From the NCBI RefSeq assembly GCF_001418685.1, contig NZ_LIVM01000004.1:62001-126000 (forward strand): DNA of 64,000 bases, given 5' to 3'. Source of the DNA: Apibacter mensalis (lineage in GTDB: Bacteria; Bacteroidota; Bacteroidia; Flavobacteriales; Weeksellaceae). Below the pieces are notes generated by a model. It was given only the letters and a program-made list of their open reading frames with translations, did no database searches and had not been told where the DNA came from. Both the position numbers and the translations under genes were made by a program. This document shows, one piece after another, positions 1 through 64,000 of this stretch; position 1 is the first letter of the stretch; each line of letters opens with the position of its first letter.

Positions 1-228
1 ATAGGCAATATGTGCATTTTTATATTTTATAAGATTATGTATATATTCAGCTATATAAAATACAAAGAAAAATATCCAAAACATTTCAAGTTGTTGTCTT
101 AAATGTATTCTCTCGTGGTTAATTAATATTTTATTTCTTTTTAAATGTTTATATCGTATAAAAATAAATGGGAATATAGTTATTCCTTGAAAATCGCCAT
201 AAAATATAAGTGGGAAATATATTATCAT
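1..228 (-). CDS. Partial HExxH-containing small membrane protein (C-terminus beyond window)
   Basis: Reading leftward from an ATG at 228, 76 codons stay open to the window edge. The protein starts MIIYFPLIFYGDFQGITIF and carries NHERIHLRQQLEM, which holds an HExxH zinc-metalloprotease-like signature (HERIH), followed by a hydrophobic segment and IAEYIHNLIKYKN. I recall this layout from short conserved hypothetical proteins of Flavobacteriia, but cannot assign a function. The start overlaps the stop of the upstream reading frame by ATGA, which suggests translational coupling. The HExxH could be structural rather than catalytic. Confidence 0.6.
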   Translation of the reverse strand, partial: MIIYFPLIFYGDFQGITIFPFIFIRYKHLKRNKILINHERIHLRQQLEMFWIFFFVFYIAEYIHNLIKYKNAHIAY

Positions 229-410
229 TTGTTATCTGTTATTTTCCAATTTTCATCTAAAGAATTGGCTGTCTCTTTATCAACTTTTATGCAAAATAAA
301 TTATAGGAATATATTATCTTACTATAATTAACATTGATTAATACTCCAGGGTTATTATTCCAACTAATACAGTCTATATAATATCTAAAATTATTATTTA
401 TTAGTATCTT
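225..410 (-). pseudogene. C-terminal ORF fragment without a start codon, coupled to the HExxH gene
   Basis: A minus-strand frame stays open for 61 codons and ends at TGA 225-227, overlapping the ATG of the next gene. The tail reads GVLINVNYSKIIYSYNLFCI and then KVDKETANSLDENWKITDNK. It has no ATG, GTG or TTG that gives a normal-looking gene, and an in-frame TAA sits at 411-413. The coding-like composition and the ATGA junction suggest a formerly longer gene that lost its 5' part by frameshift, or an unusual start. The family is not recognised. Confidence 0.3.
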
Positions 411-845
411 TTAAATTAGAATTGATTCATAATATTTGAGAAAAATTAATCAGAGTACCAGGTGTTGTAAAAAGAGTAATTATTTTTTACAAATTTAAGT
501 AAGCAATATACAGCTTCTTTTAATATAATAAGTTGTCTCATTGACTGTTCTAATGTGGGATAAGATTATAAATTATCTTTACTTTATATTCCTTTCCCGT
601 AATAAATTTATACACTAATCTAAATTAAAGTAGATTACAAAATTATCATAAACTAATGAATTTATCAATTTATTTAAATATTTAATATTTTTATTATTAC
701 ATATAAATATTATTATTTATTTTTTTATATGTAATATTATTTTAATTTTATTTAAGAAAAAAAACATAATTAAAATAATTAAACACTGATATGTTAAATA
801 ATTAAATAATTGAATTTCTAACAAATTTTGTACCTTTACTTTGTT
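411..845. other. AT-rich intergenic stretch
   Basis: About 435 bases of very AT-rich sequence separate the minus-strand fragment from mfd. I see no convincing reading frame or RNA gene. The last bases (828-845) hold TACCTTTACTTTG, a near match to the Bacteroidota -7 box TAnnTTTG, placed directly in front of the preferred mfd start. Confidence 0.4.
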
Positions 846-3800
846 TTGAATACAAATTCTATTATACACTCAATTTTTCCGATTTTAAAAAAGAGTATTT
901 TAAATTCGGAAGTAAACATATTTTTAGAAGAAAAAAATAACATAAAATTATCTGTGTTAGGTGCTGCAGGATCCTATATAAATATTTACAGCAGTTATTT
1001 ATATAGTTCTTTAAAAAGAACAGTATTAATACTCTTTTCGGATAAAGAAGAAGCAGCTTATGCTTTAAATGAGATTGAAGATATGTTTGGGAAAGATAAA
1101 GTTTTGTTTTATCCTACTTCGCATTTAATCCCCTATCAAATTGAGGAAGTGCAAAACGCAAATGTGGTCTTACGTACTGAAGTTATTAACAGTATGAACC
1201 GAACACAAAATCCTAAAATTATTATTACCTATGCAGACGCGTTGTTTGAAAAAGTAATTACTAAATCTGAGTTAAATTCAATTAGTTTAAAAATAAAAAT
1301 AGGCGAAAAAATAGATGCTGATTTTCTTAATGAAACGCTATTCAGCTTTCATTTTAAAAGAGCCGATATGGTAACTCAGCCCGGCGAATTTTCGCTAAGA
1401 GGTGGAATTTTAGATGTATTTTCTTATTCTGATGAAATGCCCTATCGTGTAGGTTTTTTTGGTAATGAAATAGAAACTATCCGCAAATTTAATATTGAGA
1501 CTCAATTATCTGTGGAGAAAGTTGATGAGTTTATGGTAGTTCCCAATATTGATAATTCATATAATGAAACTTTTAAAGTTTCATTTTTAGATTATTTGCC
1601 TCCTGATACGATATTTATAAGTAAAGATTTATCCATATCCATAGCTAGAATTGAAAATAAATTTTCTAAAGCAGAAGAAGTCTATACTTCCCTAAAACAA
1701 AATATAAAACGTAGTGAGCCAAAGGAATTGTATTTACAACCCCATGAGCTTATTTCAAAAGTAAAAGATAATTCTTTCATCGAATTTTCTTCGATACCTT
1801 ATTTTACTGAATACAAATCGGTACGATTGGATCAAACGGAACAACCTAGCTTTCATAAGCAATTTGAATTTTTAGGACAAGATTTGTTAGAGAAAGAAAA
1901 GCAACATTACCAAACTTATATAGCTTTTCAGTCAGAAAAACAGGAAACTAGGTTGCAAGATATTTTTTCAGAAATAGAAAAAGAAATTCCCTTTACGGGA
2001 TTTCATGCAAATGTAAGTAAAGGATTTATTGATCATAATGCTAAATTTCTTATATATACGGATCATCAAATTTTCGAAAGATATCATCGTTATAATTTAC
2101 GAAACTCATTTTCAAAGTCGGAATCTTTGACATTAAAAGAGCTCACGGACTTGAAAGTGGGGGATTTTGTAACCCATATCGATCATGGGATTGGTAAATT
2201 TATGGGGTTGGTGAAAATTAAAAATGATGATAAGTTACAAGAAACGATTAAGTTAGTTTATAAAAATAATGATATTTTGTATGTAAATATTCATTCTTTA
2301 CATAAAATTTCTAAATTTTCAGGAAAAGAAGGGGGAGAGATTACTCTTAACCAATTAGGTTCGGCAGCATGGAAAAACCTTAAGAATAAAGCAAAAAGAA
2401 AGGTTAAAGAAGTTGCTTTTGATCTTATAAAATTATATGCCGATAGAAAAACCAAGCCGGGATTTGCATTTTCACCAGATGGATATTTACAAAATGAGTT
2501 GGAAGCCTCATTTATGTATGAAGATACCCCTGATCAGGAAAAAGCCACTCAAGATGTAAAAAATGATATGGAAAAACCTATTGCTATGGATAGGCTCATA
2601 TGTGGAGATGTAGGATTTGGTAAAACGGAAATTGCCATAAGAGCTGCGTTTAAAGCAGCAACTGACGGAAAACAAAGCGCCGTTATGGTTCCGACAACTA
2701 TATTGGCTCTACAACATTATAAAACTTTTGTATCCAGATTAAAAGATTTTCCTGTACGTATTGAATATTTAAATCGGTTTAAAACGGCAGGACAAAAAAA
2801 AGAAATAATTAAGTCTCTTGCAGAAGGAAAAATAGATATTATTATAGGGACCCATCAGCTAATTGGTAAAGATGTAGTTTTTAAAGATTTGGGTTTATTA
2901 ATTATTGACGAAGAACATAAATTCGGAGTTTCCGTAAAAGACAAATTAAAGACATTAAAAACTACGGTGGATACATTAACATTAACGGCTACACCTATAC
3001 CTAGAACGTTACAATTTTCTTTGATGGCGGCTCGTGATATGTCTGTAATTAAGACGCCACCCCCCAATAGACAACCGGTTCACACTCAACTTATCGGTTT
3101 TAATGAAGAACAAATACGAGATGCAGTAATTTATGAATTAAATAGAGAAGGACAAATATTATTCATTAATAATAGAATTGAAAATTTGGATGTACTGGCC
3201 GGAATAATCAAACGTTTGGTACCCATGGCCCGAATTGCAATTGGACATGGTCAAATGGAGGGAAAGAAGCTTGAAAAAATTATGATTGACTTTATGGAGG
3301 GTAATTACGATGTATTAATTTCAACGACAATTATAGAATCAGGGTTAGATGTCCCTAATGCAAATACTATTTTCATTAACGATGCTCAAAGATTCGGTTT
3401 AGCAGATTTACATCAAATGAGGGGAAGGGTAGGAAGATCCAACCGAAAAGCTTTTTGTTATCTTATTACTCCGCCTTTAGATGTTATAACTTCTGAAGCC
3501 AGAAAGCGTTTACAAGCTATTGAACAATTTTCTGATCTAGGTTCCGGATTTAATATAGCGATGAAAGATTTGGAGATACGCGGAGCCGGAGATTTATTAG
3601 GTGCTGAGCAAAGTGGTTTTTTTGCAGAAATAGGTTTCGAGGCTTATCAGCAAATATTAAATGAGGCTATAGAAGAATTGAAAGAAGATGAATTTTCAGA
3701 TTTATTTGTTGAAGAAAAGGAGAAAAAAGAATTTATTTCAGATATTCAAATTGATACTGATTTCGAATTATTAATACCTGATCACTATGTAAATAAGGTA

Positions 3801-4211
3801 GAAGAAAGATTTTCACTTTATCAAAAATTATCTGAGATTGATAATGAGCAGGAGCTAATAAATTTTAAAAATGAGCTTATCGATCGCTTTGGAAAATTGC
3901 CTAATCAAACTCAAGGTTTATTAAAAAGTGTAAAATTAAAGTGGATTTCAAAATATATTGGATTTGAAAAATTATTGGTTAAAAATAATGTATTATTGGC
4001 TTATTTTCCTGTCAAGGCTCAATCTAAATATTATCAATCAGATATTTTCAAGAAAGTTCTTGAATATTTACAAAATAATCCGTTTGAAGCTACTTTAAAA
4101 CAAAAAAAAATAAATGATAATTTACAACTTTACTTAAGAAAAGAGAATGTATCGAAAATAGATGATTTGGTAAATTTTTTGGAAAGAATAAACGCTTTTA
4201 TTAATCAATAA
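846..4211 (+). CDS. mfd: Transcription-repair coupling factor Mfd
   Basis: Mfd is a DNA translocase that removes RNA polymerase stalled at lesions and recruits UvrA. The protein (about 1121 aa, normal for the family) has an N-terminal UvrB-like region, the RNA-polymerase interaction domain (VGDFVTHIDHGIGKFMGL), then superfamily 2 helicase motifs: Walker A GDVGFGKTEIAIRAA, the DEEH box IIDEEHKFGV, SAT-like TLTATPIPRT, and motif VI QMRGRVGRSNRKAF, followed by the C-terminal TRCF domain. The frame is open from a TTG at 828, but the TTG at 846 is preferred because 828-845 looks like promoter (TACCTTTACTTTG). No ATG exists nearby, so the exact start is uncertain. The identity is firm. Confidence 0.96.
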   Translation: MNTNSIIHSIFPILKKSILNSEVNIFLEEKNNIKLSVLGAAGSYINIYSSYLYSSLKRTVLILFSDKEEAAYALNEIEDMFGKDKVLFYPTSHLIPYQIEEVQNANVVLRTEVINSMNRTQNPKIIITYADALFEKVITKSELNSISLKIKIGEKIDADFLNETLFSFHFKRADMVTQPGEFSLRGGILDVFSYSDEMPYRVGFFGNEIETIRKFNIETQLSVEKVDEFMVVPNIDNSYNETFKVSFLDYLPPDTIFISKDLSISIARIENKFSKAEEVYTSLKQNIKRSEPKELYLQPHELISKVKDNSFIEFSSIPYFTEYKSVRLDQTEQPSFHKQFEFLGQDLLEKEKQHYQTYIAFQSEKQETRLQDIFSEIEKEIPFTGFHANVSKGFIDHNAKFLIYTDHQIFERYHRYNLRNSFSKSESLTLKELTDLKVGDFVTHIDHGIGKFMGLVKIKNDDKLQETIKLVYKNNDILYVNIHSLHKISKFSGKEGGEITLNQLGSAAWKNLKNKAKRKVKEVAFDLIKLYADRKTKPGFAFSPDGYLQNELEASFMYEDTPDQEKATQDVKNDMEKPIAMDRLICGDVGFGKTEIAIRAAFKAATDGKQSAVMVPTTILALQHYKTFVSRLKDFPVRIEYLNRFKTAGQKKEIIKSLAEGKIDIIIGTHQLIGKDVVFKDLGLLIIDEEHKFGVSVKDKLKTLKTTVDTLTLTATPIPRTLQFSLMAARDMSVIKTPPPNRQPVHTQLIGFNEEQIRDAVIYELNREGQILFINNRIENLDVLAGIIKRLVPMARIAIGHGQMEGKKLEKIMIDFMEGNYDVLISTTIIESGLDVPNANTIFINDAQRFGLADLHQMRGRVGRSNRKAFCYLITPPLDVITSEARKRLQAIEQFSDLGSGFNIAMKDLEIRGAGDLLGAEQSGFFAEIGFEAYQQILNEAIEELKEDEFSDLFVEEKEKKEFISDIQIDTDFELLIPDHYVNKVEERFSLYQKLSEIDNEQELINFKNELIDRFGKLPNQTQGLLKSVKLKWISKYIGFEKLLVKNNVLLAYFPVKAQSKYYQSDIFKKVLEYLQNNPFEATLKQKKINDNLQLYLRKENVSKIDDLVNFLERINAFINQ

Positions 4212-4236
4212 CAATTAGACCATATCAAAAAAAATG

Positions 4237-4244
4237 TATCTTCG
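4237..4244 (+). promoter_or_regulatory. Candidate -7 box TATCTTCG
   Basis: TATCTTCG differs by one base from TAnnTTTG and lies 29 bases before the ATG of the membrane protein at 4274. No clear TTTG -33 element is seen. Confidence 0.4.
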
Positions 4245-4273
4245 CGTTTATTATATTTTATAAGTATTATTAC

Positions 4274-5659
4274 ATGAGTCAATCGCGTATATTCAGCATA
4301 TTTGATAAACTCATTATCCTATTATTATTTGTGGTCACCATTCCACTATTATATCTTTCTTTTTATAATGAACCTTCGGCTGATGATTATACATATGCTA
4401 TAAAATTATGTAAAAATTCTTTTTTTTATACACAATATTATGAATATATGCATTGGGGTAGCAGATACATTGCTACAGCCATTTTAATTGCAGATCCAAT
4501 CCATTGGGGCAGTTTCTTCGGGTATAGAATGATTTCTGCTTTAATGATCGTATTATTTATATGTGCTTCCTATTTTATGTTTTATCAGCAGGTGAAAAAC
4601 AAAATATTATCAATTAAACTTGCATCAGTACTGTCTTTTGTATATATATTTCAATTACCCGAAATTAATTCAGCCTTTTATTGGCTTTCCGGAGCAGCTA
4701 CCTATCATCTTAGTAACATTTTGTTTGTATTATATATAGGATTTTCTGCTAAGATTTCTAAGAAAAAAAAATTAGGGAACCTGATTCTATTTCTTCTGAT
4801 TTTCCTTATTGTAGGCTGTAATGAAATCTCCATGATTTATTTGCTTTTATACAATTTTTTATTGCTTACATATAATTTTAGTAAAACTAGGAATTTTTTT
4901 ACCCTATATTTTTATCTTTTTGTATGGACAGGACTTTTAACGATTTTTATACTAATTGCACCGGGAAATTATGAGCGTTCCCATTCTGTAATCAATCCCT
5001 ATTCATTTTCAGAGATTATATTCAGATCATTAAAAAAAACAATAGTAATAATTTTTAGATATTCATTCCTTTCATTTTTAATTATATTCTTGGCATTCTA
5101 TAATCTTAGAAAACCTTTACAAAAAATGAGATTTACATGGCTGTCTCTTCCTTATTATTTTTATACACCTCTATTTTTAATTGTAATATTTATAGGGTGC
5201 TTTCCTAGTATATACACCTTAGGAACTTATCCTCCTTTAAGAACGGTTAATGTAATATTTTTGATGATTTTGATATTATTAATGATTTTCTGTCACAAAT
5301 TAATAAATCGTTCATTTATAAATAAAATTCATCTGCCTCAGTTTTTAATAAATATTTCTTTGCTAATTCTAGTTTTAGGTTATACTTTTGCTATTAGAGA
5401 TAGTGAAGACTATGATTTTAGTAATAATATTTACTATTCATACGATGATATAGTTAGTGGTAAAGCAAAAAAATACAAAGAAGAAGTTCATAAAAGATAT
5501 GAGATTATTCAAAAATCTAAGGAAGATACAGTATATTTGTCTCCAATACAAACTAAACCACGAATCATATATCATTCCGATTTAAGTCATGATCCTAAAC
5601 ATTTTTATAATGCTTCCATGGCTGAATATTTTAATAAAAAAGCGATCATAATTAAATAA
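4274..5659 (+). CDS. Polytopic membrane protein, DUF6056/GT-C-like
   Basis: A 461-residue integral membrane protein with about ten hydrophobic segments. After the first membrane segment comes NEPSADDYTYAIKL, an acidic loop of the kind GT-C glycosyltransferases use to bind lipid-linked sugar donors, then MHWGSRYIATAIL. A short soluble C-terminal tail follows from about residue 380 (YYSYDDIVSGKAKKYKEEVH). It resembles DUF6056 membrane proteins; transfer of a sugar from a polyprenyl-phosphate carrier is inferred. The next gene is a dolichyl-phosphate-sugar synthase-like GT2 enzyme 21 bases downstream, which would make such a donor, so the two probably work together on surface glycans. Confidence 0.6.
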   Translation: MSQSRIFSIFDKLIILLLFVVTIPLLYLSFYNEPSADDYTYAIKLCKNSFFYTQYYEYMHWGSRYIATAILIADPIHWGSFFGYRMISALMIVLFICASYFMFYQQVKNKILSIKLASVLSFVYIFQLPEINSAFYWLSGAATYHLSNILFVLYIGFSAKISKKKKLGNLILFLLIFLIVGCNEISMIYLLLYNFLLLTYNFSKTRNFFTLYFYLFVWTGLLTIFILIAPGNYERSHSVINPYSFSEIIFRSLKKTIVIIFRYSFLSFLIIFLAFYNLRKPLQKMRFTWLSLPYYFYTPLFLIVIFIGCFPSIYTLGTYPPLRTVNVIFLMILILLMIFCHKLINRSFINKIHLPQFLINISLLILVLGYTFAIRDSEDYDFSNNIYYSYDDIVSGKAKKYKEEVHKRYEIIQKSKEDTVYLSPIQTKPRIIYHSDLSHDPKHFYNASMAEYFNKKAIIIK

Positions 5660-5680
5660 TTAATATATAATACATAAATC

Positions 5681-6415
5681 ATGAAAACTAATTGTGTAGT
5701 TGTTCCTTGTTATAATGAAGAATTCAGACTGCCCATTAAAGAATTTGAAAAAAGTCTTGCAGAAGAAAATAATCTTTCCTTTTGTTTTGTAAATGATGGC
5801 AGCACGGATCAAACATTAAAAATATTAAATGAATTAAATCAAAAGTTTCCTGATAAAGTTTTGGTAGTCGATAAAAAGCAAAATGCAGGAAAAGCAGCAG
5901 CAATTTTTACTGGGATCAATGAAGCTTTTAAGTGGAAAAATTTTGATATTTTAGGATATTTAGATGCCGACCTTGCCACATCAGTTGATGAATATTGTCG
6001 TATATGTTCATACATGAAGGGAAATATTATTTTTGTTTTTGGTTCCCGAGTTAGGAGAATCGGTTCACAAATAAAAAGAAAATTACATCGTCATTTAATT
6101 GGAAGAATTTTTGCTACTTTATCCAGCTCTATGTTGGATTTACCTGTATACGATACTCAATGTGGAGCAAAAGCATTCTCCAATGAAATAGCAAAAAAGA
6201 TTTTTACAGATCCATTTATATCCAATTGGAGTTTTGATATTGAAATTTTCTTTAAATTCATGAATATTGTTGGTAAAGAAAATGTAGAAAAAAGAGCAAA
6301 AGAAATTCCTTTAGAAGCATGGAGAGATGTAGGTGATTCTAAAGTAAAATTTTCTTATTCTTTAAAGCTTCCTTTTGAACTGGTAAGAATAAAAAGATAT
6401 TATAAGAAAAAATAA
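5681..6415 (+). CDS. GT2 glycosyltransferase, polyprenyl-phosphate sugar synthase type
   Basis: A soluble 244-residue family 2 glycosyltransferase. The N-terminal nucleotide-sugar fold shows VVVPCYNEEFRL, FVNDGSTDQT (first acidic motif), NAGKAAAIFTGI, and LGYLDADLAT (the DxD metal site). DTQCGAKAF and NWSFDIEIFF are typical of the dolichyl-phosphate glucose/mannose synthase (ALG5/DPM1-like) subgroup, which charges polyprenyl phosphate with a hexose at the membrane. It has no C-terminal membrane segments, unlike GtrB. It follows the GT-C-like membrane protein closely and probably supplies its donor. The sugar cannot be told from sequence. Confidence 0.8.
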   Translation: MKTNCVVVPCYNEEFRLPIKEFEKSLAEENNLSFCFVNDGSTDQTLKILNELNQKFPDKVLVVDKKQNAGKAAAIFTGINEAFKWKNFDILGYLDADLATSVDEYCRICSYMKGNIIFVFGSRVRRIGSQIKRKLHRHLIGRIFATLSSSMLDLPVYDTQCGAKAFSNEIAKKIFTDPFISNWSFDIEIFFKFMNIVGKENVEKRAKEIPLEAWRDVGDSKVKFSYSLKLPFELVRIKRYYKKK

Positions 6416-6452
6416 TTATTTTTATAGTATTAAGATTAATAATCTAAATATT

Positions 6453-7019
6453 ATGAATAAATACCTGATAGTAGGCTTAGGAAATATAGGAGAGAGATAC
6501 AGCAATACTCGGCATAATATAGGTTTTTTAATAGTAGAAAAATTAGTTCAAAAATTAGGTAGTACTTTTAAAGCACAAAATTTCGGTCAAGTTTGTGAAA
6601 CTTCATACAAAGGAAGAAAAATTTTTATACTAAAACCCGATACCTATATGAATTTAAGCGGTAATGCAGTTAAATATTGGATTACGAAAGAAAATATAAA
6701 CCTTGAGAATTGTCTTATTATCTGTGATGATTTAAGCCTGCCATTAGGTACAATTCGTATAAAATCTAAAGGGAGCAATGCGGGACATAATGGATTAAAA
6801 AGCATTGAAGAAAAGTTACTTACCCAACAATATCCACGTTTTCGTTTTGGAATTGGAAATAACTATTTAAAAGGTAAACAAGTTGAATACGTTTTAGGAG
6901 AATGGGATGAAGAAGAAAAGAAGGTCCTAAGTGAAAGAATCGATACCGGTTCAGAAGCAATACTGTCCTTTATTTTCTCAGGGTTAAATAATACTATGAA
7001 TCAATATAACGGTAAGTAA
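6453..7019 (+). CDS. pth: Peptidyl-tRNA hydrolase
   Basis: This enzyme frees tRNAs from prematurely released peptidyl-tRNA. The 188-residue length is normal for the family. Signature segments are YLIVGLGNIGERYSNTRHNIGF (active-site Asn in GLGN and His in RHNIG, given in the first 25 residues), LKPDTYMNLSG, the catalytic Asp region CDDLSLPLG, and the substrate clamp GSNAGHNGLKSIEEKL followed by RFRFGIG. The ATG is 37 bases after the glycosyltransferase stop, so it may be cotranscribed. No anomalies are seen. Confidence 0.96.
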   Translation: MNKYLIVGLGNIGERYSNTRHNIGFLIVEKLVQKLGSTFKAQNFGQVCETSYKGRKIFILKPDTYMNLSGNAVKYWITKENINLENCLIICDDLSLPLGTIRIKSKGSNAGHNGLKSIEEKLLTQQYPRFRFGIGNNYLKGKQVEYVLGEWDEEEKKVLSERIDTGSEAILSFIFSGLNNTMNQYNGK

Positions 7020-7159
7020 AATTCATATAATAGGTTGTTAAAATAATAATTATAACACTTGTATTTAGATCAAAATCAATACATACGTAATGTCAAATGA
7101 TAATTTAGATGTGTATTTTTATATATTAAAGACTTAAAAACGCCAAAAAAGTCAAAAGA

Positions 7160-8152
7160 TTATTTAATTTTTTCTGCAGATAAAATAGGGTACTTATCAA
7201 GAGTTTCAAATATATATTGCTTATCATTTTTCAAAGCAGAAATAAATTTCTGTAAAGAGTCAGCATATTGAGGTTTATCAAACATTCTGTCATGCATCAA
7301 GATTACTATTGAGTTGGGGTAATGTGTTCTACCACTTTTCAAAGTGTTTTTTACTTTTTTAATCATTTCAGAAGCACTTTCCACCGGAATATTACTATGA
7401 ACAAACCTCCATTCCAAATCCCATCCAAATATAGAATAACCTATAGAATCCAGCTTTTTGGCAACATCGAACGCCGATGACTCTCCTTTGATTTGATGAT
7501 TTACTGCCCAGGTGTTTCTGCCGGGAAGTCGAGCTAGCTTATGCTTAAGTTTTAATTTACTTTCAGCCGTTAGAAAATCTTGTAGAGCATTTTTAGCATT
7601 CTTATAAAATAAACTATACTTATTATTTGCATGAGTATCACTATGATTGCAAACTATAAATAAGGGGTTATCATTTAAAGAATCTACCAATTTTTCTCGT
7701 ACTAATCCCGTATTATGAACACCAATCATGAAAAAAGTAGCTCTTACGTTATACTTTTCTAATATATTTTTGCAGTTATAGGTACCCGGTAATTGTGGTC
7801 CGTCATCAAATGATAAATATATGTAATATTTATTCGATGAATCTTTTGCAATTCCTTTATCAGATTTTAATCCGAAAATTTTATTATGATCGTTACGTTC
7901 TTTAGTTGCACTATCATGTCTATGAGCATTTTTACTATCAGAATGATTAAGATTAATTAATGAATCTTTTTTAACCAGAAGATTACTATGTTTTTTTGAT
8001 TTGTTATGTGATATAACTGAATCTATATGAGAATTTGAATCTGAAATAGAAGTATTAAGCTTTTCAGATATATTATTTAATTTTTTTTTATCTTCTTTCT
8101 TACAACTAAGTAATCCTATAAATAAGATTACAATAAAACAATATAATTTCAT
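7160..8152 (-). CDS. Polysaccharide deacetylase (NodB domain) lipoprotein
   Basis: A 330-residue carbohydrate esterase family 4 protein. It begins with a lipoprotein signal (FIGLLSC, Cys at about 17), then a low-complexity Ser/Lys/His/Asp-rich linker to about residue 100. The NodB catalytic domain has motif 1 YLSFDDGP, motif 2 CNHSDTH (metal-binding His residues), motif 3 ARLPGRNTW, motif 4 GWDLEWRF and motif 5 VILMHDRM. It probably removes N-acetyl groups from peptidoglycan or another surface glycan, anchored in the cell envelope. It is convergent with pth and monocistronic by position. The substrate is unknown. Confidence 0.85.
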   Translation of the reverse strand: MKLYCFIVILFIGLLSCKKEDKKKLNNISEKLNTSISDSNSHIDSVISHNKSKKHSNLLVKKDSLINLNHSDSKNAHRHDSATKERNDHNKIFGLKSDKGIAKDSSNKYYIYLSFDDGPQLPGTYNCKNILEKYNVRATFFMIGVHNTGLVREKLVDSLNDNPLFIVCNHSDTHANNKYSLFYKNAKNALQDFLTAESKLKLKHKLARLPGRNTWAVNHQIKGESSAFDVAKKLDSIGYSIFGWDLEWRFVHSNIPVESASEMIKKVKNTLKSGRTHYPNSIVILMHDRMFDKPQYADSLQKFISALKNDKQYIFETLDKYPILSAEKIK

Positions 8153-8699
8153 ATGTATAGCTTAAAATTTCAAAAAAATTTTAAAAAAATATTCCCGTCA
8201 TAAATCATGCCATTTTTAATTAATAAGTAATTTATAGCCTTATTATTATAATATTTTTACTTATTTGATTCTGTCTTTTCTTTTGTATAAAAAATACCAG
8301 AATATGACCTAATTATACTAATGTGTAATTAAAAATTTTTCATTCATAAAAGGTTATAAAAAAATTTAAAAAAAACTGATATTGCATGTATTAACTTTAT
8401 ATAACTTAAAATAAAAATTATGTTTGAAAATATTCGGATAATTTTGAGTAATAACATGTAGTAAGTGTAATTAACTCATAAAAATATTGGTTAAATATAC
8501 ATACAATACAAAAAATATTCTCAAATTAATTTTAGAAATAAATTATAGTAAAAAATTCTATTACAAATATATATTTATTAGATTAGGGGGGGATTAATTT
8601 AGTACAAAATATTTCATAATTTAACTACCATTTTTGGAAATATCATTTTTATTTAGGTTAATTTAACTATTAAAAGTCTTTCATAATTAAATTAATATC
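8153..8699. other. AT-rich intergenic stretch between divergent genes
   Basis: About 550 bases without a credible reading frame or RNA gene. The only notable item is a run of seven G at 8586-8592, conspicuous in such AT-rich DNA. I see no protein remnant on either strand. Confidence 0.4.
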
Positions 8700-8707
8700 T
8701 AATTTTG
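8700..8707 (+). promoter_or_regulatory. -7 box TAATTTTG, probable dinB promoter
   Basis: TAATTTTG is an exact match to TAnnTTTG, about 93 bases before the GTG of dinB. No TTTG is visible at the usual distance upstream, so confidence is moderate. Confidence 0.45.
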
Positions 8708-8800
8708 TGGAGTAGAAAATTGAACAGTCAATCATATATCTATAATAAAGTTAATACAAAATTATATTTTTAAAGAGACACCTTTCGTAATTATATCATT

Positions 8801-9880
8801 GTGCGTAAAATAATTCATATAGATATGGATGCATTCTATGCTTCAATAGAGCAAAGGGATCATGAAGAATTTAGAGGAAAACCTTTGGCCGTTGGATTTT
8901 CAGGAGAAAGAGGAGTAGTAGCAGCAGCCAGTTATGAAGCAAGAAAATTTGGGGTTCATTCAGCAATGTCCTCCAAACAAGCAATTCAACGGTGTCCGAA
9001 TCTAATTTTTACTTCCGCACGATTTGAAATTTATCGTTCTGTTTCAAAACAAATAAGGAATATTTTTTTTCAATATACAGATTTAGTAGAACCTTTATCT
9101 TTTGACGAAGCATTTTTAGATGTGACTAATAGTTTGAAAAATAAGGAATTTGCCAGGGATATTGCTAAAGAAATTAAAGATAAAATTTTTAAAGAAACAG
9201 GGTTGACAGCCTCTGCCGGTATATCATTTAATAAATTTCTTGCAAAAATAGCTTCGGATTATAATAAACCTGATGGATTATTTATAATTACTCCACAAAA
9301 AGCAGAAAAATTTGTTGAAAATCTTAGAATTGAAAATTTTTTTGGAATAGGTAAAAAAACAGCAGAAAAAATGCATCAGTTGGGAATAAATACCGGATGG
9401 GACCTTAAGCAAAAATCTGAAGAAGAACTTATTAAACTTTTTGGTAAACAGGGGAGTGTATATTATTTAAATGCCAGAGCAATAGATAACAGGGAAGTTA
9501 ATCCCAATAGGATACGGAAATCAGTAGGATCAGAAAATACATTGATGGAGGATACAAATTCTTTACCTAAATTATGTTCTGAATTAGATTCCATCTGTAG
9601 AGACGTGTTACAAAGAATGAATAAAATTTCTTTTAAGGGTCGAACAGTTATTTTAAAGATTAAATATTCAGATTTTAAAGTAATTTCAAAAAGTAAAACT
9701 ATTACAAGTTTTATTACTGATTTCCCTCTGTTATATAAAATTGCCTTAGAATTACTATATACTGTCAATATAGATAAAAAAATTAGGTTAATTGGAATAA
9801 GTATTAAAAATTCTAAATCCGAATTAATGGAGGATATGCAGAAAAATTTTCAGTTAAAAATTCCTTTTAAAGATTTTTAA
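8801..9880 (+). CDS. dinB: DNA polymerase IV
   Basis: A Y-family translesion polymerase of 359 residues. The GTG start gives MRKIIHIDMDAFYASIEQRD, which aligns with the canonical N-terminus and carries the first catalytic Asp. Other landmarks are VAAASYEARKFGVHSAMSS (fingers), PLSFDEAFLDVT (catalytic Asp-Glu pair), ASAGISFNKFLAKIASD (palm), and FFGIGKKTAEKMHQLGI (helix-hairpin-helix thumb), followed by a little-finger domain. The C-terminus (about residue 345 onward) is short and I see no clear beta-clamp peptide. It copies damaged DNA in the cytoplasm. No LexA-type operator is recognisable upstream. Confidence 0.95.
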   Translation: MRKIIHIDMDAFYASIEQRDHEEFRGKPLAVGFSGERGVVAAASYEARKFGVHSAMSSKQAIQRCPNLIFTSARFEIYRSVSKQIRNIFFQYTDLVEPLSFDEAFLDVTNSLKNKEFARDIAKEIKDKIFKETGLTASAGISFNKFLAKIASDYNKPDGLFIITPQKAEKFVENLRIENFFGIGKKTAEKMHQLGINTGWDLKQKSEEELIKLFGKQGSVYYLNARAIDNREVNPNRIRKSVGSENTLMEDTNSLPKLCSELDSICRDVLQRMNKISFKGRTVILKIKYSDFKVISKSKTITSFITDFPLLYKIALELLYTVNIDKKIRLIGISIKNSKSELMEDMQKNFQLKIPFKDF

Positions 9881-10216
9881 TTAAACAATTTTTTATATAA
9901 AATTTTTTAATTATTATATCATTGGAAACTGGTCTAAACTAAATTATTAATTTAGTTGAAATACAAAGTTAAAATAAATTTGAATTTTGTTGAAAATGGT
10001 AAAAAAAACATGGCTAATATAAATTAACCACGCTTTTCAACTAACTATTAATATATTTATTAAAACAATAGGATATAAAAGTTGTCATATAATTATATTT
10101 TTTATATACACAACATTTATATACATAATATGATTAAAATAATAGCAAATATATGCTTGGTAGGCTATTAAATTTTATGGATATCCGTAAATACTTGTAA
10201 AAAATGTAAAATTTTT
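9881..10216. other. AT-rich intergenic stretch with a hairpin
   Basis: About 335 bases between convergent dinB and the response regulator gene. An inverted repeat AACTAAAT-TATTA-ATTTAGTT lies at 9937-9957, and CAAAGTTA at 9964-9971 reads as TAACTTTG on the minus strand, a perfect -7 box that faces dinB. No reading frame of note is present, and the hairpin has no adjacent T-run. Confidence 0.4.
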
Positions 10217-10879
10217 TTAAATGATTCCTAACTCAATTATTAAACTTAATAATTGTTTAGTATCTTTAGCGTTAAAAGAAGCTCTTAACAAGGCAAGTCT
10301 CTTTTCAATAGAGCTCTCGCTGTTAGGTACTATTTGTTTCTCTTTTAAGTGGTGTTCAACCTCTTTTTGGGTATACCCTTGAGAAAGCAATTTTAACAAG
10401 TTGATATCATACTCCGTTAATTCATATAAATTGTTTTGAGCTGATTTGTAATTATCATTGGAAATATAGGTCTCATTTTGGTTTACAGATATTATGGCTT
10501 TTTGTAATTCTTTTGTATCATTTCTTCCCTTAGTAACATATCCATTAATTTTATATCTGTCAAACATAGATTTTATTTTATGAAACCTGTTTTCAATCGA
10601 AAAAACTATAACTTTAAGGTCGGCTTGTTCATTTTTTGCTGCAAGTATTAAATCTTCTCCACTTTCTAGTGTTTGTACTCTGTAATCCGAAGCAAAAGAC
10701 AAATCGGTTATTAACAAATCATAAGGTTGATGATCTATAATTGCTCTTTTAATTTTCAACAATGCTTCATCGCAATAAAAAGCTTGGTCAATAATTGGAA
10801 TTTTTAATTCCTCAACAGTTTTTTTAACCCCTATATTATAACTGTCAAAATCCTCAGAAATAAGTATTTTTTTAAACAT
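10217..10879 (-). CDS. Response regulator (REC plus LuxR-type HTH)
   Basis: A 220-residue NarL/FixJ-like regulator. The receiver domain spans residues 1 to about 125, with acidic residues near ILISEDFD, the probable phosphoacceptor Asp59 in LLITDLSF, the switch residue region VIVFSIEN, and the conserved Lys in GYVTKGRND. The C-terminal domain has a degenerate LuxR-type helix-turn-helix (LTEYDINLLKLLSQGYTQKE, then SSIEKRLALLRASFNAKD). It starts 10 bases after the stop of the sensor kinase gene, so it is the cognate partner. The targets are unknown. Confidence 0.85.
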   Translation of the reverse strand: MFKKILISEDFDSYNIGVKKTVEELKIPIIDQAFYCDEALLKIKRAIIDHQPYDLLITDLSFASDYRVQTLESGEDLILAAKNEQADLKVIVFSIENRFHKIKSMFDRYKINGYVTKGRNDTKELQKAIISVNQNETYISNDNYKSAQNNLYELTEYDINLLKLLSQGYTQKEVEHHLKEKQIVPNSESSIEKRLALLRASFNAKDTKQLLSLIIELGII

Positions 10880-10888
10880 TAGTATAAA

Positions 10889-12727
10889 TTAGATTGAAAT
10901 AATAATTTTTATTGCTAAGCCTATCTTTTTTTCGTGATCGATAAAAAAACTTCCCTGTATCGGATTTAATCTATCTTTTATGTCTTTTAAATCTTTGTTA
11001 GGGATACCACCTGACCCTGCTAAACCTACCCCATTATCTGAATATTCAATCGAAATTATAGAGTCTTCATTTTTAAATTTTAATGTAACAATATCGGCTT
11101 GGCTGTGTTTTTTCATGTTAGTCATTAATTCTTTAAGAATATAGTATATTTCTTCCTTTTTATCATCAGAAATATTTTCCCAGATATGAGGTTCATTACC
11201 AATTAATATAATTCGTGTATTTTTTGCACCGTAAGGTTTTATCATGTTTCGTAAAGTAATTGAAAACTCTTCTTTAGAATCTATTTTAAATTCAGCATCA
11301 TGAGAAATATCCCTGGATTTATGATATAATATTTCTAATTCATCAATTATTTTAGTGGGTTTTGCATCAGAATTATTTTCAAGTTGTACCATCAAAAAGT
11401 AAATTCCATTAGCAACTTCATCGTGAATCTTTTTAGAATATTTCAATTTTGTTCTATGTACTTCTTCGATTTTTTCTTGTCTGAATTTAGCTTTTCTTCT
11501 TCGATACCAAAATATTAATAATATTAGAATTAAAATGGTAAGACATGTTGCAGAACCAAACATAACTTTTTGTTTTAGTAAAAGGTAGTTTTTTTGAGCA
11601 TTTTCAGCCTTCAATAAGGCATTCTCTTCTTTGTTTCGTTCTACTTCATAACGTATTAAAGCAAACTGATTTTTAGCTTGAGTTCTTTTTAAATTAATTT
11701 TATCACTTAACTTAATATATGCATTAAAATAATTTTTTTCATGAGTCGAAGGGGTGTCCAACAGAATAATTTTTTGCATCGCTGCCAATTGATCATCTAT
11801 ATTACCCAGTTTTAATGCGATATCATACATTTTATTTGCATGGAAAATTGCCTTTTTAATACTTGTTTTTTCGAAATATTCCGATAAATGATAATGATTA
11901 GCTATTTGTCCGATGGTATCGAATGCTTTTTTTCTTATTTCTAAGGCTTGGTAAAAGTCTTTATCTGCCTTGTAGTTTGAGTTAAAAAGCCATTTAGCAT
12001 AAGCTAAGTTATCAGTTATACGTGCTTGAAGAAGGGGGCGATTATTTATAAATGGATCTTTGCTTAAATTCGTTAAAATTTGTATGGCATTATTATAATT
12101 TCCGGCTTTAATATTTACCACTGCACCATTGTTCTTTATGTTAATTTCAGATATCTTATTAGTTGAAAAATTCAAAGCCAAATTATAATATTTTATTGCT
12201 TGATCATAATCTTTTTGTTCGGTTTTAGATATTGCAAGACAATTATATACAGCAGATAATGATGTGTTATTTTGAGAATTTTTAATATATTTTAATGCTT
12301 CAACAGCTGTTTCTTCGCTTCCTATGTAATCTCCCTCATTAGCTTGGATGATTGCCATATTAATTAAGCTTTTGCCGATAAATATATTATTATTGTTATT
12401 ACTATTATTGTCAATTGAAAAAGCTTCTTTCGCATGATTAAAATAATAAAATGCGCTGTCACTTCTATTTTTATTTAAATAATAATGCCCCATTTGAAAA
12501 TATATATTGGCCAACATTAAATTATTTTTAATTTTTTTTAGCTTATATATCTGCTTATAAGTATATTGAATGGATTCATTGGTATAGTTATTAAAAGAAA
12601 TAGTTTTAATTTTTGATAATTTAATTGAATTATCAGATTTTTTTTTCCGTAAGGTAAAATCCTTGCAGGAAGGGAAGTAAAGTAATAAAATAATAGTGTA
12701 GGATAAAAATATAATAAAAGTTTTCAT
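10889..12727 (-). CDS. TPR-containing sensor histidine kinase
   Basis: A 612-residue membrane-anchored kinase. An N-terminal lipoprotein-like signal (Cys21 in YFPSC) is followed by tetratricopeptide repeats over about residues 65-345, a coiled segment at 350-385, one membrane helix (389-407) and then the cytoplasmic kinase. His435 in KKIHDEVANGIYFL is the phosphorylation site (HisKA_3-like). The ATPase domain shows the N-box ELMTNMKKHS (Asn537) and G-box EYSDNGVGL. Periplasmic TPRs with a NarX-type kinase are a common Bacteroidota architecture. It phosphorylates the regulator encoded just downstream. The sensed signal is unknown. Confidence 0.88.
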   Translation of the reverse strand: MKTFIIFLSYTIILLLYFPSCKDFTLRKKKSDNSIKLSKIKTISFNNYTNESIQYTYKQIYKLKKIKNNLMLANIYFQMGHYYLNKNRSDSAFYYFNHAKEAFSIDNNSNNNNNIFIGKSLINMAIIQANEGDYIGSEETAVEALKYIKNSQNNTSLSAVYNCLAISKTEQKDYDQAIKYYNLALNFSTNKISEINIKNNGAVVNIKAGNYNNAIQILTNLSKDPFINNRPLLQARITDNLAYAKWLFNSNYKADKDFYQALEIRKKAFDTIGQIANHYHLSEYFEKTSIKKAIFHANKMYDIALKLGNIDDQLAAMQKIILLDTPSTHEKNYFNAYIKLSDKINLKRTQAKNQFALIRYEVERNKEENALLKAENAQKNYLLLKQKVMFGSATCLTILILILLIFWYRRRKAKFRQEKIEEVHRTKLKYSKKIHDEVANGIYFLMVQLENNSDAKPTKIIDELEILYHKSRDISHDAEFKIDSKEEFSITLRNMIKPYGAKNTRIILIGNEPHIWENISDDKKEEIYYILKELMTNMKKHSQADIVTLKFKNEDSIISIEYSDNGVGLAGSGGIPNKDLKDIKDRLNPIQGSFFIDHEKKIGLAIKIIISI

Positions 12728-12814
12728 TTTTCCCTGAATATAAAAATATTAATTTATCATGTTAAAAGTTATTATATGGGCAAAAGTTATATTTTGTAAG
12801 CAATTTAGAGATAA

Positions 12815-12850
12815 TAATAAAAAAAGACAAGGAATAAAATTATTCCTTGC
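12815..12850 (-). terminator. Intrinsic terminator of the repeat lipoprotein gene
   Basis: A 10-bp perfect stem, CAAGGAATAA (12828-12837) with TTATTCCTTG (12840-12849), is followed on the minus strand by a T-rich tract (complement of the A-run before 12826). It lies about 80 bases after the stop at 12930 and insulates the gene from the kinase operon. Confidence 0.75.
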
Positions 12851-12929
12851 CATATAAATATCTATAAACTATTGGAAAATTAAATTATCTTATCTAGTTT
12901 ATGATTCTATCATTTTTTTATGGATTGAA

Positions 12930-13328
12930 TTACCATACCGGTATTTGCGCAGTTTCTCCGCTAATATCCATTCTTCTAACGGGATTTTGTGCAGTTTCCC
13001 CGCTAATATCCATTTTTCTAACGGGATTTTGTGCAGTTTCTCCGCTAATATCCATTCTTCTAACGGGATTTTGTGCAGTTTCCCCGCTAATATCCATTTT
13101 TCTAACGGGATTTTGTGCAGTTTCTCCGCTAATATCTATTTTATAAAGTTTATTTCCTTGATTTTCTGAATTATTTTCCCCTGTATTTGTATTATTAATT
13201 AATGTTGCTTCAGTAGCGCTATCTGCTGAGAATGACTTTTGCATTGGAATATCATTATAATCGTCGCTGCATGACACTATAAATAAGCTTAAAAATAAAC
13301 TTAATACGGATATTGATATTTTTTTCAT
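12930..13328 (-). CDS. Small lipoprotein with five tandem 14-residue repeats
   Basis: A 132-residue secreted lipoprotein: signal peptide MKKISISVLSLFLSLFIVSC with lipobox Cys20, then a Ser/Asn/Thr-rich linker to about residue 60, then five consecutive units of consensus (K/R)MDISGETAQNPVR running to the C-terminus, where the last unit ends IPVW. The ATG and signal peptide make this strand the coding one, although the multiple-of-three repeat keeps other frames open as well. The gene stands alone with its own terminator. The family is not recognised. The repeats could form a binding surface or a solenoid-like stalk, or a substrate displayed at the cell surface; all of these are guesses. Confidence 0.8.
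   Translation of the reverse strand: MKKISISVLSLFLSLFIVSCSDDYNDIPMQKSFSADSATEATLINNTNTGENNSENQGNKLYKIDISGETAQNPVRKMDISGETAQNPVRRMDISGETAQNPVRKMDISGETAQNPVRRMDISGETAQIPVW
12949..13140 (-). repeat. 42-bp tandem repeat array (4.6 units, two identical 84-bp dimers)
   Basis: Units begin at 12949, 12991, 13033, 13075 and 13117, each 42 bp long. They alternate between two versions (TCTCCG/CTTCTA and TCCCCG/TTTCTA), so 12949-13032 and 13033-13116 are identical 84-bp blocks. This points to a recent duplication of a dimer inside the coding region of the lipoprotein. Confidence 0.92.
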
Positions 13329-13422
13329 GTTTGTTTAATTTTTACATAAATAATATGGTATCTAAATATTATTAGATAAATAATTAGTTATTTATCAGCA
13401 TTGAAATTCACCTTTATGTATA

Positions 13423-13490
13423 GGGAAGCATGGAATAATAGGCAGCAGATTAATAGGCTTCCCATATCTATTGATATGCTGCTACTTTTT
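13423..13490. other. Interlocked inverted repeats, possible pseudoknot RNA
   Basis: Stem A pairs GGGAAGC (13423-13429) with GCTTCCC (13457-13463). Stem B pairs GGCAGCA (13441-13447) with TGCTGCT (13477-13483; last pair G-T). Stem B starts inside the loop of A and closes outside it, which is pseudoknot geometry. A third hairpin, CATATC-TATT-GATATG, lies at 13463-13478. On the plus strand a T6 run follows (13485-13491). It sits between divergent genes. It could be a leader element, a small RNA or a protein-binding site; the transcribed strand is not known. Confidence 0.45.
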
Positions 13491-13514
13491 TATTCCTTAT
13501 TAGAATACATTTAG

Positions 13515-13522
13515 TACCTTTG
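13515..13522 (+). promoter_or_regulatory. -7 box TACCTTTG
   Basis: Exact match to TAnnTTTG, 156 bases before the ATG at 13679, implying a leader of about 150 nt. No TTTG -33 element is evident at the usual spacing. Confidence 0.5.
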
Positions 13523-13579
13523 CTATAAAATATACTAATAAAATTTAAATACAAATTAACTGATAATATAAAGCAAAAT

Positions 13580-13623
13580 AAAGACATATTATAGACTTTT
13601 TAAAGACATGTTATAAGTTTTAA
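13580..13623 (+). repeat. Tandem 22-bp direct repeat in the leader of the 13679 gene
   Basis: Two adjacent 22-bp copies start at 13580 and 13602. Their first 14 bases agree except for one (AAAGACAT then A or G then TTATA), and both end in a T-rich stretch. They lie between the -7 box at 13515 and the gene at 13679. They could be operator half-sites or RNA-binding sites for autoregulation. Confidence 0.5.
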
Positions 13624-13678
13624 TACAAATTTTATTGTTTGAAATAAAAGGTATTTACTAACTATTTGAACTTAATAT

Positions 13679-13990
13679 ATGGGGTATAAAGAAGTAATAA
13701 AGAAAATAGTCTATATGGCCTTTAATAAGGCTAAAAAAGAATCATTACTTGTGTTAAAAACACCTCTTTCCAAACATATTTCTTATAAGATAGAAAAAGA
13801 ATATAAGACATGCATTAGTGAAAAGACATTTATAAGATATTATGATAAATATATAGGAGGAATAGATAACGCTACAGGTGAGCCAAACAGGTATATATTA
13901 GATCTATTATGTAAATATATTGGGTATGAAGATTTTGTAGATTTCTATAATAAAGAGGAAAATGAAAAAATAAAAAAGCAGGTAATTTAA
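13679..13990 (+). CDS. Small protein with a Bacteroidota HTH-like domain, unrecognised function
   Basis: A 103-residue basic protein. The middle reads LSKHISYKIEKEY, ISEKTFIRYYDKYIGG and RYILDLLCKYIGYEDFVDFY. This pattern of a short helix, a TF/L-R-Y/W element and an L-C-K-Y-I/L-G-Y-E-D/S-F/W-x-x-F ending resembles a small domain seen at the N-terminus of many Flavobacteriia proteins that looks like a winged or helix-turn-helix module. No signal peptide or membrane segment is present. It may be a DNA-binding regulator; the repeats in its own leader would be natural sites. It begins with ATG GGG, and the start at 13679 is the only good one. Confidence 0.65.
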   Translation: MGYKEVIKKIVYMAFNKAKKESLLVLKTPLSKHISYKIEKEYKTCISEKTFIRYYDKYIGGIDNATGEPNRYILDLLCKYIGYEDFVDFYNKEENEKIKKQVI

Positions 13991-14168
13991 AAATTAATAG
14001 TATTATGTATTTATTATTTGTTAAAATTAATTTAACAAAATTTAAAACTATACTATAACATATTGATATTAATATTTTTGAGTATATTAAAGTCTACTTA
14101 TATACAAATTAGAATTATAGGTTTTTTTATTTAGTAAGGTGATACGATGAGGTTTCTAATAGTTTTAA

Positions 14169-14176
14169 TAACTTTG
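14169..14176 (+). promoter_or_regulatory. -7 box TAACTTTG directly before mutL
   Basis: Exact TAnnTTTG match ending 5 bases before the ATG of mutL (14181). With initiation 5-8 bases after the box, the transcript would start at or within the start codon, implying a leaderless mRNA or a second promoter further upstream. Confidence 0.55.
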
Positions 14177-14180
14177 TACT

Positions 14181-15938
14181 ATGCCTGATATAATACACTT
14201 ACTTCCGGATAATGTATCCAATCAGATAGCGGCAGGAGAAGTAGTACAAAGACCTTCTTCTGTGGTAAAGGAACTTTTAGAAAATGCTATTGATGCAAAA
14301 ACAACTCAAATACAACTTATAATTAAAGATGCAGGTAGAAATTTAATTCAAGTAGTTGATAATGGAATTGGAATGAGCACAACTGATGCCAGAATGTCCT
14401 TTGAAAGGCATGCTACTTCAAAAATTACTACTACTGAGGATATATTTCATATTCATACAAAAGGCTTTAGAGGTGAAGCATTAGCTTCTATCTCAGCAGT
14501 TTCCCAGGTTGAATTGAAAACCCGTAAAGAAGAGGATGAAATAGGAACTCATATTATAATAGAAGGAGGCGAAATAATTTCCCAAGTCCCGATAAATACC
14601 GCAGTTGGTTCTTCATTTTTAATCAAAAATCTATTTTTTAATGTACCAGCAAGAAGGAAATTTCTTAAATCTAACTCGGTAGAATTCAGACATATTTTAG
14701 ATGAATTTCATAGGGTGGCATTAGCGCATGAAGAAGTTCATTTCCAATTATTTAATAATGGTGAAGAAATATTAAGGCTTCGTTCAGGAAGTTTAATGCA
14801 AAGAATATCTGAAATATTTGGCAGGAAAATTCAACATCAATTGGTACCTATTTCTGAGCAATTGGATTGGATAAAGCTAAGTGGCTTTATAGGTAAACCG
14901 GAAAGTGCTAAAAAAGCAAGAGGAGAACAATTTTTTTTCGTTAATCAAAGATTTTTCAGATCATCCTATTTAACTAAGGCTGTACAAGATGCATTCGAAG
15001 GATTGATTCCACCACGTTTTTTGCCTTCCTTTTTTCTTTATATAGATATTGATCCGGAAAGGATAGACGTAAATATTCATCCAACTAAGACAGAAGTAAA
15101 ATTTGAAGATGAGACATCTATATATGCATTACTAAAAACAGCTATTAAGAAATCTTTAGGTATATATAATATAGTTCCAAGCTTGGATTTTGATCAAAAT
15201 CCTGAATGGAGTTTTTCTCTGGCTAGAAAAGATAATCCTGTTGTAGAACCTAAAATAAATATTTGTACTACCTATAATCCATTCGATAAAATTCCTAATA
15301 AACCTACCGTTGAGGAAAAACTAAAGTTAAATGAATTATATACTTCGTCCAGGCAAGAAATTTTGACTTCGGATTTATTTGATAATTCTTTTGAAAATGC
15401 CAATGAATCATTATTATTGCGTTTATCTAATGGTAGATGGATAATTGAAAAAGATTCAAATTTATGGATTTTAGATCCCTATAGAATTCATCAAACTGTT
15501 TTATATGAAAATCGTATGAAAAATTTTAAGGGAAATGTATTAAGTCAACAATTATTGTTTCCAATAGAAAGACCCGTTTATGATCTTGAAAAAGAGAAAT
15601 TAGATTCAATTAAAACTTCATTATTTGCTGAAGGATTAGATATGGAGATAGAAGAAGATTTATTAACGATAACTGCAATTCCTTCGGATGTATTACAAGA
15701 AAAAATAATTGAATTGATAGATAATTTATTAAATGAATTATCAGAACATTCAGAAGAAGAATTTTCTATATTTTTTAGTAAAACAATTTCGAAAGTTTTC
15801 GCTAAAAAAAGAAAAGAATTTATACAGCCTTCTCATTTAATACCTTTATGGGAGAATTTTATAACTTTAGGATGTCCTAATTATAATCCTTTTGGAAAAA
15901 GAAATTATGAAATAGTAACCATGCCGAATTTTGATTAG
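14181..15938 (+). CDS. mutL: DNA mismatch repair protein MutL
   Basis: A GHKL ATPase of 585 residues that links MutS mismatch recognition to downstream repair. The N-terminus shows PDNVSNQIAAGEVVQRPSSV, ELLENAIDA (Asn/Glu of the ATP site), QVVDNGIGM, and TKGFRGEALASIS. The transducer domain has VNIHPTKTEVKF. The C-terminal dimerisation domain lacks the endonuclease motif: in place of DQHA(x)2E(x)4E it has DPYRIHQTVLYE, and the CPHGRP-type segment is CPNYNPFGKRN. It therefore probably cannot nick DNA itself. The ATG fits conserved family N-termini. Confidence 0.95.
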   Translation: MPDIIHLLPDNVSNQIAAGEVVQRPSSVVKELLENAIDAKTTQIQLIIKDAGRNLIQVVDNGIGMSTTDARMSFERHATSKITTTEDIFHIHTKGFRGEALASISAVSQVELKTRKEEDEIGTHIIIEGGEIISQVPINTAVGSSFLIKNLFFNVPARRKFLKSNSVEFRHILDEFHRVALAHEEVHFQLFNNGEEILRLRSGSLMQRISEIFGRKIQHQLVPISEQLDWIKLSGFIGKPESAKKARGEQFFFVNQRFFRSSYLTKAVQDAFEGLIPPRFLPSFFLYIDIDPERIDVNIHPTKTEVKFEDETSIYALLKTAIKKSLGIYNIVPSLDFDQNPEWSFSLARKDNPVVEPKINICTTYNPFDKIPNKPTVEEKLKLNELYTSSRQEILTSDLFDNSFENANESLLLRLSNGRWIIEKDSNLWILDPYRIHQTVLYENRMKNFKGNVLSQQLLFPIERPVYDLEKEKLDSIKTSLFAEGLDMEIEEDLLTITAIPSDVLQEKIIELIDNLLNELSEHSEEEFSIFFSKTISKVFAKKRKEFIQPSHLIPLWENFITLGCPNYNPFGKRNYEIVTMPNFD

Positions 15939-15975
15939 TAAAAATCCATTCAAAATAATTAAAATACTAAAAATA

Positions 15976-16755
15976 ATGAATAGAGCGATACCTACGGTAA
16001 CTAAAAATCTTTTACTATTAAATACCATATTTTTTATAGGAACATATATATTGTCCGTTCGCGGAATAGATTTAACGGTTATCTTCGGTGCATATTTTCC
16101 ACTTTCACCCAATTTTCATTGGTACCAAATCATTTCACATATGTTTATGCACGGAGGATTTACGCACTTTTTTTTCAATATGTTTTCATTGTGGATGTTC
16201 GGATCAGCTGTGGAACAATCCTTAGGACCCAAAAAATATTTGATACTGTATTTCGTTTGTGGATTAGGAGCTTTTGCTTTATTCAACATGGTGAATTATT
16301 TTGAATTTAAGCAAGTATATGATTCTTTAGTTTCTGCCAATGTTCCTTTAAATGAGGTAAGTAAATATGCGAAATTAAGTTATGAAATAACAAATAATAA
16401 TTTGGAACAAAAAGCATATGCCTGGTTAAATACTTTACCCAAAGGTACAGATCAATATGCAGCAAGTAAGCTTTATATAGATTTAGTTACTCCAATGGTG
16501 GGAGCCAGTGGAGCCATATATGGAATTTTAGTTGCCTTTGGAGTTATGTTTCCTAATTCTGTATTAATGTTAATTTTTCCCCCCATTCCTATGAAAGCAA
16601 AATATTTTATCCCAATCATGGTTTTATTAGAGCTTTACTTAGGACTACAGCAATCGCAGGGGGATAATGTTGCGCATTTTGCTCATTTGGGCGGAGCCGT
16701 TTTCGGATATTTTATGACCCGTCATTGGGTGAAAAACAGATATCGTTGGAACTAA
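15976..16755 (+). CDS. Rhomboid family intramembrane serine protease
   Basis: About 259 residues when started at ATG 15976 (MNRAIPTVTKNLLLLN), which matches family N-termini better than the upstream TTG at 15931 that overlaps mutL. Rhomboid hallmarks are HMFMHGGFTHFFFNMFSLW with the loop and membrane segment carrying accessory His residues, the catalytic serine in VGASGAIYGIL, and the catalytic His in HFAHLGGAVFGY. An insertion of about 60 residues separates membrane segments 2-3 from the GASG segment. It cleaves membrane proteins within the bilayer; the substrates are unknown. It is followed 9 bases later by a rhomboid-like gene. Confidence 0.92.
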   Translation: MNRAIPTVTKNLLLLNTIFFIGTYILSVRGIDLTVIFGAYFPLSPNFHWYQIISHMFMHGGFTHFFFNMFSLWMFGSAVEQSLGPKKYLILYFVCGLGAFALFNMVNYFEFKQVYDSLVSANVPLNEVSKYAKLSYEITNNNLEQKAYAWLNTLPKGTDQYAASKLYIDLVTPMVGASGAIYGILVAFGVMFPNSVLMLIFPPIPMKAKYFIPIMVLLELYLGLQQSQGDNVAHFAHLGGAVFGYFMTRHWVKNRYRWN

Positions 16756-16764
16756 ATTAATTGT

Positions 16765-17670
16765 ATGGATAAAAGGATAGTAAACATATATGATTATTAT
16801 AAAAAAGGAACAGAAGGATTTAAAATTATTTTTATATCCGTATTATCCTCATTTATATATTGGACATTAAATTTTATTTCAATTGAAATATTTGATTTTT
16901 CAATAACCTCATATTTATTAGTATCTGCCTATAATATATTCCCCTTTGTTTGGACAATTATAACTTTCCCTTTTATTTACAATAATCCTTTGGATTTGAT
17001 TGTTACCGCAATGATTATTTATTTTGTGGAAAAAATTTTCAAAATTTATTTTAACGGTCAAAGTTTTTTTAAATTTTTTATTTGTGGAAATTTAACAGGA
17101 TGTTTAGCCTTTATAATTTCTAATGTATTATCTGGTCAGGAATATAGCTTTTTAGGAGGAAGTATATTAGGGGCTTATAGTTGCTTGTTTGCAATAATTT
17201 CATATGATCCTAAAATGAAAATATCTTTGTTCCCTATACCTTATCAAATGCCGCTTTATGTTGCTGGAATAGTGTTTTTATTTTTCGACATTATTTCTTT
17301 AATAAACTTTAGTGAGCTAATAGGAATATTTATAGCGAGAATAACAGCTGCAACTTTTGGATTTTTTTATATGAAAGTTTTTCAAAAAGGAAATGATTTT
17401 CTAGAACTTTCAATTTTTAATTTTAAGAAATTTGAAAAGAATATGGCTTCTTACTTTAATAAGTTATTTAAACCTAAATTTAAAATTGAAAAGAACAAAC
17501 AAGAGAAAAATAAGTCGAACCATACAAGACCATTATCCGACGAAGAATTTAACTCTATAAAAGTTAAGAAACAAAAACAGATTGATACTATATTGGATAA
17601 AATATCTAAAAGCGGATATGATAGTTTAACAAAACAAGAAAAAGAATTTTTATTTAATTCATCTAAGTGA
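16765..17670 (+). CDS. Rhomboid-like membrane protein without catalytic serine, DUF6576-type tail
   Basis: A 301-residue membrane protein with about six hydrophobic segments, then a basic linker (about 225-255) and a C-terminal helix pair ending SGYDSLTKQEKEFLFNSSK, the pattern of DUF6576. The membrane core follows the rhomboid layout, but where the GxSG serine is expected there is LGGSILGAYSCLF, and no HxxGG follows. It is therefore best described as a rhomboid pseudoprotease. Placement 9 bases after the active rhomboid gene suggests an operon and perhaps a shared substrate. The rhomboid assignment of the core is a judgement from pattern, not alignment. Confidence 0.7.
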   Translation: MDKRIVNIYDYYKKGTEGFKIIFISVLSSFIYWTLNFISIEIFDFSITSYLLVSAYNIFPFVWTIITFPFIYNNPLDLIVTAMIIYFVEKIFKIYFNGQSFFKFFICGNLTGCLAFIISNVLSGQEYSFLGGSILGAYSCLFAIISYDPKMKISLFPIPYQMPLYVAGIVFLFFDIISLINFSELIGIFIARITAATFGFFYMKVFQKGNDFLELSIFNFKKFEKNMASYFNKLFKPKFKIEKNKQEKNKSNHTRPLSDEEFNSIKVKKQKQIDTILDKISKSGYDSLTKQEKEFLFNSSK

Positions 17671-17683
17671 AATATTGCCGAAA

Positions 17684-18700
17684 ATGATTTTTATAAATAA
17701 TAGTAAATTAAAGTATCTATTTCTTATAATACATAGCGTGATAGCTATTTTGTTGTGTATTACGTATTTAAATAAATTTATTGAACCTAAAATATTTCCT
17801 TATTTAGGCTTACTGGCTCTTATATATCCTATATTAATTGCTATTTATCTTTTGTTTACTATATACTGGATTATAAAAAGAGAAAAGGTTTTTATTCCCT
17901 TCTTTATATTTACTTTCTTTCTACTATTTCCTATAAAAAAATTTGTTCATCTTGGGGAAGCAAATCATGAGCAAATCACAAATAATGAGCTTAAAATTTT
18001 AACTTATAATATTAGATACGCAAATAATAATAAAGATTTACAAGCACTGGAAAACTATATTACACAAAAAGATGTTGATATTGCATTTTTTCATGAGATA
18101 TATACTAGGCAATGGAGATCAAAAGAAATATTTTTAGCAGAAAGATATAATGCTGCCTTTGATTTGATTGGAATATCATCGAAATATCCAATAATAAATG
18201 AACAAAAAATAATTCTACCGAATAATGGATTTGCAGGTATGGTAGATATTCAAAAAGATCAAGATATAATTAGATGCTTTAGCATATATTTGGAGCCTAT
18301 GTATCTTAATAAAAATATTTTTAAAATCAGTACTATAGCACAGTTAAAAAATAACTTAGAAATAATAACTGATAAATTATTAAAAGGGTTTAAAAAACAT
18401 GAAGTTCAAATAGATTTACTTACCAAATATATAAAAGAATCACCCTATCCCGTAATTGTATGTGGAGATTTTAATTCTGTGCCCTTGTCTTACGAATACT
18501 TTACCTTAAAAAAAGATTTGGTAGATGTATTTGAAAAAAGTGGAAAAGGTCTGGGATGGACATTTTATGATTATTATTATCCTATTAGAATAGATTATAT
18601 TTTTGTAAATAATGATTTTAAATCAAAATTATGTTATGTAGATAGAAACGTTAATTTTTCAGATCATTATCCGGTATTAGCAACTCTTGAGTTAAAATAA
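17684..18700 (+). CDS. Endonuclease/exonuclease/phosphatase family membrane protein
   Basis: About 338 residues. Three N-terminal hydrophobic segments (to about residue 85) anchor the protein, and the rest is an EEP domain: LKILTYNIRYANNN (metal-binding Asn), FFHEIYTRQW (Glu), VCGDFNSVP (Asp-x-Asn), and SDHYPVLATLEL (catalytic Asp-His). The family hydrolyses phosphodiester or phosphate bonds in nucleic acids, inositides or sphingolipids, so the substrate is open. ATG 17684 is preferred over the TTG at 17675. The gene continues the rhomboid operon (gap of 13 bases). Confidence 0.85.
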   Translation: MIFINNSKLKYLFLIIHSVIAILLCITYLNKFIEPKIFPYLGLLALIYPILIAIYLLFTIYWIIKREKVFIPFFIFTFFLLFPIKKFVHLGEANHEQITNNELKILTYNIRYANNNKDLQALENYITQKDVDIAFFHEIYTRQWRSKEIFLAERYNAAFDLIGISSKYPIINEQKIILPNNGFAGMVDIQKDQDIIRCFSIYLEPMYLNKNIFKISTIAQLKNNLEIITDKLLKGFKKHEVQIDLLTKYIKESPYPVIVCGDFNSVPLSYEYFTLKKDLVDVFEKSGKGLGWTFYDYYYPIRIDYIFVNNDFKSKLCYVDRNVNFSDHYPVLATLELK

Positions 18701-18771
18701 TGGGCTAAATATATTCTCATATTTTAATTAAATTAACAGTATATAAAAAAATTTTTAACCTAAAAAAAATA

Positions 18772-18779
18772 TAACTTTG
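18772..18779 (+). promoter_or_regulatory. -7 box TAACTTTG before kup
   Basis: Exact TAnnTTTG match 30 bases before the GTG start of kup, in the gap after the EEP gene; a likely promoter for kup-galE-glyA. Confidence 0.6.
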
Positions 18780-18809
18780 CAAATTAGTAGTAAATTAAAA
18801 TAACTAATT

Positions 18810-20804
18810 GTGCAGCAGAAAGATTCTAAAAGATCTAAACTTACCTTTTTAGGTTTAGTAGTTACCATCGGAATTGTTTTTGGGGATATAGGAACTTCAC
18901 CCTTATATGTAATGAGAGCTATAGTTGCCGCCAATCATACAGATCAAATTTCCGAAGATTTTATTATAGGGGCTTTATCTTGTATAATTTGGACATTAAC
19001 ATTGCAAACAACCCTAAAGTATGTAATAATTGCCTTAAGGGCTGATAATAATGGTGAAGGGGGTATTTTAGCCCTGTATTCGTTAGTTAAAAAAATGAAG
19101 AACAAATGTTTATATATAATAGCCATCTTAGGAGCAGCAACATTAGTATCGGATGGAGTAATAACACCTTCAATGACAATCATGTCAGCTGTAGAGGGAT
19201 TAAAAAGTTATAATCCACACACAGAAGTGATACCCATAACCATTTTTATACTTATAGTTCTTTTTGTTGTACAACAATTTGGAACACAATCTATAGGAAA
19301 ATTTTATGGCCCTATAATGACTCTATGGTTTATCATGCTATTACTATTGGGTATTATCCAATTTATTCCTAATTTATATGTAATAAAGGCAATAAATCCC
19401 TATTATGCAGTTAAATTAATGCTTATTGTAAAAGATAGCGCTCAGACTGCATTAGAAGCAAAGCATATGATATTGCTAATAATGGGTGCCGTATTTTTAT
19501 GTACTACTGGAGCAGAGGCACTGTATTCCGATTTAGGACATTGCGGTATTAAAAACATTAGGATGAGTTGGGGTTTTGTAAAAGTTTGTTTAATAATTAA
19601 TTACTTGGGTCAAGGTGCATGGATTTTATCAAATCCGGTTAAGGCTGCTAGTGGAGGAAATCCATTTTTTATGATGATGCCTGAAAGTTTTGTAATCATT
19701 GGGGTAGGAATGTCAACTTTAGCAGCAGTCATTGCAAGTCAGGCTTTAATTACAGGTTCATATACTATTTTCAGTGAGGCAATGTCATTAGATTTTTGGC
19801 CGCGACAAAAGATAGAATATCCCACGCATGAAAAGGGACAAATGTATGTTCCTGCCATAAATTGGGGATTACTCATATCCTGTATTTCTGTTGTATTCTA
19901 TTTTAAAGAATCTTCAAAAATGGAGGCAGCCTATGGATTAGCAATTACCATAACCATGCTGATGACAACCATTTTACTGCTCTTCTATTTGTATGGTAAG
20001 AAAGTAAATATATTTTTTATTTTAATATTTGCACTTGTGTATTTTATCATTGAGGGAGGATTTTTCTATGCCAATGCCTTGAAATTTGAAGAAGGGGGAT
20101 GGATTACCATGATATTGGCTGGATTAATAGCTTTCAGTATGTACATTTGGTATAACGGACGTAAATTAAAGAATAAATATGTACAATATGTTAATATAAA
20201 ACCTTATTTACCTACTATACAAGATATGAAAACAGATAAGGATATATCGAAATATTCTACCAATTTAGTTTATATAAGCAGGGCAAGTAATTCAGAAGAA
20301 ATAGAAGCTAAAATATTATTCTCTATAATCAACAAACATCCTAAGAGGGCAGATTACTATTGGTTCCTTAGAGTCGAAAATGATACAAATCCCTATACTT
20401 TTGAATACGATGTATTAGAATTAATACCTAATACACTATATAAAGTTAATTTTAAGTTAGGTTTTAAAGTAGTACCATTAATAAATATATATTTTAGCCA
20501 GGTGCTTGAAGATTTAAAAATTTCAGGTAAGATAGACTTATCGAGTAATTATCCATCTTTAAAAAAATATGATATTCCTGCAGATTTTAAATATGTCCTT
20601 ATAGACAGAGTCTTTAATCAAGAGTATTTGTTTTCATTAAAAGAAAGATTTATCTTACGATTTTATAATATAGTAAAATGTATAGGGATATCAGACACAG
20701 CTGCATTAGGTTTAGATACTTATAATGTGGAAGTAGAAGAGGTACCAATGCTTACGGACGTAATATATAAAAGCAGGATAAAGAGAGCTAAAATTTATAA
20801 ATAA
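18810..20804 (+). CDS. kup: Potassium uptake protein Kup
   Basis: A 664-residue K+/H+ symporter of the KUP/HAK/KT family. The start LTFLGLVVTIGIVFGDIGTS is the family signature in the first membrane helix. GEGGILALYSLVKK and TTGAEALYSDLGHCG are further conserved loops. About twelve membrane segments occupy residues 15-445, followed by a C-terminal cytoplasmic domain. The GTG start has a -7 box 30 bases upstream. It imports potassium across the inner membrane. Only 25 bases separate it from galE. Confidence 0.95.
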   Translation: MQQKDSKRSKLTFLGLVVTIGIVFGDIGTSPLYVMRAIVAANHTDQISEDFIIGALSCIIWTLTLQTTLKYVIIALRADNNGEGGILALYSLVKKMKNKCLYIIAILGAATLVSDGVITPSMTIMSAVEGLKSYNPHTEVIPITIFILIVLFVVQQFGTQSIGKFYGPIMTLWFIMLLLLGIIQFIPNLYVIKAINPYYAVKLMLIVKDSAQTALEAKHMILLIMGAVFLCTTGAEALYSDLGHCGIKNIRMSWGFVKVCLIINYLGQGAWILSNPVKAASGGNPFFMMMPESFVIIGVGMSTLAAVIASQALITGSYTIFSEAMSLDFWPRQKIEYPTHEKGQMYVPAINWGLLISCISVVFYFKESSKMEAAYGLAITITMLMTTILLLFYLYGKKVNIFFILIFALVYFIIEGGFFYANALKFEEGGWITMILAGLIAFSMYIWYNGRKLKNKYVQYVNIKPYLPTIQDMKTDKDISKYSTNLVYISRASNSEEIEAKILFSIINKHPKRADYYWFLRVENDTNPYTFEYDVLELIPNTLYKVNFKLGFKVVPLINIYFSQVLEDLKISGKIDLSSNYPSLKKYDIPADFKYVLIDRVFNQEYLFSLKERFILRFYNIVKCIGISDTAALGLDTYNVEVEEVPMLTDVIYKSRIKRAKIYK

Positions 20805-20829
20805 ATGTTCAGATAAAATTTTATGACTT

Positions 20830-21852
20830 ATGAATAAAATTAAAATTGTAATTACTGGAGGCTTAGGATTTATAGGTTCTCATACGGTAGTTGAATTGAT
20901 CGAATCAGGATTTGAACCGATAATTATTGATGATTTAAGTAATTCAGAATTATTTATATTAGACAGGATAGTAAAAATTACAGGATTTAAACCTAAGTTC
21001 TATAACCATAATATATGTGATTATAAGAAGTTACAGCAAGTTTTCTCGGAAAATAAAGGAATTTCTGCTTGTATACATTTTGCAGCGAAAAAATCAGTAG
21101 GAGAATCTATGGAAATTCCTCTTATGTATTTTAAGACGAATTTAATATCTCTTATGAACATGTTAGAAGTTATGCATGAATTTAAAGTAAGAAAATTTGT
21201 TTTTTCATCCTCTGCAACAGTGTATGGACAGCCCAAAGAATTACCTGTTACTGAAAAATCTCCCAATCAAAAAGCTATATCTTCATACGGAAGTACTAAG
21301 CAAATGGCAGAAGATATATTAGAAAAAATTTCTGCTACAGGAAGGTTGCATGCTTTATCTCTAAGATACTTTAATCCGGTGGGAGCCCATCAATCTTCAT
21401 TAATCGGTGAATTACCTAAAGGCATCCCCAATAATTTAATGCCATTTGTTACGCAAACTGCTTTTGGTATTAGAAAAGAATTAACCGTATTCGGTAATAA
21501 TTATAATACAGCCGATGGAACTTGCGTAAGAGATTATATTCATGTTGTTGATCTGGCCAAAGCTCATGTAAGTGCTTGTAACTATCTTCTTAACGATTAT
21601 GGTAAATTATCGTATGATGTATTCAATATAGGAACAGGAATTGGAAGTTCCGTTTTAGAAATAATAAATACCTTCGAAAATATTAATAAGGTTAAAGTTC
21701 CTTATGTAATAGGAGACAGAAGAAATGGAGATATAGAAAGTATTTATGCCAGCTGTGATAAGGCCAATCAAATTTTAAAATGGAATGCCAAGTATTCTCT
21801 GGAAGATATGGTTAGAGATGCATGGAATTGGGAAAAATCATATAGAAAATAA
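20830..21852 (+). CDS. galE: UDP-glucose 4-epimerase
   Basis: An extended short-chain dehydrogenase of 340 residues that interconverts UDP-glucose and UDP-galactose using bound NAD. It shows the Rossmann motif [21 protein letters not shown] (first residues), the catalytic Ser/Thr region [11 protein letters not shown], the Tyr-x-x-x-Lys pair in [22 protein letters not shown], and [18 protein letters not shown]. It feeds nucleotide sugars to surface polysaccharide synthesis. It sits between kup and glyA in a probable operon. Confidence 0.94.
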
Positions 21853-21865
21853 ATTAAATTATGTT

Positions 21866-23137
21866 ATGGAAACTAAAAAAATATTTGAACTGATCGAAAA
21901 AGAAAAAGAAAGACAAACAAAAGGGCTTGAATTGATAGCTTCAGAAAATTTTGTCAGCGAAGAAGTAATGAAAGCCGCCGGTTCAGTACTAACTAATAAA
22001 TATGCGGAAGGATATCCGGGAAAAAGATATTACGGAGGTTGTGAAATAATAGATCAGATAGAAGAAATCGCAATAGATAGCGCTAAAAAATTATTTGGTG
22101 CTTCTTATGTTAATATTCAGCCGCACTCCGGAGCACAGGCTAATGCAGCCGTATTACTTGCATGTTTAAAACCCGGTGATACAATAATGGGATTAGACTT
22201 GGCACATGGCGGACATCTTACTCATGGTTCTCCGGTTAATTTTTCAGGATTAAATTATAATCCGGTTTTTTATAAAGTAAATAAAGAAGATGGACGAATT
22301 AACTATGATGATATGGCAGCAACAGCAAGGCGAGAAAAACCTAAAATGATTATAGTTGGAGCATCAGCATATTCAAGAGATTTTGACTATAGAAAATTTA
22401 GAGAAGTTGCAGATGAAATCGGAGCTGTTTTAATGGCTGATATATCCCATCCGGCCGGCCTTATTGCGAAAGGTATATTAATAGATCCATTACCATATTG
22501 TGATATAGTTACCACTACAACTCACAAAACCTTAAGAGGTACACGAGGAGGTATGATTATGTTAGGTAAAGATTTTGAAAATCCGTTCGGATATAAAACA
22601 TTAAAAGGAGAGGTGAAGATGATGTCCCAAGTTATTGATGGAGCCGTTTTTCCGGGTACTCAAGGAGGGCCTTTAGAACATATAATTTCAGCTAAAGCAA
22701 TAACATTTATTGAAGCATTAAGTGATCAATATCTTACCTATACACATCAAGTAGTTAAAAATGCTCAAGTTTTATCCAAAGCTCTGATCGAAAGAAATTT
22801 TAATATCATTTCAGGAGGAACAGATAACCATCTTATGTTAATAGATTTGCATAATAAAAATATTACAGGTAAAGCCGCTGAGAAGGCGTTAGAGAAAGCA
22901 GATATAACTTGTAATAAAAATATGATTCCCTATGATGATAGAAGCCCATTTGTAACTTCCGGAATTCGATTGGGAACAGCAGCCGTTACCACCAGAGGGC
23001 TCAAAGAAGACGATATGATAAAGATCGCTGATTTTATAAATGAAGTAATTGCTGATCCGGAAAATAAAATCGTAATAGATAAAGTAAAAAAAGAAGTCAA
23101 TGCAATGATGGATTCAAGACCTTTATTCCAATGGTAA
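21866..23137 (+). CDS. glyA: Serine hydroxymethyltransferase
   Basis: A PLP enzyme of 423 residues converting serine and tetrahydrofolate to glycine and methylene-THF. The ATG at 21866 gives [20 protein letters not shown], a normal N-terminus; the longer open frame from 21785 overlaps galE and is rejected. Conserved parts are [49 protein letters not shown], and the PLP lysine in [14 protein letters not shown]. It is the main source of one-carbon units. The start is 13 bases after the galE stop. Confidence 0.96.
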
Positions 23138-23334
23138 TTAATAAAAAGATTTAATTATAAAGAAAATTAAAAATACGAAAACTAATTACTTATAATAAGT
23201 AAGTTTTAAACTATTTTCATCCACATAAGATATAATCATTGATTTTTTATTTCTAATTATTAGTTATAAATGAAAGACGATTTTTGCTAATATGTTATTT
23301 TTTTGTATTTTTCGCTCTTTAAAATAAATACATA

Positions 23335-25101
23335 ATGAAAGTCGCTAAGCTATTTGACATTTTATATTATCAATTAGAAAATAGACCGATTGAAGTTTCC
23401 ATATCGTCTAAAAAAAATGGAATATGGGAAGGCATTTCAACAAAGTCGGTTATAGATCAGGTTAATCAAGTAAGTAGAGGTCTTTTAAAATATAGGATAA
23501 AACCTGAGGACAGAATAGCTTTAATTACTTCAGTAAATAGGACAGAATGGTCGATTATGGATTTTGCCATACAACAAATAGGTGCAGTAAGTGTTCCTAT
23601 ATATCCTACCATAAGTGATGATGATTTAATCTTTATATTAAATAACAGTGAGGCTAAATTTTGTTTTATTTCAGACAAAAAATTATATGATAAAGTACAA
23701 AATATAAAGGATAACTGCCCCTCCCTAACGAATTTATTTACCTTCGATGAAATTGAAGGGGCTCCACATTGGACGGAAATTAAAAAAAAGGGAGAAGAGG
23801 ATTCCAATCAGCATGAGGTTGAAAAATTAAAAAATAGTATAGAACCTAATACATGGGTAACCCTAATATATACTTCGGGTACTACGGGTAGGCCAAAAGG
23901 CGTTATGCTCTCACATAAAAACATATTATCCAATGTAATGGGATGTCATACTAGATTTATAATGGAGAATGATGAAAAATTTAGAATTTTAAGTATTCTT
24001 CCCATTAGTCATATATTAGAAAGAATGGTTGTTTATGTCTTTATGTATAAATGTTATGGAATATATTTTGCTGAAGGAATAGACAAATTAGCTTCAAACT
24101 TTCAAGAAGTTAGGCCCAATGTAATTCTTGTGGTGCCACGAGTAATTGAAAAGTTATACGCATCCATATATAATAAAGGAACTTCATCAGGTTGGATAAA
24201 AAAACAAATTTTTTTATGGGCTCTTAATGTAGCTAAAAAATTTGAACCATTCAAACCGGTTAGCTTTTCTCATAAAATAGCAGATGCTTTAGTATTTAAA
24301 AAGTGGAGAAAAGCAGTAGGTAATAATCTTCAGTTAATTATATGTGGAAGTGCAGCCTTATCGGAAAATTTATGCAGGATTTTTAATGCAGCAGGGTTAG
24401 TTATTACGGAAGGATATGGTATGACAGAAACATCTCCGGTTATATCAGTCAACGGTAGAACAGAAGATGTTTTTCGATTAGGAACCGTAGGACCTTTATT
24501 GAATGGAAATGAAGTTAAAATTGCAGATGATGGGGAAATACTTACTAAAGGTCCCAATGTCTTTTTAGGTTATTATAAAGATGAAGAAAAAACCAAAGAA
24601 ATATTTACTGAAGACGGTTGGCTTAAGACAGGAGATATAGGTTATATGAAAGATGGATTCCTGAAAATTACAGATAGAAAAAAAGAAATTTTTAAAACAT
24701 CCGGTGGGAAATATATTATTCCACAGGTGACAGAAAATAAGCTTAAGCAATCACAATTTATAGGAGAGGCTATGGTAGTAGGTGACGGAGAAAAAATGCC
24801 CTGCGCTCTTATACAACCTGATTTCGATTTTATTGCAAAATATATCAGTTACAAACGTTTACCTATAGATTCATCCTCACCGGCAGAAATTGCCAATAAT
24901 AAGGAAATTAAAGATAGAATTATGCAAGAGGTCGAAAAAGTGAATAAAAGTTTAGGAAAATGGGAACAAATAAAAAAAATTGAGCTTACTCCAAGTGTTT
25001 GGTCAGTGGAAGGAGGAGAATTTACTCCCACTTTAAAATTAAAAAGAAAATTTATTAAAGAAAAATATATCAATTTATATAATAAGTTATACGATAAATA
25101 A
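23335..25101 (+). CDS. Long-chain fatty acid-CoA ligase (AMP-binding)
   Basis: A 588-residue ANL-superfamily enzyme that activates fatty acids as acyl-AMP and then acyl-CoA. The AMP-binding P-loop is TLIYTSGTTGRPKGVMLSHK; later motifs are ITEGYGMTETSP, GWLKTGDIGYM and ITDRKKEIFKTSGGKYI, which belong to the long-chain (FadD/FAA-like) group. The length matches Bacteroidota long-chain ligases. It probably supports membrane lipid recycling or beta-oxidation. The 197-base gap after glyA suggests its own promoter; only a weak TATTTTTCG box is seen before the ATG. Confidence 0.9.
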   Translation: MKVAKLFDILYYQLENRPIEVSISSKKNGIWEGISTKSVIDQVNQVSRGLLKYRIKPEDRIALITSVNRTEWSIMDFAIQQIGAVSVPIYPTISDDDLIFILNNSEAKFCFISDKKLYDKVQNIKDNCPSLTNLFTFDEIEGAPHWTEIKKKGEEDSNQHEVEKLKNSIEPNTWVTLIYTSGTTGRPKGVMLSHKNILSNVMGCHTRFIMENDEKFRILSILPISHILERMVVYVFMYKCYGIYFAEGIDKLASNFQEVRPNVILVVPRVIEKLYASIYNKGTSSGWIKKQIFLWALNVAKKFEPFKPVSFSHKIADALVFKKWRKAVGNNLQLIICGSAALSENLCRIFNAAGLVITEGYGMTETSPVISVNGRTEDVFRLGTVGPLLNGNEVKIADDGEILTKGPNVFLGYYKDEEKTKEIFTEDGWLKTGDIGYMKDGFLKITDRKKEIFKTSGGKYIIPQVTENKLKQSQFIGEAMVVGDGEKMPCALIQPDFDFIAKYISYKRLPIDSSSPAEIANNKEIKDRIMQEVEKVNKSLGKWEQIKKIELTPSVWSVEGGEFTPTLKLKRKFIKEKYINLYNKLYDK

Positions 25102-25122
25102 ATTTATTTTTAATCATGCTAA

Positions 25123-25154
25123 TTTGTCATAAATCTTATTTGGCTTTAGATTTG
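25123..25154 (+). promoter_or_regulatory. Full Bacteroidota-type promoter, TTTG-N20-TAGATTTG
   Basis: TTTG at 25123-25126 is separated by exactly 20 bases from TAGATTTG at 25147-25154, matching the Bacteroidota housekeeping sigma consensus (TTTG, 19-21 bases, TAnnTTTG). It drives the DUF493 gene starting at 25169. Confidence 0.75.
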
Positions 25155-25168
25155 AGTTAAGATTTACT

Positions 25169-25489
25169 ATGAATAAGAATGACAATATAAAAGTATTTGC
25201 AAATAATGATGAGAGTCCAGAAGATTTTTATGCAAGATTTAAAGAACAATTAGATAAAGCACACATTTTTCCTGGAAATTATATGTTTAAATTCATAATT
25301 CCGACGGAAAGTAAGAAGGTAGCTCAATTGCATAAAATTTTTGATCATAGCGAAGCTTCATTTTCTATGAAAGAAAGTAAGAGCGGTAAATATACAAGCA
25401 TAACAATTACTATGTATGTATCGGATTCTATTTCAGTTATGGAATATTATAAAGAAGCCAGTTCCATAGATGGAATTATAATGTTATAA
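25169..25489 (+). CDS. DUF493 (YbeD-like) family protein
   Basis: A 106-residue cytoplasmic protein of the DUF493 family, small ferredoxin-fold proteins of unclear function. The conserved part runs from FYARFKEQLDKAHIFPGNYMF through FKFIIPTESKKVAQL to SGKYTSITITMYV and the terminal IDGIIML. The N-terminus has an acidic NDESPEDF segment. In E. coli the homologue YbeD sits near lipoate genes, but no such context exists here. It is monocistronic with a textbook promoter. Confidence 0.85.
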   Translation: MNKNDNIKVFANNDESPEDFYARFKEQLDKAHIFPGNYMFKFIIPTESKKVAQLHKIFDHSEASFSMKESKSGKYTSITITMYVSDSISVMEYYKEASSIDGIIML

Positions 25490-25789
25490 TTAATAGAATA
25501 TTAAGAATTAAAGGTTAGCTTCAGGAAATGTTTATTTATGCTTTGTTTTTTTAATAGAAATTGGTTAAAATAAATATTTTCTAATAATTTACAGAAGCAA
25601 ATTAAAATAAAAAATAGAAGATCAATATCTTTATCGAAAGCTCATTTAGTGATTAAAATAAATAAAATTATGTAAATATATATCGTTGTATCATACAATT
25701 TTTTAATATTATAATCTAAACGGAAACAAAATATTATTTAGTTTTAGAACATAAACATAATAATGAATATTTTAAATCTTAATAGAAAT
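25490..25789. other. AT-rich intergenic stretch
   Basis: About 300 bases between convergent genes. I see no gene, RNA or strong terminator hairpin in it. Confidence 0.4.
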
Positions 25790-26461
25790 TTATTCGTTTG
25801 CTATCGTTCCATCTTTCATTAGTAAACTTCTATCGGCCATAGAGGCTAAATGCGAATTATGCGTAACAATTATGAATGTCTGATTAAATTCTTTTCTTAA
25901 TTGATAAAATAATTGGTGTAAATCTTCAGCATTGGTAGAATCAAGATTTCCAGAAGGCTCATCCGCTAAAATAATTTTAGGATTATTCATCAAGGCCCTC
26001 GCAACAGAAACCCTTTGCTGTTCACCACCGGACAGTTCGCCGGGCTTATGTTCCAAACGATGAGATAATTTCAGGTAACTTAATAAATCCTTAGCTTTCT
26101 TAGCCAATTTTGACTTAGATTTTCCGGCTATCATTCCGGGGAGCATTACATTTTCCAACGCAGTAAACTCCGGTAATAACTGATGAAATTGAAAAATAAA
26201 TCCTATATTTTGATTTCTGAATAAAGAAAGTTCCTTATCTCGTAATTGAGTAATGGGCAAATTGTCAATCTCGATAATGCTATGGTATCTTTCCGGATTA
26301 GAAGGTTTGTCTAAAGTACCTATTATCTGTAAAAGAGTTGATTTTCCGGCACCTGATTCTCCCACAATGGTAACTATCTCGCCTTTTTTTATATGAATAG
26401 AAACCCCCTTTAAAACTTCCAGGGAACCAAAAGATTTATGTATATTTTGAATAAGTACCAT
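25790..26461 (-). CDS. lolD: ABC transporter ATP-binding protein, LolD type
   Basis: A 223-residue ATPase with Walker A GESGAGKST, Q-loop IGFIFQFHQLLPEFT, ABC signature LSGGEQQRVSVARAL, Walker B IILADEPSGNLD and the H-loop VTHNSHLA. The FQFHQLLPEFTALENVMLPG region is typical of LolD, which powers release of lipoproteins from the inner membrane; MacB-like partners are the alternative. ATG 26461 is preferred to the TTG at 26476. No permease gene is adjacent; the upstream cotranscribed gene is a GT-C glycosyltransferase 36 bases away. Confidence 0.85.
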   Translation of the reverse strand: MVLIQNIHKSFGSLEVLKGVSIHIKKGEIVTIVGESGAGKSTLLQIIGTLDKPSNPERYHSIIEIDNLPITQLRDKELSLFRNQNIGFIFQFHQLLPEFTALENVMLPGMIAGKSKSKLAKKAKDLLSYLKLSHRLEHKPGELSGGEQQRVSVARALMNNPKIILADEPSGNLDSTNAEDLHQLFYQLRKEFNQTFIIVTHNSHLASMADRSLLMKDGTIANE

Positions 26462-26497
26462 AAAATGTTTTATCAAAAATAATAAAAAATTAAAGAA

Positions 26498-28159
26498 TTA
26501 AAGAATATGGAGGTTCATTTCATTAGAGATAATTTTTCCGGATATGCCATAGGGTTTTAAAATCAAATAGATTTTATAATCACCGGGAGAAATTTGAGAC
26601 ACATCTATGTATAAAGTATTTTCAACAGTTTTATTTGCAGGTAAAATAATATTATCGTTGATGGTAATAATATATTCTTGCTCGAATGTTTTATTTTTAA
26701 CGAATAAGAAAAATATTTCTTGATTAGTTTTTTTCCCCAAGCTAATTTCTTTTGAATAAGGATTTATCCATTTTACATCGATTGTTTGTGAAGTGTCTTC
26801 AGATGATAAGGTAGTAGGTTGAACTTCGCATTTTATTTCTGAATAAGAATGGAAATCATCTACTGTTTTAAAATATTCATTTTTTCCGTCCTCATCCTTA
26901 ATAAAAACAGGTGATATTTCTTCCAATCCAAAAAATGTAATCGTTTTTCCTTGAATTTTTTGTTCTGCATTCCATATATCGTATTGAGAACGTCTGTGAG
27001 TATAAACTTGTAGACAATAAGAAGTTTTTTGAGTATAAAAATTATATGCAGCAGCTTTTTGGTAGCGTTCGAAAATGGCTATGCCCTCATTTACCTCTTC
27101 AGCATTCATTACAAATTGTTTTAATTTGTACATGGGAGTTCTATAAATAATTGCAGGAAAAAATAAGGATATCCTTACTATAAATAATAGAATTATATAA
27201 GTAAAAGACAGACGAGAAATCCAAGTAATATTTTTTCCTTTAAAGGTTATATAAGTCAATGGGATAAGAGCGATATAAATGATGAGGTTCCATTGAGGCT
27301 GAATGACCCTGCTAAATGAAAATAAACTAAAAAAAAGAATTCCTCCAAAACTTACCCATTGTAAAGACTTTATCCACGGTTTATTTCTATCCAAACGAGA
27401 GAAAATACTCTTTCCATAAAAATATATAAGTAATGGATTACCTATAATAAGAATACCGAGTATCCATTTAATGAATGGATAACTAAAAGATTTTTGCTTG
27501 TTTCTTTCAAAAAAATGATACTTTATTGATGCCCAATCATGTTCGTATTGCCAAAATAAATGAGGAAAGTATAAAATTAATGAGATTAACAAACTAAAAT
27601 AAAACCATTTATTTTTTAGTAAAGAGGGAAGAAAGGGTATAAGGGTAAAAACTATCAGTAAAGCTCCTTGATATTTAGAATACATGGTAAGTGCCATGGA
27701 TGTTCCTAAAAGTAGAGTGTTTATTAAATTGTGTTTTTCAGTGAATGTTTTCCATCGCCATAAAAATAATGAACTAAATAGAAGCAAGGGAGCATCGGGA
27801 GTGGATATAAACCCTAAAGTTTGATAAAACCCGACTGATCCAAAAAGACCAATAAACAAATAATTATCTTTTAATGTCTTAGGTTTAAGAATTACTATCC
27901 AGATAATATAAACACCTATGCAGGATAAAATAGACATTAATCTAACCCCTAAGGTTCCTTTGATAAGCAAATACCCTGCCTTAATAAATAAAGCAACCAT
28001 TGGCGGATGATCATAATAGCCAAAATCTAAATTATTAGACCAAACCCAATAATAGGCTTCATCATCAATTAAAGGAAGAGTTATTGATTGAAAAATATTT
28101 AATAAGAATAAAATACCTATGAATACAAATTGGATTTTGCTTGTTGATTTAAATTTCAT
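26498..28159 (-). CDS. GT-C family glycosyltransferase (ArnT/PMT-like)
   Basis: A 553-residue membrane enzyme. The first periplasmic loop after helix 1 contains LPLIDDEAYYWVWSNNLDFG and YYDHPPMVALF, the acidic donor-binding loop of ArnT/protein-mannosyltransferase relatives (GT83/GT39). About ten membrane segments follow to residue 345, then a periplasmic beta-rich domain of about 200 residues. It should transfer a sugar from a polyprenyl-phosphate donor to an envelope acceptor. It precedes lolD and ends a short operon. The acceptor is unknown. Confidence 0.8.
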   Translation of the reverse strand: MKFKSTSKIQFVFIGILFLLNIFQSITLPLIDDEAYYWVWSNNLDFGYYDHPPMVALFIKAGYLLIKGTLGVRLMSILSCIGVYIIWIVILKPKTLKDNYLFIGLFGSVGFYQTLGFISTPDAPLLLFSSLFLWRWKTFTEKHNLINTLLLGTSMALTMYSKYQGALLIVFTLIPFLPSLLKNKWFYFSLLISLILYFPHLFWQYEHDWASIKYHFFERNKQKSFSYPFIKWILGILIIGNPLLIYFYGKSIFSRLDRNKPWIKSLQWVSFGGILFFSLFSFSRVIQPQWNLIIYIALIPLTYITFKGKNITWISRLSFTYIILLFIVRISLFFPAIIYRTPMYKLKQFVMNAEEVNEGIAIFERYQKAAAYNFYTQKTSYCLQVYTHRRSQYDIWNAEQKIQGKTITFFGLEEISPVFIKDEDGKNEYFKTVDDFHSYSEIKCEVQPTTLSSEDTSQTIDVKWINPYSKEISLGKKTNQEIFFLFVKNKTFEQEYIITINDNIILPANKTVENTLYIDVSQISPGDYKIYLILKPYGISGKIISNEMNLHIL

Positions 28160-28198
28160 TATTTATATATAGACTTAATGTTGAATAAATTCATAGAT

Positions 28199-28235
28199 AA
28201 AAAAAACTTCTGAATCACAGGTTGTGCCAGAAGTT
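28199..28235 (-). terminator. Intrinsic terminator after ilvE
   Basis: On the minus strand, AACTTCTG pairs with CAGAAGTT across 28205-28235 with an inner CACA/TGTG extension, followed by a run of eight T (complement of 28199-28206). It lies about 40 bases after the ilvE stop. Confidence 0.75.
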
Positions 28236-28276
28236 AGTAAAAAGTTAATTTGTTTATTTAAAAAATATATAAACTT

Positions 28277-29326
28277 TTATATTTTATATCTCCATCCAAA
28301 AGGATCATCAATTTCATTAGTTTGAATTCCCACCAACTGCTTTTTAAGAAAAACAGCATAACTTTCTTCATCTGGTAATTGAGGCAATTCCATTAGAGTA
28401 TCCTTATAACCCAAATGAGAATATCTAGATATAACCACTGCAGTACCACAACCAAAAATTTCTTTTAAATTGCCTTCTTGATATGCGTTAACTATATTAT
28501 CAACAGATATTCTTTCTTCCTTCACATCCAAATTGTGATATTTAGCTAAATTTATTAAGCTGTCTCTGGTTATACCGCTTAAAATCGTTGTGGAAGTAGG
28601 AGGGGTAAAAATAGTATTTCCGATTCTTACCATAACATTCATAGTTCCGGATTCTTCAAAATATGCATGATTCTTACTGTCAGTCCATATAACCTGATCA
28701 AAACCTTCCTTATTTGCTAAAAAAGTAGGATAAAAAGAAGCTCCGTAATTACCGGCACATTTGGTAAAACCAACACCGCCATCGACTGCACGGGTATAAT
28801 AATCCTCAATTTTAATTTTTAAAGGCTTATCATAATAATTTCCCGCAGGTGACGTCATAATTGCGAAGGTATATTTATTAGATATCCTAGCTGAAAACAT
28901 TTCTTCTGAAGCGAACATAACCGGGCGAATATATAAAGAGATTCCGGGTTTTGTAGGAATCCAATCACGGTCTAAATCAATTAAGGCATAGAGTCCGTCA
29001 ATAAAAATTTCTTTAGGTACTTGAGGCATAGCCAGACGTTTTGCTGATTCATTAAACCGTTCAAAATTTTTTTCAGGTCGGAATAAAAAAACCTCATTAT
29101 TTTTATCCTTATATGCTTTCATTCCTTCAAAAATTGCTTGACCATAATGAAGAGCCATTAAAGCAGGAGAATAGTTCATGGACCCATAGGGCATAATAAC
29201 CGGTTCTCCCCATTTCCCATTTTCATAATCACATATAAGCATATGATCCGAAATATTAGCACCAAATGGAGAGTCGTTGGGATCTATTTTATTTAATCTG
29301 GAATTATCTATTTTATTTATTTTCAT
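28277..29326 (-). CDS. ilvE: Branched-chain amino acid aminotransferase
   Basis: A fold-type IV PLP aminotransferase (349 residues from ATG 29326) exchanging amino groups between branched-chain amino acids and 2-oxoglutarate. Conserved features are YGQAIFEGMKAYK, FRPEKNFERFNESAKRL, YIRPVMFAS, the expected PLP-lysine segment GFTKCAGNYGAS, and TTILSGITRDS. The open frame extends to an ATG at 29347, but a -7 box at 29350-29357 would place initiation near 29343, so ATG 29326 is preferred. It is divergent from mnmD with facing promoters. Confidence 0.93.
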   Translation of the reverse strand: MKINKIDNSRLNKIDPNDSPFGANISDHMLICDYENGKWGEPVIMPYGSMNYSPALMALHYGQAIFEGMKAYKDKNNEVFLFRPEKNFERFNESAKRLAMPQVPKEIFIDGLYALIDLDRDWIPTKPGISLYIRPVMFASEEMFSARISNKYTFAIMTSPAGNYYDKPLKIKIEDYYTRAVDGGVGFTKCAGNYGASFYPTFLANKEGFDQVIWTDSKNHAYFEESGTMNVMVRIGNTIFTPPTSTTILSGITRDSLINLAKYHNLDVKEERISVDNIVNAYQEGNLKEIFGCGTAVVISRYSHLGYKDTLMELPQLPDEESYAVFLKKQLVGIQTNEIDDPFGWRYKI

Positions 29327-29349
29327 TACATATTGTTTATTAAACATTT

Positions 29350-29357
29350 CAAAATTA
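29350..29357 (-). promoter_or_regulatory. -7 box TAATTTTG for ilvE
   Basis: CAAAATTA on the plus strand reads TAATTTTG on the minus strand, an exact TAnnTTTG match 23 bases before the preferred ilvE ATG. Confidence 0.6.
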
Positions 29358-29369
29358 ATAAATAAATCA

Positions 29370-29399
29370 TTTGATAGATTAAAAAGAGTTGTAATTTTG
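29370..29399 (+). promoter_or_regulatory. Promoter TTTG-N18-TAATTTTG for mnmD
   Basis: TTTG at 29370-29373 and TAATTTTG at 29392-29399 lie 18 bases apart, with the mnmD ATG 16 bases later. It faces away from the identical -7 box of ilvE. Confidence 0.6.
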
Positions 29400-29415
29400 A
29401 AATGATTTAAATTTT

Positions 29416-30087
29416 ATGTTAGAAAGAACCATTATCACTACATTGGAAGGTACTAAAACTATACATATTCCTGAATGGAATGAGACTTATCATTCTCGTC
29501 ATGGTATAATGCAAGAAGCAGAACACGTTTTTATTTCTCATGGTTTAGATCAAATTAAAACCTCAGAAATTTCAATTCTAGAAATGGGTTTTGGAACGGG
29601 TTTAAATGCTTTTTTAACGCTATTTAAAGCGATGGAAAAAGACTTGACGGTTCAATATTATACATTGGAAAAATATCCTCTTAATAAAGAAGAAATTAAC
29701 GAATTACAATATGGAGCTTTAGTAGATAATAAAAAAGCAGAAGAATATTATCAAGTATTACATCAAGCAGACTGGGAGCAGGAAATTCGTATATGTGAAA
29801 ATTTTACTTTTACTAAATTTAAAGCAGATTTTCTAGAATTAAGAAATTTACCCATTAACGATATAAATTTAATATATTTTGATGCTTTCGGAGCCAGAGT
29901 TCAGCCGGAGCTTTGGGAAGAAGATATTTTTAAGCAAATATTTGATTGTATGGTACCAGGAGGTTTGCTAACTACATATTCTAGTAAAGGAAGTGCCAGA
30001 AGAGCAATGCAGAGTGTTGGATTTAAAGTTGAAAAATTATCAGGACCGCAAGGAAAGCGAGAAATGGTTAATGCATGGAAAAGATAA
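29416..30087 (+). CDS. mnmD: tRNA 5-aminomethyl-2-thiouridine methyltransferase MnmD
   Basis: A standalone version (223 residues) of the methyltransferase half of E. coli MnmC, which uses SAM to methylate nm5s2U at wobble position 34 of certain tRNAs. The SAM-binding motif is EMGFGTGLNAFLTL, followed by YTLEKYPL, the conserved NLIYFDAFGARVQPELWEED, and LTTYSSKGSARRAMQSVGF. The MnmC oxidase half is absent, as in other Bacteroidota. Its last 13 bases overlap the NUDIX gene, indicating coupling. Confidence 0.9.
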   Translation: MLERTIITTLEGTKTIHIPEWNETYHSRHGIMQEAEHVFISHGLDQIKTSEISILEMGFGTGLNAFLTLFKAMEKDLTVQYYTLEKYPLNKEEINELQYGALVDNKKAEEYYQVLHQADWEQEIRICENFTFTKFKADFLELRNLPINDINLIYFDAFGARVQPELWEEDIFKQIFDCMVPGGLLTTYSSKGSARRAMQSVGFKVEKLSGPQGKREMVNAWKR

Positions 30088-30512
30088 AAAACTTAAATGT
30101 CAGAGTATATGGACTTTTAGTAAAAGACAATAGCTTGATGTTCTTAAATGAAATGTACGCAGGGAAGCAATTGCTTAAATTGCCAGGAGGAGGATTAGAA
30201 TTGGGAGAAGGAACCCTGGACACTTTGAAAAGAGAATTTAAAGAAGAGTTAAATTTAGAAGTTACTATCCAAGAACATTTTTATACACAAGATTTTTTTT
30301 TAAAATCTAAATTGACTCCGGATAGTCAGTTGCTTACTGTATATTATAAGGTTGATTGTAATAATTTTTCAAATTTACAGATTATCGAAAAATCCATACA
30401 TGAGGTGGTATGGATACCTTTAGATAAAATTAATATTGATACAATTACCTTACCTGTCGATAAAATTGTATTAAAAAAATTGCTCAAAAAAACACCTAGA
30501 TATTTAGAATAA
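30075..30512 (+). CDS. NUDIX hydrolase
   Basis: A 145-residue NUDIX hydrolase that cleaves nucleoside diphosphates linked to another group. The NUDIX box GGGLELGEGTLDTLKREF with KEELNLEV matches G-x5-E-x7-REUxEExGU. The ATG lies inside the 3' end of mnmD, so the two are translated together. The substrate could be an oxidised nucleotide or an NDP-sugar; nothing in the sequence decides this. Confidence 0.88.
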   Translation: MEKIKNLNVRVYGLLVKDNSLMFLNEMYAGKQLLKLPGGGLELGEGTLDTLKREFKEELNLEVTIQEHFYTQDFFLKSKLTPDSQLLTVYYKVDCNNFSNLQIIEKSIHEVVWIPLDKINIDTITLPVDKIVLKKLLKKTPRYLE

Positions 30513-30593
30513 TTTTACCGATTATCTTAATTTATTCTAAATATAAATTTCTTAAAATCAGTTATTTAGAATAAATCTTTGGATATTAATTTA

Positions 30594-30601
30594 TACTTTT
30601 G
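30594..30601 (+). promoter_or_regulatory. -7 box TACTTTTG
   Basis: Exact TAnnTTTG match 32 bases before the ATG of the Cys-rich small protein. Confidence 0.55.
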
Positions 30602-30633
30602 TATCAAAGTTTTTAAATAAAATAATAGTTGAT

Positions 30634-30882
30634 ATGGAATTAAAATTAGCTAAATGTTGTGGTAATTGTGAGCATTTTTTAAATGGACGATTATGTACTA
30701 TTAAAGAAATAGCGGTTAGCCAAAACCAAGTTTGTAATTCGTACGAATTTAAAGTGATTCATCATAGAGAAGATGATTGCCTTAAATGCTCTAAATTTCA
30801 GAAATCAGATTGCGCCCATCCAAAAGCAGCAAGTGAAGGTATTATGTGTACCGTATGGTATCCAAGAGCGACAGCCTCATAA
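30634..30882 (+). CDS. Cysteine-rich small protein, probably metal-binding
   Basis: An 82-residue protein without a signal peptide. It has two similar cysteine clusters: CCGNCEHFLNGRLC at residues 8-21 and CLKCSKFQKSDCAHP around 49-63, with two further cysteines (VCNSYEF and MCTVWYP). The paired C-x2-C layout suggests zinc or iron-sulfur binding. I do not recognise a named family. It has its own promoter and a strong terminator, so it is probably a real and separately expressed gene. Confidence 0.75.
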   Translation: MELKLAKCCGNCEHFLNGRLCTIKEIAVSQNQVCNSYEFKVIHHREDDCLKCSKFQKSDCAHPKAASEGIMCTVWYPRATAS

Positions 30883-30921
30883 ATTTTGTGAAATAATATA
30901 TTTACTTTTTTAATATGAGAG

Positions 30922-30950
30922 ACTGACTTTTTAAAGTCAGTTTATTTTTT
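30922..30950 (+). terminator. Intrinsic terminator of the Cys-rich gene
   Basis: Perfect 9-bp stem ACTGACTTT/AAAGTCAGT (30922-30941) with a 2-base spacer, followed by TTTATTTTTT; it lies 39 bases after the stop codon. Confidence 0.85.
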
Positions 30951-31202
30951 ATAAATAGTAAAGACAAAACTCTTGTCCAATAATTTTATTAAATAGATTT
31001 TAGATTTTTACAACACTAATATATTAACGTATAAAAGATCATAGAGTTAACAATACTTGACTAAATAAAAATTACCTATTTCTCGATGAGATATATAGTA
31101 ACGTAGTTTTTTATATTAAAAAGTCGTTCAAATCAATTTAACTTGAACATTATGTTGTTATAAGAATTTGAAAACATTTTTGTTAAATAAAATTTTTAAA
31201 GC

Positions 31203-31236
31203 GAAAAAAAGAGAGCTCAATAAAATTGAGTTCTCT
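31203..31236 (-). terminator. Intrinsic terminator of the metal-binding secreted protein gene
   Basis: A 12-bp stem pairs 31210-31221 with 31225-31236 (one G-T pair). On the minus strand it is followed by a T-run (complement of the A7 at 31204-31210). It lies about 70 bases after the stop at 31309. Confidence 0.8.
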
Positions 31237-31308
31237 AAATTGATAAATTAATGTATTAAATTATGAGAATTTTTAAATTTCTCTAAAAGAACGCTTAAAA
31301 CTATTTTT

Positions 31309-31641
31309 TCAATATTGACAACATAAAGGTAATTTTTTATAATCGGAATCTTTAGCTTTGTACTTTTCATTACTGTATCCCGACTTAGCTATTTTCTTCA
31401 AAATAGTATTTAGAGATGTTTTGGTGTCATCATAAGTTATAGTTGCAATTTTGGTGGCCGAATCCCATGTTATTGCAGATACATTCGTTTCAGAACCTGC
31501 ATTTTCAATAGTTTCTTTACACATATTGCAATTACCGTAAACTTTTATTTTTTCAACTTTTTGATTATTTATTTGTGCACTTATCTCGTTAACTGAAATA
31601 AAAATCAATAGGATGACAAAAATATTTCTTATGAATTTCAT
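31309..31641 (-). CDS. Secreted heavy-metal-associated (HMA) domain protein
   Basis: About 110 residues from ATG 31641, which gives the signal peptide MKFIRNIFVILLIFISVNEI ending SAQ. The HMA domain has the metal-binding motif YGNCNMCKETIENA (C-x2-C), where CopZ/MerP proteins bind copper or mercury, and the sequence ends LPLCCQY, a Cys pair that recurs in this periplasmic subgroup. It is probably a periplasmic copper or other soft-metal carrier. The longer frame from 31698 lacks a signal peptide and is rejected. It follows the helicase gene region but has its own terminator. Confidence 0.85.
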   Translation of the reverse strand: MKFIRNIFVILLIFISVNEISAQINNQKVEKIKVYGNCNMCKETIENAGSETNVSAITWDSATKIATITYDDTKTSLNTILKKIAKSGYSNEKYKAKDSDYKKLPLCCQY

Positions 31642-31709
31642 AATTATGGTATAATTTATAAGTAGCTTTAAATAATTTAAACAATTTAGAAATTTCAAAT
31701 TTAAATTTT

Positions 31710-33377
31710 CTATTGAGCTATTTCCAATGACATATTTTTACCATTAAAACTTAACTGATTTATCTTCTTTAATAATTGATCTGTATAATTCGCATCAACC
31801 TCAAAAAAAGTAAATTTATCTCTAATATCAATTTCTCCAATATCTGCTCTGGCACCTTTCGTATTCTTATTAATCAGGTCAATAACAGTTACTTTGTTAA
31901 GATTGTCTCTCTTGCCTAAATTAAAGAAAAAACGAGTGAAATTTCCTTGTCTTTTACTTTTTCTATTCCTGTTATTTCCATCTTTAGGATCCTTTCTTTC
32001 TTTTCTACTTCTACTGGTTGAAGATTTTCTTCCTCTTTCTGCAGCTCTCTCATTTTTATCAATGGGAGCAATATCTTTTTCATTTTTATAGAACTCCCAA
32101 GTTGATTTTAATTCCAGAAACATAATCCTTTTATAAAGTTCTTCTTTAGAAATACTAGATAAATCCGGAACAGTAGAAAGCTCAAATTCTTCGGAATCGA
32201 ACTCAGCATTAAGAAGTTTATCAGACAAATAAAATTCCTTTGCCTTCAAAATATCTTCTTTAGTAGGAATTTTCATTTCTTCTACCTTAATAGAAGTTTC
32301 CTTTTTAATACGATTAAATTTAACCATTTCACTTGGACGAATAATCGCTATAGATTCTCCGTCTTTACCGGCTCTTCCGGTTCTTCCACTTCTATGAATA
32401 AAAACTTCCGGATCATCAGGTAATGAAAAATGAATTACATGAGTGAGATCATTGACATCCAATCCTCTGGCTGCTACGTCAGTAGCAACAAGAATTCGTA
32501 AATTTTTTAAACGAAATTTTTTCATTACCATATCCCTTTGAGATTGTGATAAATCTCCATGTAGGGCATCGGCAGCATAACCTTGATGCATTAAAAAATC
32601 TGCAACGTTTTGAGTTTCCACGCGTGTTCTGCAGAAAATAATAGAATATATATTCGGATTGGCATCCAATACTCTTCTTAATCCATTATTTTTTTGTCTG
32701 TCACGTACCATTACGAATTTGTGAGTAATATTTTTCTTTACTTCATTAATTCCTCCGGCAGATATTTTTTGTGCGCCTTTCATATAATTTTTAGCAATTG
32801 CCTCTACTTGTTTAGACATGGTTGCTGAAAATAATAAAGTTTGTCTTTCTTTAGGCGTTTCTTTAAGGATTGTTTCTAATTCGGTTTTAAATCCCATAGA
32901 TAACATTTCATCTGCCTCGTCTAAAATTAACCATTTGATTTGGTTTATTTTTAGAACCCCTCTTTTAAGCATATCATTAACCCTTCCCGGCGTGCCTATT
33001 ACAATCTGAGGATTATTTTTCAAACCTCTAATTTGTTCAGAAATATTTGAACCTCCATAAACTGCCAATGAGCGTATTTGGGATAAATACTTAGAATAGC
33101 TGGCTATATCTTTAGAAATTTGTAAACATAATTCACGTGTTGGACAAAGGATTAAGGCTTGAACGTGCTTTTGATAGGGATCTATCATTTCCAATATAGG
33201 TAATGAAAATGCAGCTGTTTTACCGGTACCGGTTTGTGCTAAAGCTATTAAGTCTTCTTCCTTGGATAATAAATAGGGAACGGTTTGCTTCTGGATTTCA
33301 GTGGGTTGAGTATAACCCAACTCTGTTATGGCCTTTAATAAATCATCTGATAGGCCATACTCTTTGAATAAATTCAT
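31710..33377 (-). CDS. DEAD-box RNA helicase with DbpA-like C-terminal domain
   Basis: A 555-residue ATP-dependent RNA helicase (ATG 33377). Motifs in order: Q-motif GYTQPTEIQKQTV, Walker A AQTGTGKTAAF, PTRELCLQI, DEAD box LDEADEML, SAT, ATDVAARGLDV and HRSGRTGRAG. After a charged linker (about 430-480, rich in Arg/Lys/Ser) comes a DbpA-type RNA-binding domain (TRFFFNLGKRDNLNK) that in relatives binds rRNA. The probable role is ribosome assembly or RNA degradation. The -7 box lies 23 bases upstream. Confidence 0.92.
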   Translation of the reverse strand: MNLFKEYGLSDDLLKAITELGYTQPTEIQKQTVPYLLSKEEDLIALAQTGTGKTAAFSLPILEMIDPYQKHVQALILCPTRELCLQISKDIASYSKYLSQIRSLAVYGGSNISEQIRGLKNNPQIVIGTPGRVNDMLKRGVLKINQIKWLILDEADEMLSMGFKTELETILKETPKERQTLLFSATMSKQVEAIAKNYMKGAQKISAGGINEVKKNITHKFVMVRDRQKNNGLRRVLDANPNIYSIIFCRTRVETQNVADFLMHQGYAADALHGDLSQSQRDMVMKKFRLKNLRILVATDVAARGLDVNDLTHVIHFSLPDDPEVFIHRSGRTGRAGKDGESIAIIRPSEMVKFNRIKKETSIKVEEMKIPTKEDILKAKEFYLSDKLLNAEFDSEEFELSTVPDLSSISKEELYKRIMFLELKSTWEFYKNEKDIAPIDKNERAAERGRKSSTSRSRKERKDPKDGNNRNRKSKRQGNFTRFFFNLGKRDNLNKVTVIDLINKNTKGARADIGEIDIRDKFTFFEVDANYTDQLLKKINQLSFNGKNMSLEIAQ

Positions 33378-33399
33378 CAATAATTTTTAAAAATCGATA

Positions 33400-33429
33400 C
33401 AAAGATATGATTTGTTTGTTAATTAACAA
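33400..33429 (-). promoter_or_regulatory. Promoter TTG-N19-TATCTTTG for the helicase
   Basis: On the minus strand, TATCTTTG (complement of 33400-33407) is an exact -7 match, with TTG (complement of 33427-33429) 19 bases upstream. Confidence 0.65.
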
Positions 33430-33467
33430 TTCAAGAATTGATATATGTTTTCTATTATTTATATAAT

Positions 33468-34118
33468 TTATCCGTATTTTATTATTTCTTTCAATTTTTC
33501 AATATCTTTTATAATTATGTTTTTACCTTTAGTTTTGATAAGCTTTTCACGTTCAAACTTAGTCAAGGTATGAATAATGCTTTCCCTGGAATAGCCTATT
33601 ATTTCAGCAATTTCAGTTCGAGATAAACCAATGTCCTTAAAATTTTTATTACAAAATTTTAAAATAAACATTGCCATGGCACCCTCCACGTTCTTAAAAC
33701 TTAGATTGATTAGCCATTCCATGGTCTCCTGTAGTTTTAATTCTAATTTATTACTGATTTTAAGATAAAATGAATTATTCAATTCACATATTTTCCTGAA
33801 TAAATTTTTTGGGATAACCATTAGCTTTGAAGTGGTAAGAGAATGGGTACTGTAAGGATAATGTTCCATTAATATATAATCCTTACCTATAATTTCACCT
33901 TCTCGGGCTATATATACTATTTTTTTTTTATTTCCGGATTGATAGGTCATTTTACAATAGCCTTCTAATACAAAATATATATTAGCGGCAAAGCTTCCTT
34001 GTTTAAAGAGTGCTTCTCTGGAATCAAAGTCAACAATACTGCAGTTTTGAGAAAGAAACATTTTCTCTTCTTCAGTTAATATAGTATAAAAAGGAATGGC
34101 AGCAATCAACTTTTCCAT
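33468..34118 (-). CDS. Crp/Fnr family transcriptional regulator
   Basis: A 216-residue regulator with an N-terminal cyclic-nucleotide-type beta-roll (ALFKQGSFAANIYFVLEGYCKM) and a C-terminal winged helix (IGLSRTEIAEIIGYSRESII, then HTLTKFEREKLIKTKG). It lacks the N-terminal four-cysteine cluster of E. coli FNR, having only isolated Cys residues, so oxygen sensing by a [4Fe-4S] cluster is unlikely. It is divergent from the dcu-aspA operon, so control of anaerobic C4-dicarboxylate metabolism is the natural inference. Its own promoter is near perfect. Confidence 0.88.
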   Translation of the reverse strand: MEKLIAAIPFYTILTEEEKMFLSQNCSIVDFDSREALFKQGSFAANIYFVLEGYCKMTYQSGNKKKIVYIAREGEIIGKDYILMEHYPYSTHSLTTSKLMVIPKNLFRKICELNNSFYLKISNKLELKLQETMEWLINLSFKNVEGAMAMFILKFCNKNFKDIGLSRTEIAEIIGYSRESIIHTLTKFEREKLIKTKGKNIIIKDIEKLKEIIKYG

Positions 34119-34146
34119 ATTAAAAAAAAGTAAAATATTTCACTTA

Positions 34147-34178
34147 CAAAGGTAATTATATTGTTTTAAAAATACAAA
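34147..34178 (-). promoter_or_regulatory. Promoter TTTG-N20-TACCTTTG for the Crp/Fnr gene
   Basis: On the minus strand, TTTG (complement of 34175-34178), 20 bases and TACCTTTG (complement of 34147-34154) match the consensus exactly; the ATG lies 28 bases downstream. Confidence 0.75.
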
Positions 34179-34221
34179 AAACATCACTCCCGAAAAATAA
34201 TTAAAATCTCAATTATCTATT

Positions 34222-34229
34222 TACATTTG
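34222..34229 (+). promoter_or_regulatory. -7 box TACATTTG for dcu-aspA, without a -33 element
   Basis: Exact TAnnTTTG match 83 bases before the transporter ATG. No TTTG lies at the expected upstream spacing; instead an imperfect palindrome ATAATT-N8-AATTAT occupies 34197-34216. This suggests dependence on an activator, possibly the divergent Crp/Fnr protein. Confidence 0.5.
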
Positions 34230-34312
34230 CAAATAACAAATAATTAAAACTAAAATTTGTTATAAATTTTATACCTATTGTTGGTTTTAAATTAAATAAA
34301 ATTAATTTTTAG

Positions 34313-35635
34313 ATGAGTAATACATTAATGATTTTGCTGGAATTTATAGTCGTACTGGCAGCCATATTTATCGGGGCGAGAAAAGGAGGTTTAGGGTTAG
34401 GTATTTTTGGTGGGTTGGGATTGGCTGTATTAGTTTTTGTTTTTAAGCTGAAGCCACAAAATCCCCCTATAGATGTAATGTTAATGATTGTTGCAGTAAT
34501 TACTGCGGCGAGTACCTTACAAGCAGCAGAGGGTATTGATTATATGGTAAATATTGCTGAAAAGCTTTTGAGAGTTTACCCTCCCGCAATTACCATAGTA
34601 GCCCCTGTTGTATCTTATATTTTTACAATTATTGCAGGTACCGGCCACATAGCTTATGCTTTGTTACCTATAATTTCAGAGGTAGCTACGGATGCCAAGG
34701 TAAGGCCGGAAAGACCATTGAGTATTTCAGTTATAGCTTCACAACAAGCAATAACAGCAAGTCCGATTTCAGCAGCTACGGCAGCTCTACTGAGCGTAAT
34801 TATGGTAAAAAACCCGGAATTAAGACTTACGGATATATTAATGATTTCAGTTCCTTCTACTTTAGTGGGAGTTTTAGTTGCCGCATTCGTACAAATGTTT
34901 ATAGGAGTTGATTTAGAAAAAGATCCTGAATATCGAAAAAGAATAAAAGAAGGCCTTTTAGAGATAAAAGAAAAAAGTAAGAAAACTAAAGTAAGTTCTG
35001 GAGCAAAATTATCAGTGATAATCTTTCTGATTAGTGTAATAGGTATAGTTGTGTTCGGATCAATAGATGGAATGAAGCCTACCTTCAATGGAGTACCCAT
35101 GGCAATGCCACATATTATAGAAATACTTATGTTGGCAGCTGCAGGATGTATAATAATATTTACTAAGACCAGTGTAGAAAAAATTGCTACAAGTTCAATT
35201 TTTTCTGCCGGAATACAAGCAGTAATAGCTATTTTCGGTATAGCTTGGATGGGTGATACTTTTTTTGGAGGAAATTTAGAATTTTTTAAAGGATTATTGA
35301 CTACCATGGTAACAGAATACCCTTGGACATTTGCAATAGCTTTATTTGTTATGTCTATTATGCTATTTAGTCAGGCAGCAACCGTACGGGCACTTATGCC
35401 ATTAGGTGTTTCCCTAGGTATTCCCATTCCTAGTTTAATAGCTATGTTTCCTGCGGTAAACGGATATTTCTTTATTCCTAATTATCCAACCATAGTGGCA
35501 GCAATAAACTTTGATCGTACCGGCACTACTCGTATAGGGAAATATGTAATCAATCATTCATTTCAATTACCGGGATTTATTGCAACCCTTGTAGCCGTTA
35601 GTGTAGGTTTTGGTTTAGCATATCTTATATTTTAA
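34313..35635 (+). CDS. dcuB: Anaerobic C4-dicarboxylate transporter, DcuA/DcuB family
   Basis: A 440-residue inner-membrane exchanger with about ten to twelve hydrophobic segments. LEFIVVLAAIFIGARKGGLG, AGTGHIAYALLPII, IASQQAITASPISAATAAL and PNYPTIVAAINFDRTGTTRIG are DcuA/DcuB signatures. The family exchanges aspartate, fumarate or malate for succinate during fumarate respiration. The gap of 35 bases to aspA implies one transcript. Choice between DcuA and DcuB is not possible from sequence alone, so the symbol is indicative. Confidence 0.92.
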   Translation: MSNTLMILLEFIVVLAAIFIGARKGGLGLGIFGGLGLAVLVFVFKLKPQNPPIDVMLMIVAVITAASTLQAAEGIDYMVNIAEKLLRVYPPAITIVAPVVSYIFTIIAGTGHIAYALLPIISEVATDAKVRPERPLSISVIASQQAITASPISAATAALLSVIMVKNPELRLTDILMISVPSTLVGVLVAAFVQMFIGVDLEKDPEYRKRIKEGLLEIKEKSKKTKVSSGAKLSVIIFLISVIGIVVFGSIDGMKPTFNGVPMAMPHIIEILMLAAAGCIIIFTKTSVEKIATSSIFSAGIQAVIAIFGIAWMGDTFFGGNLEFFKGLLTTMVTEYPWTFAIALFVMSIMLFSQAATVRALMPLGVSLGIPIPSLIAMFPAVNGYFFIPNYPTIVAAINFDRTGTTRIGKYVINHSFQLPGFIATLVAVSVGFGLAYLIF

Positions 35636-35670
35636 ATAAAAAACAACCGTAAAAAAATAATAAAAAAATT

Positions 35671-37071
35671 ATGTACAGAGTTGAAAACGATTTGATAGGA
35701 GATTTAGAAATTCCAGAAAGTGCATATTATGGAATTCAAACTCAAAGAGCAGTAAACAATTTTCATATAACAGGTGTAAAATTATCTAATTATCCGGAAT
35801 TAATCCAAGCTTTAGCTTATGTAAAATGGGCGGCAGCTGAAACTAATTGTGAATTGGGAGTTTTAGATGAAAATATCAAAAATGCGATTGTTCAAGCATG
35901 TCAGGAAATTATAGCCGGTAAATACAATAAAGAATTTCCAAGTGACGTAATTCAAGGAGGAGCAGGTACTTCAACCAATATGAATATTAATGAAGTGGTG
36001 GCTAATATAGCATTGGAGATTATGGGTCATAAAAAAGGAGAATACCAATTTTGTTCCCCTCACGATCACGTAAACCTTTCACAATCTACCAATGATGCGT
36101 ATCCGACGTCTATAAAATTGGCAGCGATTAATTCCAACATGGTCTTAATAGATCATTTAAAACAATTGATAGAATCTTTTCGTAAAAAAGGTAAAGAATT
36201 TATGCATGTTTTAAAAATGGGAAGAACGCAATTGCAAGATGCAGTTCCTATGACCTTAGGTCAAGAATTTGAAGCCTTTGCAGAAACACTAAGCGAAGAT
36301 GTTGAACGGCTGACTCAAAATTCTAATTTATTTTTAGAAATAAATATGGGCGCAACAGCCATTGGAACCGGATTGAATGCAATTCCAGGATATGCTGAAT
36401 TATGTGCTAAAAAATTAGCAGAAATAACTCAATTACCTTTTATATCAGCAAAAAATCTAGTAGAAGCGACCCCGGATACCGGATCCTATGTAATTTACTC
36501 ATCTGCTTTAAAAAGAGTTGCCATTAAACTTTCTAAAATCTGTAATGATTTAAGGTTATTATCATCTGGACCACGTTGCGGACTTAATGAAATCAATCTG
36601 CCGGCTATGCAACCAGGATCATCCATTATGCCGGGAAAAGTTAACCCTGTGATCCCGGAAGCAATGAATCAAACTTGCTTTAAAGTGATAGGAAATGACT
36701 TAACAGTTACTATGGCAGCTGAATCCGGTCAACTTCAGTTAAATGTGATGGAGCCGGTTATTGCTTATAGCTTATTAGAATCTGTTCACATTTTAATGAA
36801 TGCAATGGACTGTTTACGTATAAATTGCATAGATGGTATCACAGCTAATGAGCAACATTGTAAAGACATGGTATTAAACAGTATAGGGATTGTTACTGCA
36901 TTAAATCCATATATAGGATATAAAAATAGTACTAAGATAGCTAAAGAAGCATTAGAGAAAAATTTAAGTGTTTATGATTTAGTTCTTGAGAATAAGCTTT
37001 TATCGAAAGAAAAGTTAGATGAAATATTAAACCCGCAAAATATGCTGGGACCGCATAAGTATAAAGACTAA
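35671..37071 (+). CDS. aspA: Aspartate ammonia-lyase
   Basis: A fumarase/aspartase superfamily enzyme of 466 residues that deaminates aspartate to fumarate and ammonia. It shows YRVENDLIGDLEIPESAYYG at the start, GGAGTSTNMNINEV, the substrate-site STNDAYPTSIK, GRTQLQDAVPMTLGQEF, and the mobile signature loop GSSIMPGKVNPVIPE with the catalytic Ser. The N-terminus and the GTSTNMN spacing favour aspartase over fumarase, and the neighbouring aspartate genes agree. It would supply fumarate as an electron acceptor. Confidence 0.94.
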   Translation: MYRVENDLIGDLEIPESAYYGIQTQRAVNNFHITGVKLSNYPELIQALAYVKWAAAETNCELGVLDENIKNAIVQACQEIIAGKYNKEFPSDVIQGGAGTSTNMNINEVVANIALEIMGHKKGEYQFCSPHDHVNLSQSTNDAYPTSIKLAAINSNMVLIDHLKQLIESFRKKGKEFMHVLKMGRTQLQDAVPMTLGQEFEAFAETLSEDVERLTQNSNLFLEINMGATAIGTGLNAIPGYAELCAKKLAEITQLPFISAKNLVEATPDTGSYVIYSSALKRVAIKLSKICNDLRLLSSGPRCGLNEINLPAMQPGSSIMPGKVNPVIPEAMNQTCFKVIGNDLTVTMAAESGQLQLNVMEPVIAYSLLESVHILMNAMDCLRINCIDGITANEQHCKDMVLNSIGIVTALNPYIGYKNSTKIAKEALEKNLSVYDLVLENKLLSKEKLDEILNPQNMLGPHKYKD

Positions 37072-37081
37072 AATAACAGTG

Positions 37082-37116
37082 AAGAGCAATTGAAAAATCA
37101 ATTGCTTTTTCTTTTT
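37082..37116 (+). terminator. Intrinsic terminator of the dcuB-aspA operon
   Basis: A 9-bp stem AGCAATTGA/TCAATTGCT (37085-37106) with an A4 loop is followed by TTTTTCTTTTT; it lies about 15 bases after the aspA stop. Confidence 0.85.
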
Positions 37117-37181
37117 ATGGTATAAATAAAATCTAACAGAAAATATCGAACATAATATAAATGTTAGCACAGAGGAGTTTT

Positions 37182-37196
37182 TTAATCATTGATTAA
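37182..37196. promoter_or_regulatory. Perfect palindrome TTAATCATTGATTAA upstream of aspT
   Basis: Two 7-base half sites flank a central T. It lies about 135 bases before the aspT ATG in the only gap between the two aspartate operons. It resembles an operator; its TGAT half site recalls Crp/Fnr recognition but the spacing does not match the classic TTGAT-N4-ATCAA. Confidence 0.45.
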
Positions 37197-37330
37197 GAAT
37201 AGGAAAAATAAATCCATTTTATTGGCATATTAATTGTACTTTATGAAGAGTTATTTAATGGGATAAAAATAATATTTTCTTTTTTTTGTCACTAATTAAC
37301 TTTAAAAATATTTATTTAAAAACAAGATAT

Positions 37331-39034
37331 ATGGAATGGATTTTAAAAACTATTCAAAGCTCTTCTGAATTAGCTATTTTTCTCACTTTAGCTTTAGGAT
37401 TTGCAATAGGGCAAATAAAAATTAAAGGTTTTAGTTTAGGATCAGTTACAGGCGTCCTATTAATGGGTGTATTAATTGGACAACTGGATATTTCCATTTC
37501 ACCTACCGTTAAATCAGCATTTTTTCTTCTGTTTTTATTTGCGGTTGGATATAGCGTAGGTCCACAATTCGTACACGGATTGAAAAAAGAAGGATTACCG
37601 CAAATTGCATTTGCCGCTTTAGTATGTGTATCTTGTTTATTAGTTGGGTGGGTTGCAGCAATTATTGCAGGTTTTGATATGGGAAATGCAGCAGGATTAT
37701 TAGCCGGAGCTAATACCATATCAGCTGTAATTGGAGTAGCCTCCGATACGATAAATCAGTTAAATATAGATTCTTCCCATAAGCAACAATTAATTAATCA
37801 AATTCCTGTAGCTTACGCGGTAACCTATATTTTTGGAACAGCAGGAACTGCTTGGTTTTTATCATCCATAGGTCCTAAACTTTTAGGAAAAGATATCATA
37901 GAGGAAACTAAAAAATATGAAGAATCTTTAGGGGGGGCTATACAAGATGATGATTCAAGCTTAGAATATGCTTATGACGGAGCAACTTTTAGAGTAATTA
38001 AAGCCAGTAGTTCTTTTTTTAATCAAAAACGAACTGTTCAAGAAGTTGAAGATTTATTGGTAGACAAAGGATGGCCGGTTTATGTTGAAAAAATTAGGAC
38101 AACATCCAGCAATGAAATTATTTCAGATCCAACTCCCAATACAACTATAAATAAAGGAGATAAGATGGTTTTGAACGGACCTTTAGATACCATACTCTCT
38201 GATGAAAATCTGGTTGGTAAAGAAGTTATAGATTTGGAGCTGTTGGATTTTAAAGTGGAAAATTTAAAAGTAATGGTTGCCAATAAAGAAATAATAGGAA
38301 AATGTCTGCATACCTTAAAATATAATAAAAATAGACACGGAATAGTCATATTAAAAATACATAGAGGAAAAACAACAATTCCTTTATTAAAAAATGTAAC
38401 GATTCAAAGAGGAGATGTTATTGAAATAGAAGGTAGAAAAGCTGATGTGGATAAATTTGCAACCTATTTGGGATATCCTGAAAGACCCACTAATGTTACA
38501 GATATTTTGTATATAGGATTGGGTATATTTTTAGGAGGAATATTAGGTTCTTTATCAATCCGTATCGGAAACATTCCGTTAAGTTTAAGTGCCAGTGGAG
38601 GCGTTTTAATTATGGGGATTATTTTCGGGTGGTTGAGATCATTACGCCCTACATTTGGATATATCCCTGCACCCTCTATATGGCTAATGAACAATTTAGG
38701 TTTGAATATGTTTATTGCTGTAGTAGGAATAAATGCCGGACCCGATTTTATTTCTGGATTGAAAACTGCCGGGGTAAGTTTATTTATAGCAGGAATATTT
38801 GTAAGTATTGTACCTATGCTTATAGGTATTTTATTGGGAAGATATGTATTTAAATTTAATCCGGCCATTACCTTAGGAGCTTGTGCAGGAGCTAGAACTA
38901 CCACAGCTGCTTTAGGAGCTTTAGAAGATACATTACAAAGTAAAGTTCCGGCATTGTCTTATACAACTACTTATGCCGTCGGCAATACACTACTTATTAT
39001 ATGGGGAGTAGTAATTGTTTTGTTAATGAGCTAG
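37331..39034 (+). CDS. aspT: Aspartate:alanine exchanger (AspT-like)
   Basis: A 567-residue inner-membrane antiporter of the AAE family. ATG 37331 (MEWILKTIQSSSELAIFLTL) is preferred to the frame start at 37286. Two membrane halves (about 1-190 and 395-567) flank two TrkA-C (RCK_C) domains in the middle (about 200-380), the standard AspT layout. LFLFAVGYSVGPQF in the first half and VGINAGPDFISGLK in the second are the paired pore segments. It would import aspartate in exchange for alanine; together with the decarboxylase encoded next this yields proton motive force. Confidence 0.88.
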   Translation: MEWILKTIQSSSELAIFLTLALGFAIGQIKIKGFSLGSVTGVLLMGVLIGQLDISISPTVKSAFFLLFLFAVGYSVGPQFVHGLKKEGLPQIAFAALVCVSCLLVGWVAAIIAGFDMGNAAGLLAGANTISAVIGVASDTINQLNIDSSHKQQLINQIPVAYAVTYIFGTAGTAWFLSSIGPKLLGKDIIEETKKYEESLGGAIQDDDSSLEYAYDGATFRVIKASSSFFNQKRTVQEVEDLLVDKGWPVYVEKIRTTSSNEIISDPTPNTTINKGDKMVLNGPLDTILSDENLVGKEVIDLELLDFKVENLKVMVANKEIIGKCLHTLKYNKNRHGIVILKIHRGKTTIPLLKNVTIQRGDVIEIEGRKADVDKFATYLGYPERPTNVTDILYIGLGIFLGGILGSLSIRIGNIPLSLSASGGVLIMGIIFGWLRSLRPTFGYIPAPSIWLMNNLGLNMFIAVVGINAGPDFISGLKTAGVSLFIAGIFVSIVPMLIGILLGRYVFKFNPAITLGACAGARTTTAALGALEDTLQSKVPALSYTTTYAVGNTLLIIWGVVIVLLMS

Positions 39035-39077
39035 CCCTTGAACATAAAAATTAGTAAAACAAAAAAAATAAAAAACG

Positions 39078-40718
39078 ATGGATATTTCTAAACTAAAAAC
39101 ATCTCGTCATAAAGAGCAGCAATTAGAGCAATTAAGCCCTTTTGAGTTAAAGAATGATTTGATTAAATTGGCCTCAGATCAACAAACTAAACCGACAAGA
39201 ACCATGTTAAATGCAGGCCGTGGAAATCCTAATTGGACAGCAACCATACCTCGTGAGGCATTTTTTACCTTAGGTAGATTTGGAGTTGAAGAATGTAAAA
39301 GAACATTAGACAAACCGGAAGGTTTGGCAGGTATACCTGAAAAAAAAGGTATAGGTAAAAGATTTGAAGCATTTTTGGATAAAAATAAGGGACTACCCGG
39401 CATCGATCATTTAAAGAATACTTATAAATACGGAATTGAAAAACATGAATATGATCGAGACAGTTGGGCTCATGAACTGGCAGAAGGAATTATTGGAGAT
39501 CAATACCCAAGTCCGGTAAGGATGTTAAGGCACATAGAACCCATAGTTCATGATTATTTAATACAAGAAATGTGCGGAAATAGGCCGCAAAGAAGTGGAA
39601 AATATGATATTTTTGCAGTGGAAGGAGGAACAGCTGCCATGTGTTATATTTTTGATTCTTTAATGGAAAATTATTTATTAAGAAAGGGAGATCATATTGC
39701 TTTAGGAGTCCCTGTTTTTACCCCATATTTAGAAATACCGGAATTAAAGAGATATAACTTTAAAGTAACTTACATACATGGTACAGGTAAAAACAGCGAT
39801 GGAACTTCCAATTATCAATATCCGGATGAAGAATTGGATAAATTAGGGGATAAATCAATAAAAGCATTTTTCATGGTTAATCCTAGTAATCCTACCTCAG
39901 TTGAAATTTGCGATAAGAGCAGAAAATACCTTGTAAAAGTAGTTAAAAACCTCAATCCTAATTTAATGATATTAACGGATGATGTATACGGTACCTTTGT
40001 TCCTGAATTTAGTTCGTTAATGAACGAATTACCGCAAAATACACTTTGTGTATATTCATTCTCGAAATATTTTGGTGCTACAGGTTGGCGTTTAGGTGTT
40101 ATTGCTTTATATGAAGATAACGTATATGATAAAATGCTAAAAGCATTACCTGAAAAAGAAAAAGCTGAAATTTCAAAATTATATTCAAGTTTGACTTTAT
40201 ATCCTGAAAAACTTAAATTTATTGACCGATTAGTAGCCGACAGCCGTCAGGTTGCATTGAATCATACAGCGGGATTGTCCTCACCTCAACAAATTCAAAT
40301 GATGTTGTTTGCTTCGTTTGCATTATTAGATAAGGAAAATAAATATAAAAAAGTTTGTACTGACTTAGTAAAAAATAGATTTAATTTACTTTGGGAAGGA
40401 ATGAATATACCTGTTAAACCCGACCCTGAAAGAGCATCCTATTATTGTGAAATAGATATTCATGAATGGGCATCTAAAAATTACGATAAAGATTTTGTGA
40501 TCTTTTTAGAAAAGAATTTTGAACCGGTGGATATACTTTTCAGGTTAGCTGAAAAATCTTCCATAGTGTTGTTGAATGGGGGAGGTTTTGCCGGTCCTGA
40601 ATGGTCTGTCAGAGTATCGTTGGCAAATTTAGATGACAATGATTATACAATTATTGGAAAAAAGCTTTCTGAAACCATGTATGAATATGTAGAAGCTTGG
40701 AAAAATTCAAAAAAATAA
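39078..40718 (+). CDS. aspD: Aspartate 4-decarboxylase (AspD)
   Basis: A 546-residue fold-type I PLP enzyme that converts aspartate to alanine and CO2, consuming a cytoplasmic proton. Family features are MLNAGRGNPNWTATIPREAF near the start, VEGGTAAMCYIFDSL (cofactor phosphate region), FFMVNPSNPTS, LTDDVYGTF, and the PLP lysine in SFSKYFGATGWRLG. The length is that of dedicated aspartate beta-decarboxylases, longer than AspC. It begins 43 bases after aspT, and the pairing with an AspT-type antiporter supports the assignment strongly. Confidence 0.93.
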   Translation: MDISKLKTSRHKEQQLEQLSPFELKNDLIKLASDQQTKPTRTMLNAGRGNPNWTATIPREAFFTLGRFGVEECKRTLDKPEGLAGIPEKKGIGKRFEAFLDKNKGLPGIDHLKNTYKYGIEKHEYDRDSWAHELAEGIIGDQYPSPVRMLRHIEPIVHDYLIQEMCGNRPQRSGKYDIFAVEGGTAAMCYIFDSLMENYLLRKGDHIALGVPVFTPYLEIPELKRYNFKVTYIHGTGKNSDGTSNYQYPDEELDKLGDKSIKAFFMVNPSNPTSVEICDKSRKYLVKVVKNLNPNLMILTDDVYGTFVPEFSSLMNELPQNTLCVYSFSKYFGATGWRLGVIALYEDNVYDKMLKALPEKEKAEISKLYSSLTLYPEKLKFIDRLVADSRQVALNHTAGLSSPQQIQMMLFASFALLDKENKYKKVCTDLVKNRFNLLWEGMNIPVKPDPERASYYCEIDIHEWASKNYDKDFVIFLEKNFEPVDILFRLAEKSSIVLLNGGGFAGPEWSVRVSLANLDDNDYTIIGKKLSETMYEYVEAWKNSKK

Positions 40719-40744
40719 AAAAATAAATTATAAATGATTTAACT

Positions 40745-41806
40745 ATGAAAACAAAAAATTTCAAAAATTTGTTGAATTTGTTTGTATTGTTTATCTTTAT
40801 AGCGGTAAATGCTCAGTACAAGCCAACTATTTACATTTTAGCAACAGGAGGAACCATAGCTGGGCAAGGGTCGTCTTCTGTAACACAGGCATATAAAGCC
40901 GGTTCCATTACAGTTGATGAACTTTTAAGCGCAGTCCCTTCGATTAAGGATATTGCTATTATTAAAGCAGAGCAAGTTGCAAATATTGGAAGTCAGGACA
41001 TGAATGACGATGTTTGGCTTAAATTATCGAAAAGAGTTAATGAATTGCTTAAGCAGAAAGATGTAGACGGAATTGTAATTACCCACGGTACCGATACACA
41101 AGAAGAGACAGCCTATTTTCTTAACTTAACAGTTAAAAGTAATAAGCCTGTAGTACTAGTAGGTTCTATGCGTCCATCTACTGCAATAAGTGCAGACGGA
41201 CCTAGAAATATTTACAATGCGGTTGCATGTGCAGCATCACCAGAATCATTAGGTAAAGGAGTAGTGGTGGTAATGGATGATAAAATTTTAGGAGCAGATG
41301 ATATTACAAAGACTCATACTCTTTCTGTAGGAACTTTTGAAGATCCAAACTATGGGAATTTGGGAATCATGTATAACGGAAAACCCATATACACGCGTGA
41401 ATCAGTAAAAAGACATACCATAAATTCAGAATTTGACATAACTAATATAACTAAGCTTCCAAGAGTTGAAGTAATTTTAAGTTATTCCAATGCTAAGTCA
41501 TTATTTGTAGACGCTGCAGTTAATGCCGGAGTAAGAGGAATTGTTACTGCAGGGGTAGGAAATGGAAACATTACCACCGACATGCAAAATGCACTAGCAA
41601 ATGCAGTAAAAAAAGGAATAGCAGTTGTGCGTTCATCCCGTATTTCAATGGGACCTACCGCACAATATGATGAGGTAGATGATGACAAATATGGGTTTAC
41701 AGCATCTTGGTATTTAAATCCATATAAATCCAGAGTATTGTTAATGCTTGCTTTAACCAAAACAAATAACTATAAGGAAATACAAAGAATGTTTACAGAA
41801 TATTAA
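40745..41806 (+). CDS. ansB: Type II L-asparaginase, periplasmic
   Basis: A 353-residue secreted enzyme with signal peptide ending VNAQ. The catalytic threonines lie in ILATGGTIAGQGSS and VITHGTDTQEETAYF, the second with the Thr-Asp-Lys triad completed by Lys in the following conserved block (VKSNKPVVLVGSMRPSTAIS). The type II form has high affinity and works in the periplasm, converting asparagine to aspartate and ammonia. It lies 26 bases after aspD and 5 bases before a porin gene, supplying aspartate to the operon's transport and decarboxylation steps. Confidence 0.94.
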   Translation: MKTKNFKNLLNLFVLFIFIAVNAQYKPTIYILATGGTIAGQGSSSVTQAYKAGSITVDELLSAVPSIKDIAIIKAEQVANIGSQDMNDDVWLKLSKRVNELLKQKDVDGIVITHGTDTQEETAYFLNLTVKSNKPVVLVGSMRPSTAISADGPRNIYNAVACAASPESLGKGVVVVMDDKILGADDITKTHTLSVGTFEDPNYGNLGIMYNGKPIYTRESVKRHTINSEFDITNITKLPRVEVILSYSNAKSLFVDAAVNAGVRGIVTAGVGNGNITTDMQNALANAVKKGIAVVRSSRISMGPTAQYDEVDDDKYGFTASWYLNPYKSRVLLMLALTKTNNYKEIQRMFTEY

Positions 41807-41811
41807 AATTT

Positions 41812-42957
41812 ATGAATAACTTAAGTATTACGAAAAAAATTCTCATTGCCGTTAATTGTTTGTTTTGTTTGTCAATGTTCGGACAACAAACCAATTTAAA
41901 TTCAGGAGAGTCAGGAGAGAATACTCCCAATGAATCATCTTTTAAATCTATATTGGACAAATTGTTGAAAGATGACAAAATGTTAAATATCATGTTTGAT
42001 ACTCGTGTAGATTATCAAGCTACATTTAAAGGAGATAAAACGGATCAAAGCAGTTTTAGAGGAAATACTGTAAAATTGTGGTTTGAAGGAGAAATAGTAC
42101 CGGGTTTTCGTTATAGAATACGTCATAGACTCAATACACCTCAAAATGCATTATACAGAGATAACTATTCATCCGCAACCGACCAAGCTTATTTTGAGAT
42201 AGATGCAGGTAAAAGATGGACATTCAGAATAGGTAAACAAGCAGTACAATTTGGTACTATTGAATTTGACTATAATGCTGCCGACGTCTATTTATATACT
42301 ATGACATATAATGATTTAGATGCTTATAAGACAGGGGTTAATGTAGCTTATAACATAGCAGGGCAAACGCTGAATTTACAGGTAGTAAACTCTGATGCTC
42401 CTCAATTCTCTAGCGAAAAATATAAAAATAAATCCTTAGCAGGATTATTCTTATGGGAAGGTAGCCTTTTTAATAATGCCCTTAGAACCCGATACGGATA
42501 CGGAGCATTCCAACACGACGCGAGTAAATACTATAATTGGATAACCGTAGGTAATCAAATCAATATTCAAAAATTTACAGCAGAATTAGATTGGTATATG
42601 GGGGACCGTGATATGAATTATGGTGATTTAGTGCAAAATGAAGATTTAGGATCAAGACACGTAAGAGATAATTCTGTTTCTGTTAATTTAAAATATGATT
42701 TAGGAAAGATAAAACCACTTATTAAAGGAGTATGGAATAAAAGAAGGGATCAAATAAATTCATCTTCTTATATTAATGGAGGTATACAAGCCGCAGTAGA
42801 ATATTATCCATTTACAGATCCGGCAATAAAAGATTTAAGATTCCACCTTATGTATGCGTATAATAGAACCAATTTTAATGGAATATATAATGGTTTAGAT
42901 GGAATTAATGGTAATCAAATTATCGCAGGGATGCGTTGGTTCTTGAAAATTAAATAA
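41812..42957 (+). CDS. Outer-membrane porin, phosphate-selective porin (OprO/P) family-like
   Basis: A 381-residue beta-barrel protein with a signal peptide ending SMFGQQ. Alternating strands and aromatic girdle residues run through the sequence, and the C-terminus ends in an aromatic-rich strand (IIAGMRWFLKIK). RYRIRHRLNTPQNALYRDN and FRIGKQAVQFG match the OprO/P-like group of Bacteroidota porins. It begins 5 bases after asparaginase and probably admits asparagine or aspartate across the outer membrane, which is inferred from the operon and not from the sequence. Confidence 0.75.
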   Translation: MNNLSITKKILIAVNCLFCLSMFGQQTNLNSGESGENTPNESSFKSILDKLLKDDKMLNIMFDTRVDYQATFKGDKTDQSSFRGNTVKLWFEGEIVPGFRYRIRHRLNTPQNALYRDNYSSATDQAYFEIDAGKRWTFRIGKQAVQFGTIEFDYNAADVYLYTMTYNDLDAYKTGVNVAYNIAGQTLNLQVVNSDAPQFSSEKYKNKSLAGLFLWEGSLFNNALRTRYGYGAFQHDASKYYNWITVGNQINIQKFTAELDWYMGDRDMNYGDLVQNEDLGSRHVRDNSVSVNLKYDLGKIKPLIKGVWNKRRDQINSSSYINGGIQAAVEYYPFTDPAIKDLRFHLMYAYNRTNFNGIYNGLDGINGNQIIAGMRWFLKIK

Positions 42958-42989
42958 AATTGTACGATTATACTTACATATTTTTGACA

Positions 42990-43029
42990 AAAAAGCCTTA
43001 TAATTGATTTATAAGGCTTTTTATTTTTT
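42990..43029 (+). terminator. Strong terminator of the aspT operon
   Basis: A 14-bp perfect stem built around AAAGCCTTATAA/TTATAAGGCTTT (42990-43003 with 43009-43022) is followed by ATTTTTT. It ends the aspT-aspD-ansB-porin transcript. Confidence 0.9.
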
Positions 43030-43113
43030 GTAAGAACATATTTTAAAAAAGAATCTAAGCCTGATGATATAAATTTTAACATTGTGAAATTTTAAAATTT
43101 AATAGAAAATTTC

Positions 43114-44109
43114 TTAAATTTTTCGTATTATCTTTCCGGTAGGAGTTTTAGCAAAGCTATCTACATAAATAAATTCTTTTGGCTTTTCATATTTATTATC
43201 AAAATTGAAATCTAGAATTTTTTCTTCAAGATCAGTATCTTTTTTTCCGGCTATGATAATCACTACTTTATTACCTAATAAAGGGTCTTTTATAGAAGAT
43301 ATAATAAAGTCTGAATCAATAACAGATTTTAACTGTTTTTCTACTTGCTCAGGAAATATTTTAATTCCGCCGGAATTAATAACATTATCAATTCTTCCTT
43401 TCCATTCAAATTCATTTTCAGAAATGATGGATATTAAATCATTAGTTTTAATTTCTTCATTTAAAAAAGGAGGAAGAACACATAGACAACCTCTTTCATC
43501 TACACGTATTTTGGTGTTAGGCATAAGCTTGAAAACCGGATGTTCTTCATGGTCCGATATTTTCTTTAAAGCTATATGAGAAATCGTTTCAGTCATGCCA
43601 AAAGATTCATAGATATCGGTAGATTGATTTTTCAATTGGGATACTAACTGAAAAGACGGCTGAGCTCCGCCCACAATCAGTTTTTTTATAAGATAAAGCT
43701 TTTCCAATGAATTTTCAACTTGCATGGGAGTCATGGCAGAAAAGGTAAATATCATATTGAGATTTTCAAGAGGATGAGATGTAGGTTCAATGCAATAAAG
43801 GTGAAGTTTCCAAACTAGGGCTCTTACTAACATCATCTTACCGGCAATATAAGAAGAAGGCATACAAAGAAGAGCACGATCATTAGCTCGGAGATTTAAA
43901 AAAGTACCCGTCATCTTTGCACTTTCTGCCATCGCTTTTTTTGTAAGCTTAATATTTTTAGGAGTTCCGGTAGAACCGGATGTTTTTGTAGTTATGGTGG
44001 TTGAAGGAGAATACCAATCCTTTAAAAAATCAACAATATCCAATTGCCATTTTTCTTGACAAGGTATAGTATCCGGATCTATCTGTTTTGAAAAATTCAG
44101 ATCAATCAT
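43114..44109 (-). CDS. menE: o-Succinylbenzoate-CoA ligase MenE (short form)
   Basis: An ANL-family ligase of 331 residues. The P-loop is TKTSGSTGTPKNIKLTKKAM, followed by LLCMPSSYIAGKMMLV, YESFGMTETISHIAL, and WKGRIDNVINSGGIKIFPEQ, with the catalytic Lys in KTPTGKIIRKI. The protein is about 120 residues shorter than E. coli MenE because the N-terminal lobe is abbreviated, as in other Bacteroidota. Activating o-succinylbenzoate is a late step of menaquinone synthesis; menC lies just upstream. Menaquinone is the electron carrier for fumarate reduction. Confidence 0.87.
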   Translation of the reverse strand: MIDLNFSKQIDPDTIPCQEKWQLDIVDFLKDWYSPSTTITTKTSGSTGTPKNIKLTKKAMAESAKMTGTFLNLRANDRALLCMPSSYIAGKMMLVRALVWKLHLYCIEPTSHPLENLNMIFTFSAMTPMQVENSLEKLYLIKKLIVGGAQPSFQLVSQLKNQSTDIYESFGMTETISHIALKKISDHEEHPVFKLMPNTKIRVDERGCLCVLPPFLNEEIKTNDLISIISENEFEWKGRIDNVINSGGIKIFPEQVEKQLKSVIDSDFIISSIKDPLLGNKVVIIIAGKKDTDLEEKILDFNFDNKYEKPKEFIYVDSFAKTPTGKIIRKI

Positions 44110-44193
44110 ACGTAATTATTTCTTTATGTATTATAAAATGATTAAATTCAATAAATCTGTTGAAGACCGATATAAGGATTGCCAAATACCTAT

Positions 44194-45204
44194 CTATGGA
44201 TTATAAAACAGATATTCACCTCTTACAGAAAGTTTTGAAGGAAAATTATTAGTATATAAACTTCCGGTACCCAAACCTTGTGGTATATCCTTGTGGAATA
44301 AAGCGGTCCATTGAGCTATGGCATTTAATCCTATATTGGACTCCAAGGCAGAAGTAATCCACCAGTCAATATTTTTAGCTTCAGCAATTTCAATCCATTC
44401 TTCAGATCCTTTCCATCCACCTATTAAAGAAGGTTTTAAAATAATATATTGAGGATTAATTAATTCTAAAGTTTTTTCTTTTTGATCTTTAAAAAATTTA
44501 CCTATCAATTCTTCATCCAAAGCAATGGGAGTAGGGGTGTATTTGCATAAATCAGCCATTAGATTTTCGTTTCCGGCTTTAATAGGCTGTTCAATAGAAT
44601 GAATTTGAAGTTTGGCGAGCCGGTCTAATACCTTTTTAGCTTCCTCATAAGTAAATCCCCCATTAGCATCCACTCTTAGTTCCAGTTGAGAAGCGGAAAA
44701 TTCTTTACGTAAATTTTTCAATATTTTATGTTCTTCTTCCCAGTTAACACCTATTTTAAGCTTGATGCAACTATAATTTTGTTCGAGTTTCTGTTGGATC
44801 TGTTCACGCATGAAGTCCCAATTTCCCATCCAAATTAATCCGTTAATTTTAATACCTTGTTTTCCTTCGGTAAATTTTGAAGAAAAAAACAATCCGTTTT
44901 TTTTTCTTTCAATTTGAGCAAATATCTGCTCAATACCGAATTGTATAGAAGGGAATTCTTGACAATTTTTAATCAAAATTTCCTTTCCTTCATTTATATG
45001 ATCACATACCCATTGAAGTTTAGGCTCATATTCCATTTCGCAATCAGCGCTTAAACCTCTAAAAAAACTACATTCTCCTATATATTCTGAATGGGTATCT
45101 TGAACTTTTAAAAGATAAGTAAGCTTTGAATTTAATGTTCCGCGTGAGGTACCGGCCGGACGTTTAAATAGTAATTCGTAAGAGGTAAAACTTGCATGCA
45201 TCAT
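44194..45204 (-). CDS. menC: o-Succinylbenzoate synthase
   Basis: An enolase-superfamily dehydratase of 336 residues forming o-succinylbenzoate in menaquinone synthesis. Features are LLFKRPAGTSRGTL (N-terminal capping domain), CIKLKIGVNWEEE with the catalytic Lys, LRVDANGGFTYEEA (metal-binding Asp), HSIEQPIKAG (Glu), PIALDEELIG (Asp) and ILKPSLIGGW (second Lys). The gap to menE is 84 bases on the same strand. ATG-ATG at the start leaves one residue of uncertainty. Confidence 0.9.
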   Translation of the reverse strand: MMHASFTSYELLFKRPAGTSRGTLNSKLTYLLKVQDTHSEYIGECSFFRGLSADCEMEYEPKLQWVCDHINEGKEILIKNCQEFPSIQFGIEQIFAQIERKKNGLFFSSKFTEGKQGIKINGLIWMGNWDFMREQIQQKLEQNYSCIKLKIGVNWEEEHKILKNLRKEFSASQLELRVDANGGFTYEEAKKVLDRLAKLQIHSIEQPIKAGNENLMADLCKYTPTPIALDEELIGKFFKDQKEKTLELINPQYIILKPSLIGGWKGSEEWIEIAEAKNIDWWITSALESNIGLNAIAQWTALFHKDIPQGLGTGSLYTNNFPSKLSVRGEYLFYNP

Positions 45205-45302
45205 ATAAAAAAATAATTATAATTAATAAGAGATTTATCTTAACTTGAACATAAATTAAAAACTTTATCAAATTTTTTATTAACGCTAAAATTACGAATA
45301 AT

Positions 45303-46431
45303 ATGAAGAAAATTTTATTATTTTGGATTGTACTAAGTACTTGTTTTTTATTCTCAGCAAATTGAGATATAAAAAATAAAAATTAAGTCTATTCTATTAC
45401 ATTATTACGCAGGCGCATACGGTACGGGATATGATTTAAAAACACTTCTGAAAGAAATCGTTAAACAGAATCATATTCTAATTGGATATAGAGGATTGTG
45501 AAATTTGTGTAAAACCACGACTGCTTTCGGAGATCGATGGTATGAAAACGACGATACTGTTTTAGATATAAATTCTGAGGTGTCTAATGAAGCCGATCCT
45601 TACAAATTCCAGTTTGGTGAAGATCCATAGGATAATTATAATAAAGAAGGAGATTGTTATAACAGAGAGAATCTTATACCGCAATCTATTTCTAAAAAAA
45701 AGATCCTATGATATCAAATGCCTTTCATATTTGGTCTAAGGATGATAAAGTAAATGCAATGAGAAGGGATTATCCATTTGGAAAAGTAGGAAACTATAAA
45801 CGAGTATCAAAAAATGGATCAAAAAATAGGAGACAATGCTAATTCAGGTTATTCTAAGGAATATATAGTGTGTAGCTTTTGAAACCATAGACGAGTTTAA
45901 GGGAGATATAGCTCAAGCATTTTTTTATTTTGCGACCTGCTATGAAGACGAAATCAGCTCCCGGAGTTTTTATATGTTTAATAAATCCAAAAATCAAGTA
46001 TTTACCGACACTTTTAGAAATATATTGTAGACTTGACATAAGATGGATCCTGTCAGCAATAGGAACATAACCATGAATGAAGTTATCTTTGGTAAACAAA
46101 AAAAATCGCAATTTTTATATTGATTGTCCTGAATAGGTAGGAATGGTATGGGGCGACAATTTAGATGTTGAAAACTTAGAATATCAACCCGGAGACTTTT
46201 TGGAAATTTATTTTACTCTTTACATGGAAACCGGATATATTAGGTCTAACGATACTCAATCCAAAGTAAAAAAAAGTGCTGGTATTTTCTTTAAACAGAA
46301 CTTTATTACAAACAATTGATAACCTACATACTAACAATTTTTAGACAATTTATATTCAAAAATCCGGTAGCCATATAATGAAAGTTATGGGAGATGATTT
46401 TAGAGTTAACATAAAGGTAATTATTAAATAA
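45303..46431 (+). pseudogene. Decayed secreted endonuclease I gene
   Basis: The region begins with ATG and a signal peptide (KKILLFWIVLSTCFLFSAN) that ends at a TGA. Reading on across frames gives pieces of the EndA/NucM endonuclease I family: YYAGAYGTGYDLKTLLKEIV, FGDRWYENDDTVLDINSE, EGDCYNRENLIPQSIS, NAMRRDYPFGKVGNYK, IDEFKGDIAQAFFYFATCYE, and HKMDPVSN. Internal TGA and TAG stops and several frame changes break it, and the catalytic NREH is now NREN. The end (MKVMGDDFRVNIKVIIK, stop at 46429-46431) looks like a type IX secretion sorting tail. The intact enzyme would have been an extracellular DNase. Confidence 0.85.
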
Positions 46432-46450
46432 AAATATTATAAAAATTATT

Positions 46451-46485
46451 AAAAAAAGGGGTAAAATGTTTTCCCCCTTTTTTTT
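46451..46485. terminator. Bidirectional terminator between endonuclease remnant and lutC
   Basis: A7-GGGG pairs with CCCC-T8 with a further AAAA/TTTT extension (46451-46485, one mismatch at the T/C position), so both strands end in a T-run. It serves the endonuclease remnant and lutC, whose stop is at 46513. Confidence 0.8.
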
Positions 46486-46512
46486 AGTTCTAAAGAATAT
46501 TTATAGAACATT

Positions 46513-47100
46513 TTACATAAAAAATACCGATAGACTTCTAGCTCCTTGCGCTCCCCGAACCATAACGGCTCCTATGTCAGCAGTCGCAGAAGGTCCTAAC
46601 ATAAAGCATCCGTAATTATTTTCACGAAGATTTATTCTTGCATAAGCCTCATACATGTCTCGAACTATTTCCTGTGGCTTTAATAAAATAATTAAATGCT
46701 GTGAAAGAAATCCTAAAGAGGTAATTATCATATCTTTTTCAGTCAACCATACCATTCCATTTTCGGAAACACCAAATTGTGCCCGAATGATACCAACATC
46801 CACATCATCCAATTGATGAGGATCCGTTATTTCAGATAAATCTTTGTTTCCCGAAAACTCAACAGCAGACGAGCAAATTACTTTTGCTTGTGGATGCAAT
46901 TCTTTAATTTTGTTTTTCCCTTCCTCAATAGAATTAATAGTGAAGCAAGTACCGGCATTCAAAATCAAATTATCCTTAAATTCTTCAACTATATCTTTGT
47001 TACTTTTTGGAAATGAGGGAATTTCAGGATAAGGATATATTTTCCCTTGTGGCTTATTTTTACGAATAGCCTCTAATATATGTTCTTTAGTACTTATCAT
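46513..47100 (-). CDS. lutC: Lactate utilization protein LutC (LUD domain)
   Basis: A 195-residue LUD-domain protein, the third component of the LutABC complex that oxidises L-lactate to pyruvate. GIIRAQFGVSENGMVWL and CFMLGPSATADIGAVMVRGAQGARSL are typical LUD segments. The start overlaps the 3' end of lutB by 14 bases, indicating tight coupling. Unlike LutB it carries no cysteine clusters. Confidence 0.9.
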   Translation of the reverse strand: MISTKEHILEAIRKNKPQGKIYPYPEIPSFPKSNKDIVEEFKDNLILNAGTCFTINSIEEGKNKIKELHPQAKVICSSAVEFSGNKDLSEITDPHQLDDVDVGIIRAQFGVSENGMVWLTEKDMIITSLGFLSQHLIILLKPQEIVRDMYEAYARINLRENNYGCFMLGPSATADIGAVMVRGAQGARSLSVFFM

Positions 47101-48484
47101 TTTTTTCTTTTCTGTTTTTAATATACCAATCTCTGAACGTATTTTTAGCCATAGAAAACATTTTACGTTCTTGAGTCCAAGGATTTAAACTACTGTATAT
47201 AAGAAAATCAGGAACCATAGGTAAGGCCTTTTCTGCAACAGTCTCCATAGTTCTGAATAAATGAGGGTGCCCGAAAACAGTTCCGGCCGCTTCAAGTGCA
47301 TATTTTCGGTTTGATGGCATATATCCCTTATCGACAACCAATTGTCTCCATTTATAAATTTGATCTGAAATGTCAATTTTTACCGGACAAACATCAGAAC
47401 ACGAGCCACATAAAGTGGAATGATACGGAAGCTCTTTATATTTTTCAAGGTCAAAAGTCGGACTTAAAATAATTCCGATAGGTCCCGAATAAGTTGATTC
47501 ATAAGATAAGCCACCGCTTCTTCTGTAAACAGGACAGGTATTCATACATGCTCCGCAACGTATACATTTAAGAGAGGTCCAAAAATCTTCCATGCCTAAG
47601 CGGTCCGATCTTCCATTATCGGTAATAATAATATGTAATTCTCCATTTTTTCGAGGTCCTGTAAAGTGTGAGGTATATTGCGTTGCAGGAGTACCCAGTG
47701 CGCTTCTGGATAACAGGCGTATAAAAATTCCCAGATCTTCAACTTTGGGAATTATTTTTTCTATACCTATACTTGCAATATGGAGTGGAGGTACTGATGC
47801 TCCTATATCAGCATTTCCTTCATTGGTGCAGACTACAAAAGTGCCGGTTTCAGCTATTGCGAAATTGGCACCGGTCATACCTGCTCCCGCTCGTAAAAAT
47901 TTAGGTCTGGCGTTGTTTCTCATGGCTTCGTTCAAAGAATGTGCATCGGTATCATTGGGATCGGTTCCGATTGTTTTAGCAAAGAGTTGGGCTATATCCT
48001 CCGTAGTTTTTTCTATGGCGGGCATCACAATATGAGCCGGGGGTTGGTGAGATAATTGCTGAATTCTTTCACCCAAATCAGATTCGGTAACTACAATTCC
48101 TTTGGATTCTAAAAAGCTTGACATTTCACACTCTTCTTGAAGCATTGATTTGCTTTTTATAATTTCGGTTACTTTTCTTTCTTGTAAAATATTATAAACG
48201 ATTTCATTATGTTCCTGTGCATCCCTTGCCCAGTGAACGACAGCGCCTTTTTTGGAGGCATTTTCAGCAAATCTATTTACATATTCATCCAGATGAGATA
48301 AGGTATGTTCCTTTATTTTAGATGCTAATTCTTTGAGTTCTTCCCATTCAGGTATGGATTGGGCAATTCGATCTCTTTTTAACCGGGCATTCCACAGGTT
48401 TTCATCATGTTTCTTTTCGTGTATACTATCTTGATTTATAAAATCTGCTGAATTTTTTTCAATGTTGACAATTTTCTTTTTCAT
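47087..48484 (-). CDS. lutB: Lactate utilization iron-sulfur protein LutB
   Basis: A 465-residue protein: an N-terminal LUD-like domain (LAIAETGTFVVC-type segment seen as NFAIAETGTFVVCTNEGN), then two [4Fe-4S] ferredoxin motifs CIRCGACMNTCPVYRRSGG and LCGSCSDVCPVKID, and a C-terminal helical tail. ATG 48484 is preferred to the TTG at 48490. It passes electrons from lactate oxidation toward the quinone pool. Gaps of 9 bases from lutA and an overlap with lutC show one operon. Confidence 0.93.
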   Translation of the reverse strand: MKKKIVNIEKNSADFINQDSIHEKKHDENLWNARLKRDRIAQSIPEWEELKELASKIKEHTLSHLDEYVNRFAENASKKGAVVHWARDAQEHNEIVYNILQERKVTEIIKSKSMLQEECEMSSFLESKGIVVTESDLGERIQQLSHQPPAHIVMPAIEKTTEDIAQLFAKTIGTDPNDTDAHSLNEAMRNNARPKFLRAGAGMTGANFAIAETGTFVVCTNEGNADIGASVPPLHIASIGIEKIIPKVEDLGIFIRLLSRSALGTPATQYTSHFTGPRKNGELHIIITDNGRSDRLGMEDFWTSLKCIRCGACMNTCPVYRRSGGLSYESTYSGPIGIILSPTFDLEKYKELPYHSTLCGSCSDVCPVKIDISDQIYKWRQLVVDKGYMPSNRKYALEAAGTVFGHPHLFRTMETVAEKALPMVPDFLIYSSLNPWTQERKMFSMAKNTFRDWYIKNRKEKNDKY

Positions 48485-48493
48485 TTTCAAAGT

Positions 48494-49240
48494 TTAAAAT
48501 GGACCTCCGTTAAGAACTTGAGCTATATGCAGAAATGGTAAATGAGTAATACCATTTTTTAGAGCTATCCCTTTTTGATGCATTAAGCAAGACATATCGG
48601 GAGAAACTACATATTCCGCTCCACTGGTTATATAATCTGAAATTTTGTCTTTACCCATTTTTCCACTTACTACTTCATCAGTCACACAAAAGGTTCCTCC
48701 AAAACCACAACATTCGTCCGGCCGACTCATTTCAGCTAGTTCCAATCCCTCTATCATTTTCAATAGATTAGCGGATTTATTATAAGGTATTCCTATAATT
48801 TCCGAAGGTTTAGCAATGCCCAACCCTCTAATGGAGCTGCAACTATTGTGTAAAGCTATTTTATGATTAAATTGAACACCGGGAAAACTTTTAACCTTTA
48901 TTATGTCGTGTAAAAATTCTACCAATTCATAGGTGTTTTTTCTAACTTGCTTTACTTCATAGGTTTGCTCCAAATTATCAAAATGTAATCGGACCTGTTT
49001 TACACAACTTCCGGCAGGACCAACGATATACTCATATTCTTTAAAATTTTGAATGAAGAGTTTTTGTGCCGCTTCTGCACTTTTAAAATCGCCTTCGTTG
49101 GACATGGGTTGACCGCAACAGGTTTGTTCCATGGGATATTCTACATCCAAGCCCAATTTTTCCAATAATTCCAAAGTTGCTATACCTACTTCCGGATAAA
49201 TGGCATCGATATAGCATGGAATAAATAAACCAATTTTCAT
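48494..49240 (-). CDS. lutA: Lactate utilization protein LutA
   Basis: A 248-residue protein made of two CCG cysteine-rich domains: EQTCCGQPMSNEG and PDECCGFGGTFCV, each with an upstream Cys (FIPCYID and LHNSCSS). Such domains bind [4Fe-4S] clusters, as in glycolate oxidase GlcF and heterodisulfide reductase subunits. It is the first gene of lutABC. The organism could use lactate as electron donor, and the electrons could reduce menaquinone. No clear -7 box is visible before the ATG. Confidence 0.92.
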   Translation of the reverse strand: MKIGLFIPCYIDAIYPEVGIATLELLEKLGLDVEYPMEQTCCGQPMSNEGDFKSAEAAQKLFIQNFKEYEYIVGPAGSCVKQVRLHFDNLEQTYEVKQVRKNTYELVEFLHDIIKVKSFPGVQFNHKIALHNSCSSIRGLGIAKPSEIIGIPYNKSANLLKMIEGLELAEMSRPDECCGFGGTFCVTDEVVSGKMGKDKISDYITSGAEYVVSPDMSCLMHQKGIALKNGITHLPFLHIAQVLNGGPF

Positions 49241-49384
49241 AATAGATTTTTATATTTATAGATAATTTCATTATTTATAATCATTCTAAAGTATATAATT
49301 GTATGAATTTATATTATTTTTATATTTTATTGCGATAGCAAAGATTGTGCTTAATAAGAGGTTTTTGTCAAATTTTTTTTCAGC

Positions 49385-49392
49385 TATCTTTG
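49385..49392 (+). promoter_or_regulatory. -7 box TATCTTTG for tilS
   Basis: Exact TAnnTTTG match 45 bases before the tilS ATG; TTTG lies at 49364-49367, 17 bases upstream. Confidence 0.6.
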
Positions 49393-49437
49393 TTAAAAAT
49401 TAAAATTCTGATATTTACTAATTTGTTCGGATAAAAT

Positions 49438-50727
49438 ATGAAGTTAACGGATTCATTGAATAATTTTACTATAGAAAAAAAATATTTACTGGCAGTGAGC
49501 GGAGGGGTAGATAGTATGGTATTGTTGCATTTATTAAATAATTCTCCTTACCGCTTTAGTGTGGTTCATTGTAATTTCCAGCTTCGAGGAGAAGATTCAA
49601 ATTTAGATGAGAAGATGGTGAGTAAGTATTGTAATGATCATGAAATTGAACTTTTCGTAAAATCATTCGACACTTTACAAATTAAGAAAAATCGAGAATC
49701 AATTGAAATGGTTGCCAGAAATTTAAGGTATAGCTATTTTCGGGAACTGATAAAGGGATATCATTTTGATTATCTCATTACAGCGCACCATCTGAATGAC
49801 AATGTAGAAACTTTTTTCATTAATTTGTTAAGAGGTTCAGGAATTAAGGGGCTATCCGGGATGCAAATGGACACCAATTGTATTTTAAGACCATTATTAC
49901 CTTTTACAAGAAAAGAAATTATAAAATTTGCTCGAGAGAATGCAATATCTTGGAGAGAAGATGCTTCTAACCATACCCTTGAATATTTGCGAAATAAAAT
50001 ACGACATAAGATTATTCCCGAACTTATAGATATATCTCCCGACTTTCTACATCAAGTAGAAAAAAGTATGAGTATTTTACATGAAACTCAAACTTTTTTG
50101 GAATCCAAGGTTAACGAGCTACAAATAAAAGCTGAAGTGTTTGTTGAGGAAGGAATAAAGGCTTATTCATTAGAGAAGCTTCTACAAGCTGATTTTATTT
50201 TGTCATATCACCTACTTTCCGGTTATGGATTTACTAACAAAAAGGATTGTATAAATATTCTTACTGCCAAGACAGGTAGAATTTTTGAATCTCAAGGGTA
50301 TAAAGCTTGGGTAGATAGGGGAAAATTATTGGTAACAAATAGAAAAAATTCAAAGATTTCTAATATCAATCTTTTAATTCATTCTGTTCCTTTTGTATTA
50401 AAGCAACCGTTTGAATTTACCTGTTATGTGGTTGAGGGTGATAAACCTATGGATGGTGAAAGTGTTGATTTTGAAAAGATAGAATTTCCGTTAATTTTAA
50501 GAAACTGGAAGGAAGGTGATTTTTTTTATCCTATTAACGGGCTAGGAAAAAAGAAAGTAAGTAAATATTTAAAAGATCATAAAGTATCAAATTATCAAAA
50601 GGAGAAAGTACTTGTTTTATGTAATAATTCGGGAGAGATTATTTGGTTAATAGGGTTTCGTTTAGATGATCGGTTTAAAATTTCAAATTCCACTCAGAAA
50701 TTTTTATATTTAAATTACAAAGCATAA
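49438..50727 (+). CDS. tilS: tRNA(Ile)-lysidine synthase
   Basis: An essential ATP pyrophosphatase of 429 residues that attaches lysine to C34 of the AUA-reading tRNA-Ile. The PP-loop is LLAVSGGVDSMVLLHLL; VVHCNFQLRGEDS, ITAHHLNDNVETFFINLLRG (catalytic and binding loop), and SWREDASNHTLEYLRNKIRH follow. The C-terminal TilS domain closes with LRNWKEGDFFYPINGLGKKK. Length and domains are normal. Confidence 0.95.
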   Translation: MKLTDSLNNFTIEKKYLLAVSGGVDSMVLLHLLNNSPYRFSVVHCNFQLRGEDSNLDEKMVSKYCNDHEIELFVKSFDTLQIKKNRESIEMVARNLRYSYFRELIKGYHFDYLITAHHLNDNVETFFINLLRGSGIKGLSGMQMDTNCILRPLLPFTRKEIIKFARENAISWREDASNHTLEYLRNKIRHKIIPELIDISPDFLHQVEKSMSILHETQTFLESKVNELQIKAEVFVEEGIKAYSLEKLLQADFILSYHLLSGYGFTNKKDCINILTAKTGRIFESQGYKAWVDRGKLLVTNRKNSKISNINLLIHSVPFVLKQPFEFTCYVVEGDKPMDGESVDFEKIEFPLILRNWKEGDFFYPINGLGKKKVSKYLKDHKVSNYQKEKVLVLCNNSGEIIWLIGFRLDDRFKISNSTQKFLYLNYKA

Positions 50728-50784
50728 TTTGTTTAAATACTAATTACCCAAGTAAATATTTTCTTATTTTGATGGAGTAGGTAT

Positions 50785-50792
50785 TATGTTTG
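50785..50792 (+). promoter_or_regulatory. -7 box TATGTTTG
   Basis: Exact TAnnTTTG match 31 bases before the ATG of the YihY-family gene, within the 96-base gap after tilS. Confidence 0.5.
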
Positions 50793-50823
50793 TATCTCTT
50801 ACAATAAAATTAAGAAGTATTTT

Positions 50824-52140
50824 ATGTATTCTAAGATAAATAAAAAAATTAAAAGTGTAATACATTTTTTAACCTATGATATATGGAGGGTTAACGGAAG
50901 CGATGGCCCTCATGTAAAAATTAATTTTATAAATATAACTAAAACCTTTTTACTGACTTTTAGAAATATTAATGGATCGCAGATTAATACACGTGCAGCA
51001 GCTTTAACATATGATTCTCTTTTATCTATTGTTCCTTTATTAGCAGTATTATTTGCAATTGCCCGTGGATTTGGTTTTCAAAACTTAGTGGAAACTCAGC
51101 TATTTCAATATTTCACCGGGCAAGAAGTAGCTCTTTCCAAGGCTATGCAATTTATAGACGGATCCATTGACTATGCCCATGGGGGGATGTTTTTAGGATT
51201 AGGAATTATAATCCTATTTTATACAGTAATAACTTTATTAACGAATATTGAAGATAATTTTAATATCATATGGAGAATAAAAAAAGGCAGGAAATTTTCT
51301 CAACAATTTACTGATTATTTAGCTTTAATTCTTATTGCCCCTTTATTTTTGATTTGTAATGCCGGATTATCTATTTTTTTAAATTCAACCACCAATATCC
51401 ATATTATCGGTACGGTAATTAGCCCGATAGTAAGATTGATATCCTATGTTATTATTATCTTGCTTTTTACATTTTTTTATATATACATTCCCAATACTAA
51501 AGTCAAACTCAGTGCTGCATTGTTAGGAGGTATAGTTAGTGGGAGTTGTTTTCAAATATTTCAAATACTGTACATTTCAGGACAATTTTGGATTACGAAA
51601 TATAATGCTATATACGGAAGTTTTGCAGCATTACCCTTGTTGATGCTATGGCTTCAATTAAGCTGGTTTATTTGCCTATTTGGTGCTCAATTATCATTTT
51701 CCTATCAAAATGTAAATAAGTTTAGCTTTGAAAAAGAGATTACCAATATAAGCAGGAGGTATAAAGATTTTATACTTTTAATGATTACTACACTCATTGT
51801 TAAACGATTTGAAACCGGTAAAAAGCCATATACGGCCGATGAATTGTCTGAAACTTATAAAATACCCACTCGGTTAACTAATGATTCCTTATACTATTTG
51901 TTACAAGTAGGACTAATCGTAGAGACCTTAACGGAAAATGATATGATAGTTGCATATATACCCGGAATCGATATAAATCATATTACCATTACCTATTTTT
52001 TCAACAAGTTGGATCAATACGGTTCTGAAAATTTTAAGATAAATATAGAAGGAGATATAAAAAATATTTGGGAAAAAACATTAGAAATAAGGAATATGAT
52101 TTATGATCATGAAAGCGGAGTCTTACTTAAAGATATTTAA
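50824..52140 (+). CDS. YihY/virulence factor BrkB family membrane protein
   Basis: A 438-residue protein with six membrane segments of the YihY/BrkB family (once mislabelled RNase BN). RAAALTYDSLLSIVPLLAVL is the family opening, followed by the paired central helices and YNAIYGSFAALPLLMLWLQL with SWFICLFGAQLSF. The C-terminal cytoplasmic part (about 300-438) resembles a winged helix (YTADELSETYKIPTRLTND). The function of the family is not settled; transport roles have been proposed. Confidence 0.87.
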   Translation: MYSKINKKIKSVIHFLTYDIWRVNGSDGPHVKINFINITKTFLLTFRNINGSQINTRAAALTYDSLLSIVPLLAVLFAIARGFGFQNLVETQLFQYFTGQEVALSKAMQFIDGSIDYAHGGMFLGLGIIILFYTVITLLTNIEDNFNIIWRIKKGRKFSQQFTDYLALILIAPLFLICNAGLSIFLNSTTNIHIIGTVISPIVRLISYVIIILLFTFFYIYIPNTKVKLSAALLGGIVSGSCFQIFQILYISGQFWITKYNAIYGSFAALPLLMLWLQLSWFICLFGAQLSFSYQNVNKFSFEKEITNISRRYKDFILLMITTLIVKRFETGKKPYTADELSETYKIPTRLTNDSLYYLLQVGLIVETLTENDMIVAYIPGIDINHITITYFFNKLDQYGSENFKINIEGDIKNIWEKTLEIRNMIYDHESGVLLKDI

Positions 52141-52286
52141 GAATTGCTTATTTTAAAATTTTTTGGCAATACCCCTAAATATTTATAATTAAAATTATTT
52201 CGAGAAAAAACAACCAGCTAATAGTATATAAAGTTGTAACCTCTAATTTGATTTTAGGCATAATTCCGTCCTCGATTCAAAAATTA

Positions 52287-53696
52287 TTATTCTTGATAAG
52301 CTCCTAATGCAGGATCACTAGTTCTCGAAATTCCATTAATATCTTCCGGAATCGCCTTTGCATAGTTTACATTCCCTTTACCATAAGCTGGAGAGCCTAA
52401 ATTAAGACTAAGTAAGCAATCAGAATATCCTGTTTTATAAAGTAGAGGATCTTCATTAAGAATCGTATTTATGAAATTGTCATCCGTTTCTATATTTATA
52501 CCATTGGAAGTATTTTTAATCAGATTAGTATCAAAAGTATAAATAAAAGGAGCATGTACATTTTTATCTAAATATAAGCTATTATAATTTCTTACCCAGA
52601 AAATACAATTTTTAAAGGAAGCTTTCAGTTTATTATATTTAATTTCACCGGATTTTTGATAAGAGTTGGATAAGTAAACAGAATATCCGGCACCAGCATT
52701 TAAATACCAATAGTTAGCGAGAGTGCAATGGATAAAATCGTAATTTCCTCCATATTCTACTATAAGATCAGAAGTACCACAATTATTTATCGCAAGATTT
52801 TTTCCTTCAACATTTCCTCCAACAGAATGTATTCCTCCGTACAAAAAATTATAAATCTTTGAATTGGCAATTGTCAAGTGAGCATTTTCTTCTAAATAGA
52901 AGGCGTTATTTCCCCCTTTTATTAACAAATGATTAATTTTTCCCGATGAATTATTAGCCAGATAAATTTGATTCCAATTACCGGGGAGTGAATCATATTT
53001 TGTTTCGTGTCGATCTCCTCGAATTAATACTTCATGATTCAAGGAACCATCTATATTAAGTTGGCTGCCTGAATCAATAATTATATTTGCATTTTTATGA
53101 AGGTATATTTTAGTTCCTTCCGAAACAGACAACTTGGCACCATTTGTAATTTTCAAGTTTCCATATATAACCTTGGATTTTGAATTGTTCCAAACTAAAT
53201 CGCTTGTTATTTCCTTAGTTCCTGATTTAGAAAAGTAAAATTCCGCATCTTCTACCAAAGAAAGTAATTTAACTTTTTGTGTGTTACCTACTGTTATAAA
53301 CAGTAAGTCCTCATCTGCTAATGCTTCGGAAGTACTAACGGTTTGAGGTGCTATTTCAATAAAAATGTATAAGCTATCCTTGGCTCGTAAGGGGATATTT
53401 TGAAAACTATTTAGATTTGAAGAATTTCCAGGATTTCCGTCAACATTAATTTTAAATTGCGAACTCGAACCTTTTTCGAGATAAATCCTAGGAATTACGA
53501 CATCATCGTTTTGTTGATTATAGACTTTAAGCACGTATGTTTCTGATCGAACAGTTGAAAATACTGTGTCTAGCATGACCGTATCCTTTGAAAATCTAAG
53601 CGGTTTAGAAGCAGACTCATAATTATAATCATCTCTGCATGAAAAAAATGTAAGTATTAAAAAAGACAAGAATAATATAAAAGATAATTTTTTCAT
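52287..53696 (-). CDS. Lipoprotein with right-handed beta-helix region
   Basis: A 469-residue surface or periplasmic lipoprotein: signal ending TFFSC (Cys20), a beta-sandwich-like N-terminal domain (to about 150), then repeated short strands with Asn ladders (KITNGAKLSVSEGTKIYLHK, ANIIIDSGSQLNIDGSL, INHLLIKGGNNAFYLEENAH) typical of a parallel beta-helix. The C-terminus ends DINGISRTSDPALGAYQE, a common closing segment of such proteins. Polysaccharide binding or cleavage is possible but no catalytic residues are evident. It is downstream of, and probably cotranscribed with, a beta-barrel gene. Confidence 0.78.
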   Translation of the reverse strand: MKKLSFILFLSFLILTFFSCRDDYNYESASKPLRFSKDTVMLDTVFSTVRSETYVLKVYNQQNDDVVIPRIYLEKGSSSQFKINVDGNPGNSSNLNSFQNIPLRAKDSLYIFIEIAPQTVSTSEALADEDLLFITVGNTQKVKLLSLVEDAEFYFSKSGTKEITSDLVWNNSKSKVIYGNLKITNGAKLSVSEGTKIYLHKNANIIIDSGSQLNIDGSLNHEVLIRGDRHETKYDSLPGNWNQIYLANNSSGKINHLLIKGGNNAFYLEENAHLTIANSKIYNFLYGGIHSVGGNVEGKNLAINNCGTSDLIVEYGGNYDFIHCTLANYWYLNAGAGYSVYLSNSYQKSGEIKYNKLKASFKNCIFWVRNYNSLYLDKNVHAPFIYTFDTNLIKNTSNGINIETDDNFINTILNEDPLLYKTGYSDCLLSLNLGSPAYGKGNVNYAKAIPEDINGISRTSDPALGAYQE

Positions 53697-53748
53697 ATCA
53701 ATTTTATAATGAGGATATAAGTAAAAATAAGAGAGAAGGATTCAAACT

Positions 53749-54351
53749 TTAGAATTTATATCCTACACTTACTACCAGTGAATTTTGTCTTTTTTCTAAT
53801 TTAAAAGCTTCACCGGTACGTTTCTTAACAAAATTAGTTTGACTTTTATTAAACCCGAATTCGTAGCGCACATCGAAAGTAAGTTTAGCTAAATCAAATC
53901 CGCCCCCTACTTGACCGGCAAGTGAAAAATCGTCTGTTTTAGTCTTTCTTATTCCTTTTAAAGAAATATCTTCATTTAAAGAAATTGAAAAAACAGGACC
54001 CGCATATAACCGGGTAACTTCTAAAAATTTAGAACCCAATAGAATAGGAATATCCAAACGATTAGAATGTGCAGTAAATTCACCATCATCACTATAATCG
54101 AAATTAGTTTTCATCGATGAAAAATAAATTTCAGGCTGGATAAACCAATCAATAAATTTTATACGACTAAAAAATCCGGCGTGCCATCCAATATTATCTG
54201 TGGCTTTACTTTCCTTACTATTGGTTACTGTCTGTTTTAAGCTGCCTTTATACCCAAATGCCATTCCTGCTTTTGCTCCAAAATCCACTTGTTGCGCATA
54301 AGTAATTATTGAAATAAAAAGTGAAAATAGTATCGGAATTAGTCTTTTCAT
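53749..54351 (-). CDS. Outer-membrane beta-barrel protein
   Basis: About 200 residues from ATG 54351, which yields the signal peptide MKRLIPILFSLFISIITYAQ. The mature part is a porin-family (PorT/OmpA-like) eight-stranded barrel: VDFGAKAGMAFGYKG, WHAGFFSRIKFIDWFIQPEI, LYAGPVFSISL, and the C-terminal strand NSLVVSVGYKF with terminal Phe. The open frame from TTG 54381 is rejected because a -7 box lies there. A structural or small-solute role in the outer membrane is likely; no substrate can be given. Confidence 0.8.
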   Translation of the reverse strand: MKRLIPILFSLFISIITYAQQVDFGAKAGMAFGYKGSLKQTVTNSKESKATDNIGWHAGFFSRIKFIDWFIQPEIYFSSMKTNFDYSDDGEFTAHSNRLDIPILLGSKFLEVTRLYAGPVFSISLNEDISLKGIRKTKTDDFSLAGQVGGGFDLAKLTFDVRYEFGFNKSQTNFVKKRTGEAFKLEKRQNSLVVSVGYKF

Positions 54352-54378
54352 AGGAAATGTTTTTTGCTTAATTTTTTC

Positions 54379-54386
54379 CAAAGATA
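54379..54386 (-). promoter_or_regulatory. -7 box TATCTTTG for the beta-barrel operon
   Basis: CAAAGATA on the plus strand reads TATCTTTG on the minus strand, an exact TAnnTTTG match, and decides the start of the beta-barrel gene at 54351. Confidence 0.6.
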
Positions 54387-54435
54387 ATTATTATTTATTA
54401 CATTTGAAGAAGATTAAATTTTTAAGGATAGAGTC

Positions 54436-55128
54436 ATGGAAATAATATATTACGGACATGCATGTTTTGGATTTAAAACCTCGTCGTCTACAGTCTTGAT
54501 TGATCCATTTATTTCAGGTAATGAATTAGCGAAAGATATAGATGTTAATGAAATTAAAGCAGATTATATTTTTTTGACCCATGCCCATTATGATCATATA
54601 TTGGATGTGGAGACCATTGCTAGAAACAATAATTCTCAAATTTTGACCAATCCGGAAATTTGTGCTTATTATGAAAAATTGGGTTTTAATGTTATCCCCA
54701 TGAATATTGGAGGGGTTAAGAAATTTGATTTTGGTAAAATAAAAATGGTATCGGCTTTACATAGTTCTTCTTTTCCAGATGGAACCTATGGAGGATTGGC
54801 TTGTGGTTACTTAATGAAGATGGACGGAAAAGTAATTTACTTTTCTGGTGATACGTCTCTTACTACAGACATGAAACTTCTTCCGTTTATCTATGGATAC
54901 ATCAATGTAGCCATATTACCTATTGGTAATACGTATACGATGGGAGGATATGATGCTGTAGTTGCGGCGAAATTTGTTAAAACTAAAAATGCTATTGCTT
55001 CTCATTACGACACTTTTCCTGCCATAAAAGTTAATAAGGATAAAGCAAAACATTTGTTTTTAGCAGAAGGAAAACGTTTAACTTTTTTATCTATAGGAGA
55101 ATCCGTGGATATTTGTAAATTTGAATAG
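54436..55128 (+). CDS. UPF0173 metal-dependent hydrolase (metallo-beta-lactamase fold)
   Basis: A 230-residue cytoplasmic protein of the UPF0173 group. It starts MEIIYYGHACFGFKTSSST and has the metal ligands in THAHYDHILD (HxHxDH), HSSSFPDGTYGGLACGYLM, FSGDTSLTTDM (Asp bridging ligand) and SHYDTFPAIK (last His). The substrate is not known. It is divergent from the beta-barrel gene, with 84 bases between the starts. Confidence 0.9.
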   Translation: MEIIYYGHACFGFKTSSSTVLIDPFISGNELAKDIDVNEIKADYIFLTHAHYDHILDVETIARNNNSQILTNPEICAYYEKLGFNVIPMNIGGVKKFDFGKIKMVSALHSSSFPDGTYGGLACGYLMKMDGKVIYFSGDTSLTTDMKLLPFIYGYINVAILPIGNTYTMGGYDAVVAAKFVKTKNAIASHYDTFPAIKVNKDKAKHLFLAEGKRLTFLSIGESVDICKFE

Positions 55129-55210
55129 TTTTTTAATTACCTAAAATTTGATAATTTAGACTGTATAAAGAAAAAAAATTCGACAGAATACATATTTTAC
55201 AAAAAAAATT

Positions 55211-57250
55211 ATGAATAATAATTTATTAGTGGAAAAATTTAATACACCTTACGAAAGTATTCCTTTCGAAAATATTAAACAAGAAGAATTTAGACCAGCG
55301 ATAGAACAGGCCATTGATGATGCCAGGAAAGAAATTGATGAAATAGTTCAAAATACAGATCCACCTAATTTTGTAAATACTATAGTAGCTTTAGAAAATG
55401 TCGGAAAAAAACTTACTGTAATTTCCTCTACCTTCTTTAATTTAAATTCAGCTGAAACTAGTGATTATTTGCAGAGCCTGGCAGAAGAAATATCTCCAAT
55501 GCTGACGGAATATGCCAATGATATTATACTTAATGAGCAATTATTTGATAAAATAAAAATTGTTTACGAAACTACCTTAAAATCAAAACTAAGCCAAGAA
55601 GAAGTTCGACTTTTAGATAAAACGTATAAGGATTTTTCGAAAAATGGAGCTCTATTATCTCCGGAGGATAAAAATAATCTTCGTCAAATCTCTAATGAAT
55701 TAGCAGTTTTATCCGTCAAATTTGGTCAAAATGTCTTAAAGGAGACTAATGATTATTATCTTCATATATCCGAAAATAAGGATATGGAAGGAATTCCGGA
55801 ATCTATTAAGGAAATGGCCAGGAAAGAAGCGGAAAACAGAAATTTGAAAGGGTGGGTTTTTACTTTACATTATCCAAGTTATGTGCCTTTTATTACCTAT
55901 ACAACAAACCGAGAGTTACGTAAGGAAATTTATACTGCTTACATGCAGCGAGCATGTAAAGATAATGAGTATAATAACGAAGAGATTATCCATAAAATCG
56001 TTGAATTACGAAGTAAGAAAGCTAAATTGCTAGGTTTCAATACCTATGCAGATTTGATTTTACAGGAAAGAATGGCTTCTAGTCCTAAACTTGTATATGA
56101 TTTTTTATATGATTTGTTACATCAAGCCAAGCCATTTGCTCAAAAAGAAATTGAAAACTTAAAAAATATAGCTTCACGAGATGGGATTTTAGAGCTTATG
56201 CCTTTTGATCATGCCTATTATGTTGAAAAATTAAGACAAGAAAAATTTTCGTTTTCAGAAGAAGAGCTTAAACCCTATTTCCCATTAAATCAGGTTTTAA
56301 ATGCTGCATTTGATGTTGCAAAGAAATTATACGGGTTGACTTTTAAAGAAAGGAAAGATATTCAAAAATATCATTCAGAAGTTAAAGTGTATGAAGTAGT
56401 AAATGACAAAGGGAAGCATCAGGCATTGTTGTATACTGACTTTTTTCCACGAGCCGGGAAAAGGGCAGGAGCTTGGATGACTTCCTATAAGGGACAATTT
56501 AAAACGTTAAGCGATAACATTAGGCCACATATATCCATAGTTTGTAATTTTTCTCGACCTAACGGAGACATGCCTTCTTTATTGACATTTAGTGAAGTTA
56601 CCACGCTTTTCCATGAATTTGGACATGCATTGCATGGTATTTTAGCTAATACAACATTTGAGTCATTATCAGGAACCAATGTGTATTGGGATTTTGTTGA
56701 ATTACCTTCTCAATTTATGGAAAATTATGTATTTGAAAAGGAATTTTTAAAAACTTTTGCTCTTCATTATCAAAAAGGAGAGATGTTAGACGAGGAAAAA
56801 ATTGATAAAATTGTAGCTTCTGCAAACTTTATGCAAGGGTATCAAACACTTCGTCAAATTGGCTTAGGTCTTTTAGATATGGCCTATCATACCGATGAAT
56901 TAAACTCTGAAGAAGGTATAGAAGATTTTGAAGTAAAAATGATTAAAGAAACCCAATTATATCCTCACATTAAAAATACGTGTATAAGTACTTCATTTTC
57001 ACATATATTTCAAGGTGGATATGCTGCAGGGTATTATTCATATAAATGGGCTGAAGTATTAGATGCGGATGCTTTTGATTTCTTCAAAGAAAGAGGGATT
57101 TTTGATAAAGAAACAGCCAACAAATTTGAAAGTTTATTAAGTAAAGGAGGAACTGAGGACCCCATGGAATTGTATATAAGTTTCAGAGGGAGAAGGCCTC
57201 AATCCGATGCCTTATTAAAACGGGCCGGTTTATTGGATACCAATTCATAA
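55211..57250 (+). CDS. dcp: M3 family oligopeptidase (Dcp-like)
   Basis: A 679-residue zinc metallopeptidase of family M3 without a signal peptide, so cytoplasmic. The active site is TLFHEFGHALHGIL (HExxH), with the third ligand Glu in SLSGTNVYWDFVELPSQFMENY. FPRAGKRAGAWMTSY and the C-terminal GGYAAGYYSYKWAEVLDADAFD are conserved in the Dcp/oligopeptidase A branch. It degrades short peptides, either as a dipeptidyl carboxypeptidase or as an oligopeptidase. Confidence 0.93.
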   Translation: MNNNLLVEKFNTPYESIPFENIKQEEFRPAIEQAIDDARKEIDEIVQNTDPPNFVNTIVALENVGKKLTVISSTFFNLNSAETSDYLQSLAEEISPMLTEYANDIILNEQLFDKIKIVYETTLKSKLSQEEVRLLDKTYKDFSKNGALLSPEDKNNLRQISNELAVLSVKFGQNVLKETNDYYLHISENKDMEGIPESIKEMARKEAENRNLKGWVFTLHYPSYVPFITYTTNRELRKEIYTAYMQRACKDNEYNNEEIIHKIVELRSKKAKLLGFNTYADLILQERMASSPKLVYDFLYDLLHQAKPFAQKEIENLKNIASRDGILELMPFDHAYYVEKLRQEKFSFSEEELKPYFPLNQVLNAAFDVAKKLYGLTFKERKDIQKYHSEVKVYEVVNDKGKHQALLYTDFFPRAGKRAGAWMTSYKGQFKTLSDNIRPHISIVCNFSRPNGDMPSLLTFSEVTTLFHEFGHALHGILANTTFESLSGTNVYWDFVELPSQFMENYVFEKEFLKTFALHYQKGEMLDEEKIDKIVASANFMQGYQTLRQIGLGLLDMAYHTDELNSEEGIEDFEVKMIKETQLYPHIKNTCISTSFSHIFQGGYAAGYYSYKWAEVLDADAFDFFKERGIFDKETANKFESLLSKGGTEDPMELYISFRGRRPQSDALLKRAGLLDTNS

Positions 57251-57273
57251 GTAGAATTCAAAGTTTTGGAAAT

Positions 57274-57312
57274 AATAAAAAATAGTTTGATCATTTCAAA
57301 CCATTTTTTATT
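57274..57312. terminator. Bidirectional terminator between dcp and the acyltransferase gene
   Basis: An A/T-flanked hairpin with core GTTTGA/TCAAAC (57285-57301) and outer AATAAAAAAT/ATTTTTTATT arms (57274-57312) terminates both strands; it lies 23 bases after the dcp stop. Confidence 0.85.
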
Positions 57313-57398
57313 CTGTTTATTTTTAACTTTACGGAGATAAGGATTCTTATTTAAATATTTGCACCTATTCTAAATAATTATATAATAAGAGTGATTTA

Positions 57399-58304
57399 TT
57401 AAATAATGTTAATATTTTTAAATTTATCAAACCATTTGAAATTTCTGTAAAATACATAATGATTTGTTGTAGCTCCAAAACTTTTATTAAAATTAGCTAT
57501 TCCGACAATCATGGAGCCTTCGAAATCAAAAATTAATTTTTGATTTGAATAGTTTTTTATTACTGTGTCTATAAGATAGGCATAAGAATTTTTAATTTCA
57601 GATTCTTTGATTCGTACCGACAATAAATTTATGATTCTTCCTTTGGAAAAAATAAGCCATAAATAGACAATAGGAATATTTTCTTTATTAAAAAGGGTAT
57701 ATTGTTTCAACACTTTTTTACGGTCCAATTCTTGTAAAAGTGTATTTAAAATATTGAGTTGAGATGCTAATAATATTCGATTCAGATTTTTACCGAGTAA
57801 TCCTGTAACAATAGAACCAGTATATTTTTCTTCAATTTTAATATTGGATAATAAATAATTTTTAAGAACTCTTTTTTTGTTTGTATTATAATTATTTAAA
57901 AGGGTTAAATAATCGCAATCTAAATTCAATACTTGATTATCTCTTTTTAAATAATCAGAAGGAAAATATGGTGTGTTTTCTTCATTAAAACAATAGCTTC
58001 TGACTTTATATTTTGTTAAAAAAGATAAAAAAAGATTGAATATTTCAACAGATATATTTTCTTTATAAAATATACCTAATTGTTGGCAAAAAATAGGTTG
58101 AATTACAAATTTAAATCCCAATTTTTTTTGGTAGGGAATTGGCATTACCGCTTCATAATCGTTTAAAACCAAGACATCATAACCATCAGGAGAAACAATA
58201 GATAAATACCATAATTCAGCATATATTCTGTAATTCAAGCATTGATGCAAACAAACGGAATACTTCGTTTTATCAATGGTTTTGTGGGTATATTTGTAGA
58301 TCAT
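57399..58304 (-). CDS. Acyltransferase-like protein (GNAT/FemAB-type, tentative)
   Basis: A 301-residue soluble protein I do not recognise with certainty. It reads LNYRIYAELWYLSIVSPDGY, YEAVMPIPYQKKLGFKFVIQ, PIFCQQLGIFYKENI, and later NTNKKRVLKNY and LIFDFEGSMIVGIANFNKSF. The PIF-QQLG and F-D-F-E-G-S segments resemble GNAT/FemAB-type proteins found beside polysaccharide genes in Bacteroidota. It overlaps the upstream polysaccharide deacetylase gene by 32 bases, so both act in the same process, probably modification of a glycan or peptidoglycan. No membrane segment is seen. Confidence 0.55.
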   Translation of the reverse strand: MIYKYTHKTIDKTKYSVCLHQCLNYRIYAELWYLSIVSPDGYDVLVLNDYEAVMPIPYQKKLGFKFVIQPIFCQQLGIFYKENISVEIFNLFLSFLTKYKVRSYCFNEENTPYFPSDYLKRDNQVLNLDCDYLTLLNNYNTNKKRVLKNYLLSNIKIEEKYTGSIVTGLLGKNLNRILLASQLNILNTLLQELDRKKVLKQYTLFNKENIPIVYLWLIFSKGRIINLLSVRIKESEIKNSYAYLIDTVIKNYSNQKLIFDFEGSMIVGIANFNKSFGATTNHYVFYRNFKWFDKFKNINII

Positions 58305-59544
58305 TGGCTTTGAAAATTAATTTTTCATATACGTTTCTCCATAATTCCCATTCTCCATAATTGGATAAGCTGTCATTATGAAAAATAGATATAAAAGTTC
58401 CGTTTACTTTTTTTACCGAATCAAGTAAATTCAATATTTTATTTTCTGCTTCCTCAATAGATAGTTTCATGTAATTTTTAAGAGTTACATCCATCACACA
58501 GAACGGATAAATTTTTAATTCGGAAATTTTATTATTCTTTAAATCAAACCAATAAAAAGGAGTACAAGTACCGGCTCTAAATCCAATATGATCCTGAAAA
58601 CCCATTGAAAAATCTGCTGATATATTTAAATTAATAAGATTATAATAGGTGTTGGGTAAATGAAGTTTTATAAAATGTTGTCTGGAAAAGGATATTTTTT
58701 GTTGTAAAAGTTTTTCAAGAGCTAATTTTTCCATTTTCAAAATGGTAAAATCTTTATTGGATTCATAGCTGGGATGAAGCCCGATAGTACTATAATCTTG
58801 ATTATATAATTGACATATCAACTTACGGTAAGCTATATTTTTTGGATGATGATTAGTATCCCATCTACCTCCTAATCCAAAGGAAATAAAGTAAAAAGTA
58901 GGGATATTTAAATGTTTAATGTAAGGGTAAATAAAATAGGGATCCAATTTTAATCCTGATAAAACTAAGATTTGGTGATAAAAATCTTTCCATCGGAAAG
59001 TTAGTCCCTTTTTTCCTAGAGATTTAAAATTCTTAAACCAAAATTTATTTTTATATAACCAAGCATGATCTATATCTATAGTATTTATAAATGTAAATTT
59101 CCGATTTTTATAAACTAGAGATGGGAATTTTTTTTTAAGTTGATTAAATAAATCGAATGCAAAGGTATCAATCCAGGGAATTAACGGATCGATTTTTCCT
59201 TTAACCAATGAAGCTTTATAGGAAAATCTATGATGAATATCTTCTTGATAAGGCAAATATTCTTCATATCTTGAAAGTAAAAAAAAAGTGGTTGCAAATG
59301 GATCATTTAAAATTTCAATCAGATTTTGCGATTTAATATCAGTTTCAAATAATAAATTACAAGAGGAAAAATGAATTTCGTTTTTTAAACTAGAAAAAGA
59401 ATATGAAAATTTTGGTGATGATTCATAAATAAAATTATTACTGCAGTTCGTGAGTCGGAAAGAAATTCCTAAAATTTTTTCGAAAATAAAAGAAAAGGTA
59501 TACTTAATTCTTTCGCTGAATACAGGAACATATATTAGAATCAT
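58273..59544 (-). CDS. Polysaccharide deacetylase family protein (DUF7033-type N-terminus)
   Basis: About 423 residues from ATG 59544 (MILIYVPVFSERIKYTFSFI); a GTG at 59559 is the alternative. The N-terminal half (to about 110) is the accessory domain usual in this Bacteroidota group (FLLSRYEEYLPY, FAFDLFNQLKKKFPSL). The catalytic NodB-like part shows FINTIDIDHAW (motif 1, Asp-x-Asp), TIGLHPSYESN (motif 2), FSRQHFIKLHLP (motif 3), and ISIFHNDSLSNYGEW near the end. It probably deacetylates a surface glycan. It starts 15 bases after the radC stop. Confidence 0.8.
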   Translation of the reverse strand: MILIYVPVFSERIKYTFSFIFEKILGISFRLTNCSNNFIYESSPKFSYSFSSLKNEIHFSSCNLLFETDIKSQNLIEILNDPFATTFFLLSRYEEYLPYQEDIHHRFSYKASLVKGKIDPLIPWIDTFAFDLFNQLKKKFPSLVYKNRKFTFINTIDIDHAWLYKNKFWFKNFKSLGKKGLTFRWKDFYHQILVLSGLKLDPYFIYPYIKHLNIPTFYFISFGLGGRWDTNHHPKNIAYRKLICQLYNQDYSTIGLHPSYESNKDFTILKMEKLALEKLLQQKISFSRQHFIKLHLPNTYYNLINLNISADFSMGFQDHIGFRAGTCTPFYWFDLKNNKISELKIYPFCVMDVTLKNYMKLSIEEAENKILNLLDSVKKVNGTFISIFHNDSLSNYGEWELWRNVYEKLIFKANDLQIYPQNH

Positions 59545-59559
59545 AGGAATTGATATCAC

Positions 59560-60237
59560 TCATAATAAATTTTCATCAGCAAAACTAAAATAAGAAGTTT
59601 GAGTAACAATTAAATGATCTATAAGTATGATATTCAATAAGCTTCCTGCTTTTTTAATTTCTTGAGTTATTTGCATATCAGAATTGCTGGGCTGTATGTT
59701 CCCCGAAGGATGATTATGAGATATGATTAGTGAAACTGAATTGAGCTCTAAGGCATGTTTAAAAATAAGTCTATTATCTACCATTGTACCTGTTATCCCC
59801 CCTTGAGAAATTTTTTCTTTACTTAATATTTTATTGGATCTACTCAGATAAATAACCCAAAATTCTTCAATCATCAGATCACCAATAATAGGTTGAAGAA
59901 TATTAAAAGCATCTTTAGAAGAAGAAATACTTTCTTTTTTTAGTGCCTGTTGTAAGGATTTTCGTCTACCAATTTCAAGAGAAGTAATAATTTCAATTGC
60001 TTTGACTTTTCCTACTCCGTTGAATTTGCATAAATCTCGTATAGAAAGTTTTGCCAATTCATTCCAATTATGATTTACGGAGGATAATATACGTTGAGCA
60101 AGGGTAATACTGCTTTCCGATTTTGATCCGCTTCCTAAAATAATAGCAAGAAGCTCAGCATCCGATAAGGCTTGTTTGCCTTTGATTAGTAATTTTTCTC
60201 TGGGTCTTTCTTCTTCAGCTAATGATTTTATATTCAT
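59560..60237 (-). CDS. radC: RadC family JAB-domain protein
   Basis: A 225-residue protein (ATG 60237, preferred over TTG 60243). An N-terminal helix-hairpin-helix-like region (LAEEERPREKLLIKGKQALS, LCKFNGVGKVKAIEI) precedes a JAMM/MPN+ metal-binding domain with IEEFWVIYLSRSN and SLIISHNHPSGNIQPSNSD (H-x-H-P-S-G). The DNA-repair role once assigned to RadC is not well supported; a DNA-linked hydrolase activity is plausible. It lies 5 bases downstream of the DUF7935 gene stop. Confidence 0.9.
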   Translation of the reverse strand: MNIKSLAEEERPREKLLIKGKQALSDAELLAIILGSGSKSESSITLAQRILSSVNHNWNELAKLSIRDLCKFNGVGKVKAIEIITSLEIGRRKSLQQALKKESISSSKDAFNILQPIIGDLMIEEFWVIYLSRSNKILSKEKISQGGITGTMVDNRLIFKHALELNSVSLIISHNHPSGNIQPSNSDMQITQEIKKAGSLLNIILIDHLIVTQTSYFSFADENLL

Positions 60238-60248
60238 GCTCAATATTT

Positions 60249-60758
60249 TTAGATTCCGTTTTGGATATCTTTTTGTAAATATAATATTGCGGTAGAGGAA
60301 GGAGAAGCATCTTCCATAGATTGTTTAATGATTTCCTCTTGTATCTCTTTTATAGAGGATTCCTTCTTAGCTTCAATGGTATTTTTTATGAGCAATTGGG
60401 TTGCATTCTTTGCAGATAAGATTATTTTCCATGAATTTGGGCTTATATAGAGTTGTTGAGCCAAGTTATGTTCAAATTCTGTTTGTATAGTTTCTATTAA
60501 AGTAAATTCATAGGATTTAATATCTTCCGTTGGATTGACACGGCGTATTAAAGAACTGGGGCGTATTCTTTCTAAAAAGAGAGTCATTCGTTCATAAGCT
60601 TGTAGTTTATGGGGTACTATATTTTCAGAATATTTTAAACGTAATTCAAAATTTCTTCTGTCTTTTTCAGATTGTAAAAAGCGAGTAAGCATAAACATAA
60701 ACGCTCCAATAAAGAGCAGTAAAATTAAAAGAAATACAAGTAACATAGATATTTCCAT
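60249..60758 (-). CDS. DUF7935-type membrane-anchored protein
   Basis: A 169-residue protein with one N-terminal membrane helix (MLLVFLLILLLFIGAFMFML) and a helical cytoplasmic region containing LQAYERMTLFLERIRPSSLI and EFEHNLAQQLYISPNSW. This arrangement is the DUF7935 family, found throughout Flavobacteriia and of unknown role. It is the first gene of the operon with radC and has a clear -7 box. Confidence 0.8.
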   Translation of the reverse strand: MEISMLLVFLLILLLFIGAFMFMLTRFLQSEKDRRNFELRLKYSENIVPHKLQAYERMTLFLERIRPSSLIRRVNPTEDIKSYEFTLIETIQTEFEHNLAQQLYISPNSWKIILSAKNATQLLIKNTIEAKKESSIKEIQEEIIKQSMEDASPSSTAILYLQKDIQNGI

Positions 60759-60783
60759 AATATTTATATAATTTAGGCAACAA

Positions 60784-60791
60784 CAAAAATA
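60784..60791 (-). promoter_or_regulatory. -7 box TATTTTTG
   Basis: CAAAAATA on the plus strand reads TATTTTTG on the minus strand, an exact TAnnTTTG match 25 bases before the DUF7935 ATG. Confidence 0.5.
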
Positions 60792-60901
60792 CTATTTTAT
60801 ATTAAAAAATACTTCTTATAAGATTACATATTAAAAAAAATAATTTTTTTTCATTGATACTAATGTATTTAGCTTAGGGTATGAAAAAAAAATAAAAAAT
60901 A

Positions 60902-60933
60902 TTTGGAACATATATAAATTTATTCTATATTTG
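60902..60933 (+). promoter_or_regulatory. Promoter TTTG-N20-TATATTTG of tRNA-Asn
   Basis: TTTG (60902-60905) and TATATTTG (60926-60933) are exactly 20 bases apart, matching the Bacteroidota consensus; the tRNA starts 12 bases after the -7 box. Confidence 0.8.
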
Positions 60934-60945
60934 CACTCACAAAAT

Positions 60946-61019
60946 TCCTCCTTAGCTCAGTCGGTTAGAGCATCTGACTGTTAATCAGAGGGTCGCTGGT
61001 TCGAGCCCAGCAGGAGGAG
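60946..61019 (+). tRNA. tRNA-Asn (GTT anticodon)
   Basis: A 74-base cloverleaf. The acceptor stem pairs TCCTCCT (60946-60952) with AGGAGGA (61012-61018) plus discriminator G. The D arm is GCTC-AGTCGGTTA-GAGC, the anticodon arm TCTGA-CTGTTAA-TCAGA with GTT at positions 34-36 (Asn), and the T arm GCTGG-TTCGAGC-CCAGC. CCA is not encoded. It is followed by a strong terminator and stands at the edge of a compositionally different region with T6SS genes. Confidence 0.95.
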
Positions 61020-61031
61020 CAAATGAATGTC

Positions 61032-61064
61032 AAAGAGTTACAAATCTTTTGTAACTCTTTTTTT
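61032..61064 (+). terminator. Terminator after tRNA-Asn
   Basis: A 13-bp perfect stem AAAGAGTTACAAA/TTTGTAACTCTTT (61032-61060) with a 3-base loop is followed by TTTT. Confidence 0.9.
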
Positions 61065-61634
61065 ATACCCTGTGCACACAATTTGCACACAGATATTTTT
61101 TATTATATTCCTGTCCCATTTTTTAATTTCCTCCAATTAAACTTTTCTGCAATATAAAATCCATTTTCACTCACAAGAGGGTTCGGGTTTTATCCCGAAC
61201 AGGTAGGTAGCCATGTAATAGGAAATGATAATGACCGGTACATGGCGGCGGTTGACTGATTCCGATTTTAAAACGGTGAGACAAACTATACCCTGTCGTT
61301 TTGAGTAACACATTTAAAAACATATTTTTTTAATTCATAAAAAAGCAAATCAATCCATAAACAAACAGCATAAAAACCATCAAGTTCATTCCATAAAAAT
61401 GAACCTTTATATCTCAACCCTAAAATAAACAACCAACATAAAAAACATCAGATATAAGTAAAAAGCGGCATATAAAAAACACCAAATATTAATCCTGAAA
61501 CAAGATACGATAAAAATCACCTTATTCTTTTTAAGCATAAAATAACCCTTATTTACAACTATTTTAAAAAAATGACGTATATTGCGAACTTGTGAAGTTA
61601 AATCAATCGAATACTAATTCTATAAATTTTACTT
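61065..61634. other. Island-edge noncoding region with hairpins and a short ORF remnant
   Basis: About 570 bases without an intact gene. Near the tRNA, TGCACAC occurs twice four bases apart (61074-61091). On the minus strand a stop-bounded frame without a start codon reads LVSENGFYIAEKFNWRKLKN then GTGI and stop; it may be a gene remnant. Hairpins are GTTCGGG/CCCGAAC (61181-61200) and GCCATGTA/TACATGGC (61210-61246). The rest up to hcp is A-rich with a weak promoter-like TATATTGCG. Confidence 0.4.
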
Positions 61635-62027
61635 ATGTCATCGTTCCTTGCAAAATTAGAAATTGACGGAGAAACCTATACCGTCTTAAAATGCAACTAC
61701 AATTTTAAAAAGCCAACCGATTCCACCACTAAGCCCTCGGGCGAGGTAAGCGGTGGAAAGATTAAATTAACCCTTGAAAGTCGTGGTAATGTCAGTTTTT
61801 TAGAGTGGATTATGGCACCCGATAAAGAAAAAGACGGCACAATTACCTTTTTCAGACGTGATGCTATCAGTAAATTACTTGAAATACAGTTAAAAAAAGC
61901 CTATTGCATTAAATTTAAAGAAAAATTTAATGCCGTTGACAATCAGCCGATGCAAATCACCCTGACGCTCGTTGCCCGCTCTTTAAAGTTCAATCATCTG
62001 GAATACCAAAACGATTGGACCATGTAA
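61635..62027 (+). CDS. tssD: T6SS tube protein Hcp (TssD), Bacteroidota type
   Basis: A 130-residue Hcp-like protein that would form the inner tube of a type VI secretion apparatus. The N-terminus SSFLAKLEIDGETYTVLKCN, VSGGKIKLTLESRGNVSFLEW and the closing beta segment QPMQITLTLVARSLKFNHLE are typical of the TssD proteins of the Bacteroidota subtype (T6SSiii), which are shorter than proteobacterial Hcp. Codon and base use are visibly richer in G and C than in upstream genes. vgrG starts 65 bases downstream. Core sheath and baseplate genes presumably lie to the right. Confidence 0.87.
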   Translation: MSSFLAKLEIDGETYTVLKCNYNFKKPTDSTTKPSGEVSGGKIKLTLESRGNVSFLEWIMAPDKEKDGTITFFRRDAISKLLEIQLKKAYCIKFKEKFNAVDNQPMQITLTLVARSLKFNHLEYQNDWTM

Positions 62028-62091
62028 ATCGGCAAACCCAACATAAAATTTAATCATTTTTTATTATAAAACCTTTTATTTATGAGTACCT

Positions 62092-64000
62092 ACCACCGCA
62101 GCGGGTATGGCGAATCAACTTCTACCTTTGCCTTAGTCACTATCAATGGGCAGGAAATAGCCAAAAAACACGCCATTACCATTCATATCCGCCAGTCCCT
62201 GCTGCAACATACCACCTTTGAACTATGTTGCCCCAGTGAAGCTTTTAGCGATAAAATTACCTACCCCTTAAAAAATTCCATTAAACTTTTGGGTACGGAT
62301 ATTACCGTGCAATTCCGAAAGCAAGGCGGCGATGAGAGCCTTTTTACCGGTTTTGTTACCCATGTGAGTTACAAAAAAAATAACAAATACCCCTTTGTCG
62401 TTATTAGTGGTAAATCGTACAGTGCCTTGCTCGACAGTCAGAAAACCTGCCGCACCTTCCACAATAAAACCCTGCAAGATATTCTACAAGCCACATTCAG
62501 TGAATATACCGGCTCTAAGATAGACTTTATCTGCCAGCCCAATAAAAAAGAGATTATCCCCTACACCGTTAGCTATAACGAAACCGCCTATGAATTTATT
62601 CAGAGGCTTGCCCGGCGATTTGGGGAATTTCTATTCTGGAATGGTTCCCAGCTTATTTTTGGTAGCGGAAATCAAAAAAAAGTCGAATTAAAAGAAGGAA
62701 GGGATTATTTGGAGTATTGTATTGATGTTGGCGTCGCTCCTCAGCATCTAACCTATGAAAATTACAACCCCCAGGTTGCCAAAGTGCAATCCGAGCAAAG
62801 TAAACCCGCCGGAACTCATGTCAATCTGTTTCAGGAAAAAGCGGTGGATAAAGCCCATAAAATTTATACCCGATTACCCACAGCGGTCTATTACGATACT
62901 CTGTCCGAAGAATACAGTACCATGCAGGCACAAAAACTGGCGGCGCATCAAAAAGCACTGGAAAATCTAGTCGTTATCACCGCCCAGACTACTCACGCAA
63001 AATTACGATTAGGCGACATCGCCAAAATGTTGGCTCACATCCCTGAATTTGAACGGCAAAAGGCAGCAGGTACGCCCATAGAAAGTTATTTAATTACCCA
63101 GATAGAGCACACTTATACCGCTAAAGGCTACACCAACCAGTTTACCGCCATACCCAGAGAGCAGGAAATTGCCCCTTACTGGGACATGCAGGCTTATCCC
63201 AAAGCTGAAGACCAGAGTGCGGTGGTCATGGATAATAACGACCCACTCAAACAAAATCGGATTAAAGTGCAGTTTTACTGGCAAAAGCTTACCAACGAAA
63301 CCACCCCATGGATACGCATGATACAAGGACATGGTGGTAATGAACAAGGCTTTCATATCATTCCCGAAATAGGGCACGAAGTACAAATCGCCTTTAGGGG
63401 TAACAACGCCGAAGTCCCTCTGGTTACCGGTTCACTTTATAATGGAAAGCAGATGAGTGGTGAGCATACCGCAAAAAACAACTTCAAAGTGTTTAAAACC
63501 CGCTCCGGCAATACTATTAAGCTGGATGATACCGAAGATAAAGAAAAAATAAAGGTATTTGATAAAGAAAACAATCTGTTTGAGATAGATACCGCTGCCA
63601 ACACCATTAACGTATTGGCTAATTCAACTATAAATTTAGTTGCCACCGATATTAACATTATGGCAAAACGAGCCGTAAACATTACTGCCGGAGCAACCAT
63701 TAGTGGCGAATCCGGCGTTAATACTACATTATTTTCTGCCGGTACCTCCGTATTATCTTCTGCCAAAGACACCCAATTTATTGCTGGTAAATCCCTTTCC
63801 GCAAAAGGTGGGAAAAATCTTGATCTGTTTTCTGGAACCAGTTCCTCTATGAAACTTAACGCACAAGGCAATGCCCATATACAGGCAAAGAAAAAGGTGC
63901 AAATGGTGTCGGATAACAATATAGAAATCAATGGTAAGAAAAAAGCCATGATGACGAGTAAACAAGCTTTTGTAGAAGGAAAAAGTAAAGCCGTGATCAA
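62092..64000 (+). CDS. vgrG: T6SS spike protein VgrG (TssI), partial at right edge
   Basis: An open frame from ATG 62092 continues for more than 636 codons to the window edge without a stop. It begins MSTYHRSGYGESTSTFALVT. Regions are a gp27-like base (FRKQGGDESLFTGFVTHVSY, SYNETAYEFIQRLARRFGEF), a gp5-like OB fold (NRIKVQFYWQKLTNETTPWI, RMIQGHGGNEQGFHIIPEIG) and then a repetitive beta-helical needle (TINVLANSTINLVATDIN, KKKVQMVSDNNIEINGKKK). VgrG caps the Hcp tube and carries effectors. It shares the less AT-rich composition of hcp. Confidence 0.92.

Follow-up and report, generated by a model that had tools for sequence, protein, structure and literature searches.

A repeat lipoprotein of Apibacter mensalis as a putative multicopy ligand precursor for the adjacent TPR histidine kinase

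Apibacter is a bee-gut bacterium. The window, by which we mean the whole stretch of 64,000 nucleotides of the A. mensalis genome that was analysed, contains on its minus strand a lipoprotein gene with a 14-residue repeat, followed by the genes of a TPR histidine kinase and a NarL/LuxR-like regulator. Peptide gene, sensor kinase and response regulator share one locus, as they do in peptide-pheromone two-component systems. The sequence-only reading of the repeat gene had overlooked the flanking kinase and regulator, a divergent gene, phased promoter boxes and a leader RNA, all of which are given here with the repeat itself.

10217..10879, minus strand: response regulator, NarL/LuxR-like, with D59 (domain matches and alignment).
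10889..12727, minus strand: sensor histidine kinase of 612 residues, with a lipobox-like N-terminus, a TPR superhelix at about 50-323, a transmembrane helix at about 390-408, H435 and HATPase.
12930..13328, minus strand: lipoprotein ORF of 132 aa, a putative multicopy ligand precursor, with lipobox IVSC-20 (Cys20) and a C-SDDYN motif resembling a surface-export signal.
12933..13142, minus strand: five 14-residue units with the core SGETAQ(N/I)PV, a putative ligand (repeat analysis and unit alignment).
13423..13496, minus strand: leader RNA pseudoknot, placed by eye and by analogy with Chryseobacterium leaders, in which P2 is formed by 13496-13477 with 13447-13432 and, again by eye, the loop GGGAAGC (13463-13457) pairs with GCTTCCC (13429-13423).
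13552..13559 (approximate), minus strand: candidate -7 element TTAATTTG, 3' of the boxes, from its likeness to TAnnTTTG.
13583..13608, minus strand: three TGTC/AGTC boxes with 11-bp spacing, a putative regulator-binding array.
13679..13990, plus strand: divergent 103-aa protein, sharing its intergenic region with the lipoprotein gene (comparison with relatives).

According to Tandem Repeats Finder, the array at 12944-13142 is by far the strongest tandem repeat in the window (period 42 bp, 4.7 copies, 94% matches, score 356), and the five units previously seen by eye are real; they lie at 13101-13142, 13059-13100, 13017-13058, 12975-13016 and 12933-12974. The two 84-bp dimers described as identical (12949-13032 and 13033-13116) indeed match at 84/84 positions. 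The motif (K/R)MDISGETAQNPVR, which had been ascribed to all five units, is exact in only three of them, because the first unit begins KIDIS... and the last one finishes ...IPVW. A recent expansion had also been claimed and is plausible, since the arrays of relatives at this locus range from 4 to 9 units; the description of the protein as a lipoprotein whose repeats stay in frame and vary in number is borne out. Placement of the repeats beyond the inner membrane is supported as well. The mature N-terminus C-SDDYN is similar, as a resemblance of sequence only, to SDDFE, the surface-export signal of F. johnsoniae (PMC5080379). A lipobox and an acidic motif after the Cys are thus found together, as in Bacteroidota surface lipoproteins, again at the level of sequence resemblance. 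The protein has no family in Pfam, NCBIfam or PADLOC; weak matches to SoxZ, CshA and NsnC were judged to be low-complexity chance, and a plasmid search found none.

One genome per species was compared in the genome collections. The order lipoprotein-kinase-regulator recurs in Apibacter, and the unit sequence is specific to the species: there are 4-9 copies, which are near-identical within an array and different between species. We found nine SGETAQNPVR units in G008, seven SGETGHVAAE units in G007, six SGELIQLPRR units in A. adventoris and four GGEQGHIPV-like units in A. muscae. G004 has seven or more SGETAQNPV-type units, with degenerate or decaying copies such as RKNTQNSI, and its copy number is a lower bound because the assembly breaks inside the repeat array (L006, at the end of contig C4, and the end of C20). 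When the units are aligned column by column, the core shows synonymous changes only, or none, in the G008 and G007 arrays, and the spacers between the cores drift in both sequence and length. Because the core is near-constant inside arrays and different between species, the unit evolves in concert inside a species and diverges between species.

The same unit alignment revealed no conserved processing site between units in the Apibacter arrays. RR/RK junctions are confined to the clade of G008, G004 and the window's own genome (G000), and Arg-Arg occurs in G002. Dibasic (Kex2-like) processing was rejected as a general rule because basic residues are missing between most units of G007 and because G003 has no dibasic sites. 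One further Apibacter genome, G001 (L027), retains kinase and regulator, and both the peptide gene and the TGTC array are absent from the 1.5 kb upstream; this species is a candidate eavesdropper. The divergent gene is absent upstream there as well.

With the regulator as query and one genome per species, 80 loci were collected, mostly from Chryseobacterium and also from Empedobacter, Cloacibacterium, Pedobacter, Epilithonimonas and one Flavobacterium. In Chryseobacterium, Empedobacter and Pedobacter the locus encodes a peptide of 50-80 residues with one single C-terminal unit, [TSG]G[END]TG[QH]xPP...; conserved C-termini are, for example, TGGNTGQTPPPFTNP, DTGGETGQTPPPKK and DTGGEGTHIPPKFP. 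This core peptide lies directly upstream of the TPR kinase in 70 of the 77 testable loci (66 matched the pattern and four more were recognised by eye), and a recognised peptide is missing beside the kinase in 7 of the 77. An adjacent gene for a predicted exported propeptide, sometimes multicopy, is also a property of RRNPPA-type systems. The short peptides have a hydrophobic start (MIQFILMLLGLAFSNNNANT...), which in Chryseobacterium is short, free of lysine and arginine, and no classical signal peptide. The same position is taken, in another family of the order, by small lipoproteins with C-termini such as DGPGDDPIVVPPPKK. The core pattern is rare among the 4,295 ORFs of the loci, MsrA aside; the motif CTGETGHAE of the Chryseobacterium MsrA (active-site TGETGH) was set aside as a decoy, that is, a conserved enzyme that is a neighbour by chance. 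Judged by these sequences, the Apibacter unit is the C-terminal core of the short peptides, multiplied. Because the locus of the sister genera encodes a single-copy peptide of about 60 residues, the unit, and not the array, is the likely conserved functional element. Several peptide paralogues with different cores occur at single loci, some beyond the kinase operon (L056, at 1957-2905 and 8872-9356; L108, L126 and L031).

The alignment of relatives shows no variation at kinase residue H435 or at regulator residue D59. The N-terminus of the kinase is lipobox-like, with Cys21 conserved in at least 90%, and one membrane helix separates the TPR region from the kinase domain; because of this start and this single helix, the TPR domain is probably extracytoplasmic. 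The TPR region of the window's kinase is predicted with a pLDDT above 90 across most of residues 50-323. Its closest matches among solved structures, in VIA-align, are the peptide-binding protein LGN (Z 25.0, rmsd 5.1 A, 303 residues), NprR (Z 22.8, 4.6 A, 302 residues), RapI (Z 22.1, 3.5 A, 267 residues) and a peptide-bound Rap with the competence and sporulation factor (Z 21.6). The Rap proteins overall give Z 20-22, and the alignments with LGN, NprR and Rap span 267-304 residues. The superhelix is of the peptide-binding kind, as in RRNPPA receptors; since TPR folds are common, these matches are a likeness of fold and say nothing of function. In a docking trial with AlphaFold, the stop codon of a Chryseobacterium peptide was translated (TAA=G), which gave an artificial fusion of the peptide with the TPR domain. 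The peptide was disordered in this model, with one island of raised confidence at residues about 66-80, which is the conserved core (pLDDT 75 for block 71-80 and under 50 for 8-65 and 81-91); conservation alone could produce such an island. Two tandem response-regulator genes stand behind one TPR kinase in L051, L063, L065, L067, L069 and others.

Core and TPR domain vary together. Across 64 loci, the pairwise distances of the core correlate with those of the TPR domain at 0.57 and with those of the kinase domain at 0.25 (over the analyses, 0.57-0.61 for core-TPR against 0.24-0.25 for core-kinase); the mean identity is 38% for the TPR domain and 64% for the kinase domain. In the 47 loci that have every segment, core and TPR domain (r 0.61) form a module apart from the remaining segments, namely the divergent protein, leader, peptide N-terminus, kinase domain and regulator, which are mutually correlated at 0.30-0.66. 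In the same set, the correlation is 0.18 between TPR and kinase domain, 0.15 between core and leader, and 0.45 between core and peptide N-terminus, so that the separation from the latter is a matter of degree. Once the five other segments are controlled for, core and TPR domain still have a partial correlation of 0.58 (p 0.0002), against 0.10 for the leader-TPR control, and the core follows the TPR domain more closely than the peptide N-terminus does (bootstrap difference 0.17-0.46). At the level of single residues, TPR position 280 is Thr in 24 of 28 cases beside Asn-type cores and His in 31 of 36 beside acidic cores. The kinase-domain tree implies about 21 changes of core type; over 12 independent supported pairs, residue 280 moved with the core in 8.2 and against it in 0.0 (p about 0.008). 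Every Apibacter core is of the acidic type (GE), and His stands at this position in the corresponding kinases. Co-varying TPR columns showed no significant enrichment in the concave A helices relative to the B helices (p 0.09). Several other TPR positions track the core type as residue 280 does, and because they change together with the core, exchange of whole core-plus-TPR cassettes is part of the explanation. The pattern is that of a ligand-receptor ("pherotype") signature: the ligand diversifies in step with the sensor domain and separately from the kinase domain, as it does in peptide-pheromone two-component systems.

Upstream of the peptide genes, TGTC boxes are spaced by 10-11 bp, and at least three are in phase at 28 of 64 genes, compared with 0.13% of shuffles. 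The array of the window, TGTCTTTAAAAAGTCTATAATATGTC, is the sole such match in the 2.33-Mb genome, and its natural reading is as the predicted binding site of the cognate regulator, which would imply autoregulation. The candidate -7 element was compared with TAnnTTTG, the Bacteroidota -7 consensus. Between the TGTC array and the peptide ORF lies a leader of about 230 nt, which contains a hairpin (GAAATCAG:CTGATTTC) and an H-type pseudoknot in which AAAACGGAGGA pairs with TCCTCCGTTTT and the loop TTGGGAAG with the downstream CTTCCCAA. In an alignment of 29 leaders, 92.9% of cells pair, and changes on both sides number 19, compared with 5.9 in shuffles; Chryseobacterium examples are L066:3816-3951 and L079:3816-3952. 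The leader model (R1) matches the leader of Apibacter G007 (E 8.6e-5) and, more weakly, sequences upstream of the small lipoproteins of L036, L038 and L044 (E 0.004-0.03). The window's own leader falls under the threshold of this model, its pseudoknot being kept by eye, and folds better than shuffles (z -2.4). Rfam gave no match for the leader, with only a sub-threshold mir-15 in the window and nothing in the relatives. The pseudoknotted leader is conserved across several genera and gives support, separate from that of the protein motif, to the view that the lipoprotein and the short peptides go back to one ancestral form. On the other side of the intergenic region, the divergent gene is kept at about 70 loci (e.g., L110:2787-3683, minus strand). 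The Chryseobacterium protein has about 285 aa, a membrane segment and a YMYWNGxxY-like C-terminal motif, and the Apibacter protein corresponds to the N-terminal domain only; it has no family in Pfam, NCBIfam or PADLOC.

We believe that the repeat core is the ligand of the adjacent TPR histidine kinase, in free or tethered form, with a probability of roughly 0.8 that overlaps with the likelihood we give to the other readings. This reading is built on synteny, on conservation of the core across arrays and genera, on core-TPR co-variation, on the unique promoter array and on the predicted TPR fold; a ligand was one of the options of the sequence-only reading, and it fits the comparative evidence. 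The lipoprotein is best read as a multicopy peptide-ligand precursor, functionally like the Phr/PapR-type peptides, in a Gram-negative two-component setting. It would be exported to the outer membrane, probably to the surface. The core (SGETAQNPVR in the window) would be presented or released and would reach the periplasm; for a lipoprotein displayed on the surface, this route requires release of the core and then its return across the outer membrane. We infer that the core then binds in the TPR groove of the kinase, which would signal through its response regulator. The regulator would bind the TGTC array and control both the peptide operon and the divergent gene, and the loop would therefore probably be autoregulatory. 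Amplification of the array in Apibacter would raise the dose of ligand per precursor. Whether the core is a secreted pheromone acting between cells is a question on which we put the odds at about even.

The most serious competitor, which we regard as possible and less likely, is that the intact repeat protein contacts the TPR kinase of the same cell in the style of QseG-QseE and reports lipoprotein traffic or envelope state, with no free peptide and no signal between cells. The repeat protein has a lipid anchor, the kinase has a lipobox too, no cleavage site is conserved between the units, and QseG activates QseE while staying in the outer membrane (PMC12691602). However, SDDYN is similar to a signal for export to the surface, where the repeats would lie on the wrong side; the short Chryseobacterium peptides are unlike anchored lipoproteins of the size of QseG; and the fast joint diversification of core and TPR domain is more readily reconciled with species-specific signals than with envelope sensing.

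Linkage alone, with adjacent DNA swapped as a block and products that never touch, is a doubtful explanation. The stretches for core and TPR region are direct neighbours, their correlation could be inflated by recombination that moves them as one block, and many TPR positions track the core together. However, the N-terminal part of the peptide, which touches the core, varies with the kinase domain (0.66) instead of with the TPR domain (0.29). The module also ends within the peptide ORF on one side and where the TPR domain meets the kinase domain on the other, boundaries that coincide with the functional ones.

A variable surface repeat was the original idea, and the surface-export-like motif and the in-frame repeats of varying copy number agree with it; we now consider it very improbable. 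The antigen or stalk is unsupported, as homologues in other genera are peptides of about 60 residues ending in one unit, linkage with the TPR kinase and regulator is constant, the core co-varies with the TPR domain, and the core is retained while the spacers vary. Equally improbable is a secreted antimicrobial, or a multicore peptide of the RiPP type, made under the control of the two-component system. Although multicore precursors occur among RiPPs and the peptide adjoins a two-component system, no modification enzyme, dedicated exporter or immunity gene was recognised in the neighbouring ORFs, there are no family matches, and the core co-varies specifically with the sensor domain.

The ligand-precursor reading has parallels in several known systems. 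The RRNPPA systems (Rap-Phr, PlcR-PapR, NprR-NprX and AimR) share with this locus a TPR receptor of similar superhelix, an adjacent propeptide gene and a C-terminal signal. However, RRNPPA receptors are cytoplasmic, Gram-positive and in need of peptide import, whereas in Apibacter the TPR domain is no stand-alone cytoplasmic receptor: it follows a lipobox-like signal, is joined through the membrane helix to a Bacteroidota histidine kinase as its probable extracytoplasmic sensor, and is served by a precursor that is a lipoprotein. Some RRNPPA propeptides contain the mature peptide as many as six times (PMC9765709). The architecture, as distinct from sensor homology, is that of FimS-FimR of Porphyromonas gingivalis, a Bacteroidota histidine kinase with a periplasmic TPR sensor joined to the kinase core, whose signal is unknown and for which a polypeptide ligand has been suggested (PMC11053733); no peptide gene has been described for FimS-FimR. 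In QseG-QseE, a lipoprotein gene is linked to the kinase that QseG controls (PMC12691602), but QseG acts intact and anchored through a C-terminal domain, and the Apibacter protein has short linear repeats.

As in AgrBDCA, ComCDE and ComQXPA, the peptide gene adjoins kinase and regulator, and the divergence of the ligand parallels that of the sensor domain and not that of the kinase domain. Unlike those systems, the Apibacter locus has a TPR sensor in place of a multi-pass membrane sensor of the AgrC/ComD type, and no AgrB/ComQ-type enzyme or dedicated exporter was recognised nearby. Yeast alpha-factor and neuropeptides likewise come from secreted precursors in which one peptide is repeated in tandem, but the Apibacter arrays are without conserved dibasic cleavage sites.

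Peptide quorum sensing is known mainly in Gram-positive bacteria and, to our knowledge, hardly in Bacteroidota, and among open-licence PMC papers we found no published description of a peptide for Bacteroidota TPR kinases. The locus points to an undescribed family of peptide signalling in this phylum. The fuller proposal is that Bacteroidota have a widespread family of species-specific peptide pheromones and extracytoplasmic TPR histidine kinases that sense them, whose types switch together, with the signal multiplied in a surface lipoprotein in Apibacter and a promoter-driven, undescribed pseudoknotted leader RNA; in our judgement it could be right or wrong with equal chance. If true, the pairs of Chryseobacterium, Empedobacter, Pedobacter and Apibacter would be a peptide language of the Bacteroidota's own, and TPR histidine kinases of unknown signal, such as FimS, would gain a concrete ligand model. 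The proposed ligands are short, linear and predicted for each species, which makes them directly testable.

Elsewhere in the window, a gene at 15931-16755 (plus strand), two genes away behind mutL, has by its sequence the look of a rhomboid-type membrane protease; it might bear on peptide release, or its proximity to the lipoprotein gene is possibly chance. At 34313-41806 (plus strand), an aspartate cluster was recognised by eye; it comprises a dicarboxylate carrier, an aspartase, an AspT-like exchanger, an aspartate 4-decarboxylase-like aminotransferase and an asparaginase.
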